Assembly: GCA_910890315.1 (NCBI GenBank)
Contig: CAJVGD010000001.1
Span: 744,001 to 808,000, forward strand
Reading direction: 5' to 3'
Length of the DNA: 64,000 nt
Source: Serendipita indica DSM 11827
Lineage: Eukaryota > Basidiomycota > Agaricomycetes > Sebacinales > Serendipitaceae
Shown here piece by piece: positions 1 to 64,000 of the stretch (positions are counted from its first letter, which is position 1; each line of letters begins with the position of its first letter). Position numbers and translations under genes: made by a program. The notes beneath the pieces are model-generated. The model saw only the letters and a program-made list of their open reading frames with translations, did not search any database and was not told the DNA's origin.

Positions 1-1876
1 GCGCACCAGAGACGTAGATAGGTACTGGGGTGCTCAGGTCCGCATAAAGCGCCACGATGGGCGACATGACACCAAAGATTCTGTTGGCGGTGGCTACACG
101 CCTTTATTAGACCAAGAGAATTCCCTCTTTGGAGACTTGACGCACCGGCTAATCCGACACCCGTCCCACGGTCTTTGGTGGGGAATAACTCTGGCTGTGT
201 TTACAATGAGCGGAGAGGATGATCATACGGGGGGCCGCGCACCGTCATCGCATAGAGCACGCCGTACATGATGTTTGATGTAAAGGAGTATGCGCAGTTC
301 CAACCAAGAAGTGCATTCGAGTCGCGAGCTGTCGTAGACGCAAACAAGAATATACCGGTTGAAACTGAAAGTAGAGGATATGAATTGGTGCTCGCTCTTA
401 ATCAACGAAAATAGTTACCTGTCGCAAGTGAAAGTGTTCCTTTGCGTCCAAGATAGGGCACGTCGACAAGATAACCGCCAATAATTGCCCCGGGTACGCC
501 AATCACAGAGAGAATGACAAGATTTCGGCTATTTTCGATCAGTAGATGTCACAAGTAAACAGAGGACTATACTATGTTGTGTCGATACTCCCATCTCCAA
601 AGTCGGTACCTCGGAGAGTGAAGAAGACGGTGATAAAGGCATTGTATAATCTACCTGCATCAGCCTTACTTTATTGAGCAGAGGGAAAAACGTACGGGAA
701 TGCCAGTCCGATCAACGCCCAGATTATAATGACCAAGGTGGACGAATAGGCGAGACGTGGTGTCACAAACAATGCTTTGATATGATCGAGCCTAAACTTC
801 TCGACTGTTCGCAATGCTGCAGCCTTGGCCGAGGTATCCATCTCCGGTTCACCTGCATGTTCTTTACCCGCACCAGCCACTTTCGCTGCTTGCTTCAAGT
901 CCTCAACAGAGAGATTTGATGTCTTGCCGTTATATGCGGCGATATGATGCACGCTTTCCACAGCTTGCTCGTCCTTACGTCCCATGAGGAACTTGGGCGA
1001 CTCGGCGAGATCGAACACGAAGAATCGGATTGCCCATAGCAAGAGCATAAGCCCTCCCATCGTGAATACAAAGTACCGCCAGCCCATGTTGTCTTTCTTT
1101 GCACATGTTGTGGCGGTTGTTGGACATGAAAAGTTGGCGAGGAGTGGCCATGCGACGAGCGCACCGATAAGTTGACCAAATGCCCACCAGATAGAGAGCA
1201 CGGTGAGGAGGTACTGGTTCTTTGCAGGACATGCTTCAAGGAAGATGGCAGAATCCCTTTAACTAAACGTAAGGTTTCCAATAGAATGAAACCAGAGCAG
1301 AGCACGTACACATTAAGGTTACCGCCTACTCCCACTGACCAAAGCCTAGAAACGACATTCAGAACAGGTGTCGACATTGAAGGTGTAGAATCGCCCTGGT
1401 CTAGTAGAAAAGAAAAGAACATACGCAGCCATGACTTCAAGGGTGAGATAGCTATTTGATCCCCCGGCCGCAGTCGCGAACACGCCGATAATGAAGAGGG
1501 TGATATTGAAGCTCACTCGTCGACCCCAAACGTCTGAGCCGAGACCCCAGAAGAATGCACCAAAGAGGAGACCAATATTCTGCGCTAGTTTGAGGTATGG
1601 GCCACTAGAACCTTGAAATTCGACGAGGACAGGAGGGAGGATAATGCCGGTGACGACTGGCCACAAATTGTCGGCAAACCATCCAAATCCAGTGACAATG
1701 AAAAGATGCCACTGGTATTTGCCCATGCCAATGCTCTGGATCGCGTCGTTGAGCACTTTGGCCTTTGCCAAATAAATGGGATCCACAGAGCCCTCTGGCA
1801 GTACATCCGTGGTGGATGCTTCTTCCACACGAGCGAGCGACTTTTCTTCGTCGAATTTTGGTGGTGTATGAGACAT
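1..1876 (-). CDS. MFS transporter, 3' end outside window
   Basis: Integral membrane transporter of the major facilitator superfamily, probably at the plasma membrane; substrate not readable. The start chosen is the ATG at 1876 (MSHTPPKFDEEK), giving a cytosolic acidic N-terminus before the first membrane segments. The first exon contains GKYQWHLFIVTGFGWFADN and the loop signature GLGSDVWGRR, the conserved MFS motif between helices 2 and 3. A second exon block (671-1201) begins inside a Trp/Gly/Ala-rich helix and carries the central loop (RFFVFDLAESPKFLMGR), typical of the sugar/SV2-like branch. Coding continues to base 1: the last ~90 bases read ANRIFGVMSPIVALYAD, a C-terminal MFS segment, so the stop lies beyond the left edge. 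Several short introns interrupt it. Family is secure, subfamily is not. Confidence 0.85.
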
Positions 1877-2102
1877 GGAGGGCCGGGGGAAAGTTCTTCG
1901 AGTCCAGCTGCCCACCTCAAACCATCTTTTATCGTCGTAGTGTGATTCGTTGATATTCTCGTCACCCACAAGCGGTCCACATGGGAGGTTGATGGGGAAC
2001 CCACAGAGCAATTCGCGCCGTGGATGGCGTCACTCTCACAGCCAAGTTCTAAGCGCGCACTAGCTTCATTAAGATGCGAAATAGCATCAAAATGGTTTGT
2101 AG

Positions 2103-3015
2103 CTACGATAACACCTTGTCACTCCCGCGTTCAAACAGAACCGCGCCGCTCTCAGTGCATCGGTAATGCAGCACCATGTTCAATGGTGTCAACACTTCCT
2201 CCGGCCACGCTTCAGGGCCTCTGCGAGCTATCAGCTGTCCAGTGAAACATTATTAGTCAGCCGAGGACAGATGAATCGGCAAGGTCGTACCTCGCCAGAG
2301 ACTGAACCGCTCCTCCCACTACTCAGGGGTCGACACGCTAGGTGGAGTGTACACGTGGACAATAGGTAGCGATGCGCCGCTTCGTCAGGAGAACCGGCGG
2401 AGAGTGTTCGATACCCGACGATGAGGGCGGCTCCAGCCTGTGAATAATTAAAATGACCCAGAAAATATCACATAGAACGAACCTTTCTGCACAGGCTTCG
2501 TAGAGAAGACAGAAATTTCACTAGTGTACCTTCATCCTCTCCTGTCCATGTCATATGCGCCAGGTCGTCCAAGATTACCAGTGTGGTTCCTTGAGGTTTG
2601 GATAGCTCTACTTCCAGCTTCGTAAATAGTCGTGAAAGTATAGCGCTATCTTCCTCCGCCCTGCTCGACAGCAAGTCGACAAACACCAGCGTCCCATCGC
2701 CGCTGGCCTTTTCACAATTGACACTCTAGAAAGATTAGAAAACATTCCCATAAATCCTCTACTCACGTTCTTCGTCAATATCGCTTTCCAGTGTTCGATG
2801 TCTTCCATCAAACTGATGAAGATGCATCGTTCCACGCCACAAGAACCTGAATTCCTCTGTTTTGCTATTATACTGGCTGCCTTAGTGTAGATGAACGTCC
2901 CTCGTGCATCGTTGTGATCTGTAACGACGACGAGCGATCCTGGGAGTGGCAAAGGCGACACGCCCCCCTCTTTCATAGAAGAGGAGCGAAAAGATACACC
3001 ATATATCCACGACAT
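2103..3015 (-). CDS. ELP6: Elongator complex subunit ELP6-like
   Basis: RecA-like accessory subunit of Elongator, which with Elp4 and Elp5 forms the hexameric ring needed for wobble-uridine modification of tRNAs. Four exons were read, with every junction in phase. Exon 1 starts at 3015 (MSWIYGVSF) and holds GSLVVVTDHNDARGTFIY and MEDIEHWKAILTKN. Exon 2 has GDGTLVFVDLLSSR and the Walker-B-like strand TTLVILDDLAHMTWTG. Exon 3 has AGAALIVGYRTLSAG and ends SGRSGSVSGE. Exon 4 reads LIARRGPEAWPEEVL and ends FERGSDKVLS with the stop at 2103-2105. The last intron has a textbook CTGACTAAT branch site. Length (about 255 residues) and the absence of a Walker A motif fit Elp6. Assignment rests on the pattern of conserved strands and is good but not certain. 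Confidence 0.75.
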
Positions 3016-3115
3016 TTTACGTAGTCGCCTCCCTCAAGAAGATAAATGAAACGTGGTCGGATCCAAGGTAGTCAATAGTGCATATTGCCCAAGTAATAAT
3101 TAAGAAAAGTGTAAG

Positions 3116-6100
3116 TTACTTTTGTTTCTTCCCACTTCCTCTGCGTGTCTTCTTAGCCTTGTTCACACTCGACTCGTCGAGTGCTTCTGCCTTGCGTTTT
3201 GGTGGCGGAGCGTTACTCTTGACGCTGAATATGGAGGAAACAGCGCCCTTCTTCTCCTTGGACAGCTTGGACACCTGGGCTTGCGCCGAAGACAGGTCTA
3301 TTGAATCTCCAATCGCATACCTTTGAAGATCCTTAGTGTCAGAAGAGACTCAGGGATCTGGGTGTCTCGCTCACTCACTGGCTGAGGTCCAAAGAGTTGA
3401 TAAACTCCTTCTGGCGGGCCCGTTTCTCGTTCTCTTCTTCCCCGTCGGCCATCACGGTATCGTCTTCCTCTCCCTGTGCACGTAGTTCTCGTCGAACCTG
3501 CTCTGCCGCCTCCTCAAGCTCCTCATTCATCCTTGCGGCAAACGCGGACGAACCACCGCCATCTAAAGCGGCCTCATCCTGCACAGAGAGCTTTGCAATA
3601 GCGGGCAATCCGCTGACCACGTCCTCCCGCTGTATCAGTTGCAATACACTGCAAATCTTCTTGATGACCTTGAGTAGCTGCGCTAAGACCTGGTTCGGCT
3701 CAAGTCCTACTTCCTCGCCGACCTCCTCGATGGTCTTGCGCTGGAGTCCCATGGCGAGTAAAAGGGCACTCTGTATAGCCGAAAGCTTCACACTTCGCTC
3801 TTTGGTCGCCTCTTCGGCATTGGTGTCCGCAGATGAGGACTTGGGTGCAATGAGACGACGCTTAAAGTATAGGGTGGCGAGAGTAGGAAGAAGATCGAGA
3901 ATGACGTGATAGTCGATCATATTGTTCGAATACGCCTCGAGGCGCTTGATATCGAATGCAGTGATGAAGACGCCCAACTCGGGTGCACCGAGTTCTTGAC
4001 CCGCGGAGTCCCGCGCACCCCCATTGACCGCCTCTAAAACTTGCAACCCAAGGATACTGCCAAACTCTCTGAATCGATAGGAAAGTAAAGAAAGGAAGCG
4101 TGAACGAAAATCTATCCCAATGTCAGTCAGCAATCTGAAGTATGGTTGAGCCGTACCCTTGGCGAATTCCGTCAACCAATCGATCGGCGGCGACTTTCCA
4201 GGTCCATCGCCTTTTCCGACCCCCCGGACCATCATACATGTAAACTCGCCAGTCAAATCACTCGGTGTCTGTCGCAGATATAGAGGGATATACCCCGCAC
4301 GTTTCCAGAACTTGAGCAATGGCGCGGTCAGGCCATATGCCACACCGAGATAATCCAAAGCGGGAGGTTGAATCTCGCTCAACCGTTGTAAAAGTGGTGG
4401 CATGGTTGTGACATCGCGAAGTCCGAGCGTCTCTTCTTGAAGCGTGGTCGATTTACCGACGCGAGCAGCCTTCTCGAAAGAAACAGAGTTTTGTGCACGA
4501 GGCGTTTCGTCGAGGTTGAAATATTCACCACTGTAGAAATCATTGAGGGCTTCAAGAGCGCGAGCACCGAATCCCATCTAGAACTGAGGTCAGTCATTCT
4601 ACAGCAACATCCCGTATACTCACCCTGGTATAGTCTGGATGCACCGCAATCCGCACGACGCGAGCACCAGAAAGCTGTGCAAACTTGTTCTCTTGGAACT
4701 GAGATATACTTAGTACGCGATTCCTTTAGTAGCGAGCCCCGCACCTGTTGCGAAACCGTCCAGGGAATCATGTCTCCTCCAGCCCTCAGCCCTCGACTAA
4801 TACTGTCCAGAATGGCCTCCTTGGAAATAGAGCCTTCCATCACGACCTGCACCACCGCGATTGGGTCTGGCAGAACGGTCTCGTCATCCGCAATAGGCGG
4901 AAGAAGGACGAAAAGTCGATGCTGAGGTGCATCGCTCATTAGTTGTAGGTCGTTTGGCTGATTCTTGTAATGCGACGCGACGTAAAGCGCGACCATCCTT
5001 TGTAAAAACAACTCCGATGCCGGATGGAAGGAGAAAAGGGTGTCTCTGCTGACGGAGAACAGCTGACATTCCTTTGGTGATCCCGAATAAATGGTCGATC
5101 TCGGCAAGGTTGAGGCATCGAGACACAGCAGCCCGTTTAGCCACCGCTCAATTTTATCACCAGAGCTATACCGAATCGGCGTCTGCAATTGTATTTCCTT
5201 TAGAGTGCGCGCCTTCGTGGCGACACCCCCAAGCCCAGCTCCCGCTCGTTTGGAGCTGTGCGTGCCAGACAGGGAAGTCAGAGCTGCTGACTCATCTGCA
5301 GCTGGTGCCTTGGTGAGGGAAGGTCGCGTGCTTTCTCGAAGCTGCTGGAGCAACTTGAGTGAAAGCGAACGGCCCGTCCCTTCATATCCGTTGATCGTAG
5401 AGGCCATGAAAACCAAATAAGGCCCCATTAGATTCTTGACGAGTGGGAGTGGTATTGCAGCCGCCTCATCGATGATCACGAGCTCCGCCTGCCCTAGGAC
5501 ATGCGCATCTTGGGGTTGTATCCACTATTCAGGGTCAGCTAGAAAGAGTAAGGCCACCAGATATATACCTGAATCGTTTGTCGATGCGTCTTCCACACGT
5601 TGACACGAACGATGACTCCTTTGCCAACTTCCGGGCTCACGCTTTCCATCGCGTCGTAGTCGACATTGATGACATAGCCCAATGCTTTCAACCCATCTCC
5701 AACAAATTGCCAAAATGTCTTGAGATTTTCGGGTGAGGGCGAGGTGATAAAGATGTTCGAATAGCCATGCACGATAGCAGACGAGACGGCGAGGCCGAGG
5801 GCTGCGGATTTGCCTCTTCCGCGCGCGGCAGTAAGAGAAACCGTTGAAGATAGCGTCTTCTCTTGCAACGCATCGATGAAAGTCAACACTGCTTGTGCCT
5901 GTACGCGTCTGAGTTACTGGATCAGCCAACAAACGGGACTCACCTGATCAATTGTTCTTGTGAGATTTACGAGGTCTTGCTTCAAGCGGTCATTTTGTAG
6001 GCTGTCCTTCAGTTCCTGAAGTTGCTTTGCTGCGGCTTTTCCTTCCCCAGAACGCAGCTCATCTTCCTCCAGTGGTGTAATATCCTTTCCCCTCGATATT

Positions 6101-6962
6101 GGAAGCACATTGAGCTCGTCATCAAGTACAAGGCAATCATCACACGCGGCGAGTGAGAGGATAAATCGTTCGTTAAACCGAGCTACGACGGAGTCACCAC
6201 TTGACGACCGGTAACGCGAGTGCACATCCTTGCATGTGGTGAGAACAGGATGTAATATTCTAATTCACGTACCATGGTCATGGTATACAGCTGCTTTAAC
6301 GAAGTCATTGTTTTGAGCATTAGAATGATCAGGCCACCCCCTTCGACGGTCTCGATTGTCTGTGCAAGGAGATTTGGAGTAATGGCTTCGAAATCCTGTA
6401 GTATGCACATCTCGAATGTTTGGCCAAGGATTTTGTGCGACTCCTTGTAGTATCTAAGGACATGGTGAGCCGCACAAATAGGCGAGTAAAGGAAAAGATG
6501 TACGTGTATCGTATCTCCGCAGAGTTGATGAACAGATCAAATTCATCGTCATTCGGCTTTCCGAGCTTTTGATTCATCCTTGCTTTCTGCTCGCGTTTCT
6601 TCCTGTGACTGAGAGGCAGTCAGCTTCTATCATGGCAGAGGAGAGAACAGGATTAAGCTTAGGAGAGTGTTTCTCAAACTGACCTGCTGAAACCCAGCTC
6701 CTTTTTGTAGCACCACAGGACGCTCCGTTTCGAGTTCAACTTGTCTCTTGCATGTGTCAGAAGATAATAGAGGCCAGGTATCTGACATGGCGCGTCGTCT
6801 GAGCAGCGAAAACCAAGCAGGCAGAAAGCAAATACGTACTCTGTCTCGTCCACGATCTCCCACTAGTACAATAAACGATCTGTGATTCTTTTTGACATTG
6901 TTTTCGATGAGTATTCTCAGCCGCGGGTCGAGCAGTCGCCGCGTGCCACTTGAGCTCGACAT
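3116..6962 (-). CDS. KRE33: RNA cytidine acetyltransferase (KRE33/NAT10)
   Basis: Nucleolar enzyme that makes N4-acetylcytidine in 18S rRNA and, with an adaptor, in tRNA-Leu/Ser, using acetyl-CoA and ATP. The start at 6962 gives MSSSSGTRRLLDPRLRILIE, the conserved N-terminus. Further along are CILQDFEAITPNLLAQTIET, the Walker A stretch ARGRGKSAALGLAV (~5810-5850), the Walker B stretch MIIDEAAAIPLPLVK (5479 leftward), the acetyl-CoA site VRIAVHPDYTRMGFGARALE (~4560-4670), and the C-terminal tRNA-binding region. The last intron joins SLDLSQ to YAIGD, and the tail is lysine-rich (KRKAEALDE, KKTRRGSGKKQK) with the stop at 3116-3118. All domains (DUF1726, RecD-like helicase, GNAT, tRNA-binding) are present in family order. 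Its start lies head-to-head with the coiled-coil gene to the right. Confidence 0.95.
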
Positions 6963-7006
6963 GGTCGGCGTTGAAGCGCGGTTTGGCCAATTTGGAGGTC
7001 GCCTCG

Positions 7007-10000
7007 ATGGCCTTCCGACTAAAGTTTGACGACATTGCGGAGGATTCGCATGAATCCAGCAACACAATGCCAGATATCTCCTTGGGATCTCTCGAGGAAT
7101 CGTTCAAGAGCCCGCCGAGAATGTTGAACAAGCAGGCAGCACCGTTGTCCTTGACCGGCTCTTCTACGATGACAAATTCTTCTTCAAATCGACCGGAGAA
7201 TAGGCCTTCTACTCCCAAGGGACAGCTCGTACGACGGGGAACCGAGGATGAGGTCAAAACGCCAAAGGCTTCCAACAAAAACGGCTTCTTGGACGATAGT
7301 ATGGATGAAGATGATGCAGGGAATGACATGGGAAGGAAATGGGAAAGCGACAACCCTACAGCAGCACGTCTTGGACGGTCAAAGTCCGGTGTTACAACTA
7401 CCAAGGCCGGTGTGAACATGACATTACGAGAGCAGGAAAAGGTGAGGCTACTTCTACGTCCGAGTGTCGCAACACCACGAGTTACATCGAAGTGCCCTCG
7501 TTGGGCCTGGGAAATCCGTCGTTTACTTGTTCCAATAGGTTGTTGATCAACTAAAGAAGGAGAACTTTTCGCTCAAACTCAAGGTTCACCTGTTGGAAGA
7601 GCGACTTGCAGAGCTAGCTCCGGATCACATCGAGGCCGCCCTGAAGCAAAACATCAACCTCAAGATCGAGGTACAATCTCGGGGGGTAGAGCTAAAGAAG
7701 TACAAAAAGCTCCTGCTCCGGATGGAGCAAGAACTGGCTCAGATGAAGGACCAGAATAATAGTTCGAGGGAGCGAGATTTGGAAGAGCAAGTGGAGAGTT
7801 TGACGCGAGAGCTCAGAGAGCTGCGTAGGAGGAAGATGGGCTCGGGGCGCGACGATGTCGCGCTCTCAGAGGCGCGAGGTCGCAACGACGAGCTGGAACA
7901 GCGACTGGTCCAAGTCGAGGAAGAGCTAGAGTCTGCAAAGGCTCTGATCGAGGAGAACTTAGACGAGATAGATCGTCTCAGGGAGGCACAGGGACAGAAT
8001 CCCAATGGTTCCATGTCATCGGAAAGTGGCGAGAGTCGAAGAGCAAAGCTGGAGGAAGCATTGCGAAACCTAGAGGACGAGAACAATATTCTTCAAGACA
8101 AGTTGGAGGAGGTCCTTCAAGAACTCAACATCCGTGAAGAGGAGAAGGAGGAATTGGCCGACAAGATTGAGGCGCTTTCCCTTCATATCGAGGAACTTGA
8201 GCATCGCCAAAAGGCTAACGCTCTCGAGCGCTCACAGTCTCGAGCCAATATGATTCAAGACGAAGAAGAGAGGCAAGAGCTCGAAGATTCTATCAATGCT
8301 TTGCGTGACAAACTGGCTGCTACGAATATCGAACTCCAGCAGAAGGAGGAAGAGCTCAGCGCCAAGTCTCAGGAGATTGAGGAGATTATTGCAGAGCATG
8401 AGTCTATCGTACGCGACATCGAGAACAATTGGCGAGGCGAAGTTGCGGAGGCTCGTCAACAAGTGGACGACATGCGCGATATGATTGCAGAGCAGGAGAA
8501 GGAGGAAGCTCGCCTGCGCGAACAAATCGCAGACTTTGAGGCGAACACTGCCGAGCTACACACAAAGTTCGAAGCGGCTCTCGCTCATCTCGAGTCGCAA
8601 GCAGAGGCTCGAGAGGAAGAAATCATCGATGCCAACCAACAAATCACCGAGCTTTCCGAGAAGCTGTGGAAACTAGAGGAAACTCTAGAACAGGAACGGG
8701 ACGAAGTACGCATCCGTCTCGACGAGGCGGATATCGAACGTGAACGTGCCGACATGGTACTCGCTGCGCTGAAAGAGGTAATTTCGACAACATGTTAATA
8801 TATGAACACTGCTAATCTGAGTTCAGAAACTAGCCACTGCCAAGGAACAGCAGCAAGAGGCTACAGAGCTCTACGAAGCATGCAAGGAGCAGATTCTGCA
8901 GCATCGGGAACGAGAAGAGGAGCTTGCTCGACATGCCGAAGAACTTGCAGCTGAAATCAATGCCGAACGAGAAGCCCGTGAAGAATCAGAGGCCGAACGT
9001 GACGATATTGTCGCCCAGTTTAACGATCTGGATGAGAAATATCGTGAAGCAAGGGGCGAATGGGAGGAGAGTGCCAGGAGAGAACGTCGGACACTCGATG
9101 AGACAGAGGCGGCACTGACCACCGCCCGCCACGACCTCGACCTTGCAAAGGCGCTCCTCAGCCAACGAGAGGCCGACATTGCGGAGATACAAAATGTTCT
9201 CAGCAAAAAGGACGCTGAATCTAGGCGTTTGGGGGAGAGCGCAACATCGGATCGGTTTGCTCTCAATCTCGAGCTCGAGCGTCTTCGTCGTGACATCGCT
9301 CGGGGGGAAGAGGAGATTGTTCGACTGAAACGAGATATCGACGAACGCGATGCAAAGGCCAGAGACAGGGAAGCCGCCCTGGATAAAATGCACGTGGAGA
9401 ATCGAGAACTCGCCGGTCAGCTCGCGTCCCAAACGCAAGCTCGGCTCAATTTGTCGGAGAAGCTCGACACAGTACAAGCAAGCCTGAAGACGGCTGAAGC
9501 TGAAGTGTCGAATTTGCGTGGCAAGGTGACGGACTTGGAAGCACGCCTTAGCAAGGACCAGCGAAGTCTACTCGCCACGGAACATCAGTACAGGGATCAA
9601 CTTACCGAGCGAAACACTTTGCTCCTCACAGTGTACCAGTACCTTGACAAGATTCTAGGAGTGGAGAAAACCGCCGTGAGTGCTGCGAGAAGAATCACGT
9701 CGATCTCACACGTCATTATAGAAGGCTGAAACCAAACCATTCACCAATTTCGCCGTCTTCCATGACAACCTCATTTCGCGACTCAAGGCCGTCACCAGTA
9801 TTCAGACAGACTTTGAGAAGCGCTCCAAGGAGATTGAGAGCAAGTTTACAGATCGCCTTGCGTGAGTAGACTTGCATCGAACGAAGTCACATTAACATTC
9901 CCCTACAGAGAGGTCAAGAAACAGCTCGAGTTTCGATGGAAGCAGCTCGACCGATTCGAGTCGAGCGTAAAGGCACTGGCGGAAGTCAAGCACACATGGC

Positions 10001-10489
10001 GACGGAAGTACAACGCCAAAGAAGGGGAACTAGAAGCAGCAAAGGTTTGCCTCAGAACTATTTGACTTGCGGGCTCTCTGACTTGACTCTTAGGCCACCA
10101 ACGCCGAGCTGACTACCCAAATATCTTCACTTCGTCGACAGCCAACATCCGACAGTTCCGAGATCCGAGCGCTGACTGCGCGAGCCACCAACGCCGAACG
10201 ACGGCTGACCAATGCCCAGAACCAACTAGCAGCGACGGAAGAGCGGATCAACTCTATGAACGAGAAGACGGCCTCAGCGGATACGAAATGGGAAGCGCGT
10301 GTACGGGAATACGAAGCCCGTCTGAAGGCCGCAGAGGAACGCGTAAAGCGAGAACGACAAGGCGGAAAGGAGCGCATCGGCGAACTGGAGGCCAATATTG
10401 CTAAGTTACAACGCCAGCTCGATCAAGCAAACCGCCGGAATTCTCAGCTGGGGGATATAGTGGACATGAACAGACCAACGGATGCATAA
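7007..10489 (+). CDS. Centrosomin-motif coiled-coil protein (Pcp1/Mto1-like)
   Basis: Predicted microtubule-organising-centre scaffold that recruits gamma-tubulin complexes. The N-terminal ~150 residues are low-complexity and Ser/Pro-rich. Exon 1 then ends LREQEK and exon 2 continues VVDQLKKENFSLKLKVHLLE, the centrosomin N-terminal motif (Cnn_1N) that binds gamma-tubulin complexes. Nearly everything after it is heptad-like coiled coil rich in Glu, Lys, Arg and Leu. Six exons; introns fall at about 7445-7537, 8780-8826, 9679-9721, 9860-9908 and 10045-10094, all GT-AG. The stop is TAA at 10487-10489. The start could be ATG 7007 (MAFRLKF) or in-frame ATG 6950, which would overlap the KRE33 start codon by 13 bases; the shorter form is used here. 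Whether it is the spindle-pole (Pcp1) or cytoplasmic (Mto1) type cannot be decided by eye. Confidence 0.85.
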
Positions 10490-10970
10490 TCGTTTCTCTA
10501 CCTCGTTTGGCATCACGTTATTGGACTCATCTTGTAGAACAGTGTACTACAGCGTTGCTTTCTGATTGTTCACACCCATGCAAAGGCAGAGCCAAAAGTG
10601 AATTGTATAAGGCGAGGACTAAAACACCGCTCAAGTAACCTAGATGGAGGGAAACAACTGGTGAACATAAACCGTCGAGCTACGACAGAAGGGGATCAAA
10701 ACAAAAGTGTCCGACCAACGAGATCACCCGGCGACCAGTGTGCACGCACGGATAAGTGCGGTGACAACCCATGACAAGGGCGCATGGGAAATGACGCGAA
10801 TAGAGAGTAGGGAATGGAAAAAGAGGGAAAGCCAGTTGGAGGATGTGTAACACAACGAGTAGATGGTATGCAGGGTGGGAAACATAGAGAGAAAACAGGA
10901 CGGCGGCCTTTTGTGCTCCGTCGTCCCCCTTTGTGTGACCAGATTGGTCGCAGCAGAATTTTGGAGCTGC
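10490..10970. other. Convergent intergenic region
   Basis: About 480 bases between the stops of the centrosomin-motif gene and the septin gene. It should hold both 3' UTRs. No convincing ORF, RNA gene or repeat was seen. Confidence 0.6.
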
Positions 10971-12640
10971 TTATCGGCCAGGGAGGAAGCGCGAAGGCTT
11001 CTTCTTGTCGGGCGTCAATGGTCGGCCGCTCTCGATCCTCCTCTTCTTGTCCTCAAGCTCTGCGCGTTGCTTTTCGAGCGCATCCTTCATTTCTCTGTGA
11101 CGAGCGTAGAGCTCTTCTTCGCTTTGCTTGAGCTTGGCTTCCTTTTCGGCAACCTTTTGCTGGAAGACCATCTTCATCTCTGCCTCCATCTTGGCGAGTT
11201 TGGCCTCGTGAATTGCGCGCTCTTCGGCGAGTTTGGCAGCAGGGCTAAAAGGAAATTGTCAGATCATCATCCTACTTTTGCAGAGCTGGAACATACTTGA
11301 TCTCCTTGAAGACGGATGGGTCCTGTACGACACCCATGTTGATGAGCTTCTCGGATCGCCAGTTCTCGTAGAGGACATCGTTGGTGTGCTCCCTGAGCTC
11401 CTCCATGTTGGTGCGGATAAGCATTTGGCGGAGCTTGACAAAGTCGCAATGCTCCTCATTGTCAACCTCGATGACACCCCACGGGTATGATCGTCCACGG
11501 ACTGAGCGGCCATCTGCGGTTCGGACCTCCCTGTCAGAGCCGACGACGGCGAATGGAATCTTCGAGGCAATCTCCTCATTCTCCGCAATGGTCTCCTCAT
11601 CGTCATTATCGTAGATGGGAGCCTGGAAGATGTGGATTTGGTGGTGAGCAATGTCGCTCAGGATTCGCTGCTTGAACTTGAGAATCTCCTCATCGGTGAG
11701 GGTATCGGCTTTGGCAATGACGGGGATGAGGTTAACCTTGGTGTGAAGCTGGCGCATGAATTCGACGTCGATCGGTTTCAACGAGTGGCCGGTAGGCTGG
11801 ATGAAGTAGAGGCATGCATGCACACGGTTGTCAACAATTTTTTGGCGGTTGACTCTGTTCTCTTGCTCGAGATACGAGTCGAAGCGCGACTCGATGTTGT
11901 CGAGAATAGGCTTCCAGCTATTTTTGTCTTTAGAGACGGCTCAAGACAGAGGTGGAAGCAACCAACCTTTCGTGATTGTTGACGAAGTCACCAAAGCCGG
12001 GAGTATCAACGACGGTGAGGCGGAGTCGGACGCCATTCTCCTCGATATCTAATGAATAGAGAACGTTAACATGAAGCTTATCTCACACGACTCTGATGGT
12101 GAAACGGGAACATCAGGGGCCGCAATACACGGCGGTCTGGCCGTGAGACGAGTGCGACGAGGCTCCGGATGCCGAGATGGAGAGCGGTCGCCCGAGAAAA
12201 TCGAATAAAGGAGAGATGGACTAACCTGCGCTGATGCTTTGGATGGCGACCGTCTTTGGACGCTCGGCGCTTGGGGCGAGGACCTCTTTCGGTGCATAGA
12301 GAGTGGTGTTGAAGAGAGTGTTAATGAGCGTCGACTTTCCGAGTCCGGATTCGCCTGGAGTTTGGAAGAGATGAGCGACATGTCATGGAGATGAAACGAG
12401 TTGGAGGAGCTACGTACCGACGACCATGATGGTAAACTGGAATCCCTTTCTGACCGACTTTCTGTGCACTTGATTGGGAAGGTTGGCAAAACCGACGAAG
12501 CTGCAAGGGCCCAAAGAGAAATTAGACGGAGGGGGGGCGGAGGTCGAATTTGAGAGGACGTACGCAAGCAATTTTCTGCGGACTGCCTTTGACAAGCCAG
12601 CAGAGGCATTAGACTGCCCATCAGCGTAGTTGTCGGCCAT
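10971..12640 (-). CDS. CDC3: Septin, CDC3/AspB class
   Basis: GTP-binding filament-forming septin that scaffolds septation and polarised growth. The start at 12640 gives [20 protein letters not shown]. The spliced reading includes [20 protein letters not shown], the P-loop GESGLGKST, switch-region DTPGFGD, and the G4 motif [11 protein letters not shown]. The septin-unique element follows ([20 protein letters not shown]), then a C-terminal coiled coil ([36 protein letters not shown]) ending SRFLPGR with stop 10971-10973. The C-terminal coiled coil and the [20 protein letters not shown] region match the Cdc3/AspB class better than Cdc10, Cdc11 or Cdc12. Several introns lie in the 5' half; the long 3' exon is about 550 bases. 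Confidence 0.93.
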
Positions 12641-12856
12641 CTACGAGGGCGGAGGAGCACCAAAGGGCGTCAGCACGCGTCGACGGCGTGGAGAGCGAGG
12701 AGAGCGAGTACAGCAGGATAGTAGTAGTAATACAGACCGTTGGCAGAGTAGAGTCGTGAAGAAATGAGAGGCAAGAGAGAGAAGTTGGCGGAGCGGAGGT
12801 GTCGAGGTCAAGTTCAAGCGACAGCTAACCAAAACAAAAAGCACCTTTGACCTGTA

Positions 12857-14149
12857 ATGTACCGCAGACTCCCGCCAGCCGTCGTTGCGGGTGAGTTTTG
12901 TGTATTATATCTTATTATTATGTGCACTAACAACCTGTTCCAGTCGGCCGCAGAACGTTGAGCTCTTCTGCTGCCCGGCGTGGCTACGAAGACACGATCA
13001 AGAACCTCGCACTCAGACCAGACTCAAAGGTTCTCTGCCAGGGATTCACAGGAAAGACGGTATGCGCTCGCCTGTTGGCCGTGGACACACGTTGAACTCG
13101 TCCCAGGCCACTTTCCACATCAAAGAGGCACTCGCATATGGCACAAACATGGTCGGCGGTGTCTCTCCCAAAAAGGCGGGCACTACCCATCTCGGCTTGC
13201 CCGTCTTTGGCAGCGTGCGCGAGGCAAGTCGCTTTCAACGCTCCCGTCGGCAGTCTCTGACCACCTCTACAGGCTGTAAAGGAGACTAAACCAGATGCCA
13301 CCGTGCTATACGTTCCTCCACCTTCGTGTGCAGACGCCATCATTGACGCTATCGAAAACGAAATCCCACTCATCGTCGCTATCACCGAGGGCATCCCACA
13401 ACAAGACGAAATCAGGGTCATGAACGCCCTTAAATCTCAATCTAAATCTCGTCTCGTCGGTCCCAACTGCCCAGGCATCATCAACCCGCTTGGCTGCAAA
13501 ATTGGCATTCAACCTGGACATATTCACAAGCCGGGTTCAGTCGGTAAGGGACTATATGCAAAGTCGGAGCTAGTTATGCTAAGTTTTCTCTGTTTAAAGG
13601 CATCGTTTCCCGGTCCGGTACCCTAACCTACGAAGCCGTCGCCCAAACCACGTCTGTCGGTCTCGGCCAATCACTCTGCGTCGGCATTGGTGGTGATCCG
13701 TTCCCGGGTACGACACATACCGACTGCGTCAAGCTCTTCCTAGAGGACGACAACACGAAGGGAATCGTCCTGATTGGTGAAATTGGTGGATCCAGCGAAG
13801 AGGAAGCCGCAGAGTACCTTGAAAAGTACAACAAGACGAGGAAGAACCCCAAGCCCGTCGTTGCTTTCATTGCTGGTGCGAGCGCTCCCCCAGGACGCAG
13901 GATGGGACACGCTGGAGCTATCATCTCTGGTGGAAAAGGTTAGTGATCCTACTTGTTTGCCGAATTTTACTCAAATGGCGCTAGGGGCTGCCAGCGACAA
14001 AGTCAAGGCTCTGGAAAAGGCTGGTGTGATTGTCAGTGACAGCCCAGCAAAACTTGGAAGTCTGCTTCTCAAGGTACGGTCGATCTTACTGGCTTCACGA
14101 GCCCAATTGACACTGCTCGCAGGCAATGAAGGATGCTGGTCTTGCATAG
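12857..14149 (+). CDS. LSC1: Succinyl-CoA ligase alpha subunit, mitochondrial
   Basis: TCA-cycle enzyme converting succinyl-CoA to succinate with substrate-level phosphorylation in the mitochondrial matrix. The start at 12857 reads [12 protein letters not shown], then a presequence rich in Arg/Ser ([16 protein letters not shown]) after the first intron. The CoA-binding Rossmann fold has VLCQGFTGK and [14 protein letters not shown]. The ligase domain has [25 protein letters not shown] and [11 protein letters not shown]. The phosphohistidine site is [13 protein letters not shown]. The protein ends [12 protein letters not shown] with TAG at 14147-14149. Length (~330 aa) and motif order are normal and about six short introns interrupt it. 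Its 5' end faces the septin start about 215 bases away, so the two genes probably share a bidirectional promoter. Confidence 0.96.
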
Positions 14150-14264
14150 ATTGACTTCGCGCTTGTATCGTGCATATATGAGCGTTCGGAGTATATATTT
14201 TGTTTAAACTACGGATACACTGCAGAAGCTGAATCGCCATTGCCACAGCTTGGACCCTTTCCAC

Positions 14265-15154
14265 ATGAGCTCCAAGGTGTTCACACCGTCTCCGCAGTTT
14301 CACAACGCGGCAGCATTTGTTTCTACTGCTCCAGAGCTCGGAAAAGCACCTAATCATGTCAAGCTTGAGGTAGATTGCCATTGATTGAAACCTAAAACGT
14401 CTGTCGACTAATCTGTCGAATTCAGCTCTATGCATTGTATAAAATGGTCACCGTTTCACGCAAACCGAACACTCCTCGACCCTCGTTTATCGACATTCGG
14501 GGCAAAGCGAAATGGGATGCCTGGGACAAGATGGGAAAAGAGTTGGAAGATCAAAGTCTAGAGCAAATCCAGGACCAATACTTGGATCGTTGCAAATCGC
14601 TTGGATGGAACCCGTCCCAGCAGGCAAACAGCACTATTCAGGTTTCGACAACCAACGAAGTCGATGTTCATGATATTGATTGGGACGCAGAGTATGATCC
14701 CAAGACGGATGAGGGTTCCCGACGTGGCGGACAAGGGATGGGGACCAAAGTCAGCGTTCTTGCTGGGGATGAGCAAGAGACGGATGCTAAGACGCTCCAT
14801 GGACTGGCAATTCTTGGAGACGCAGAGAAGCTCGACACGCTGCTGCAGTTGGACCCCCACATGGACATTAACCAGAAGGATGAATATGTGGGTACATAGT
14901 CCTACAACCCCTAGTCTTACAACCTTAATATCTATAGGGATATACTGCACTACATCTCGCAGCGGATAGAGGGAATGTGCGGGTCGTAGAGTTGCTCCTG
15001 AGAAAAGGAGCCGACAGCTCGATCAAGGTGAAGGGGTGCCACTCTCGACCATTGTTAATTGACTCTAGTTCAGGATGCAGATGATTTGTCAGCTCTAGAG
15101 CTCGCCGAGGCTTCTGGGAATGAGCAGATTGCCGCGCTTCTCCAGGCTTCATGA
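14265..15154 (+). CDS. Acyl-CoA-binding protein with ankyrin repeats (ACBD6-like)
   Basis: Binds long-chain acyl-CoA and probably delivers or buffers it. The ATG at 14265 starts MSSKVFTPSPQFHNAAAFV. The ACB domain then shows the family pattern LELYALYKMVT, RPSFIDIRGKAKWDAWDKMG and the YLDRCKSLGW end. After a polar spacer come two ankyrin repeats: TLHGLAILGDAEKLDTLLQ, and YTALHLAADRGNVRVVELLL across the intron near 14890-14940. The end is LELAEASGNEQIAALLQAS with TGA at 15152-15154. ACB-plus-ankyrin architecture is that of ACBD6 proteins. It starts only 115 bases downstream of the LSC1 stop on the same strand. Confidence 0.88.
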
Positions 15155-15635
15155 CCTCCATATGGGCCGCTGTTCCTGGCGTATCCAAGCGGGACACATG
15201 ATCCGATGTGCGGGTATCGTAGCGTAGGCTCTGTAGAATAGATGAGAAACTTGTGTGATGAAAACTCCATCGACGCACATGGAATCACCTACACTTGGAC
15301 CACACCAGCTCCCTCCTTGTGCTCGTCGTCTGTCACGGCAACGAGTGGAGCTCTGAAGCGACGCTTTCTAGACCCATACAATACGCTGGCTACGCGAAAC
15401 AGAGACGCTGTGGACTCCGTCTCGCGAGCAAAGACATTCCAGCTCGCGATCTGACTGCTGACGACTATTTTACATATCCATTTTTATTCTCCACGCTCTC
15501 TACTTTACGCTCGCCCCATATCGACGCGGGCACCACGACGTCAAAGCCGCAACGGCCTGCGCGAGACGAGCGGCATTCGCTGACTCACTCGATAACAGTT
15601 TTATTTACTTGTCTACATCTCAAAACGACTACAAG

Positions 15636-18600
15636 ATGAGTAAGTCTGGGGTCAGCATCTCCCAGACCGTCCCTGCGTTATCTTCGCCAACGCATTCTCC
15701 GGTTAAACCATCTTCAGTATGGACAAGGGGTCCTCCTCGCTCTCTATCCACCTCGCTCAGCGTTGCCACGCCCAGCTTGGCTACGCCAGTCACTCCCGGG
15801 TCAGCGGCCAGCTCTATTCCACCGGGTCCTTCAACTCCTTTTACTCCCATCTCCGCAGAAACCAGCGGGACAGACTCTAATGTCACATCTCCAACCAGAA
15901 CGCCACTCCCTGCCCAGTCCGGCGAGAACCCACCCCGACGGCCGAGGAGAAATCCAGCAAGAAAGCTTTCAAATACAGATGTTGCGAGTGATTCACCCCC
16001 ACTCATCCATTCCCGCTCATGTAAGTTGTGTCTTCACCAGTTTTGTCTCTCGGGATTGACGGAACTTTGAGCCTCTTCAAGAGCTGATAGTACTGGAGTA
16101 CTATCCGGAAGCGATGTTCCATCAACACCAAATTGGAACGCTCTCCTGTCCCATTCTAAACCCGCACCGCCAATTTCAACCGAGGCACCTCCCGTCTTTA
16201 CAGAGTCTAGAAGCAGGTCCAGGACAAGAGAACCTTCACCGGAGAGCGGCGTAAGAGTAGACGCCGAGCATGTCGTGTTGGATTTGCCTCCTGTTCCGGC
16301 GTATGCCCCACCCCTTCCTCCGGCACCTACAAAATCCAAACTCCAGGTGGATGCGCAACCATTTGTACCCATGCCCCGTCGACCGAGCAACGCCATTGTT
16401 ATCAAAAATGCCCAAGGCGAAGAGGTGAACATTCGAAGCCTCCAGATTAATACTTCTGCTGCGACCCCCTTTGCTCTACCTGTGCCGAGTGCCGTTCGCA
16501 TCGAGAGTGAAGAGGATCGTCAAAGGCGACTTGCAGTTTCCGAAATGCGAGGCGCATCAGTAGACATCGATTTGGCCTCTGGAGAGGTCGAGAGTCCGAC
16601 GCAGCTCGACGGTCTGGCAGAGAGCATGTCAAGTTTGACTGCCCCGGACGATGGTAGCTCAGCAGGTATGAAAAGCCCAGACACGGCCGATGCGACCCAA
16701 TCCCAAGTCTTGGAGATACCCGTCCTGGAGACCAGTCCACCGACTGGTTCCCTGGATGGCCAGTTCCCTACCTCTGCTACTCCGGCTCCGCCAATCCGTA
16801 TGCGTCGTGAGCGTTCACGACGCTCTTCTCGACGAGCAGACGCAAGTGCTCCTCCAACCGTCAATGGGCCGCCAGTGGCAGACCTTGCAAATGCTGGCAC
16901 CTCCGGCCTCGTTTCCATGACGCGGACTCGCTCCGGAAATCTCACGAGAACACGTTCTGGTGAACCGCGCCGACGAATGCCAGCGCGATTGGATCTTTCC
17001 GGGATCCCGAGGCCTAGTGTAGTGAATACAGGAGCGCTGGCATCTGCCATCTCAAACGCACGGATGATTACCGATATATCCGCAGTGACATATCCTGAAG
17101 CGGACGGTATTTTTGGACCACTAAAGGAGCTCAACGAAGGTACCAGCGACGGCCGGTTTCTGTGAGTACAGTATATGTCCATTGCTTGGAATACTCATAG
17201 TTTCGTGTTAGATATGATCAAGAATTTCTCCTCCAATTCCGTGGGTATTGCACCGAGCGACCAGAGGGGATGGCCGAAATCGAGGAGATTCATGCTGAGC
17301 CAGTCATCGAGGCTCCGGCACCAACACGTAGTCGACGCAGGAGATCTGTTAGGAGCCATGCAGAAGGCAATCTCCCAACACCAGCGATCACTGCGGATGG
17401 CAATACTTTGACCATCCCAGCAACCCCTCTAACAGCGGTACCAACCGAAGACGGTGGGCCTATTGCACCCCTTCCCGCCACGTCTCTTAGCGCCTTTTCG
17501 CCCTCGTATCCACCTATTTCCATGGGCCGAACAGGCTCACGAGGTGGCCGGTCGAGAAATGGATCCAATGCCACCAAGCCACCTCTAAGCCTCACGACAC
17601 CCGTCACTAGTGGAACGCTACCTCCACCAATTCCAATGATGAGATCGACCTCGCATGGCTCATCTAGGCCAGTGATACAGCCTTCGGGTCTTCCTCCTCC
17701 CTCGCCTCTTGACCGACGGTCCAAGAGCTTACGAGCACGGAAGCGCAGCTCTTCAACTCGTACCGATCAACCTCCTCTCCCCTCTGGCACACGCTCAATG
17801 TTCCCTAATCCTCCAATGACACCCGGCTTGGACGACGTCAAGCCACTCGAACACTCGGAGAATAGGTGGAAAGCATCTAGCATACCCACAAATCGCACTG
17901 GGATTCTCGACCGCACCATTCTTTCTGGCTCGTCTGTTCCTGAGGTCGAGCCTTTGGAGGTGGTGGAACGAAAGGTCAAAGCCCTGCTCAACAAGTTAAC
18001 GATGGAAAAGTTTGATTCCATCTCCGATCAAATTGTTGCATGGGCCAACAAATCGGAATCCGAGACGGACGGGCGGACATTGACGCTAGTCATTCGACTC
18101 GTCTTTGACAAGGCGACCGACGAGGCAACATGGTCCAGCATGTACGCGGCATTGTGCAAGAAGATGCACGAACAACTCAGCCCAAACGTGATGGACGAAA
18201 GCGTTCGGGATAAACATGGCCAGCTCGTGGTTGGTGGCCAACTTTTCCGACAGTATCTACTGTCACGGTGTCAAGCCGACTTTGAGCGTGGATGGTCGAC
18301 TCGAGAAACCCTAGAGGAACAGCAGTCTGCTGCCGCTGCTGCATCTGGAGTTGCACCTGGAGAAGAAGTCTTTTCTGATGAATACTATGCGCTTCAGAAG
18401 GCCAAGCGCAGGGGTCTCGGTCTCGTAAAATTCATTGGAGAGCTCTTCAAGCTGCAGATGCTCACCGAGCGTATCATGCATCGGTGCATTCTCAAGTTGC
18501 TAGATGAACCAGTGGAGGAAGACATTGAGAGCGTCTGCCAACTTCTCAAAACGGTTGGGTTGGCGCTCAGTGGGCCTAAAGGCAAGGAACCGATGGACAT

Positions 18601-19792
18601 GTATTTCGGCAAGATGCGAGAACTATCGCAGGATCAACAATCTCTCAGAGAATTCGCTTTATGCTCCTGGTAAGAGTATCTTGGTTAATACATCAATTTT
18701 CTGATGATCCCTTAGGATGTGATTGACCTGCGAGCCCGTAACTGGATCCCAAAAACACAAATCGCGGCACCTACAACGCTCGCAGAGATCCACGAAGCCG
18801 CTGCCAAGGAGTCAGGCGATAAAACATCTGTCAAGCCGATCCCTATCGCCAGAGGGAGTTCGCGACGTGGGCAGAATCGTTCACACACGGGAACGCAGCG
18901 TGATCCGGAAGCCTCCTGGATACCGTCCAGCCAGTTAGGGCGCTCTGTTGGCAAGGCTGGTGGCGTCTCTTTGACGTCTACAGTTGGCTCCACGAGCACT
19001 GTCGCTGATTCGCTGAGGTCCCCAATCAGCGCAAAGTCTCCACCTCCCACATCTGGAATTCACTCGATGAGCAGGCTGTCCTCAGAGCCTGGTACGACCC
19101 GCATGACGCGCAATCCATCGGAACCCGGCAGGACACGCTCCCGTCGAGGTGGAGATCGAGGAGGAGATACCCGCCAGGTTAACCGAAGAACGAGTGTCGA
19201 TCTTGTTCAGTTGGATGCAGCTGTTGAAGCGGGTAGTGCCGGTCGCAAGCGTCTCCAGCTTTTGCCTCGTACAATCGGCAGCATACCAAATACAACAGAA
19301 GGTGACCAGCCCTCAGAGGCTCTACTTAGTTCCACTGTTGAAGAGCCACCATCGATGACAGAAGATCAGGCAAAGGCAAAGGTGGAAGAGGACATCAAGG
19401 AATTCTTGCAAATCCGTGACCTCAATGAGGCCGTCGGCTACTTTGAGTCGATGCCTTCCAATTATCGGCATCTCCTTGTGGACAAATTTGTTTCCAAGAT
19501 GGACTCGAAGGACTCAGACGTCGCTCTCATCATGGAACTCTTTTCTCTTGCGTCCACCTCTGGGGCATGCTCACCCACAGCGTTTGAGCAGGGTTTCTTG
19601 CCGACAGTAGAGGCTCTTGATGACATCTCACTTGATGTGCCAAATGCCTATCCGGTCATGGCGCGCCTCCTGCGAGCATCCAATCTTTCTCGTGAAACCG
19701 TTATACGGCTTGCTGCCTCCATTAGTATCTATGGTGACTTCGTTGTACATCCCAAGGAGAAACTCCTCGCCGAGTTTGATGCCACCTCCTAA
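15636..19792 (+). CDS. eIF4G: Translation initiation factor eIF4G
   Basis: Scaffold of the cap-binding complex, bridging eIF4E and eIF4A to the ribosome. The long N-terminal part is Ser/Pro/Thr-rich and disordered. Splicing the intron near 17163-17212 creates LYDQEFLLQFRGYC, which contains the eIF4E-binding motif YxxxxL-hydrophobic (Y-D-Q-E-F-L-L). The MIF4G domain spans about 17930-18740 (ERKVKALLNKLTMEKFDSIS, GGQLFRQYLLSRCQ). A basic Ser/Arg region follows, and an MA3 domain ends the protein (DLNEAVGYFESMPSNYRHLL, stop at 19790-19792). One problem: exon 17270-18669 must read RIRFMLL directly before DVIDLRARNW, but the frame used upstream gives REFALCSW. One base appears to be missing near 18648-18655. 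Because the gene is essential, a sequence error or an allelic oddity is more likely than a dead gene. Confidence 0.92.
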
Positions 19793-19926
19793 TCACCTCT
19801 CACTCTGTGCCATCTGTAATCACCTTTACCTCTGCTTACAATCTTCTACTGCTCTCATTTGTCGTGTTTTGATATACCGTAAGATAGAAAGGATAACAGA
19901 ATGATTTGATCGCAGGAGGCCGAATA

Positions 19927-22120
19927 CTAAGAAACAACAAGAAGCTCGCTTTCGCTGTCCTCATCAGTTTCCATAGCGTCCTCTGCTCCATCTTCGCGTT
20001 CAACCTGATCTATTCGTGGACCATCGATAACTTGTTTCCATCGTCGCTCAATTCCCTCTCGCCGGGCTCCAGAGGCTGCCACCAGGTTGCTGATAATCGA
20101 GTTTGCTTCCTTTACCGATCCATTGTGCAAGAGATACGATGCAAATGCAAGCGTGGCATCCTCTCGTGTCGACTCTGTGCTCCCAGACTCGTTGTGTGCG
20201 TCTCGCCATAGGTGAAAGATGGATCGTAGCAAATTTGTCGAACTCGATGGCTCGGACTTTTCGAGTTCAAATGCGTGCTCATAGACGGCAGTTCCTGGCG
20301 AATAGGTGCGTAAAAGTCGAAGGATGACTTCGCTCTTGTTTTGCGGCTGGGTGAGATAAAGGGAGGAGAGCGTTTGCATAAGTATGTGTTCGCGTAGGCT
20401 AAGAGTCTCGCTCTGTGAGAGGGCTTGCTTCAGAATATCCTACGAGATGTTAGAGCGAAATTCGTTCAGAGCTGACGAACGCACTTCTTGTTCCGACAAG
20501 TCGAGGTTATCCCAACCCCAGCACCACACCTGCTCGAGGTTTGCACCCTTGCATGCTCTCCTCGCAGCGAGTGCCACCCGCTTGATCTCATTACTCTTGT
20601 TCAGAGTATCTGTCTGACATTTCTCCTCTGCTTCTAACCGCGCTCGCCAGATTTCCGCACTGGTAGAGGTGATAGAATACTTTCGCGCCATTTTCAGTAT
20701 TCTCTCCGGATCAGGCGCCGGTGGTGGGTGAGTTGGATCAAGCAATATGCGCAGATGTGTAGTGAAGAGTGCCACTCCGCCGGAATCCGTGACTGTCCGT
20801 TTGAGAGCTTTGGTACACATGTTATGAAGAGAGGAGGATAGGTACAACCGCTAAAAGCCATGAGCTCTGATAGAGACTGCAATGAAACTTACGAGATGGG
20901 GGTCTAAAAGGTTCGTCCACTGAGTCCATACAAACACGCTATATGCGACTTCGAGTTCGTGCACTGTTTTCGTATTCCCAGATTGCAATTCTGTTGCAAG
21001 TGCCGCTTGAATTTCTTCGTTGGAGAGTCGGAGAGCGTCCACCAAGTCTTTGTCTCTCAGATTCGCTTTGCACAAATGTCGAAGCGCGTATGCCGTGATA
21101 ACGTCTCCTCTTCCAGCGTCAGAGAAGGCGGGAATGTCTTGGAGCAGATCATATAAAAATGGGACAAGAGACGCCGCGAGTTTAGTCGGGTAGGTTTTCA
21201 GTGTTTCAGCGAGAGAGTTGAACAACTTTAACGTCGAGATTGCTACACAAGGTTATTTATAATCCAAATTTGATTGAGAGACTTACCTTTCAGCGCATCC
21301 CGGAGAACCTGCTTGACAATCGCACCCTGAAGGACCTCCTTCCTCGCGGCCTCTGTACTCTGCTTCGCTGATCCTTCAATCTCTGCATTCTCTGCAGCAG
21401 ACAGGTTTGCCAATGCTGGATCAATGCCCAACGTCTCCCAACGCCGTCGCAAGCCCTCGCACCAGCCAAGTTCCATCTTGACATACTCACACCATAGTTC
21501 GACGTTCGAATCATTGAGTCGAATACCGCGGTGAAATATGTTTCGCGCAGCAGACGGCAAACCCCGGTCGACTTCATATTGTGCGGCGAGGACGTAGAGT
21601 GCGGCAGATGTCGGATGTAGTTTGAGTGCTCTTTATAGATTCTTAGACAAAGGAAGATGCGTCAGGAAAAGGCGTACTTTGCTACTATGCGGCCCACAAG
21701 GTTTCCTGCTTTTTCACGTTTTGCAATTTCGATGTACTGCACCCAGAGTCGTAGATCCCCTTTGAATTTTCTCGTTGCACGCTCCAGAATAGAGAACTGT
21801 CTCTGAACCAGCGAATGGCTCGAGATTGAATGCGGGAGGGGTGTCTCTGTCTAGAGGCGTAAGTGTAAAATTGGACCCATGTCAAGAGAGTACCCACTCA
21901 GTCTTTGCACACGTTTCTTTCGCAGTCTTTCCAGCGCCATTTCGTACTCGACGTACTCGAGGAAATCCTTTTTTCGTGGCTGTCGTCGGATGAGCTGTGT
22001 CTCATAGTGCGTACGGCGTTTGATGATCTCTCGAATCTCTTCTGGAGAGAATATTCCATTTTCTTGCAAATCTTTGAGCTCGGGGAGCGCCGACTCGAGC
22101 GAATACTGTACGCGCTCCAT
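19927..22120 (-). CDS. UTP6: U3 snoRNP / SSU processome protein UTP6
   Basis: HAT-repeat scaffold of the small-subunit processome (UTP-B subcomplex), acting in nucleolar 18S rRNA maturation. The start at 22120 gives MERVQYSLESALPELKDLQE, then IFSPEEIREIIKRRTHYETQ and KKDFLEYVEYEMALERLRKK, the characteristic UTP6 N-terminus. HAT repeats follow, for example ARNIFHRGIRLNDSNVELWC and VKMELGWCEGLRRRW. The C-terminus is helical (ILRLLRTYSPGTAVYEHAFE), with an acidic tail and a stop at 19927-19929. About seven short introns interrupt it. It is convergent with eIF4G, with 134 bases between the stops. Confidence 0.92.
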
Positions 22121-22258
22121 TCTGAGGAATGTGGTCGGGAGAGAGTTGCTTTACCACTCTAAACGTAGCAAAAACACAAGCTCGCCTCCTACTTACAAGA
22201 GGTAGGCATAAATGCCTCGGATGAAAGTGGTGGCAGAGGCTTGCCTCCCGCCTGTTGA

Positions 22259-23987
22259 ATGGTCTGTGTGGCCCATGTCAACGACGCTCTCCTGGTCGTG
22301 CTGGTCACAACCATTTCATCTGGAACCTCATTTCCTGTCGCAGTACTATCAAACGATGCACAAATCTCTGCTCCGACTGGACGTGTGGCCCCTCTCTTGC
22401 GATCTTTGGCACCATTTAGGGTCACTCCAATAGTACAAGAGGCTCAAGAGAACATATCCGGACATTCAAGCACCGAGATGCCTGCCACACCTCTTGCCTT
22501 GGAACAGTCTGCGTTTGCAACAATTACACGACCGGATGTCATGATCTCGATTGAAGAGCCCTCGGTTACTGTGATGACTACAAATACGGAAACTGTGACC
22601 GCTCGGCCATCTCCGCCTCATGCCTCGGGCTCATTTCCCTTTTCTCCTTTTCGCTCTATTGAATGGACTTTACCCTCACAATACGGCTCACTCGATGATG
22701 CATTTGGTATCCATCACTTTGCCTATGGAAGGGAAAACCTATCCACAGAGCCCACGAGCGGAGGCACATCACTGCTGAAAGTGACATATCCTCGAGGTTC
22801 CTACTCTCCTTCGCATTATCCAAGAGGTGGTGCAGACTTTTATTCGACGCCATCATTGATAGGGTGGGATAGCGGGAGGAGGAAGAAGAGAAATGTCGAC
22901 GAGGAGATGCTCCAGCGCGCAAGGAACGTGACGTTTGAGTATAGCGTTTGGTTTCCACCCGAGTTTGACTTTGTGAAGGGCGGAAAGTTGCCTGGATTGT
23001 ACGGTGGTCACGAAAAGTAAATGCAGGCATCTGAGTCGAAACAAGATTTGACGATTTGCAGGTGTAGCGGAGGGGACGATGGATTGGGCTGCTTCAGCAC
23101 ACGATTGATGTGGAGAGGCGACGGTAAAGGTGAACTGTACCTCGTGAGTAGCTTTTTTTCCCTGAACACCATGCTCAAGGGAGTAGTACGCCAGGAAGGA
23201 TGTTCAATCACCGTCACTTTGCGCAACGCCACCCCGTTCGGCATGCAACTCCGTTTACGGACTATCCATTGGTCGAGGGAGCTTCACATTCAAGAGATCG
23301 TCATGGACACGAGTCAAGCAGACGGTTTGGTTAAATACTCCTGGCATCAATGACGGCGGGTTTGTGCTCGAAGTTGGATACGGTGAGATTCAAATGTAAT
23401 AATGAAGGTAGAAGAGCTAACAACCGCAGCAGATGATGGACCAATGCAGGTTGTTATGAGCAATGCTGAAGTCTACTACCGTAGCGCAACAGTGCCGGAT
23501 TACTCACTGTCCTCATGGGAAATCGACGACATGTACAGTGAGGACGATGATCCAGATCGACAGCTGTCATCGGAGGATGTGATATTTTCCCCGATGGGGA
23601 GTGTACCGCCGCTCATCTTTCATGGGCAAGAGCGCTTGCATGTGACGAAACCAGTTACGGTCACCGTCGATGCGATTCAAGGGATGAGCGCAGTCACACA
23701 TCCCAATCTCTCTACGGGAGTATCTACGGCCGTTGTCAGTGTGACCAGCAAGTGTGAGCTCGCCAAGCAGAAGCGAGCGGCCATTCCCAGTGCTAACGAG
23801 GGCTGATCCAACCGAAGATTCTACAATTGGTTTCAGTGGCATTTTCTTCAGGCAAGTCCTTCCTCATTGCTATGCGGTGAACTTACGACGGGACAGCACT
23901 TTCTTTGGTGGCTCGACACCGGATTGGGCATCCCCCCGAGACCAATATGCATGGTTCAAGGAATTCAGACTCGCTATCAACGCATAG
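22259..23987 (+). CDS. Secreted polysaccharide lyase, PL14-like
   Basis: Predicted extracellular lyase of the PL14 (alginate/glucuronan lyase-like) fold. The start at 22259 gives MVCVAHVNDALLVVLVTTIS, acceptable as a signal peptide, then a long low-complexity stretch. The catalytic domain reads LLKVTYPRGSYSPSHYPRGG, FEYSVWFPPEFDFVKGGKLP, GLYGG, then CSGGDDGLGCFSTRLMWRGD, YGLSIGRGSFTFKRSSW, VKQTVWLNTPGINDGGFVLE and STFFGGSTPDWASP. These are the ordered PL14 motifs, including the KGGKLPG and CFSTR-MWR signatures. An unusual acidic insertion (SSWEIDDMYSEDDDPDR) of about 80 residues sits late in the domain. The last intron (about 23851-23895) starts GCAAGT rather than GT. The stop is at 23985-23987. 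Substrate not established. Confidence 0.82.
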
Positions 23988-24764
23988 TCTATTAATTGTT
24001 CGCGCGCCGCTGTCAAAGGGGGAGGTTCTCATACGCGAGGTGCCGCGCGGTCCGAAGGGCTGCGGCTTTTTCTACATCCTGTACATGGAGATGCGTATGC
24101 GGGGTATCGACGGCGCTGGCGAGGTACAAAGAAGGAGGACCTTGCATGTGTTCTGTGCCAGCAGCTGGCAGCTAGCTGAGTGAATAAAGTCGGTAGAAAC
24201 TGAGAAGAATGATTTGGTTGCGCACATCAGGTCGGAAGCAGTCGTGTGGCGAGAGCTTGTTCGAGGACAACGGCAACTTGGACGACCGAGGGTCGGAACG
24301 GGCGTTAAAGAAAAATAGAGGGCTATTTTGGAGACAAAGTCCCAGTTATACAAGACTCTGAAAAAGTAGAAGCAAAAGCCATAACGGGTAAACTGAGAAG
24401 AAAGGACGGCTAGATTCCCGGATGAAGCTTGTGCCGCACGAGTATTCGCAGAAATTGGGACGGTCGGCTGTTGGGCATAGCAACGGCGAGGTCTGGGCAG
24501 CGATTGGGCTACATGTCAACTTGTTCTTGTAACTCTCATGGGGTTTCAACGGGCCTCGTGCCGTCGCGCAGCAGGCCAGGCTTCCGTCGACATGATGGCG
24601 GGATATATAACTGGACCAGCAAGGCTCTGACTAGAATTCGTCCCTCTTTCCTTATTCCTTTCAGCTTTCTTCTTCCTCCCAGTGGGCTTTACTTATTCCT
24701 ATTCGACAACTAGGCAGGCCACATCATTAGCGAGTAATCTAATAACAGGAGCAATCTCTACTCG
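23988..24764. other. Intergenic region with subtilisin promoter
   Basis: About 780 bases with no supported gene. It contains the 3' end of the lyase transcript and the promoter of the protease gene to the right. Confidence 0.6.
24604..24610 (+). promoter_or_regulatory. TATA box of the subtilisin gene
   Basis: TATATAA lies about 155 bases upstream of the protease start codon, followed by a pyrimidine-rich stretch (24645-24680) typical of fungal transcription start regions. An intron in the 5' leader cannot be excluded. Confidence 0.5.
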
Positions 24765-26241
24765 ATGATCTTCAACGCACTTCTCTCGTTTACGCTCCTT
24801 CCTCTCGCTGCATTTGCAGCACCAACGAGCACCACTCGTGCCCCCATCAAGCGCTCCATCTCTCTTGGAGCACGCTCAGTCGCCCCCAGCGCATACATTG
24901 TCGCCATCAAGGCAGACACCGTCGATCCTGCAAACCGTGGCGCATGGCTCAACAAGATCATGTCTCAAGCAGGCGTAAGCATGTCGGACGCTGAGACGAG
25001 CTCACTCCGTCTTGGTTGGAACGAGACTGTCATGAATGGTATCGCTGGTACATTTTCTGACTCGACGCTCGATGTCATCCGTGCCCAAAGCGAGGTCGCC
25101 TATGTCGAGCCTGGTGCGTAACATTTCGCTTCAACACTCTTGAATCAGTTGCTAATGATCATTAGACTATGAGATGCGCATCTCTGAGACAGTTCAGCAG
25201 GATAACGCCCCTTGGGGTGTCTCCAGACTGTCCACTGGCCCCGTCTCTCTTCAAGGCCTCGATCCTCTCGCTCTCCAGTTTCCATACTTTTCAGATAGTA
25301 CGGGTGGCGCTGGAACAGATGTCTATGTCCTGGATACAGGAATACGCACCACTCATAGTGAATTTGGTGGACGGGCGACCTTCTTGCAGACGTTTGGCCC
25401 CGGTGTTCCTGGTCAAGACATAAACGGACGTAAGTGCTGTATCCAGCCATTATACTCCCTTGACTAACTCTCCAAAGATGGTACTCATGTTTCGGGCACG
25501 GTGGCTGGTAAAACCGTGGGCGTTGCAAAGCAGGCCTCTGTATTCATGATCAAATGTGTCGCAGACGACGGCTCCGCAGCAACCTCTGACATCATCTCTG
25601 CCATCAACCTCGCGGTTCAACGTTCTTCCGCCAACCCGAACCGACCCGCCGTCGTGAACATGTCCCTCGGGGGTCCCGTCTCTGCAGCACTCGATAGGGC
25701 CGTAGCGAATGCCGTCGCAAGCGGTCTCCCGTTCTGTGTCGCCGCAGGGAATGAAACCCAAGACGCCAACAACTCGAGTCCTGCCCGTCTCGCTCAAGTG
25801 ATTACCGTCGGTGCCACAGATATCAACGACCGTATTGCAAGCTTCTCCAACTTTGGAAACAAAGTCGACGTGTTTGCACCCGGTGATACGATTGTCTCTG
25901 CCTCTTTCCAGGGAGACGATCTCGGGGCAGTTCTCAGCGGAACGTCCATGGCATCACCACACATTGCTGGACTTGCTGCACTCATGATGGGACAGGCCGG
26001 TAAAATGACGCCTGCGCAACTCTCGACAGCCATCACGAGCGTTGCTCAAACAGGCCTGATTTCTGGAATTCCCAGAGGAACAACAAACACTCTTGCGTTC
26101 AATAATGCAGTACCAATTGCTCAGCTTCAGCAATCGTTGGCAAATCTAGGCCAGGCGGGCGCAGCAGCAAATGCGGCGACGACCGCAGTCGGTGCTGTAA
26201 CAACCGGAACTCGCCAGGGCGGTCGAAATAGGAATAACTAA
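24765..26241 (+). CDS. Secreted subtilisin-like serine protease (S8, proteinase K type)
   Basis: Extracellular endoprotease made as a preproenzyme. The start gives the signal peptide MIFNALLSFTLLPLAAFAAP, then an inhibitor I9 prodomain (SAYIVAIKADTVDPANRGAW, GIAGTFSDSTLDVIRAQ, VAYVEPD). The catalytic domain has the Asp motif VYVLDTGIRTTHSEFGG, and the His motif NGHGTHVSGTVAG assembled across the intron near 25429-25477. It also has the oxyanion Asn region FCVAAGNE and the Ser motif LSGTSMASPHIAGLAALM. The C-terminus is Ala/Gln-rich. Two introns were seen (about 25113-25166 and 25429-25477) and the stop is at 26239-26241. All three catalytic residues are present and the length is normal. Confidence 0.95.
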
Positions 26242-26473
26242 GGAGGACGCAGTTGGATACTTTGGTGCTTAGAGAGTAGGCCTTGATGGTCGCTACTCGT
26301 CGATCTGATACGGTGCTGCATACATTCGTCAATTTTTATCCTTTGTTTTCTTCGTGAAGAGTCATTCTGCACTCTTTTCGATGCTCTAGTTGCGGAATAA
26401 AGAAGCTGAAAGCAGAAACCTGGAGTGTCCCTGAGACAATAATCAGAAATGTTAGATTCTGATAATATCTTTT

Positions 26474-28081
26474 GTGTGCTGCAGATGTGGTGGCAGGCTC
26501 TCTGGACAACTTGGAATGCGACTACCGAAAGGTTTGCTCGTGGGCCTTTGGCCATGGGCCGTCAACGACGCCCAAACGCCCGAGGCACTCCCACCTTCAA
26601 CTCCCATACCTGCTTCAAGCAAACTCTCATTTACACTCCGCCATATCCATGGTCACCGTGGCTCTCAAGTCGCCCTCAAGGATATCTCTCCATCAGACCT
26701 CGTTAGAATTCAAACCTCCAATCCAGATTATCAAACTACATTTGATATACCACCCGTCAGAGTCAAGACGTACAAGCCACGCGAGCAAGCCCAATTTTTC
26801 CGCGTTCGTGAAGCGAGTGTGCGCCGAGCGTGGATGCAGCGGCGAGGATTCCCTATCAGTGTGCTGGACAAAGAAGAAGTCGTCGTCTGGGACGAGTGGG
26901 AAGTTCCGGGTCCAAACACAGGCGACCGCGAGACGCTGCGGACCTTGGCTAAGATGACGTGGAACGCATATATCCCGCCTGATGATGGGCAGTGGTATGA
27001 CCTAGGGGAAGACTGGGGCACAGTGAGTATTTTCGTAATATTATTAGATATTTGGAGAGGCACTGACGTTTTCTCAGACCATGCCCTTTGGTTGGGAACC
27101 AGACGCAGATGGACTTCGAGGACACGTATTTGTCACGAACAATAATGATACTGTCGTCGTTTCCATCAAAGGCACATCTGCGGGTGCCTTTGGGGGTGGA
27201 GGGCCGACTGTAGGTAACGACAAGTTAAACGACAACTTGTTGTTCAGGTAAGCGTCATTGCCCGTTACTAGCTCAACCTAATGGTTGAGTTTAGTTGCTG
27301 TTGTGCTCGTGTTGGTCCGACCTGGTCACCCGTTTGCGGGTGCTTTGGTGGACGAAATCGGTGCGATGAGAATTGCGTCCAAGAGGCACTCGCAAACGAT
27401 AGCCTTTTCTACCCTGTTGGCACGGTATGATCAACCATGTCACTCGATAACCGTACTGAGCGGATGCAGAACTTGTACAACAACATTACATACATGTATC
27501 CAAACGCCAACATCTGGTTCACCGGTCATAGTCTTGGGGGATCGCTCTCTGGACTCTTGGGCGTGACATTTGGGTCGCCCGTGGTCTCATTCGAATCCCC
27601 AGGAGACCGTATGCCCGCTAGGCGCTTGCACCTTCCCAAACCTGTACGTAACAACTTCTTCATATCAGTCGCAATCTCAATTATCACTCTAGCCGGACCT
27701 ACAGCATATTACCCACATATTTCACACTGCAGATCCTATTCCGATGGGAACATGCAATGGTGTCCTCTCTTCGTGTGCCATCGCAGGATTTGCGATGGAA
27801 AGCCGGTGTCACGTCGGAAAGAAGCGGCTTTATGATACAGTCTCGAGATATGGTTGGAGTCAGGACGTACGCACACATCGTATAGGTGTCATCATCGACA
27901 AGCTGCTTGCTGAAGACTGGGAAGAGGGTAAACCTGTTCCAGATGAGACATCAGACGGAGAGGACTGTGAGGTAGGATTAAAGAACTCGGCGCTTGTATG
28001 GCATCTGACAACCATTCATAGCAACAAGAATGCTACAGCTGGGAATATGGTGACTTCAACCTCTCGCTTGCTTCTCCTTAG
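26474..28081 (+). CDS. ATG15: Autophagic lipase ATG15
   Basis: Vacuolar phospholipase that dissolves autophagic-body membranes. Key segments in order: SFTLRHIHGHRG, EWEVPGPNTGDRETLRTLAK, MTWNAYIPPDDGQWYDLGED, then across introns MPFGWEPDADGLRGHVF, VVSIKGTSAG, GNDKLNDNLLFSCCCARVG, and the nucleophile elbow WFTGHSLGGSLSGLLG. The catalytic Asp lies in IFHTADPIPMGTCNG and the His in DVRTHRIGVII, completing the Ser-Asp-His triad. The end is DFNLSLASP with TAG at 28079-28081. The Cys-rich region and YxxxxNITYMYPNA are ATG15-specific within class 3 lipases. The exact start is uncertain: ATG 26474 or in-frame ATG 26516 (MRLPKGLLVGLWPWAV, a possible membrane anchor); an upstream exon is also possible. 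Confidence 0.88.
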
Positions 28082-28170
28082 ACGGCCCACTATACACATT
28101 TCATTCGGGTCAATTTGCATCCTGTACATTCCCAGTCTTACAATGCATACTTTACATCCACGGTAGCAGT

Positions 28171-30145
28171 TTATTCGCTCATCGCCTTGTCCTCCTCGCC
28201 AGAACTTGAGACGGGCGTTGCTCTTCCTCTCCCTCTCCCTCGTCCGCGTCCGCGCCCACGACCCCTCTTGATTGGAGCAGCAGGCGCCGCACTCGGGTTG
28301 GACTTGTCCGATTCGTTGCCTTCATCCGCATCGCCAGCTCCGCCCCCCATTCCTGACCCACCGCGCCCAGTCGCTCGCCCTCTACCACGCGGTTTACGAC
28401 CTGCACCTCTTCTCGCACCACCGCGGGCGCGTCCACGCCGGCCAGCACCTTCCATGGAAATCCCTCCATTATCCCCGCCAATCTCTCCTTTGTTATCTCT
28501 ATCCGTCCCAAAATACTCGTTTCGTGCAAAGTGTCGATCATTCACTCGTCTGTCGATGGCGCACATCGTCTCCTTCCTTCGCTTCATCTTGCATATCGCT
28601 ATCCCTGTTCGCTTCGGCCTCCAACCAGTCTTTGAGGTGCGGTGGTAGGATATCGGCACCGACACTGGGTGCACCTTGCAGGTAACGTAGGCGGGTGAGA
28701 ACATTGGCGACCATGTTCCGCAACGCAGCTGGAGAATTTTCATTATTCGTATGTTTTGACGCAAGCTGGGGATGAAGAACAAAGTCTGGTTGGAAGTAGC
28801 ACAGGTATGGCCCAATGGGAAGTGTGTTGGGAAGATGGGCACCGACAAGGACGCCTGTCTCATACGTCCAACATCGAGCGACGTTGTGGATCGTGTATCC
28901 TCCACCTCCTAGTACGAGAAGTGGTAGATTAAAGTTCTTGATGAACCTGACGCACTCGCCGTGTGCGTGGATAGATAGGTTGAACGCACCGAGCTTGTCG
29001 TTTCCAAGCGAGTCGGCACCGCACTGTAGGACGATGGAAGAAGGTTGGAAACTTGTGATCACTGCTTCCATGACTTGTCGGAATAGCGTCACATATGCGG
29101 TGTCGTCGATTCCGTCGGCGAGAGGGATATTGGTGCAGAAATGTTTCCCGTGTCCGCTTCCTGTGTCGGTGAATTTCCCGGTACCAGGGAAAAATTGTCC
29201 GTTATATTTGTGAAAAGAGACGGTGTAGACACGATTTGAGTGATAAAACGCTTGCTCAACACCATCACCGTGATGAATGTCAATGTCAATGTACAGCACG
29301 CGAGCATGATATCTGGAAAGCCTTTAGCGTGACCCCGGGCGCATTCGTTCGAGAACTATACCTGAGCATCTCTAAGATTGCGAGTACGATATCGTTGATG
29401 TAACAAAAACCGCTTGGTTCCGACTTCTTGGCGTGGTGAAGACCACCAGACCAATTGATGGCAATATCAGATTGGCCTTGAACAACACTTCTAGCACCTG
29501 CGAGGGACCCGCCGGCGTATTGCTTGAAAAATGTGTCCATCCCGCCAAACACAGGACAGTCGTCTGTGAATATTTCTTGCTCGTACAAATCGCCGATGGA
29601 CGAGTGGCGTGCTTGGGCTCTCTTGCTCGGCAGATGGGAAGTGTCAGTCGGCGAGTTCAATTCTATGTCACTCAGTACTTTTTGGGCTGCCTTGGTTCGA
29701 GTTTCCAATAGATTGAGATACCGTGGATCATGGTAGGTCTCAAGTTCTTGTCTCGTTGCCGGAAGCGAATCATGAATTTGGTCAATAAGAGCGTCGAGCT
29801 TGTAACTGATCACGAGAGAATTTGTGAGAGTAAGACGATGAGGTTTCATTGGGTGTGTATCCTGGTCGTCGAGTTGTCAGTTTTCCGGTTTCAAAACAGT
29901 GTTACTAAGGGCTTTACGAACGCCATAATGATATTCTCCAACACCCTTTGGAAAGTAGTAGGAAACAATTGGACGAGAATGGGGCTACGCGTTTGTGAAG
30001 AGAGTGTCAGAGCCATTCATTCATCCTACAATATCACACGTACATTCATTCTCTCCGTGTCCCATGTCGCAAATGATTCTGCTGCCTTTTCAAATGGCTC
30101 ATCCGAGGCAAACGTGATCGTAGTAGCCGCAGACTTTCGGACCAT
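28171..30145 (-). CDS. HOS2: Histone deacetylase, class I, HOS2/HDAC3-like
   Basis: Zinc-dependent lysine deacetylase, probably in a Set3/SMRT-type corepressor. The start at 30145 gives MVRKSAATTITFASDEP. Exon 2 gives RPIVSYYFPKGVGEYHYG, joined to DTHPMKPHRLTLTNSL. Catalytic motifs: WSGGLHHAKKSEPSGFCYIN, then YIDIDIHHGDGVEQAFY, SFHKYNGQFFPGTG, GADSLGNDKLGAFNLSIHAH and LVLGGGGYTIHNVAR. NGQFFPGTG and KHFCTNIPLADGIDD favour HOS2 over RPD3. The C-terminus is odd: the frame switches near 28520-28570 into a tail of repeated Arg-Gly units (RGRGRGRGRGRGRGR) ending EEDKAMSE, stop 28171-28173. A 49-nt GT-AG intron (GTGCGC to AACGAG) would connect the frames; a one-base indel is the alternative. Confidence 0.9.
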
Positions 30146-30178
30146 CTTCTCTAAAACTCTGTCCTCAGCGTTCCCGAG

Positions 30179-32900
30179 CTAATGGCTTTTTGATTGTTTG
30201 TTGAAGATGCGAAATAGACGCCGAGTGAAGCCAGAAGGTTCTTTGAGATTGCTTCTTAGAAACCCAGGATTGTGGGCGGAAACCAAGGTATAGCCAACCG
30301 AGATACACTTTCTAGTACAGAAATAAACAACAGACCCTCCTTGAGCTACGAATCTTCTAGTTCCTCCACATATCTCAAGATACTTCGAGTCACAGATCGA
30401 TAGCGAGTAGGGTCTTAGGCCGCGGATAAGCACACGTACGGCGACACGTTGAGACTTACTGCTAAACACATATCCTGAGAAGATGTAGTTGATATTAAGT
30501 TCGTGCTTGGGAATGTCAGTCCATAGGCTCCTCAACGACGCGTAAAGGTTTGTACCTTGTCACATACTGACTCTCGACTCCAGTCATATGCAGTGCCTGC
30601 GAGCTTTGTCCAAGTATCCAACTTCGGCTTCTTGTGACAAAGCCATTCAAGGACCGCTGTTGGCAATGGCGGGTCGGCGAGGACGGCTCGAACCTCTTCA
30701 CAGGAGAGAGGGTTTGTAACTGGGTCCCTAAATGTCGAGTCACTCATTCCTCTGAAATATACTGGCTCCTTGCAGGCGTGCATGGAGAGACTGCAGAGCT
30801 GACATCCCGGTCTAACAATGATCAGTCAACCAGAAGGGCCATAGACAACAACGTACATGTTGCGATCAAAGTATATTTCGGCTAATCCTGCCATTGAAAT
30901 CTCAAAATTCGATAAACGCTTTGCGTATCGGCCTCGGAGTAGCTCGAGCAAAGGCTCACGGAGAATTAATCCAATTGTCGTGGGTAGCCCAATGGTTCTG
31001 ATGCTCGTCACATCCCTATCTTGCAAGAAATTCCGACGTTCGAGCATCAGGAATAAGAGGTCCCATTCGGGGTACGCTTGAAACTCGATTTGTTCCAGAG
31101 TCGGGCAGTGTTTGGGATATAGAATGAGATGGAGCAAAAATTCGTTTGATATTTTAGCGCTTGCTGCAGTGAAAGTAATGAGCTTCAGGGACTGTAGTGA
31201 TGTGACTTCCCACCGGAGCTCTCTGAAGCCCCAGGTGATACTGAATAGGTTCTGGTACGCCGATGAATCAAAGGTAACGCTCGAAGGTACTCCAATCTTT
31301 GAAGAGAGATCTTCAAAGAATTGAATGGCGACCAGATTGGGGCAGTCAAGCTGCGAGACGGCCAAAGGCATCAGCTCTGATGGTAGAAAGAGTAGCAGAT
31401 TCTCCAGGGATCTAGAGAGAATCCGAGGGGTCTCCTTGGCTGTTAGGCTTGTGAGATCCAGATGAAGGGTCCGTAATCCCGACAAAGTGGGGACCAGCGA
31501 GAAAGGAAAGGTATGGTCATGACAAGCATGAAGTATTAGCTCCTCCAAGTGCGAAGAGCCCTTGAAGATGTGAAGGAGTTTGGCTGTCTTTTCGGCCTGA
31601 GAGGGTGATTCGTCCTCTGGCATTGATCGGACTTCGTAAGTCGAAAAGGAAATGCTGAAAAGACGGAGATTTTGGGGGGCGTCTTCCGTCACTAGATCAA
31701 ATTTATTCATCTTGGGAGTGATATACTTGATGTAGAGGCTAAGCTCCATCAAGTTTCGAAGCCCCCCAATCACCGACAACAGCTGAGAGAGCAGCTTCCA
31801 ACTGACTGAGACTGTGAGTCGTGTAATGTTGGGACAGAGTCGAATTAGGTCGGCGATGCGGTGATCGTGATGCTTCTGATAATGAAGCAGATCGAGCTTT
31901 TCCAGCGGCGGAGGAAGCGGTTGGTCGAGTTCATATCTCAGGCTATCCTCTTTCCGAGTATCAATTGACCACCCGTACTCGGCAACGTCGTCGGCGTCGT
32001 CGAGCCATAGGTGTGTCAGATGAGGAAACCGCGCCATGACCATGAACCATCGGTTGACCGTCGAGTTTGTATTCAACTCTTGTAAATACCGGAGGTCATT
32101 GTCCATCACTGCGTGAAATGGCAATGACTCGCCAAGTATGCTCTTGAGACGGGGCATATTTCGTAACACAACCCATTCTCTGGGAAACATACGATACATG
32201 CCATCCAATCTCAACTCTTCCAGATTGGGAAGATGACCAAGAGTGTCAAGCAGGGTGTAAAGCGAGGGGTCTTCTGGATCGAGCTCCTCGTTCGACTTCA
32301 TCAACGGTCTCCGAATAGTGATTGACCGTATTCTTTGTGTGTGAGGTCGAATTATGGACAGTATCTTATCCCAATCTCGCGTAGGATGGTCGATATGTAG
32401 TGTAAGTGGGTGGTTTCTCGAAAGATAGAGGCCAAGATATAATCTTGCCTCCAAATCTGAGTCAGAGAGGCCCTTTGAGTTTGAGGTCAGTAGATATATA
32501 GGAATTTTATCTAATTACGCACCGGGCCAATGCTTATGTCTGCCCAGATATCTTTGACGTCCATAATACACGCCCGCCATCTCGCACTGACCAGCGTGAG
32601 TCCTAATAAGTCCTGGACAGACGTTCCATTCTCCCGGTACACGAGTTCCTTGAGCAACACGACCCAGATCTCTATCGGGAGGTGATTAATAGGGTCTGGC
32701 AGCGGCCCTCGCAGCGAGTCAATTTGCGTTTGCACAATGTTGTTATAACGGTCTTTCAGAGACGCTATCCATGGCCTCTGTCTGTGTGAACTGTGCGTTT
32801 CTGCATCTTGAATCTGCGAGAGCAGCACCAGACGCTCTCGCTCCGTTTCCTGCGCTTGAGCACTATCTTCTGGAGAGAAAAGAGCCACCCCATACACCAT
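30179..32900 (-). CDS. F-box/LRR-type protein
   Basis: Probable substrate receptor of an SCF ubiquitin ligase. The start at 32900 gives MVYGVALFSPEDSAQAQE, a helical ETERERLVLLSQIQ segment, then the F-box NHLPIEIWVVLLKELVYR with SARWRACIMDVKDIWADISI. A 52-nt intron leads in phase to a long leucine-rich region (30840-32460; LGHLPNLEELRLDGMYR, HLEELILHACHDHTF) that is irregular LRR, as in the expanded F-box families of Agaricomycetes. The C-terminal part is less sure. A good GTACGT...GTCAG intron (~30795-30855) joins it to SMHACKEPVYFRG, and another joins SVCDK to HELNINYIFSGYVFSS, ending at 30179. The segment left of 30790 could instead be a separate small gene. Confidence 0.65.
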
Positions 32901-33111
32901 TTTTTGGTACCCTACGCCTTCCTGTCTAAGGTTTTCTCGGAATTCTCAGAGGTGTGCACTCCAAGTTGAGATTGAATTGGCAAGGGGAAGACGGTCCGCG
33001 CTTTCTGGACAAAGTGGTGAAGACATAAATTCAACGAGACAAACGATACATGCAAGACAAAAAGGGAAGCCCAGGCTACACAAGGGTGGTAAAACATCAG
33101 ATCCGAGAAAA

Positions 33112-36100
33112 TTAGTTGGTTCCGGCGGGTACTCCCGCGGCAGACTTCGGCAACGTTTGTTGAGCCTTGGTCATTCCTTTGCCGAGCTGTTCAAACATCT
33201 TCTTCTTGCTCTCGAGGTACGTCTTGCCAACTTGTGAAACTTCCTGGTCGGGTAGCTGTTCAAGCATCAGATCCATGAATGCATATGTTAACAGGAGACA
33301 AACAATATCCAGTACGCCACTGCTTCGACGGTCCTGAAGCCACTTCTGCCGAGTTTCAGGGGAAAAGTCGATTGCGTCGCCAAGTTTGGTGATCTCTTGC
33401 GCAGCATGTTCGAGTAGGGACATTGCCTTGACTCGTAGCGGCTTGAAGCTCTGATACCTTGTCAGAATGTCATCTCTCCCATTTTTCAGCTCACATACCG
33501 GGTGAGTCTTCTTCTTGCTTCCACCAAGAGCGAATCGCGCGGTCAAGAGGTGAGCGACGAAAACTGTTTCATGGACCATTTGTGCGACGTGTAGGTGCTC
33601 CCATGGAAGGCTTGTAGGCTTGGCCAGAGTATCGTCGAAAAGTTTTTGGAATTCTACCAGATATCAAAATTTTGAGCGCAGAAGCAAACCGGCTTACCAT
33701 CGAGCATATCAAGGATCTCTGTAGGTGGCTCTTTGACAGGTTCGCCGAGATCTTTCGGAATGGGTGGAACTTCCATGGGTTCGTGAAGTGTCAACATGCC
33801 AGTGAATACCTTCATATCGCCAACTTTCACACCGATTCCTCCCTCACCCCCAGATGCTGCTGTACCTTCTGTACCATTGGACAGACCGTTGGACTTTTTC
33901 CCAATGTTGGACTTTGCTTTGGAATTCGACACTCCGCCCGTTACACTTGTTGCCGCAGCTCCATTGGTCGTTGCGGCATACTTCGCTTTGGCTGCGGAGA
34001 GGGTAGAGACAGCGTTGGTCATGACGGCATGTTTGAGTGGTGCGTGATGAGGAGCAAGCCATGCGATGCATGCGCGGCTAAACTTGAAGAACAGTTGCTC
34101 TGCCGCGGTCAATTGCTGGAGGTCCGCTTCGTTAAAGGTCCTGAGCTTTGAGAGCACAGTGGTTTGCTCTTCCTCGGTCCAGAGCTGCTCGCTACTCTCA
34201 TGAAGGATGAGGATCCACAGCTGGAGCATGGTAATAAACCATTGCTTCTGCATATAATGTGAGTTGCTATCCAGATTGGAGTACAATACTAACCGATAGA
34301 GGCCGTCCACCTATACTCGTGATATCTTCTATTGATGCGGCGCCCTGGGGTTGAAAGTTGGGAAGAAGTGCAAAATCACGGTTGTCGTGATGTGCTTATA
34401 ATAACGTCAGGCCAGCATAGACAGATTGGCGAACACTTACTTCTGCTCCAGACGAAGCGGAGCTCGACAAGTTCAACTTCGACATTCTCAGGGGTCAGAC
34501 CTTCGTGAACGTTCTTCATTCTAAAATGCTCCAATTTGGTCAGATCCCTCTGCAAAGAGTTTTCGACCTTGTCTTCGAGGAGCACGAATTCAGCGATCTG
34601 CGAATATCGTTCGAATTGGAAGGCCTTGACCAGTTGCTCAGATACCTATCAAATATCAGTTTAGCTCATCGAGCTTTCAGGCGGAGGACTTACATCAACA
34701 CCATGAATAGCATATATCTGGCTGCTCTCAACGCACTCGTTGATCAAACTCAAATCGCCAGCGCTCCCAAGACTAAAGGTGCTTGCTCGAGAGAGCACAT
34801 GGTGGCTGAGCGTGTCATGCTGGATGCCTTTCAGGTTTGCCATGGTGAAGTTCTGAAGAGCGAGAGCAGGAGCACCGAGCAGCCGATACAGTCGAACGAG
34901 TAGAAGTCGGAACGGATACGCCCATCGTGACTTGGAGGCACCTTGCTCCAGTACGACGAGCGCGTCAAGGAGAAGGGCCACAAATTTGTCCTGTGCAAGC
35001 GCTGGGGTTTCCTCAGATGGTGCTTGCCCTTGACATTGGATGTAATATGCGTTGAGAAGTGCCGAGGCGGCGAGAAGAGCGAGGTCGTCGGCCGGTTGTA
35101 ACTCTGTCGAGACGAGTTCCTTGCCCAATGGCAACGCCTCAATGTATAGCTTCAGGCAATGCTTCGCAAACTGAAGTTCCGAGTCAATGGTCGTTGCGTC
35201 ACTCGAGCTGCTTAATCTCTGAAGCTTGAGAATGTTGATTGTCTGCTGCACAGTGTTCAAATCCGAGGTGCTCTGCACAATTTTTTCGAGATGAGCATCC
35301 CATTTGGCCTTTTCATCCCCTTCTAGCTCCCGAACGTAGGGGAGCAAGTCCTCCAATAGGACGGCTTTGGTGCCAAACATGTCAAAGTATGCTGTCAGCG
35401 CGTCCACATAGTTTGGTGCACCTATTGACAGCATCAGCTCATCCTCCCCTTGTTTTAGGATATGTACCTTCATCGGCAAGGCCAGAGTTTCTGACCCGCC
35501 TTTCAAACTCTAGGACACCAAGATGACTTGCCCTCTCGCCTGTTGGCACCTTTGCGTCGTCCTTCTCTGCGAGACTGTATACAAACTTGCGCGTCTCTGC
35601 TAGTGTCAATGGAGTCTTGGTTGGTTCAGGAGCTGGAGTAGTCTCCTGTTCTGTTTTCTCGGTGTCGGCCCCCTCGCCTTCTTGCTTGGGTGTAGGGGGT
35701 TCTGGTGATTGCACAAGACAAGGAAGATTGTCTTGATTTGGCGAGTCGCCCGCATTTTTGAAGAACTTGAACATAGCATCGAAAAACGTTGAGAAGGTCG
35801 TCCAGTTTCGATTACTAGAATACAGAGGGGCTTCAATATCCTTCTATCTCAGCCAAATAGGATACTTACCCCTTGTCAAGCCTCATGGCCATCGTCTCTG
35901 CTTCCTGTTTCCAATCGCTGGCCTTTTTAGCGACGTCGGCACGAAGTTCCTCGAGATGTAGCGAGTTATTGGCTACATTATGGACCAGTGGAGTGCTCAG
36001 TAGCTGATTGGGTACCAACCATCGGCTTTCCTCGGCTGGACCTGGAACGATGGTTAGAGATGAAGCAGATGCGGCACAATGATGCAAACCATTATCCTGG

Positions 36101-37390
36101 TCTCCAGCTTCTGCGATTCTTCTGAGAACATCTCCCCATAGCCAGAGACGTTCAACAGTCATCCCTCTCAGTACTTTTTGGGGGCCGATAGCCTCTGCTT
36201 CTGATCAAACACTTAGCACAAGGTGAAGCAGTACAATAATGCACACCTTTTGTTTCGACCATGGTCTCAATAAGACGCTGAGCGAGCGTGAGTGCCAACG
36301 TCCGCTTCTTGCGACGACTGAGGGAGAGATCCGGGCCAGTTGTTTGTGGTGGTGCACCATGCTTCGCAACATAGTCCTCTGAAATGAGATTATTAATCGC
36401 GTGCTTCAGAAGAATGCAGTCAACATACCGAGGAGCTTGCGATCTTCTTCTTCTTCCTTTTTGCGATTGTCCTCCCACTCCTTAACAGATGCTGGGGGTG
36501 GAATCATGACCAAAACTGGCACAGGAGGGGGTGGGTTGGGATGATCGGATTGCATGAGCGAAGCCATGACAGACCAATAGAGATAGCGAAGAGCTGGAGG
36601 AGCTGCTGGTTGTCAATTTGAGAGAGTATAGTACTATAGGAGCTCACCTTGGGCTTCTTCTTGTCCCTTTGGTGGCGCAAATGCCCGGTAAAGCTTGAAG
36701 GCTGTCGACTGTGCCATGGCCCAATGACCCGTCTTGACCATGGCCATGAACGCTTGAGCTCCTAGCTCCTCAATCTGCTGCATTTTGGAAGAGATCTCCG
36801 CTTCTAAGAGGCCCTTTGAACCTTTGATCTTTGCGGCACGTTTCTTCATCTCGTCACACTCTTTTTGTGAGCGATTCCAGGCATTGACCCACATGCCCAC
36901 CATATCCTTTGGACGATCAAGAGGTTTGAGCGAGTGTGCAAGTGTACTCAGTACCGAATCCTCTGTCGGTGTCTCCTCGAGGAGCGCAGTGGTGAGTGCG
37001 CTCGCCTCATCGAGCTTGTTTCCTCTGACGAGCGCGAGGATTTTCAGCGCCGTGATGAGCTGTCGAGAGTTTGTTGAAGAGTTGGCTGGAGCGGAAAGAG
37101 CCGATCCTGGGGGAGGTGGACTTGGATACTTTTTTAGGAGCTTGTTGCATTGGGTCAATGCGGATTTTGCATTTCCGGTGTCCAATGCCTCTGAAAACAA
37201 AGCATGACACGTCAGAGACGGGACTGGACGCGTGAAAAGGGCAGCGACGAGATTTTGCCGTCGGTATTGTCACGTAGCATTTGGGAGGACGTGCGGAGTC
37301 CCGTAGAGATGTGCAAAAGAAGCACTGACCATAGATAGGTTTGAGCTGGCGTTCTTCGACGGCTTGAAGTCGCGCGTTTTGCTGCGCCAT
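33112..37390 (-). CDS. NAA25: NatB N-terminal acetyltransferase auxiliary subunit NAA25 (Mdm20)
   Basis: Ribosome-anchoring TPR subunit of NatB, which acetylates proteins starting Met-Asp/Glu/Asn/Gln. The start at 37390 gives MAQQNARLQAVEERQLKPIY, joined to EALDTGNAKSALTQCNKLLK, the typical first TPR. Further repeats include LKILALVRGNKLDEASALTT and MVGMWVNAWNRSQKECDEMK. The conserved family core is RLLGAPALALQNFTMANLKG with IQHDTLSHHVLSRA, and the C-terminal helical part has YMQKQWFITMLQLWILI. An Ala/Ser/Asn-rich low-complexity insert (33840-34010) is probably a disordered loop. The end is AAGVPAGTN with the stop at 33112-33114. It spans about ten exons. The 400 bases between its start and the ATP17 start form a divergent promoter. 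Confidence 0.85.
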
Positions 37391-37788
37391 GGAATGTCGC
37401 TGGATCGTAGACTAGATCTATAAGACTGAAAACGCGTGTGGAAGGATTGTTGCTAAACAAAATGAATCAGTAAGCATGTATGAATATCATCACAGAGCAA
37501 AACATAGCAAGAACACTTGTGCCAGCAGCACGCAAGCTCGTCGCGCAACTCGGCAGGCAGCCGTTGCTCTTGCACGCATGTGGGAATCCTCGACGCTTAC
37601 AGGTACTATCCAGAGCTGTAGATCTCGTCGTCGTCACACACGGGCTTAATGGTTTACTTTTTTGCAACAACTGGCCAAAGGGGTAGCGTCGAAAAGTCAC
37701 AAGCTTCGGATTAGCTAAGCCGTTCAACTTTGAACTCTGACCACCATCGCTGGTCTGCACCGTAATATTCTAGAAATTATCTTAGAGG
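37391..37788. promoter_or_regulatory. Divergent promoter NAA25 / ATP17
   Basis: About 400 bases between two divergent start codons. Open frames here have no recognisable content. No clear TATA box was picked out. Confidence 0.5.
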
Positions 37789-38372
37789 ATGCGTGCTTCG
37801 CTTGCCCGTCGTGCTTTGGGCGGCATCGTCCCTCCAAAGATTGCAACGCCTAGTTCGCTCGTACGTCTCTCTTACGACCGTATATCAGCTTTATTGATGG
37901 CTAATATACGATAATGCTTATTTACGGCATGTTTTTGTCATTATTGTGGATTTTTACACCTGCAAATTGGCGTCTTTCATCACATCTCGGATTCGACATG
38001 GCGGTCATGTTGCCCATTCGTCTATCGCTCCGCTCCGGAACCCACTATAGTCTTCAGGTGGTGGTGCATCTCTCACACCACTCGTCGACTTCTACTCCAA
38101 GCTGCCCAAAGGCCCAAACCCAGTGACCGCCGGCTGGGGCCTCAAGGGTCTGTGCGGTTCTAATCTGATACAGGAGAATATTGACATTCTTGAAAGCTCG
38201 CTATTTCAACGGAAAAAATGCCAGTGGCACTCCCGTCGTCCTCCTGGTTCTGGGCGTCTTTGGAATTGGTTACACCATGTCCTACCAGAGTACGTATATT
38301 CATTTATCCTCGTCCTCATTCTCATCCTTTCCCGTAGCCCATTTGAAACACCACAAGAACCATCATCACTAG
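37789..38372 (+). CDS. ATP17: Mitochondrial ATP synthase subunit f
   Basis: Small membrane subunit of the F1Fo ATP synthase peripheral stalk and dimer interface. Exon 1 reads MRASLARRALGGIVPPKIAT, a family-typical presequence-like start. A later exon reads GGASLTPLVDFYSKLPKGP and ends at LKG. The next gives ARYFNGKNASGTPVVLLVLG, then the membrane helix VFGIGYTMSYQ, and the last is THLKHHKNHHH with TAG at 38370-38372. The His/Lys-rich end and YxxxxPKGP motif identify the subunit. The joint between exon 1 (donor GTACGT after SSL, ~37860) and the exon at ~38058 is not in phase as read, so a small exon or alternative junction lies in the roughly 200 bases between. Confidence 0.85.
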
Positions 38373-38833
38373 AGGACAGCTTGTGCCCGTTTCTAGACCT
38401 CGAATCGAATGGATTTATGCCATGGCTATGTAAATGATATGCGCTTATGGTCCTTTAGTGCTTCTTATATAAGGCAAAGTGACCCATCGAGTGCGTCTAA
38501 TCTCTTCTAGTTTCTATGGCCGTTTCTTTATTACTGGAATTTTGTTGAACCGTACGCACACGCAATATCCACTCACCTGAACTGACCTTGTCAGGAATTA
38601 TGCTGACACACTCCAACATGTTCATCACAACCAGACTACTGTTATTGCGTTCGCGAAGTCTCTGACGTAGGAACTTGACCACCGCGCCGAGCGTACTATG
38701 GAAACTACATGGAAAGGTTCATCTATACAAGAGTGCGTCAAAGAGAAGAATAGAGTGGTCGATGGGAGATCATTAGACGACAAACAAAAAGAAATCAATG
38801 CAGACAGGGTTCGAACAGATGGGATGTGCGTCC
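38373..38833. other. Intergenic, nothing recognised
   Basis: About 460 bases between two convergent genes. Only short, unsupported open frames were seen. Confidence 0.5.
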
Positions 38834-39747
38834 TTATGCCTTGCGAGCCCGTTTGCTTGCACGCTCACCCGATTCACCAGAGGAAGGCGCTGGTGAATAA
38901 TCTGTCCTGGAGCGTTTGAGCAACCTTCTCTTTTTCTTTGGTATCGACAGAACAAGTGGCAGCCCGCTGTTCTCGGACGTTTCCACGTCGTGGTTCGAAA
39001 TCCTCGACTGGGAAGACGTAGTAGTCAAGGCTGGTGTTGGCAGTGTTGGGCTCTTGACCGATATCCAAGAGCGTTGCCAGCTTCGACAGTGGTGGGTGTC
39101 CAGTCGATCGTCTCCATTTCTTCCACTGATTGCTCTTGCAAAGTATCTGGGCCGATTTGGGTATCGAATCTGGGTGGCAAAGTGCCGTCAGGAACGAAAT
39201 AGATGTGGAAAGCTGAAACATACGCTGCAAGTAACCCATGGTCGAGCAAATGGTGTTGGAATTCGAAAGGCCTTACTATGCGTGCTGGACGTGGACAAAC
39301 GATTGGAAGATACAATGCTTGAACCTCGCCCGGCTGGAGTACCGTTAGACGTGGATCGATGCAAGTTACAACTTTGGCGATGTCAGTAGAGGCTGGGCTT
39401 TGGTAGAGGTTACACCCTCCCTGTCCCACTAAAGTCACATCGCCCGTGAGCAGTGGGTACCGCAGACTTTGTCACCGAATGGATATCAGCACATGTACCT
39501 CTGGGGCTCGAGGAGTTTGTTGGACGTACGGGAAGTGGATGCACAGTCCAGGCTCGTACGGCCGCCTACACTGAAAACAGAACGCAACATTCATCAGATC
39601 AAAATACCACACTTGAACATTCACTTTGTTCATCCTCCCCGAGGTAACGGCTGGAACAACGTAGAAGGGAGTGGACGTGGCGAGACACAAGCCTTGGATC
39701 CCCCTTGCACGAGAACAAAACAAAACAAAATAGGTGCGTTTTCGCAA
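38834..39747 (-). CDS. Unidentified protein with basic nuclear-type tail
   Basis: I do not recognise the family. The coding signal is clear in pieces. One is CRRPYEPGLCIHFP, which a 66-nt GTACGT...AAAG intron (~39455-39520) joins to LRYPLLTGDVTLVGQGG. This runs into NLYQSPASTDIAKVV, DPRLTVLQPGEVQALYLP and VRPFEFQHHLLDHGLLAAYV. The C-terminal exon is DVETSENSGLPLVLSIPKKK followed by basic clusters (KRSRTDYSPAP, GERASKRARKA), which look like nuclear localisation signals; the stop is at 38834-38836. The junction between the last two blocks (~39000-39060) and the true start codon are unresolved. A chromatin or kinetochore role would be a guess. Confidence 0.5.
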
Positions 39748-39927
39748 GTAATCATTTCAAACTCCGACCAAAAATCTCAAGACGATTGCTGACAAAGCAC
39801 CTAGCGTCATTGGGCGTTCACCTGATCGACCTTTGCGTCAACGATGACATTGCTACATGACATCGCTACATAAATAGCTCCATGATTGTCGTATGAAGAT
39901 AGCAACTTGCTCTTAACTACTCCCAAG

Positions 39928-41457
39928 ATGATGAACGCTGCCGCAAACGCGCTCGAAAATGTTCTCCGCAAAGGTGATGGACAAGCAGACGTCCGCACAG
40001 ACGTTGCGAACCCGGCTTCCAATCCCGAACAGTATGCAGATCCAAGCAGGGAGAAGATGAAGGCCCTTACCTGGCAAGGCGCGAACCGCGTACAAATTGG
40101 TGCGTTCTGGCAATGCGTTGGTAGGCATTACTGACCTGTACAGTCGACTCTCTCAAGCCCAAGATTCTCAACGACAACGACGTGATCGTTTCGGTCTCCG
40201 GTTCAACGCTATGTGGCAGCGACCTGCATCTCTACCACGGTGCTATTATGCAAATGCAAAAGGGCGACATTTTAGGCCACGAGTTTTGTGGCAAAGTTGA
40301 GTCGGTCGGCCCAGGCATTCGCAAGGTCAAACCAGGCGACCGCGTCGTCGCGTCCTTCTCAGTTTGTTGAACGCTATTCTTATCCCACTCGTGCTAACTA
40401 CATATAGATTGCGTGTGGTGATTGCTATTATTGCAAACAAAAACTCACAACAGCCTGCGAACGCACCAACGCGGACGAGCTTCAGAACATGCTTTATGGA
40501 CACCGCACCGTAGGAATCCTGGGCTACTCACATCTCACGGGAGGCTTTGCTGGTGGACAGGCAGAATACGTCCGCATGCCCTACGGCGACTTTAATTTGC
40601 TCAAGATCCCCGATGACGTTCCCAACGAGAAGGCACTCTACCTCTCTGACGTACTTTGCACGTCATATCATTGCGTTGTCGATACTGGTGTTAAGAAGGG
40701 GGACAGTGTTGCCATCTGGGGCATGGGTCCCATTGGACTTATGGCGGCATTCTTCTGCTTCCAGAAGGGAGCGTCACGCGTTATTGGCATCGACCAAGTT
40801 GGCTGGCGTCTTGAATGGGCCAAGAAGAAACTCCCCAAGATTGAAACACTCGACTTTTCTCAACTACCAAAAGGCAGTAGTGTACCAACCGAGCTAAGGA
40901 AGATGGTGGACAAAGGCGTCGACATTGCGCTTGAATGCGCTGCAGGCGAGTATGCAAAGAGTATCGTTCATAAGGTAAGTATGGTAAAATCACACAATGC
41001 TTTGGCTGACGAGCAAAGGCTGAACTTGCACTTGGAATGGAAAATGATACAAGTGAGACAATCAACGAGATGATCCTCTCCGTCAAAAAATTTGGATCTA
41101 TAGGGATAATTGGCGTCTACACAGGCTGTGAGTTCTTTCTCCCTACATTACTATTGCTCATGATGCATAGACACGAACCACTTCAATATCGGAGCCATAA
41201 TGGAGCTTGGCATCCGCTTGATTGGGAATGGCCAGGCTCCAGTTCACAAGTACTGGGAGGAGCTCTTGGACCAAATTCGCAGTGGCGAATTGGACCCAAC
41301 GATCATGCTTTCGCATCGCGTTGACATCCAGGACCTTGACAAGGTCTACCCTATCTTCGACAAGCGCAGCGAGGATGTCCAAGTGATGAAGATATTCATC
41401 CAGACCCGCTTCAGTGACCCTCCTGCTAAGGGAACTCCGGAGCTCACAAGATTCTGA
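39928..41457 (+). CDS. Zinc-dependent alcohol dehydrogenase family protein
   Basis: Medium-chain dehydrogenase of the glutathione-independent formaldehyde/alcohol dehydrogenase type; NAD(P)-dependent oxidation of an alcohol or aldehyde adduct. The start at 39928 gives MMNAAANALENVLRKGDG. Catalytic zinc ligands lie in GSTLCGSDLHLYHG and GDILGHEFCGKVESVGPG. The structural zinc Cys set is ACGDCYYCKQKLTTAC, formed after the intron near 40363-40409. The cofactor fold is DSVAIWGMGPIGLMAAFF. Further segments: VDIALECAAGEYAK, FGSIGIIGVYTGYTNHFNIG and SHRVDIQDLDKVYPIFDKRS. The stop is at 41455-41457. Introns are short and GT-AG. The physiological substrate is not visible; formaldehyde detoxification is one possibility. 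Confidence 0.9.
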
Positions 41458-41530
41458 GGGACTTAGATGTGGACTGTACAGTAGACGAAAACAATATATA
41501 ATCATTGATTTTACTAAAGTATTATCTGTG

Positions 41531-41902
41531 CTACTTCAAGCAAGTCTGCTGCTCGCTCTGCACAAACCCAAGAGTTCTGGTAGCCATACCCTCCATGTCT
41601 GGCACATGTATGAGCAGTATGTCATAGCAAGGCGTGTGAACGTACCCATAGTTGAAGACAACAGGATACTCTGTCCCTTTTGATGCCTTGAACAATGTTC
41701 TCTCCAGTCGAACACCACCAATGAATGTAGGTCGCAGACCACACGACTCACAAACAATCCACAAGCGAAGTCTATCCAGGGCGCTATCGCAGTCGTCCTT
41801 GGACGTATCAGTCATCTCCATAGAAAAGTTGCACTTCGATATGTCTGCAGACTTGTCGACAAGGTTGTTCAAGCCGAGATTTGGACATGTTTGAACAGTC
41901 AA
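41531..41902 (-). CDS. Doubtful small ORF
   Basis: A 123-codon open frame (MTVQTCPNLGLNNLVDKSAD to EQQTCLK) between the dehydrogenase and the SprT-like gene. It is unspliced, has no recognised domain, and could be the last exon of a decayed F-box/LRR-type gene: SALDRLRLWIVCESCGL has that flavour. Low confidence that it is a gene. Confidence 0.3.
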   Translation of the reverse strand: MTVQTCPNLGLNNLVDKSADISKCNFSMEMTDTSKDDCDSALDRLRLWIVCESCGLRPTFIGGVRLERTLFKASKGTEYPVVFNYGYVHTPCYDILLIHVPDMEGMATRTLGFVQSEQQTCLK

Positions 41903-42065
41903 TTGTCGAACACACGAGGTCCACCTGAGCTCGATTGATGCCCCTAAAAATCACCTCACCGTGAGGGCAGCCATGCTTAAACAATAGATAGTGAACCGTG
42001 AAAGTTGAAAGAATGTGAATTGTGTGTATTTGTAGCAGAATTTGAGGGACCGAAAGTTCGAATGC

Positions 42066-43976
42066 CTAATCAAGCCTAGTGACCTTCAAAGCAAGTGCTA
42101 GAGCATCGACGTCGCCTGACAGTTGCATGCGGCTGGCTTTGGAAGGAGACTCGTCGCCCTTACGAGCCCTCTTCGCCGGCAAGGTGAACTGTGGTTGAAG
42201 TCGAGAGCCGCAATGGCAGCCATGCTTTTCAACATTGATCGAGTTGGAGTGACGCTGATACCTGAATGGCGTTATCTCATGCATACGCAGATGGGAAGTC
42301 GACCTACACTTGGCCACAGTTTGTATTGAGACATTTCCATGAGAACTTGTATTCAATCTCGTAATCGTGCCTCGTCGTAATCTCAACGTCGGGAAATGCT
42401 GCCATGACTCGCGATGCCCTGAGGGTAGATGAGCTAAAACGTAGGAAATGCTGAGAAGACTCACCATTTCTTGAAGGTAGCTCCATGAGGCTGCTTAAAG
42501 TCTTCGCTGATCGCCCATGTCGCAGCATGACAAGCCTCGTGTGCAAGTGTGTTCCTTAGCTTTGCTGGAAATGGACGTAAGCTGGAGTCGACCACTGCAA
42601 GGATGCACACCTTCCGTGGTCAAAATCTTGACACCCAGCTCTATCTTTGTCGTAGTCTTTCCATTGGATGATCTATGGAACGTGAGCCAAGGCATCAACA
42701 GGTATTCTCCCTTCACTTTCGATAATCAGTACGTCCGGCAGTCGTAGCCATTCTGTTGCTCCATACAAGCTCTATATATGAACCGAGCCCATCGTTGTAA
42801 TCTCCGCGAGAGCCTAGTCCATAGATGATGCCTGTTTGATTCTTGCCACGACGCTTGGAAGGGCCGGCTGGAGCTGGTTCCAGGTCTGGAAGGTATGTAC
42901 TTCCAAGCCGGTTTTTGAATACTACCGCGTCCATTTCCTTCAAGAAGGCGATTGCGAGTCGGTGTAATGCTGCCACCGCATCCGGCATCTTCTTGAGTCG
43001 AGGCGTCTTGGTAGGAGCAGGCGGAGCTTCTGTCACGTCGAATTCAGTAGAATCAATGACTCCAGCTACATCCAAAGCATTAGTAGGCCTGGAGGGTGGC
43101 GGAGGTACATCTGATGCAGAATCGACGGCATCCTTGTGACCGATTGAGCGACGCATAACTCTCATGCCGGATATGATATCACTCTCAGCTTCCTTCTGAA
43201 CCTCCCACTTGAGTTCTTCATCCACTGGATCAGGTTCCAGAAGGGTCCTTCGACGTGCAGGTTCCGCCAGTTGCTTTGCAGGAGAAAGAGGTCTGGGCTT
43301 TCTAGGGGAGGGAATACTAGATCACATGTTCAGAGAGTATGTAATAGTAACATGTCTGAACTTACTAATCGATCATGCCATCCTCCCCGTATCGGATATC
43401 TGGAGTCGTGGGGAAGTCAAGTCGCCTATGTAGGGTGTCGACAGAAGGCTCGAATAAAATTGATGATTTTGATGGTTTGGGGTCATTCTCCTCATCTGAC
43501 GAAGAATATACTACACGTTTGCGCCTGACTTTGGTTGGAGAGGTGGGTAATGGAATGGAGGTCGACGTATTGATGTGTTTCCCCTCTATTATGCCTTGTT
43601 GCCTTTGGAATATTCCTTTTGACGGTACTAGAGACATTGGAGGGCCTGGCATTGAGTAATCCACTACGAGGGACATGGATGAAGTACGCACACTTCGGCA
43701 GGTTCAGAGTCGGAAGAAAGATCTATAATTTCCATCTCCTCTGGCTGAACGCGGCTTGCCCCGCGCGAACGATTGGAGTTCTGAACCTTGCTCGGTGCCC
43801 GAATCTTGTCGTTGTCGCTATCTGAATCGGAGATAACGTACTTCCTAATCCATTTGTTAGCAGTCGTATCTTTTCAGGCGCGCGGTAATATACTTTGGTG
43901 CGCCAACCTGCCGTCTACGCATAGGGGACACAGTGAGAATGGAGACATTTTGGTCTAATTCAACATCTCGAGGCAT
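42066..43976 (-). CDS. SprT-like metalloprotease (GCNA/ACRC-like)
   Basis: Predicted nuclear zinc protease acting on DNA-protein crosslinks. The start at 43976 gives MPRDVELDQNVSILTVSPMR. The N-terminal half is disordered and holds EEMEIIDLSSDSEPAEV, a hydrophobic core followed by Ser/Asp as in SUMO-interacting motifs, and a second acidic patch VVYSSSDEENDP. The SprT domain begins AFLKEMDAVVFKNRLG, then IELVWSNRMATTAGRT, and the catalytic LRNTLAHEACHAATWAISED (HExxH = HEACH, ~42525-42545). The zinc-ribbon end is FSWKCLNTNCGQ, VYQRHSNSINVEKHGCHCG and QPQFTLPAKRARK. The stop is at 42066-42068. SIM-rich disordered N-terminus plus SprT is the GCNA arrangement. At least six exons. Confidence 0.85.
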
Positions 43977-44169
43977 TTTGAGGCGTAGGTCACTTGTAGA
44001 CGCGTCCCCGGTGTAATGTGTCTCGAAGCTCGGGGTTGGTGGCGGTCAAGTTGATGTGGCGAATCAACTTGGTTACTTTCCATTCGGAATGATTCAATGA
44101 GCGGAAGTATGAACTGGTATTCTCGAGCAATGTCGACCGGGAAAATATATACAAAAGGAGTGACATGTT

Positions 44170-46076
44170 TTACGACAATGCTTGGAGGACCGCATTGTAG
44201 GCAGCCTTGGGTTGATAGTTTCTATCATAGAGCAGAGGATTGTCGTTAGCTCGCCAGGAGATGGCGTCGCTGACACCCCAGACCTGGATGTGGTGTCAAT
44301 GAGGAGGTCAAGGATGAGGTGGGCACATACTGTAATTCCAACGCAAGCAGACACAGCGAGACAAGCCCTGACAACGGTCACGTAGTCGTTGGATCCTGCT
44401 CCTCCAATGTCAAGCTCGGTGATAGCGACCTCGACACCGGCACCAGCGAGAGCGTTGAGAGAGCCTTGGACGCCGCCAGCACCGCCAGCACCAAGATGTG
44501 TTTGGGTGCTATAATAGACGTTAATATGGCTTCTACGCGTAGGCATTGTCTCGCTTACCCAATACCATCGATAGGCACACCGGCACTACAACTTTGTAAA
44601 TATCCAAGATAGGAAGAGGCTAAAATATGCTTACGCCTTCCATTTCTTAACATTGCGGACCATACCGGTAACTTTGCCGTAGTTCGGGTTATCCTGCGAA
44701 TAGAATAAGCCGTATGGTCTCCAGAATTATGTCGATGCAACATACGAGATTGTAGTCCTGGAAAGCGTCAATATCATACGAGGCTAACTCATGCGTAAAC
44801 TCACATTGATGTACAACTTGGCATTGGGATCGGTCTGACGTGCTTGATTGAAAGCAATGCTGACAAAGTCTATGAGTTCTAATTAGCAACCAAATCAAGA
44901 AAATAGAGGCGGAACCTACTCTCGCCAAGAACCCTGGAGAAGACAGAGCTGCGCAGGGAGCCATCTAAGAGCCCAAGTCAGCATGAGGTGACAAATGGCA
45001 AACTACTTGCCCTCGTTGAGGATTTCATTGACGACATCCCTGAGATCCGATTTAGTGATCATCATTCATATGGACGGGCTACGTACCAAGCATAGATGCT
45101 GCCCTTCCATTGGCCACCCGTCCTGGACACGTGGTTTTGGATGACGCTGGTCAAGGTGCTAGAGCTTCCGATGTTTTGAACCCATGTAGGGAGCTGGGCG
45201 TGCCACACTGTTGCGGGTCGGTAAGGTATTACTGATTTGTTGGTTTCCATCTACTCACGGAACGTATGGCCTATAACGCGTAAGTACCAAGTACCGGAGG
45301 CAAAGACAGGTCGGCGTACCTCGCATCAATGCACCGTAGCTCTTTGCAAAGTTGACGACCTGATTGGCGTTGTTGAAGGTGAAGCTATTCTGGGAGCCCT
45401 CGATAGCATCCCACTTCATCGAGTTCTCGCAAGTGAGCTGGTTGAACTGAGCCTTGGCGATATTCGTCAGCTGCGCATTGTTGAGATTGTAGTAGTCAAT
45501 CTAAGGCCGAATTGTTATTAGCGAATCATTGGTTACTTGGGCTACACGCACCTCTGTGCCGCTGCAGGGGTGTAAGCGGTGCAAAAGACTAACGAAAGAG
45601 TAACGTACAAGTATTTCTTGCCCTTCGCTTTCATGCGTGCACCGAGTCCACCGGTAGCTGTTCCACCGTTGCTTGTCGATGTAGACGTTGGTGGGCGGGT
45701 GCTCGTGCTCGTTGGTGGGCGGGTGCTCGTGCTCGTTGGCTGACTGCCTGAACCCTTGACGCATCTCAGCGGTTTGTCATGCAAATACCAGTGACTGTAC
45801 CTTCTGGCACTGGCTGTACCAGTCATTGATGTAGACGCAGGTCAGGCCGGAGTCGCAAGCTTTGTGCGGTCAGCATGTGCGACCGAGGTCCATTCAACGC
45901 GTACATTTGCTTCCAGTATAGCCGATTCCATCACACTGAGGATACGGCTGTCACAGATAGCTCTCAGAGTACCTGGAAAGTGTAGAACGTACCTGGCCCC
46001 ACTCTGCTACACCGAGCACAACCGACGATTGAGAAATGAGCGTGGCAAGGAAAACGAGTCCAACGGAAGTCTTCAT
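44170..46076 (-). CDS. GH10 endo-1,4-beta-xylanase with CBM1 (array copy A)
   Basis: Secreted xylanase cutting internal beta-1,4 bonds of xylan. The start at 46076 gives signal [20 protein letters not shown]. The CBM1 is split by two introns ([32 protein letters not shown]). A linker with two 24-nt repeats (PTSTSTRP units) follows, then the GH10 barrel from [15 protein letters not shown] 10-nt microexon (45552-45561) adds Gly-Thr-Glu. The acid/base exon reads DVVNEILNE and the nucleophile region [10 protein letters not shown]. The end is [10 protein letters not shown] with TAA at 44170-44172. About ten introns. Both catalytic glutamates are present, so the gene looks intact. Parts are almost identical to copy C. 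Confidence 0.93.
45552..45561 (-). other. 10-nt microexon of GH10 copy A (example of conserved set)
   Basis: Coding-strand CGGCACAGAG between ...CCTGCAG and GTGCGT. It completes Phe and adds Gly-Thr-Glu between the linker exon (KYL/F) and the next exon (IDYYNLNN). Equivalent 10-nt exons: 49828-49837 (C), 52494-52503 (D), 55135-55144 (E), 58485-58494 (fusion domain 2), 60052-60061 (fusion domain 1), 63445-63454 (H). Confidence 0.75.
45687..45734. repeat. Two 24-nt tandem repeats in the copy A linker
   Basis: The unit starting GTTGGTGGGCGGGTGC occurs twice in direct succession. On the coding strand it adds Pro-Thr-Ser-Thr-Ser-Thr-Arg-Pro units. Copy C has only one equivalent, so the linker length is variable between near-identical paralogs. 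Confidence 0.9.
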
Positions 46077-46898
46077 GGCTGAAACCTGAAGGGGATCACA
46101 AGTCAAGGTTTCGCAGCTACGACCACCCCACCTTTTATGGGATCGAGCTGGACTTGCGGGACGAGGATATACCGACAGTGATGGCCAAAGACAACGCAGC
46201 GACGGTGCTACTCCGGCTTCTGACACTAATCCTTGCGGGGTTTTGCTACTGAAACGTATTTAGGGTCCCTGTTGATGCCATGGTAAATGGAACGGCCCGC
46301 CATGGTGGTCGTATCAGCTGGTCTTGGTGCCGTATACAAGTCGTGAGGCGTCCGAGAGTGGGCTATTAAATTTCAACGCAACACCCGGCCTATAAATCTC
46401 CGTGTTGTTGACATGAAGTCTTGATCGGAAGCGGTCCGTTTACTGGCAATTCAGTCGAGGCCTGCGAGAAACAGACAACCTCGGATAAAGGTGGGTCGGG
46501 AAATGGCAGAGGGAAACCGACGTGTGCTATAATTGGATCCTACCGGCATGCCTCGCCCTTGGCTAAAACCATGTTATAACTGGTCGGTGTCGGTACGGAA
46601 TCCTGTTCATGGAAGGCGACATGCACGCTGGTACGTAGCTTCGTTTCAGGTACTTCGGGTAATCTGCCCATGCTCAGCTCCTCTGGCTGGGGAAATATCG
46701 CAAATTGAGAATGTTGACGTGATGGAAAATATATAAAGAATGGTTTGAAGTTCGTTGATGATCTTGAGGAAGACGGGGTCCCATACAGCGGCAGATGGAG
46801 CGGAAAGTCTCACCACTCAAGGATTCATCTTTCATCAGAAAAGGTAGTAATGGTCAGAGACGAAGATCGAGACTACACCTCACAGGTTTCAGATTCCT
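46077..46898. other. Spacer and promoter of copy A
   Basis: No gene. Holds a TATA-like CCATAAAAGG (46131-46140, minus strand, about -55), a TCGGTATATC element at 46166-46175 (about -90), and CCTTTATCCGAG at 46480-46491 (about -404). Each is shared with other array promoters. Much of the spacer is recognisably similar to the spacer of copy C. Confidence 0.6.
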
Positions 46899-47773
46899 CT
46901 ACGCCAGCGCGTTGAGCACGGCACTGTACGCTGCCTTTGGCTGGAAGTTGGCATCGTAGAGTAAAGGAGATGCACTAGACCTTCAAGAGTCTTTATCACT
47001 GACACCCCAGACCTAAAATCTCATCATCAAGGCGGTTCAACACAGGGGGCATTGGAACTCATACCGTGATACCCACGCAGGCGGAGACGGCCAGGCATGC
47101 TTTGACGACGGTCACGTAGTCGCTTGAGCCCGCACCGACGATATCCAGCTCGGTGATGGCGATCTCGCTAACGCCGGTACCAGCGAGAGCAGTGAAGGCA
47201 CTTTGCGTCCCTCCAGCGCCTCCAGCGCCAAGATGAGACTGAGATCTACACCAATGAGCAAAAAACCGTGTAACACAAATACCTCTTACCCAATGCCGTC
47301 AATAGGCACACCAGCACTGGCACGCACAAGTGTTTCTTGCCCTTTGCTTTCATGTGTGCACCGAGCCCACCGGTAGCTGCTCCACCGTTGCTTGTCGACG
47401 TAGACGTTGGTGGGCGAGTGCTACTGCTCGTTGGCTAATCGCCTGAGCCCTTGACGCATCTCAGTGCTTTGTCTTGTAAACACCGACGACCATACCTTCT
47501 GGTACTGGCTATAAAAGTCATTGACGTAGACACAGGTCAGGCCGGAGTCGCAGGCTTTGTGCTATCAGCATCTATACTCTACTGTGGTATATTTGATGCG
47601 TACCTTGCTTCCAGTGTAGTCAAGGCCTCCATAATAAACGGTAACGGTGTCAAAACAACAGTGAACGACCCAACGGATGGCAAACACACCTGTTGCCACT
47701 CTGCTACATCGAGCACAACTGAGGACTGAGGAATGAGTGTAGTAAGAAAAACGAGTCCAACTGAGGTCTTCAT
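46899..47773 (-). pseudogene. GH10 xylanase relic with internal deletion (array copy B)
   Basis: Has the start of a xylanase ([20 protein letters not shown], 47773), CBM1 remnants, a linker and MKAKGKKHLCV. The next bases already belong to the late barrel exon (GVPIDGIG, ~47290), followed by the nucleophile exon and the end [10 protein letters not shown] (stop at 46899-46901). The N-terminal two thirds of the barrel, with the acid/base glutamate, are missing; about 1.2 kb relative to the intact copies. The deletion joins two exons in different frames. The 3' splice site of the first intron is also lost: intact copies have CAG before the CBM1 cysteine, whereas here it reads TAT-TATGG. Dead as a xylanase. 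Confidence 0.88.
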
Positions 47774-48452
47774 GATAGAGGATCACGATGAGTGCGGCTT
47801 GAGCTACGAGTGGAAAGATTTTATGGATGACTAGGTTCCGTAACTGGACGAGGAAATGCCGACCGGGATGTTCACTCTTGACTAGTGTGAATGCGTCAAC
47901 GGCGCTATCGCGGATTTTCATAATAAAAATAGTAATACCGAGCCTTGAAAAGCACTTGGAACCATATGGCGACCAGACACGGCCCGCCATCTTTGCTGTT
48001 TGTGTTCTGGGATGGAAACATGTCATCGTAATCGGCTAACCAGCTTGTATTCAGAAGTGGGATAGCTGCGAATGTTGTTGAGGCCGGCCATCACAAGACA
48101 CCTCGGAGAAAGGAACTTGACAACTGCCAGAGAGAGGGGAAAACACTTGCAGTCCCGTGTATAATCCGTACAATAAGGTAAACATCGGTTCGAGCCCCGG
48201 TGTTGTCGCCCAATATATGTCCACGTTCGTCGGACCATGGGCTTGCCAATGCCTGTGTATTCTCAAGTGTTCTTGCTCAGAAAATTCGCACAATCACATA
48301 CGGACGCAGTGAGGATCACCATCTTCTGGCAGTCAGTGATAGCGTAAGGCCACGGAGAAGGTCGCACCACTCAATATCCATCTTTGAATCGGAAAAGACA
48401 GTGGTATTCAGAAACAGTGCAGAGGGGTACATCTCACAGGTATCGAGTTCCT
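47774..48452. other. Spacer between copies B and C
   Basis: No protein gene. Holds TATA-like CCATAAAATC (47817-47826) and a CCTTTCTCCGAG element (48102-48113) on the minus strand, relative to copy B, plus a tRNA-like stretch on the plus strand. Confidence 0.5.
48118..48209 (+). other. tRNA-like sequence, possibly degenerate
   Basis: The B-box-like GGTTCGAGCCC (48187-48197) sits in a T-arm-like hairpin (ATCGG / CCGGT). The ends TGACAAC and GTTGTCG can form a 7-bp acceptor stem with one T-G pair. ACAC/GTGT could form a short anticodon stem, but its loop is ten bases and the D arm is poor. I cannot assign an anticodon. Probably a degraded tRNA gene or chance. Confidence 0.25.
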
Positions 48453-50331
48453 CTACGACAACGCTTGGAGGACCGCATTGTAGGCAGCCTTGGGTTGATA
48501 GTTTCTATCATAGAGCAGAGGATTGTCGTTAGCTCGCCAGGAGATGGCGTCGCTGACACCCCAGACCTGGATGTGGTGTCAATGAGGAGGTCAAGGATGA
48601 GGTGGGCACATACTGTAATTCCAACGCAAGCAGACACAGCGAGACAAGCCCTGACAACGGTCACGTAGTCGTTGGATCCTGCTCCTCCGATGTCAAGCTC
48701 GGTGATAGCGACCTCGACACCGGCACCAGCGAGAGCGTTGAGAGAGCCTTGGACGCCGCCAGCACCGCCAGCACCAAGATGTGTTTGGGTGCTATAATAG
48801 ACGTTAATATGGCTTCTACGCGTAGGCATTGTCTCGCTTACCCAATACCGTCGATGGGTGCACCAGCACTGCAAATTTTGTGAGGATTTGAGCAGGTAGG
48901 GTTTAAAATACACCTACGACTTCCATTTCTTGACTTTGCTGACCATGCCAGTAACTTTGCCGTAGTTCGGGTTATCCTATACAGAATGAGCATCGGCTTT
49001 CAGCTTGTCGGTGATACGTACGAGGTTGTAGTCCTGGGGAATGTCAATATCGCGGAACGTCAACTCATACATGAACTCACATTGATGTACAACTTGGCAC
49101 TTGGATCTGTCTGGCGCGCTTGATTGAAAGCAATGCTGACAAAGCCTACGAATTCCAATTAGAGGCAAACCAAGACAACAGGGGTGGAACATACTCTCGC
49201 CAAGAACTCTGGAGAAGACAGAGTTACGCATGGAGCCATCTAGTGGCCAGATTTAGCACGAGCATTGTCATCCATACAATACTTACCCTCATTGAGGATT
49301 TCATTGACGACATCCCTGAGAATTCAGTTAGTGGTCGCCGCTCGTATAGAACGGACTACGTACCAAGCATAGATGCTGCCCCTCCATTGGGCACCCGTCC
49401 TGGATACGTGGTTCTGGATGACGCTGGTCAAGGTGCTAGAGCTTCCGATGTTTTGAACCCATGTAGGGAGCTGGGCGTGCCACACTATTGCGGGTCGGTA
49501 AGGTATTACCGATTTGTTGGTTTCCATCTACTCACGGAACGTATGGCCTATAACGCGTAAGTACCAAGTACCGGAGGTAAAGACAGGTCGGCGTACCTCG
49601 CATCAATGCACCGTAGCTCTTTGCAAAGTTGACGACCTGATTGGCGTTGTTGAAGGTGAAGCTATTCTGGGAGCCCTCGATAGCATCCCACTTCATCGAG
49701 TTCTCGCAAGTGAGCTGGTTGAACTGAGCCTTGGCGATAGTCGTCAGCCGCGAATTGTTAAGGTCGTAGTGGTCAATCTAAGGTCGCGTTAACATCAATG
49801 GTTTATGCATTCCTGACTGCTACGCGCCGAGGTACCGCTGAAAGGTTGTCAATGTCTGGAAAGGAAGCCCGGGAGAGACGCACAAGTATTTCTTGCCCTT
49901 CGCTTTCATGCGTGCACCGAGTCCACCGGTAGCTGTTCCACCATTGCTTGTTGATGTAGACGTTGGTGGGCGGCTGCTCGTACTCGTTGGTTGACTGCCT
50001 GAACCCTTGACGCATCTCAGCGGTTTGTCATGCGAATACCAGTGACTGTACCTTCTGGCACTGGCTGTACCAGTCGTTGATGTAGACGCAGGTCAAGCCG
50101 GAGTCGCAGGCTTTGTACTATCAGTATATATGCCCGACTGGGGACCATTCAATGCGTACTTTTGCTTCCAGTATAGCCAATTCCATTACACTGGGCACAC
50201 AACCATCAGAGGCAGCTCTGAAATACCCTGGAGAGCAGAGAACGTACCTGGCCCCACTCTGGTACACCGAGCACAACCGACGATTGAGAAATGAGCGTGG
50301 CAAGGAAAACGAGTCCAACGGAAGTCTTCAT
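48453..50331 (-). CDS. GH10 endo-1,4-beta-xylanase with CBM1 (array copy C)
   Basis: Same architecture as copy A. Signal [20 protein letters not shown] starts at 50331. CBM1 follows ([10 protein letters not shown], then [19 protein letters not shown]), a shorter linker, [14 protein letters not shown], the acid/base exon DVVNEILNE and [10 protein letters not shown]. The end is NAVLQALS with TAG at 48453-48455. The 10-nt microexon (49828-49837) is followed by GCGCGT on the coding strand, so it appears to use a GC donor where the other copies have GT. The 3' portion (48458-48853) is almost identical to copy A including an intron, while neighbouring introns are strongly diverged. Both catalytic glutamates present. 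Confidence 0.91.
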
Positions 50332-51121
50332 GGCTGAAACCTAAAGGGGATCACAAGTCAAGGTTTCGCAGCTACGACTACCCCACCTTTTATGGGATCG
50401 AGCTGGACTTGCGGGACGAGGATATACCGACAGCGATGGCCAAAGTCAACGCAGCGACGGTGCTACTCCGGCTTCTGGTACTAGGCTTGGCGGGGTTTCG
50501 CTACTGAAACGCAGTCAACATCTTTTGATGCCAAGATAAGTAGCACGGGCCGTCATTGTGGTCGTATCAGGCGGTCTGATCCTGTAATACAAGTCGCGGG
50601 GCGTCCGAGAGCGGGCTATGAAATTTCGACGCAACACCCGGCCTGTAAATCTCCGAGTTGTTGACATGAGTCTTGATGGGAAGCGGTCCGTTTCTAGGCA
50701 ATTGAGTCGAGGCCTACGGGGAGCAGACAACCTCGGATAAAGGCGGCTTGGCAAAGGAAACCAACGTCGTTCGTGGCAAATACTTATAGAGTACGGGCGC
50801 CTCGTCGCCTCATAAATGGTCGATGTCAGTCCGGGCTCCTACTGGTAAGCTTGCACAAAGTCTGCTGGTGCGTAAGCCGTGTTTCAGGTACTGCCAGAAA
50901 TCTGTCGGTGCGTAGCTCGCTTGGTTGGTGAACTATCGCAAGTCATACTTGACATGATCATAATCCTTAAGGAAAATTTTGAGAGTTCGTTGATGAGATT
51001 GAGGAAGAAGGGTCTGGAGGGAGGGAAGGGTCCCTCACCGCTCAAATATTCATCTTTGATCAAAAGGAAGCACTGTTCAGCAACGACAGACAGGAGTGAG
51101 TCTCACAGGTATCAGATTCCT
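50332..51121. other. Spacer and promoter of copy C
   Basis: Similar to the copy A spacer for several hundred bases. TATA-like CCATAAAAGG at 50386-50395, TCGGTATATC at 50421-50430 and CCTTTATCCGAG at 50732-50743 (all minus strand). No gene seen. Confidence 0.6.
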
Positions 51122-53004
<1,883 letters not shown>

Positions 53005-53770
53005 GGCTGGCTAAGCGGATAAGGGTCCTGGGCGACGAGTAACCGCTTTATATACGTCGAGGATCCCTGCTGGAAGGGAAATTCCGATAAGAGCGCACCC
53101 TTTTAGTTGATAGGAACGCATAAACGGTGCTACCCCGGACTCTGAAACTAAAAATAGTGCCCTTTTGCTTCAAGAAGCGTTGACGGCTCCGGGCCGGCAT
53201 CATTTTCCCTACGTGCTCCTGGAAACCGAATAACTAGTCGATGCAAATCATGTCGTATGCCTTCCTTCGGAATACAGGATGTTCAGTTGAGGTTTGAAGA
53301 GGCCGATCGTCACAAGACAACCTCGGAGAAAAGGGGGTTCGGTGAATCCTGCAAGGAATCAGTACAAAATTACAACCGTACGATAATAAATACCGCTAGA
53401 ATACGTGATGCTAAGCAGGTGGTGGGCCAACGTAGTTTACATGCAGTGGGGACGACTGCATAAGCGATAAACGTCACGCTCTAGCCGGAAAGTGCGGATG
53501 GTAGGTTGGACTTCATTATTTCGGTGAATACCTTCGCTCTCTTCTTGGATTGACTGACTGCGGACTGCGGGACTGCCAAGGAAACTTCATTGTATATATC
53601 CTGACTTCTCTAAGAACTGTATGCGTGTGTCATCGAAATAGATCAAAGAGGGAGCTTGGCTCAACATACAAATCACCACCCTCGACCGGAACACTGAGAA
53701 TAAAAGACGATGGACTGAGAAGCGAGTGTGACAGGTAAATGCTTGTAGGTATCAGGGCTACATTCCTAGC
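53005..53770. other. Spacer and promoter of copy D
   Basis: No gene seen. TATATAAAG at 53046-53054 (minus strand, about -42) and an upstream CTCGGAGAAAAGG variant at 53322-53334. Confidence 0.5.
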
Positions 53771-55657
53771 TTACGCCAACGCGTCCATGACGGAGTAATA
53801 GGCCTGCTTGGGTTGGTAGTTGCTGTCATACAACAACGGGGTCGTACTTGAACGCCACGAATCCTTGTCGCTGATACCCCAAACGGTGATGCCCACGCAG
53901 TTGGAGATTGCGAGACAAGCCTTGACTGCAGTCACAAAGTCATTGGCTCCGCCTCCTGCAATGTCCAGCTCTGTGAGAGCAACCTCTCCAACTCCAGTTC
54001 CAGCGAGCGCAGAGAGAGCACCCTGAAGACCACCAGCACCTCCAGCATTCAAATGGGCCTGCGAGCTGGACGAAACTTGAGTCATTCGCAGTGTAACGAT
54101 TAGTTAGAATAACTTACCCAATTCCATCGATAGGAACGCCGGCGCTGTAATTTCGTCAGGTTGGGAACACGAGTCGTCTACTAGAAACGTACGCTCTCCA
54201 CTTCTTGACGCGAGAGACCATGCCGGTTGTCTTTCCATAGTTGGCAGAATCCAGGTTGTAGTCCTGAAGTAATGGTGAGAAGGTTCCCTAGGTTCCGACC
54301 GCTCGCAGAAAGTCAGGAGCTTACATTGATATACAACTTCGCGTTGGAGTCGACTTGTCGTGCGCGGTTGTATGCGATGGAAACAAAGTCTGGTAGCTAC
54401 TTAGCATTATTCAAATAGCCGCAATGGATACTTACTTTCTCCGAGAACATTGTAGAAGACGGAGCTGCGCATGGAGCCATCTTGAGAGGACAATCAGCCA
54501 TTATTATGTGGAGTAGTAGAGTCACTTACCCTCGTTCAGGATCTCATTGCACACATCCCTAGTCGCTCGTCAGTAAGATAGCTCGCGAAGACTGAATGGT
54601 TTCGTACCAGGCGTAGATCTTTCCCTTCCATTGGCTACCTTCTTTGTCGATGTGGTTTTGAATGACGCTCGTGAGGGTATTGGGGTTATTGATAGATGCA
54701 ACCCAGTTGGGAAGCTGAAACGGAGTTAATATATGCATGATGCATGGGTCGCAAGACGTGCCTGACTGTGCCACACTGTTCGATAAATAGTCAATGAGCT
54801 TGTCTCAGACGTGAGACATGGAGCTTACCAAAGGTGTGGCCTGTAAATATGTATGTTAGTTTAAACGGTTGACATATTGAGAACCAAATGCGTATACGTA
54901 CCTCGCATCAAGGCACCCATGCTCTGTGCAAAGTTGACAACCTGGTTGGCATTGTTGAAATTGAAGTTATTCTGAGAGCTCTCGATCGCATCCCACTTCA
55001 TGGAGTTTTCGGGGGTGAACTGATTGAATTGCGCCTTTGCGATGCTGGTGAGTTGGTTGTTATTCAAATTGTAGGAGTCGATCTGAGAAAGGTTCAATAA
55101 TTGAGGGGGCCTTAGAATGATTGGTAGGACTGACGCAGGTACCACTAGGAAGAATGTCAGCATAATCTTTGTGGTTGCCTTCAGGGATGACACTCACAAG
55201 TAGAGCCTGCCCTTGGCCTTCATGCGTCCAGCAAGGCTGGTAGCGTTTGACGTGCTGCCGGTACTCGTGCTCGTCGGGTTGTTGCTAGAAGTGGGTTGCT
55301 GGGTGGATGTGGGTTGCCGCGTCGACGTAGACTGCTGGGTTGATGTTCCCTGGCCCTCACGTCACAATACACATCAGAATCGTTCCGCGGTACACACCTT
55401 TTGGCATTGGCTGTACCAGTCGTTGATATAGATACAAACCAGTCCAGAATCACAGGCTATCGCATGTTTAGCTCTCATCATACGCAGGTAAGCGCGACCT
55501 ACGCTTATCCCCGTAGCCAATTCCAGCACACTACAAGGAGCTCCGTCACACTTGGATGAAGCCTATTAGATCAAATGCGTACCTGTCCCCACTCGCTGAC
55601 AGCGCTTGCTCCGGAAATGAGGGTGGCAATGAGAGCGAATCCGACGGTGACCTTCAT
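53771..55657 (-). CDS. GH10 endo-1,4-beta-xylanase with CBM1 (array copy E)
   Basis: Second subfamily of the array: signal [20 protein letters not shown] (start 55657), CBM1 CAGIGYGDK then [19 protein letters not shown], linker [19 protein letters not shown], and barrel from [14 protein letters not shown]. The 10-nt microexon is at 55135-55144. Acid/base exon [10 protein letters not shown], nucleophile region [12 protein letters not shown], end [10 protein letters not shown] with the stop at 53771-53773. About ten GT-AG introns. Closely related to the two GH10 domains of the neighbouring fusion gene. Looks intact. Confidence 0.92.
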
Positions 55658-57107
55658 GTGAACGAGAGGAGAGATAAACCAAGATGGTGAGCTCCTCTTG
55701 GGAATGGAAGCTTGTCTTATAAGTAGATCGAGTGTTTGAGACGGAGATATACCGACGACACGCGTGCTGGCTGGTTCAATGGCTCAAAATTGTTGATGTG
55801 GGGCAGTTCTACCGATTGTTCATCGTTGGCGCATGTGAAAAATCCTCGTGATACGTTGCTGTTGACAGAAAATAGCTCCACCCTTGTAGGAAAAATACGG
55901 CAATGGCAGCCATCCTGTACACAAGTTTCCAAATATTGTTCGGAATGTCAATAGCTGCCTTCGCAATCGAAAGAATTGGTAATTGGATGGCTCACGCATT
56001 GCGCATGAACTCATTCACATGACGACTGCTCATATCTCGGATAAAGGTCGTGGCTAGTGGATACTTAGTCCCCGTTAAAAGTTCTGGCTATGTTGAGCCC
56101 ATGCCAAGAAGATATTATTAGCGAGGACTCGGCGGATGAAGTTGCACTTGTTCGTGCGAGGCGCACAGCCAGTCAGGAACCGGTGGGCTGCCGGAGCCTT
56201 CAAACTTTCTGGATTCTTCTTTATTCCGATCCTATCGTTGGAGGAGCAGTCGAAACCAAATATTCGCATTAAGGCGAGGGAGTTGTACGTTATAGGTGCT
56301 CCAAGGATCCCACAGAGCGTTTTTTCCTCCCGTAGAGTCTCTGGAAAATCCGAGGGAAGAACGCCAGTAATTGATCCGAGCCTGTTGTTGTGGCAGCGCC
56401 GTCGACGTAGTCGGCGGCGGCCTCTATTCTCGATTTTGAAATCAGGTTTCAACCTTGCCCATTCGTCGGGTGCAGTTGTCAATAATTCAGAGCCATCTTT
56501 TTGCGACGGCATCAGTCCCATAAACTAGAGAGCTGGTAACCAAGAATAGCCACCGGACACACAATAATTGGGCCCCCACCAAGTTGGCATTGGCGATGTC
56601 TGTAGTCGGTCTTTAAACCTGGTCTCGAACGTCGTTCACCACCTTGAAGAGGCTACTATTAGCAATTCATGGACCTTTGGCGACATGAACAAGATGTCAG
56701 CGCGCCTACTTGAAAGGAATGAAGACTTGCCCGTAAACATTGGGCCTTAGTACGAGCACCTGGAGATGCTGCACTCGTCAGAATGAACATTCAATTTGGA
56801 TATGTCGGTATAACCTGTCGTTGTCCAATTTAACACCGAGATCGGCCTGTAACTGCGCGCCTTGAGGGTTCTATAGATAAATTAAATCAGATTTCCGGAT
56901 ACTCATTGGTGATGAGCAGCGTCTTTTCGAAACGAGAAGTCTATACGAGTCGCGAGGCGTACCATACCGTTCAGACGGCCAACTGGAATCGATAAAGGCA
57001 ATATAATTCAAAGACGAGCAAGGTGAATACCTTATTGATCTAGGACGGTACCCCTTGTGCGGCTTTGAGCCGGAAGCACTCCATGGTATTTGCCCAGCAA
57101 AGGTAGC
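55658..57107. other. Spacer upstream of copy E, duplicated at 60649-62110
   Basis: No intact gene. TATA-like CTTATAAGA at 55715-55723, TCGGTATATC at 55746-55755 and CCTTTATCCGAG at 56036-56047 (minus strand). The first ~850 bases align by eye with 60660-61470. A minus-strand open frame at 56075-56521 (DEWARLKPDFKIENRG...) matches in part one at 61228-61476. They look like two decayed copies of the same unknown sequence that moved with the xylanase gene. Confidence 0.55.
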
Positions 57108-60100
57108 CTATGCCAACGCGTTCATGACGGAATAGTAGGCTTGCTTAGGTTGGTAGTTGCTGTCATACAGCAGCGGCGTCGTGTTTGAACGCCACGAATC
57201 CTTGTCGCTGATACCCCAAACGGTGATGCCCACGCAGTTGGAGATTGCGAGACAAGCCTTGACCGCAGTCACAAAGTCATTGGCTCCGCCACCTTGGATG
57301 TCGAGTTCCGTCACGGCAACCTCCCCTACACCAGTACCAGCGAGGGCGGAAAGAGCGCCTTGAAGGCCACCGGCGCCTCCAGAGTTCAAGTGAGCCTGCG
57401 TCCTGGGCCCGATTTAAGTGACTTGAAGTGGAAGAGTTGAATCCACCTACCCAATTCCGTCGATAGGAACACCAGCCCTGCAAATCTGTTAAAAGAGGGA
57501 CCATGGGTTTATCGAAGAAACATACGATCTCCACTTCTTGACGCGGGATACCATGCCCGTTGTCTTGGCATAGTTGGGGAAATCTAGGTTGTAGTCCTGA
57601 AATAGTGGTCAGCAAGCAATTCTTGGATGGGCAGCGACTGCCGGTTGCAGTCTGGCGGAAGAATACACGATAATCCACTACTTACGTTGATGTACAGCTT
57701 GGCATTGGGGTCGACCTGCCGTGCGCGGTTGTATGCGATAGAGACAAAGTCTGGGCGGTACTTAGCACAATTAAGCAACGGGAATGCGTACTCACTCTCT
57801 CCAAGGACATTGTAGAAAACAGAGCTGCGCATAGATCCGTCTCAAGGAGAGTCAACCGCTAGTCTGCAGAGATGGCGTCACTTACCCTCGTTCAAGATCT
57901 CATTGCACACATCCCTGGTCACTCGTCAGTAGTATGATCAAGAGATACACGGTTACATACCATGCGTAGATCTTTCCCTTCCACTGGCTACCTTCTTTGT
58001 CGATGTGGTTTTGGATGACACTCGTGAGCGTGTTGGGGTTGTTGATGGACGAAACCCAGTTAGGAAGCTATCAAAGATTTAATACGCATACGATGTATAG
58101 GCCGCAAGACGTGCCTGGCTGTGCCATACTAATTCATTCAATGGTGAGTGAATCTTCGTCTGATGTGGAAGTGGGAAGCGTACCAAAGGTATGACCTAAG
58201 GAGCGCATGTTAGTTAAACGCTTGTAGTATTGAGAGACAAGTGCTACGCACCACGGACATAGGCACCGATGCTCTGTGCAAAGTTCACAACCGAATTGCC
58301 ATTGTTGAAGTTGAAGTTATTCTGAGAGCTCTCGATGGCATCCCACTTCATCGAGTTCTCCGCAGTGAACTGGTTGAATTGAGCCTTGGCGATGTTGGTG
58401 AGTTGGCCGTTGTTCATGTTGTACGAATCGATCTGAGAAAGCTTTAATCCATGATCTATCTAGAGGCGCATCGATGATACTGACGCACGTGCCACTGAGA
58501 AATAGGTCAATTTGTGCCTCTCGTCGGCCACAATCAGAAATGGAGCTCACAAGTAGAGCCTGCCCTTCGCCTTCATGCGTCCAGCGAGGCTAGTGGCATT
58601 CGAAGTGACGCTGGTGCTTGTGCTTGTCGGAGTGTTGCTAGACGTGGGTTGCTGGGTAGACGTAGATTGCGGAGTGGAAGTGGGCTGCTGGGTGGTTGTA
58701 CCCTGCGCTAACGCGTCCATGACAGAGTAGTAGGCTTGCTTAGGTTGGTAGTTGCTGTTATACAACAGCGGTGTCGTGTTCGAACGCCACGAATCCTTGT
58801 CGCTGATACCCCAAACGGTGATGCCCACACAGTTGGAGATTGCGAGACAAGCCTTGACTGCAATCACAAAGTCATTGGCTCCGCCACCTTGGATGTCGAG
58901 TTCCGTCACGGCAACTTCGCCTACACCAGTACCAGCGAGGGCGGCAAGAGCGCCCTGAAGGCCACCAGCACCTCCAGAGTTCAAGTGAGCCTGAGAGCTA
59001 ATGGCGACTAAGCTATTTGTAGTTCAGAGACCGGATTACCTTACCCGATTCCGTCGATGGGAACGCCAGCGCTACAAATTTGTCAGGGGTGAGAGCTTGG
59101 GCCGCCTAGATACATACGATCTCCATTTCTTGACACGGGAAACCATACCAGTCGTCTTTGCGTAGTCGGGGAAATCCAGATTGTAGTCCTGAAATCATGT
59201 TCAGACGGTACCCCCTTTGGTGGATCGCTCGCCGAGAGTAGGCAGTAGGAGCTTACATTGATGTACAACTTGGCGTTGGGGTCGACCTGTCGTGCACGGT
59301 TGTATGCGATTGAGACAAAGTCTAAGGATTACTCAGTAAGATACGCATAATGGCGGCGCATACACACTTTCTCCGAGAACGTTGTAGAAGACAGAGCTGC
59401 GCATAGATCCATCTTGAGGAAGTCAAATACTTGCTTGCAGGGAGTGTGTCACTTACCCTCATTCAGGATTTCATTGCACACATCCCTGATTGTTGTCAAT
59501 GACATAGCCCTAAGAAAATGAATGTGTCCGTACCAGGCGTAGATCTTGCCCTTCCATTGACCACCTTCTTTGTCTATGTGGTTCTGGATCACGCTCGTGA
59601 GCGTGTTGGGATTGTTGATGGATGAAACCCAGTTGGGAAGCTATCAAAGAGTTAATACGCATACAATTTATAGGTAGCAAGACGTGCCTGGCTGTGCCAC
59701 ACTGATCGATTCGTAGTCAGACACCCGTACCAGAGGTGACTGGTGAAGCTTACCGAACGTATGGCCTAAGAAGCGCATGTTAGTTTGGACGGTATGCTAG
59801 TAAAAATCAAGTTCTACGTACCACGGACATAGGCGCCGATGCTCTGTGCAAAGTTCACAACCGAGTTGCCATTGTTGAAATTGAAGTTATTCTGAGAGCT
59901 CTCGATGGCATCCCACTTCATCGAGTTCTCCGCAGTGAACTGGTTGAACTGATCCTTGGCGATGCTGGTCAGTTGGTTATTGTTCATGTTGTATGAGTCG
60001 ATCTAAGAAGGCTTTAACCAATGATCTAGCTATATTATTGGCGACACTGACGCATGTACCGCTAATAAATGTGTTAGCTGGTGTCATTGACTACGATTAG

Positions 60101-60648
60101 AAATGGAGCTCACAAGTAGAGCCTGCCCTTTGCCCTCATACGTCCAGCAAGGCTAGTGGCGAGTGGCACAACGGTAGTACTCGTACTTGTCGAGGTGGTG
60201 GTAGATGTGGATTGTGGGGTAGACGTAGGGTCCTCTGTTGACGTAGGGTCCTCTGTTGACGTAGGGTCCTCAGTGGATGTAGGATCCTGGGTAGATGTGG
60301 TTTCCTTGGGTAGATGTAGGTTGCTGGGTGGAAGTTCCCTGGATCTCCTGTCAAAGGCGCGCTAGTTTCACTCCGCGCCACGCACCCTTTGGCATTGGCT
60401 GTACCACTCATGGAAATAGACGCAGACAAGCCCAGAGTCACAGGCTACCATGTGATGAGCTCACTTTATGCGCTCGCAAACCTGACTTACGTCTATCTCC
60501 GTAACCCAGTCCGCCGCACTATGAGACGCTCCGGTTATATCTTGAGATACGGTATTTCATACGAAGAACACACCTGGCCCCATTCACTGACGGCATTTGC
60601 ACCGGAAATGAGGGTGGCAAGGAGAGCGAATCCAACGCTGACCTTCAT
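57108..60648 (-). CDS. Double-domain xylanase CBM1-GH10-GH10 (array copies G+F fused)
   Basis: One gene with two catalytic domains. The start at 60648 gives [20 protein letters not shown], then CBM1 (ending [17 protein letters not shown]), linker with DPTSTE repeats, and GH10 domain 1 from [14 protein letters not shown] (60110) to YYSVMDALA (58708). No stop follows. The frame runs on through [18 protein letters not shown] and [18 protein letters not shown] straight into [14 protein letters not shown] of GH10 domain 2, ending YYSVMNALA with the stop at 57108-57110. Both domains keep the acid/base exon (DVCNEILNE), nucleophile region [11 protein letters not shown] and microexon (60052-60061 and 58485-58494). 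Domain 2 has no signal peptide or CBM1. The first linker exon is in frame only from a CCCAAG acceptor (exon from 60304); the ancestral acceptor would shift frame. Confidence 0.86.
60223..60294. repeat. Four 18-nt tandem repeats in the fusion-gene linker
   Basis: Units starting ACGTAGGGTCCTCTGTTG, the last two slightly diverged. On the coding strand they encode Asp-Pro-Thr-Ser-Thr-Glu, an acidic variant of the usual Gln-Pro-Thr-Ser-Thr linker. Confidence 0.9.
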
Positions 60649-62110
60649 GTTAAAGAAAGGAGGGTGTTACCAAGATGGCGAGGTTCTCTTGGGAATTGGA
60701 GCTCTCCTTATAAGCAAATCGAGTGTCCGACACGGAAATATACCGACGATACGCGTGCTGGCTGGCTCAATGGCTGACAATTGTTGACGCGGGTTGATTC
60801 TACCGATTGGGCGAGACTTTATCGCTAGCGCATGTGAAATAGCTTCGTGATGCATCGCTATTGACAGAGAAAAGTTTCCCCTGGTAGGAAATATATCATG
60901 GCGGCACCCTTCCTGACCGCTCGTAAGAATCTGTTCCAAACTGTTGTGCGCAAACGTCAACAATCAATCTTCGCAATCGAAATAAATTGGCAATTGGATG
61001 GGTTGCACATTGTGTTGGGACTCACTCACCTGACGACTGCTCATATCTCGGAAAAAGGTCTGGAACCCCTGCCAAGCTGATCATGTCTGTTCATCGCTGG
61101 GGTTAACCTGCAGAATCGGAGTGCTACAGGCATTGGGCTCTTCTTTATCTCGATCCTGCCATTGAATGATAGTCGAGGCAGGAATTCTGCGCCAAGTTGA
61201 AGAGTTTTATCTGTTCAAGAGGTGAACCTATTTCAAGGCATCGATCACGGGCTTTTGCTCCTGTGTAGCTTCTGGAAAAATCCGGGGGAAGAACGACAGT
61301 AGTTGATCCGCGCTGTGCCGCGGCAGCACCGTATGTATAGTATAGGCGTCCATTCTTGATTTGAAATCAAGTTGGAATTTACACATGCATCGGGTCCAGT
61401 TGCCCATAATACGGGCTACCTCTCGATTGACCAAGTTGAGCATAAGTGCCTCGCTTCCGAAGCTGTAAATATCCAAAAGTCGGGAATCGGTGCTCAGAGA
61501 GAGCTTTGCGTGACACAGGATTAGTCACATGCAATAGTGTCTGGGTGAAAGTTATCCAAAGGTTATTCGCCCTTGCCGCCTCCCAATCTTTGTGGTTGTG
61601 GTCGACTTTGGCCGCTCGAGCTATGTTTCAAGCTATTATCGGGTTCTCATGGATGAATGGATGATACTATTGACCCTAGACCTCGATGTGAGCGTTGATA
61701 TGGACACGAAAGGCAACAACATCCTACCAATGCATTTGCCTAGGACGTCGATCCTCGAGTCTGCTACGTATCACATGGACCCAGGGAGATAATAGTGGAC
61801 CTACTGGGTTTAAGCCTCGCTTTAAATTCTTCGGCAGAATCCTGACATGCTCTCGCCTTCTTGTTGACTCCAGATGAACCTGCGCCCGCGTATGTCGACC
61901 GATCTATGGATGCTTCAAATTATGTCGTTGGATATGAATTCGCCTCCAAAGCACTCCCCCGAGATGCAAGTACTTCACACGACTTGCAGTGTGGCGCTAT
62001 GTGCAATAAGTTTCCGTTCAGGTGCCGGCTGGGTTCTATGAAGATGGTATAATTCAAAGGCGGGCAAGAGAAGTACCTTTCCGAACAATAGTGGCATGCA
62101 GTGCCTATCT
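60649..62110. other. Spacer upstream of the fusion gene
   Basis: No intact gene. CTTATAAG at 60707-60714 (about -59), TCGGTATATT at 60737-60746 and CCTTTTTCCGAG at 61047-61058 on the minus strand. Duplicate of the spacer at 55658-57107, including the remnant open frame 61228-61476 (IMGNWTRCMCKFQLDFKSRM). Confidence 0.55.
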
Positions 62111-63982
62111 TTAGGCCAATGCATTCATGACAGCAGTAAAAGCGGCCTTGGGCTGGTAGTTGCTATCGTAAAGCAGAGGAGTCGTACTCGAGCGCCACGA
62201 ATCCTTGTCGCTGACACCCCAGACGGTGATACCAACGCAGGTAGAGACAGCCAAGCAAGCCTTCACCGCCGTGGCATAGTCATTTGCTCCTCCTCCTGCA
62301 ATATCTAGCTCGGTAATAGCGACTTCGCTAACACCGGTACCGGCGAGAGCCGCAAGAGCAGCCTGTACCCCACCAGCGCCGCCGGACGACAAATGGGCTT
62401 GCGAACTGAAAACGATCAGTCGAATAGCGCGCGTCATCACCAAGATCGTACCCAATACCATCGATTGGAACCCCTGCACTGAAATTCCGTTAGACCAAGT
62501 CAAATATTTGACCGGTATCACGTACGCTTTCCATTTCTTGACACGAGAGACCATGCCTGTCGTTTTCCCATAGCTTGCGCTGTCAAGATTATAATCCTAG
62601 TACCAATGGTCAGGAGCGAGTATACCGTGAATGATTGCACCGACGTTGATATACAGCTTGGCGTTGGGATCTACGCTTCGTGCCTGGTTGTAAGCAATTG
62701 AAACGAAGTCTAAGGGCGTGTTAGTTTGTCACCTATATAGCACCACATAGACACCGACTCTCTCCGAGGACATTGTAGAACACCGAGCTACGCATGGAGC
62801 CATCTTGATCGTCTAGAGTAAGTATTGAGAAAACAGGAGCATAATCACTGACCTTCGTTAAGAATCTCATTGCACACGTCCCTTGACAATTGTTAACCAG
62901 TGCCAAAGGAATAGGAGACGTCGTACCAAGCATATATTTTGCCCTTCCATTGGCCACCTTCCTTGGTGATGTGGTTTTGGATGACACTGGTCAATGTTGC
63001 ACTGTTGCTGATGCTAGATACCCAGCTTGGGAGCTACCGGGCGTCAGTGCTCGTCTGTCGTACCCAATGTCGCCATACCTGACTATGCCACACTAAAGTT
63101 TCTTGATGAGCGCGTAAACTTTTCCGACGGTGGAAGACGTACCAAAGGTATGACCTAGTGTTTTTTTTTCGTTATTGTCAATACCCAAAGATCGGCATGG
63201 CGGTTTGTACGTACCACGGACATAGGCCCCGATGGACTGGGCAAAATTGACCAGCGTATTGCCTCCATTGAAATTGAAGTTGTTTTGAGACGACTCGATG
63301 GTGTCCCACTTCATCGAGTTCTCTGGAGTCAACTGGTTGAATTGAGCCTTGATGATGTTGGAGTTCTGGGTATTGCTGAGAGTTCCAGAATCGGCCTATG
63401 GAGACAAGGTAAGCTCAAACAAGCATTGAGGATGAATTTCATACGCAAGTACCACTGAATAAACATGTCAGCGAGCGTCTCTAACATGGGTTCTGAATGC
63501 AGGGCTTACAAGTAGAGCCTGCCCTTCGCCTTCATGCGGGCACCGAGACCGGTTGCAGTCGACGTGCTACCACTCGTGGTGGAGCTAGCTACGGTGCTTG
63601 TCGGAGGGTTACTGGAGGTTGGGCGAGTGGTGGTCGATGACGACGACTGGCGAGTGGAGGTGGATGTCCCCTGTGACTGCGTCAACTTCGATGAAGAGAT
63701 CCGTGATAGAATTTACCTTCTGACACTGGCTGTACCAGTCGTTGATGTACACACAGACCAGGCCAGAGTCACAAGCTAAGGAGCAATAAGCGCGAGTTTA
63801 CTGCAGGTGGCGGCGCCTTACCTTTGGTTCCATAGCCGATTCCATCACACTGAGAGGATGTGTTAAAAGGGATGAGTTTGAACACATCATAGCGCATGAA
63901 GAACGTACCTGACCCCACTCGCTCACAGCGTTTGCGCTGGAAATGAGGGTAGCAATAAGGCAAATCCGACGGAGATCTTCAT
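62111..63982 (-). CDS. GH10 xylanase with CBM1, signal peptide frameshifted (array copy H)
   Basis: Xylanase with a complete-looking barrel. Linker [31 protein letters not shown], microexon 63445-63454, acid/base exon DVCNEILNE, nucleophile region [12 protein letters not shown], end [10 protein letters not shown] and stop 62111-62113. The first exon reads [19 protein letters not shown] then a stop. Comparison with copy E shows one base missing after GFAL; with it the signal would continue [16 protein letters not shown]. Either the copy is no longer secreted or translated (a young pseudogene) or the base is a sequencing error. CBM1 is split as in other copies. Only 18 bases of upstream sequence lie in the window. 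Confidence 0.8.
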
Positions 63983-64000
63983 ATTAACGAGTGGAATGGT

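Follow-up and report, generated by a model that had tools for sequence, protein, structure and literature searches.

A predicted CBM1-GH10-GH10 xylanase gene of Serendipita indica, probably formed by deletion between tandem neighbours

A stretch of 64,000 nucleotides from Serendipita indica DSM 11827, hereafter the window, contains a gene on its minus strand (F, 60648-57108) in which two complete GH10 xylanase barrels are joined in frame by a linker. We give a probability of roughly 60% to the reading that F was formed by a deletion that fused two tandem xylanase genes and encodes a two-headed, non-processive endoxylanase, with secretion and function predicted. Such an architecture is uncommon, and how it arose can be read from the sequence unusually well; the individual parts are ordinary and the full protein is a prediction. 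If expressed, F would give the fungus a natural xylanase with two heads on a single cellulose anchor. Its origin would illustrate, base by base, a way for tandemly arrayed wall-degrading genes to produce a multi-catalytic enzyme, with reading frame and linker coming free.

The spliced model of F consists of 26 exons encoding 732 aa, arranged as a signal peptide, a CBM1, a GH10 barrel, a 38-residue Ser/Thr/Gln linker (Gln counted in) and a second GH10 barrel. Exon 1 (60574-60648) carries the start codon, the signal peptide and the first CBM1 residues, followed by the first half of the CBM1 in exon 2 (60491-60518) and the second half in exon 3 (60386-60444). Barrel 1, placed by the model, Pfam and motifs, occupies 58706-60154 with its introns and ends at the last codon before the junction between the two halves; barrel 2 and its introns occupy 57108-58591, closing with a TAG at 57110-57108. 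In the 732-aa model, Pfam recognised GH10 (PF00331) in two stretches, scoring 700.8 bits over the protein as a whole, and CBM1 (PF00734) just once, at residues 22-49, with 34.1 bits against a cut-off of 20.6. Residues 437-729, forming barrel 2, match positions 3-310 of the 311 in the PF00331 profile. Among PDB entries, barrel 1 is matched best by GH10 xylanases, residues 6-297 of 298 aligning with 9vk4 (6.4e-116) and a further match found to 4xuy (5.1e-115). The motif WDVCNE is present at residues 220 and 556 and TELDI at residues 330 and 666, at equal core positions in both barrels. We take the acid/base glutamate to be that of WDVxNE and the nucleophile that of TELD, and the claim of the initial annotation that both barrels retain their catalytic-glutamate exons agrees with these motifs. 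The predicted mass is 79.1 kDa before glycosylation, or 77.3 kDa without the 19 signal-peptide residues (cleavage site assumed), and falls short of the product of about 90 kDa that had been proposed.

F lies in a tandem array of GH10 genes on the minus strand, running from about 44 kb to the window end in the order G7, F, G5, G4, G3, G2 and G1 (from the window end inwards). Gene models were referenced to G5 (53771-55657), a single CBM1-GH10 neighbour with an uninterrupted, hand-built model (15 exons, 389 aa and a stop) that served as the query in a purpose-written spliced protein-to-DNA aligner. Spliced alignment placed G7, a CBM1-GH10 gene, at 62111-63982, G3 at 50331-48453, G1 at 46076-44170 and the GH10 pseudogene G2 at 47773-46899. 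Middle exons are absent from G2, with a frame shift at that gap, and its final portion holds a stop; EWQQ replaces EWGQ, and a CBM1 Cys is lost (YSQY for YSQC). The most recent duplicates in the array are G3 and G1 (94.6% identical, dS 0.12), both of which are missing intron 8, and their dN/dS of 0.205 was the highest among the 19 pairs yielding a value. Besides intron 3 of F, 97 introns were modelled and used as the intron reference set. A GC donor replaces GT in five of the 97 (59687, 58114, 54761, 49827 and 45010, minus strand), that of intron 8 being common to G5 and both barrels of F. On the promoter side, the sequence of F (60669-61060) is 75% identical to its G5 counterpart (56049-55678) over 396 aligned columns.

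The initial annotation described domain 1 as ending in VMDALA with no stop and continuing onwards, which was confirmed: barrel 1 ends at 58706 and is followed by CAG GGT ACA, which leads through the linker to another full GH10 domain. One fused exon (58551-58997, stop-to-stop open reading frame 58547-59023) holds the last exon of barrel 1, the inter-barrel linker and the first residues of barrel 2. A hidden intron at the junction was ruled out, this exon being open through the join. To the left of the join, the sequence can be aligned with the ends of both barrel 2 and G5 as far as their final sense codons (GCA and GCG), which in those two are followed by the stops TAG and TAA respectively. 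To the right, it aligns with the G5 linker exon, starting exactly at the CAG that ends G5 intron 3 (CAG/GGTACAACC against CAG/GGAACATCA). The junction codon, CAG at 58703-58705, is the place of the relatives' stop codon in the left alignment and the end of intron 3 in the right alignment. Because the CAG that ends the neighbour's intron 3 stands at the stop position of domain 1, the linker exon follows directly. Intron 3 is in phase 0 in each of the five single-barrel relatives with a full-length model (G7, G5, G4, G3 and G1) and a stop codon is in phase by definition, so the frame was kept automatically at fusion.

A route to F can be proposed from these alignments. Two CBM1-GH10 xylanase genes would have stood in tandem until a genomic deletion brought the upstream gene's stop codon up against the intron-3 3' splice site of the downstream gene. 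The stop would thereby have been replaced by the splice-site CAG, a Gln codon, with the downstream linker exon now coding directly after barrel 1. The barrel 2 stop context (GCATAGGCTACC) and the junction (GCGCAGGGTACA) have short stretches of bases near the stop in common, which suggests microhomology at the deletion; both the deletion and its microhomology are reconstructed steps, the original deleted ends being gone. By analogy with the stretch between the barrel 2 stop and the G5 linker exon (57107-55350), about 1.8 kb would have been lost. That tandem neighbours fused through loss of a stop, spacer, signal peptide and CBM1 had been put forward in the initial annotation and is well supported here, the flank alignments sharpening the join to the stop of one gene and the intron-3 3' splice site of the next.

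Similar tandem genes are a known trap in assembly, and the same structure might be read as two normal tandem genes collapsed into one. One-base length differences in F, between its CBM1 and barrel 1, and in the G7 signal peptide might signal such imperfect assembly. A collapse, however, joins homologous places and leaves a normal gene, whereas F joins non-homologous ends, the end of a gene against an intron/linker boundary, and does so precisely at codon and exon borders. No exact match of at least 15 bases across the join was found on the window's minus strand. The halves share exact repeats of up to 68 bases, the longest of them in exon 6 (59948-59881 and 58378-58311), away from the join. 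Between the two barrels, introns agree at 61-89% of positions (excluding gaps) and exons at 70-93%, where exons of 10 and 12 bases give the lowest values. Repeat collapse was rejected on the absence of shared sequence at the join, and we regard an assembly artefact as improbable. The specific case of a collapsed assembly with a missing spacer, named beforehand as one that would overturn the fusion, is weakened by the repeat search of the window, the joined ends sharing no long identity.

Still more improbable is a locus with two transcripts, in which a message for the CBM1 and barrel 1 ends early and barrel 2 starts separately. The descent of F from two genes is the one point in its favour, whereas the barrels have no stop between them and are connected through one continuous exon, with an inter-barrel sequence made up of linker only and a single CBM1 in the model.

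Among the seven barrels compared, the two of F are sisters (ultrafast bootstrap 97 with codons and 93 with protein), and G5 is the next closest. They are 96.3% identical, with 11 differing positions in a 298-residue core. A comparison across 300 codons gave 74 synonymous differences against 12 non-synonymous ones (dS 0.52, dN 0.017, dN/dS 0.033), a pattern that, on these codon counts, is no chance result. Against G5, dN/dS was 0.053 and 0.046 for the two barrels, and when changes were polarised with G5, barrel 1 had acquired 32 synonymous and 7 non-synonymous changes and barrel 2 34 and 5. As judged from these substitutions, both barrels have been under strong purifying selection for nearly the whole time since they split, although that selection may mostly predate the fusion. 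Relaxed evolution of the F signal peptide and CBM1 was also considered; the changes specific to the lineage of F (11 synonymous, 8 non-synonymous) and to that of G5 (4 and 2) were too few for a clear result.

The connection between the CBM1 and barrel 1 depends on how intron 3 is spliced. The acceptor homologous to that of the relatives lies at 60339 and gives a 47-base intron, and the product made through it meets a TGA after 76 aa. The CBM1 is out of frame by this route because linker 1, between the CBM1 and barrel 1, contains an array of 18-base units encoding DPTSTE (60217-60329, identified with TRF) with a one-base length difference. Five acceptors were tested. Those at 60287 (CAG, 99-base intron) and 60305 (AAG, 81-base intron) keep the frame, whereas those at 60348, 60339 and 60324 break it. 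The acceptor at 60287, which defines intron 3 of the spliced model (60287-60385), is the sole frame-keeping CAG acceptor among those tested. Pairing acceptor 60339 with an upstream donor at 60404 also preserves the frame but removes the end of the CBM1 (YSQC). Acceptors were scored with a matrix derived from the 97 other modelled introns, among whose used sites 60287 falls at the 36th percentile, 60339 at the 25th and 60305 at the 8th. Those introns measure 43-89 bases (median 48), all shorter than the 99 bases required in F, and an intron ending at 60287 would bypass five AGs past base 30, against a maximum of three in the others. The CBM1 needs a downstream intron 3 acceptor to be in frame, unless the one-base shift is a sequence error. 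Judged by eye, both sides of the shift in linker 1 still resemble linker in their own frames, so the shift is either recent or an error in the sequence. The signal-peptide exon of G7 (63982-63909) is one base shorter than in its relatives, with the usual ATG out of frame with the G7 CBM1. Alongside the shift in F, this suggests either that the sequence contains errors or that decay is recent. The placement of both barrels behind one CBM1, as first annotated, thus held in that there is a single CBM1 match, and had to be qualified in that the CBM1 is joined in frame only under certain splicing. This frame problem had been overlooked, and expression of the full architecture therefore stays a prediction.

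The shift also allows F to be read as genuinely fused DNA that has recently become a pseudogene, translation halting past the CBM1 and neither barrel being made. The acceptor that leads to the TGA is itself acceptable, with roughly one in four of the 97 used sites scoring as low, and its 47-base intron is near the median; the array, moreover, holds a clear pseudogene in G2 and a shifted signal-peptide exon in G7. However, frame-keeping acceptors exist, and 60287 outscores 60339 (5.45 versus 4.29). The barrel codons of both halves are also free of stops and frame shifts. Given the strong purifying selection on both barrels, any period as a dead gene is limited to a few per cent of the span since the split, and by our reasoning the few non-synonymous differences leave at most about 3%. 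We consider loss of function rather unlikely on this evidence, and a working F enzyme with its CBM1 attached likely under the downstream-acceptor model. Within the CBM1 of F (60415-60392, minus strand), FHEWYSQC stands in place of the INDWYSQC of G5, G7, G3 and G1, and one of the changed residues presumably occupies the position of a conserved Asn in CBM1.

If made, the F product would be a secreted endoxylanase in which flexible linkers carry two equivalent catalytic heads, together with a single tag that binds cellulose. A single CBM1 would hold both catalytic domains on the wall, doubling the active sites per anchor. The likely effect would be more xylan-cutting sites near one anchor, through proximity or plain dosage, and a proximity or avidity effect of the two barrels is possible on the modelled architecture. 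The initial annotation had also offered the description 'processive-like', which is not supported. GH10 is an endo-acting cleft family, the barrels are near-identical GH10 domains, and nothing seen in them suggests processivity.

Duplicated catalytic domains of one family occur in a fungal xylanase of Neocallimastix, which carries two GH11 domains. That enzyme has a GH11 fold and comes from an anaerobic fungus, whereas F is GH10; it was not found in our full-text literature searches on duplicated domains. Each half of F is an ordinary member of the fungal CBM1-GH10 endoxylanases (CAZy GH10; PF00331 and PF00734), which share with F a signal peptide, CBM1 and GH10 and include G5 and RcXYN3-RcXYN8. 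Of the nine GH10 proteins of Rhizoctonia cerealis, six have a CBM1 and measure 380-420 aa (PMC7084588). RcXYN3-RcXYN8 (380-420 aa) and G5 (389 aa) have one barrel each, whereas F has two in 732 aa (PMC7084588). The nearest precedent found is a CE15 protein of Sphaerobolus stellatus reported to have two GH10 domains, for which the authors warn of a possible gene prediction error (PMC10313548). It resembles F in its two predicted GH10 domains and differs in its CE15 domain, a comparison made by description only. Same-family catalytic pairs in one chain are likewise described for six architectures with two GH48 domains (PMC11238990) and for a protein of Teredinibacter in which PL1 occurs twice (PMC12055684); these belong to other families than F, and the PL1 case is bacterial. 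The bacterial GH10-CBM3-CBM3-GH48 enzyme of Caldicellulosiruptor bescii is also a modular GH10 enzyme with two catalytic domains, but unlike in F the second belongs to another family (PMC4994175, PMC6892212).

A fungal CBM1-GH10-GH10 enzyme was not found among the papers listed by full-text searches, which cover few subscription journals and in which authors' wording varies. On this literature basis, the rarity of double GH10 enzymes in fungi agrees with what had been claimed. A second GH10 match longer than 120 query residues was present at none of 80 bacterial loci (the best 80 of 437 matches, with flanks of up to 3 kb). In one bacterial phylum, 28 of 198 genomes had a GH10 match, and E was below 1e-40 for 26 of the 42 matches listed. 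None of these 26 strong matches, again among those listed, adjoins another, the nearest two on one contig being approximately 11 kb apart on opposite strands. A scan of viral contigs found no relative.

The fusion suggests a broader idea, which we advance tentatively as possible but doubtful. The exon layout of fungal genes of the CBM-linker-catalytic type might act as a fusion socket, in which the linker exon is immediately preceded by the YAG end of a phase-0 intron, an ending that a TAG stop resembles. Deletions between tandem copies that swap the stop for the acceptor through short homology would then yield a seamless, in-frame, linker-joined double enzyme, of which F would be a selected, two-headed CBM1-GH10-GH10 example. 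No paper on such a stop-to-acceptor fusion mechanism was found in the full-text literature.

Elsewhere in the window, other open frames carry septin, NAT10, NatB and histone deacetylase domains, and many short introns are present in its genes; together with the fungal CBM1, these features give the window a fungal look. An open frame resembling polysaccharide lyase 14 (22259-23017, plus strand, E 4.6e-18) lies approximately 21 kb from the GH10 array.
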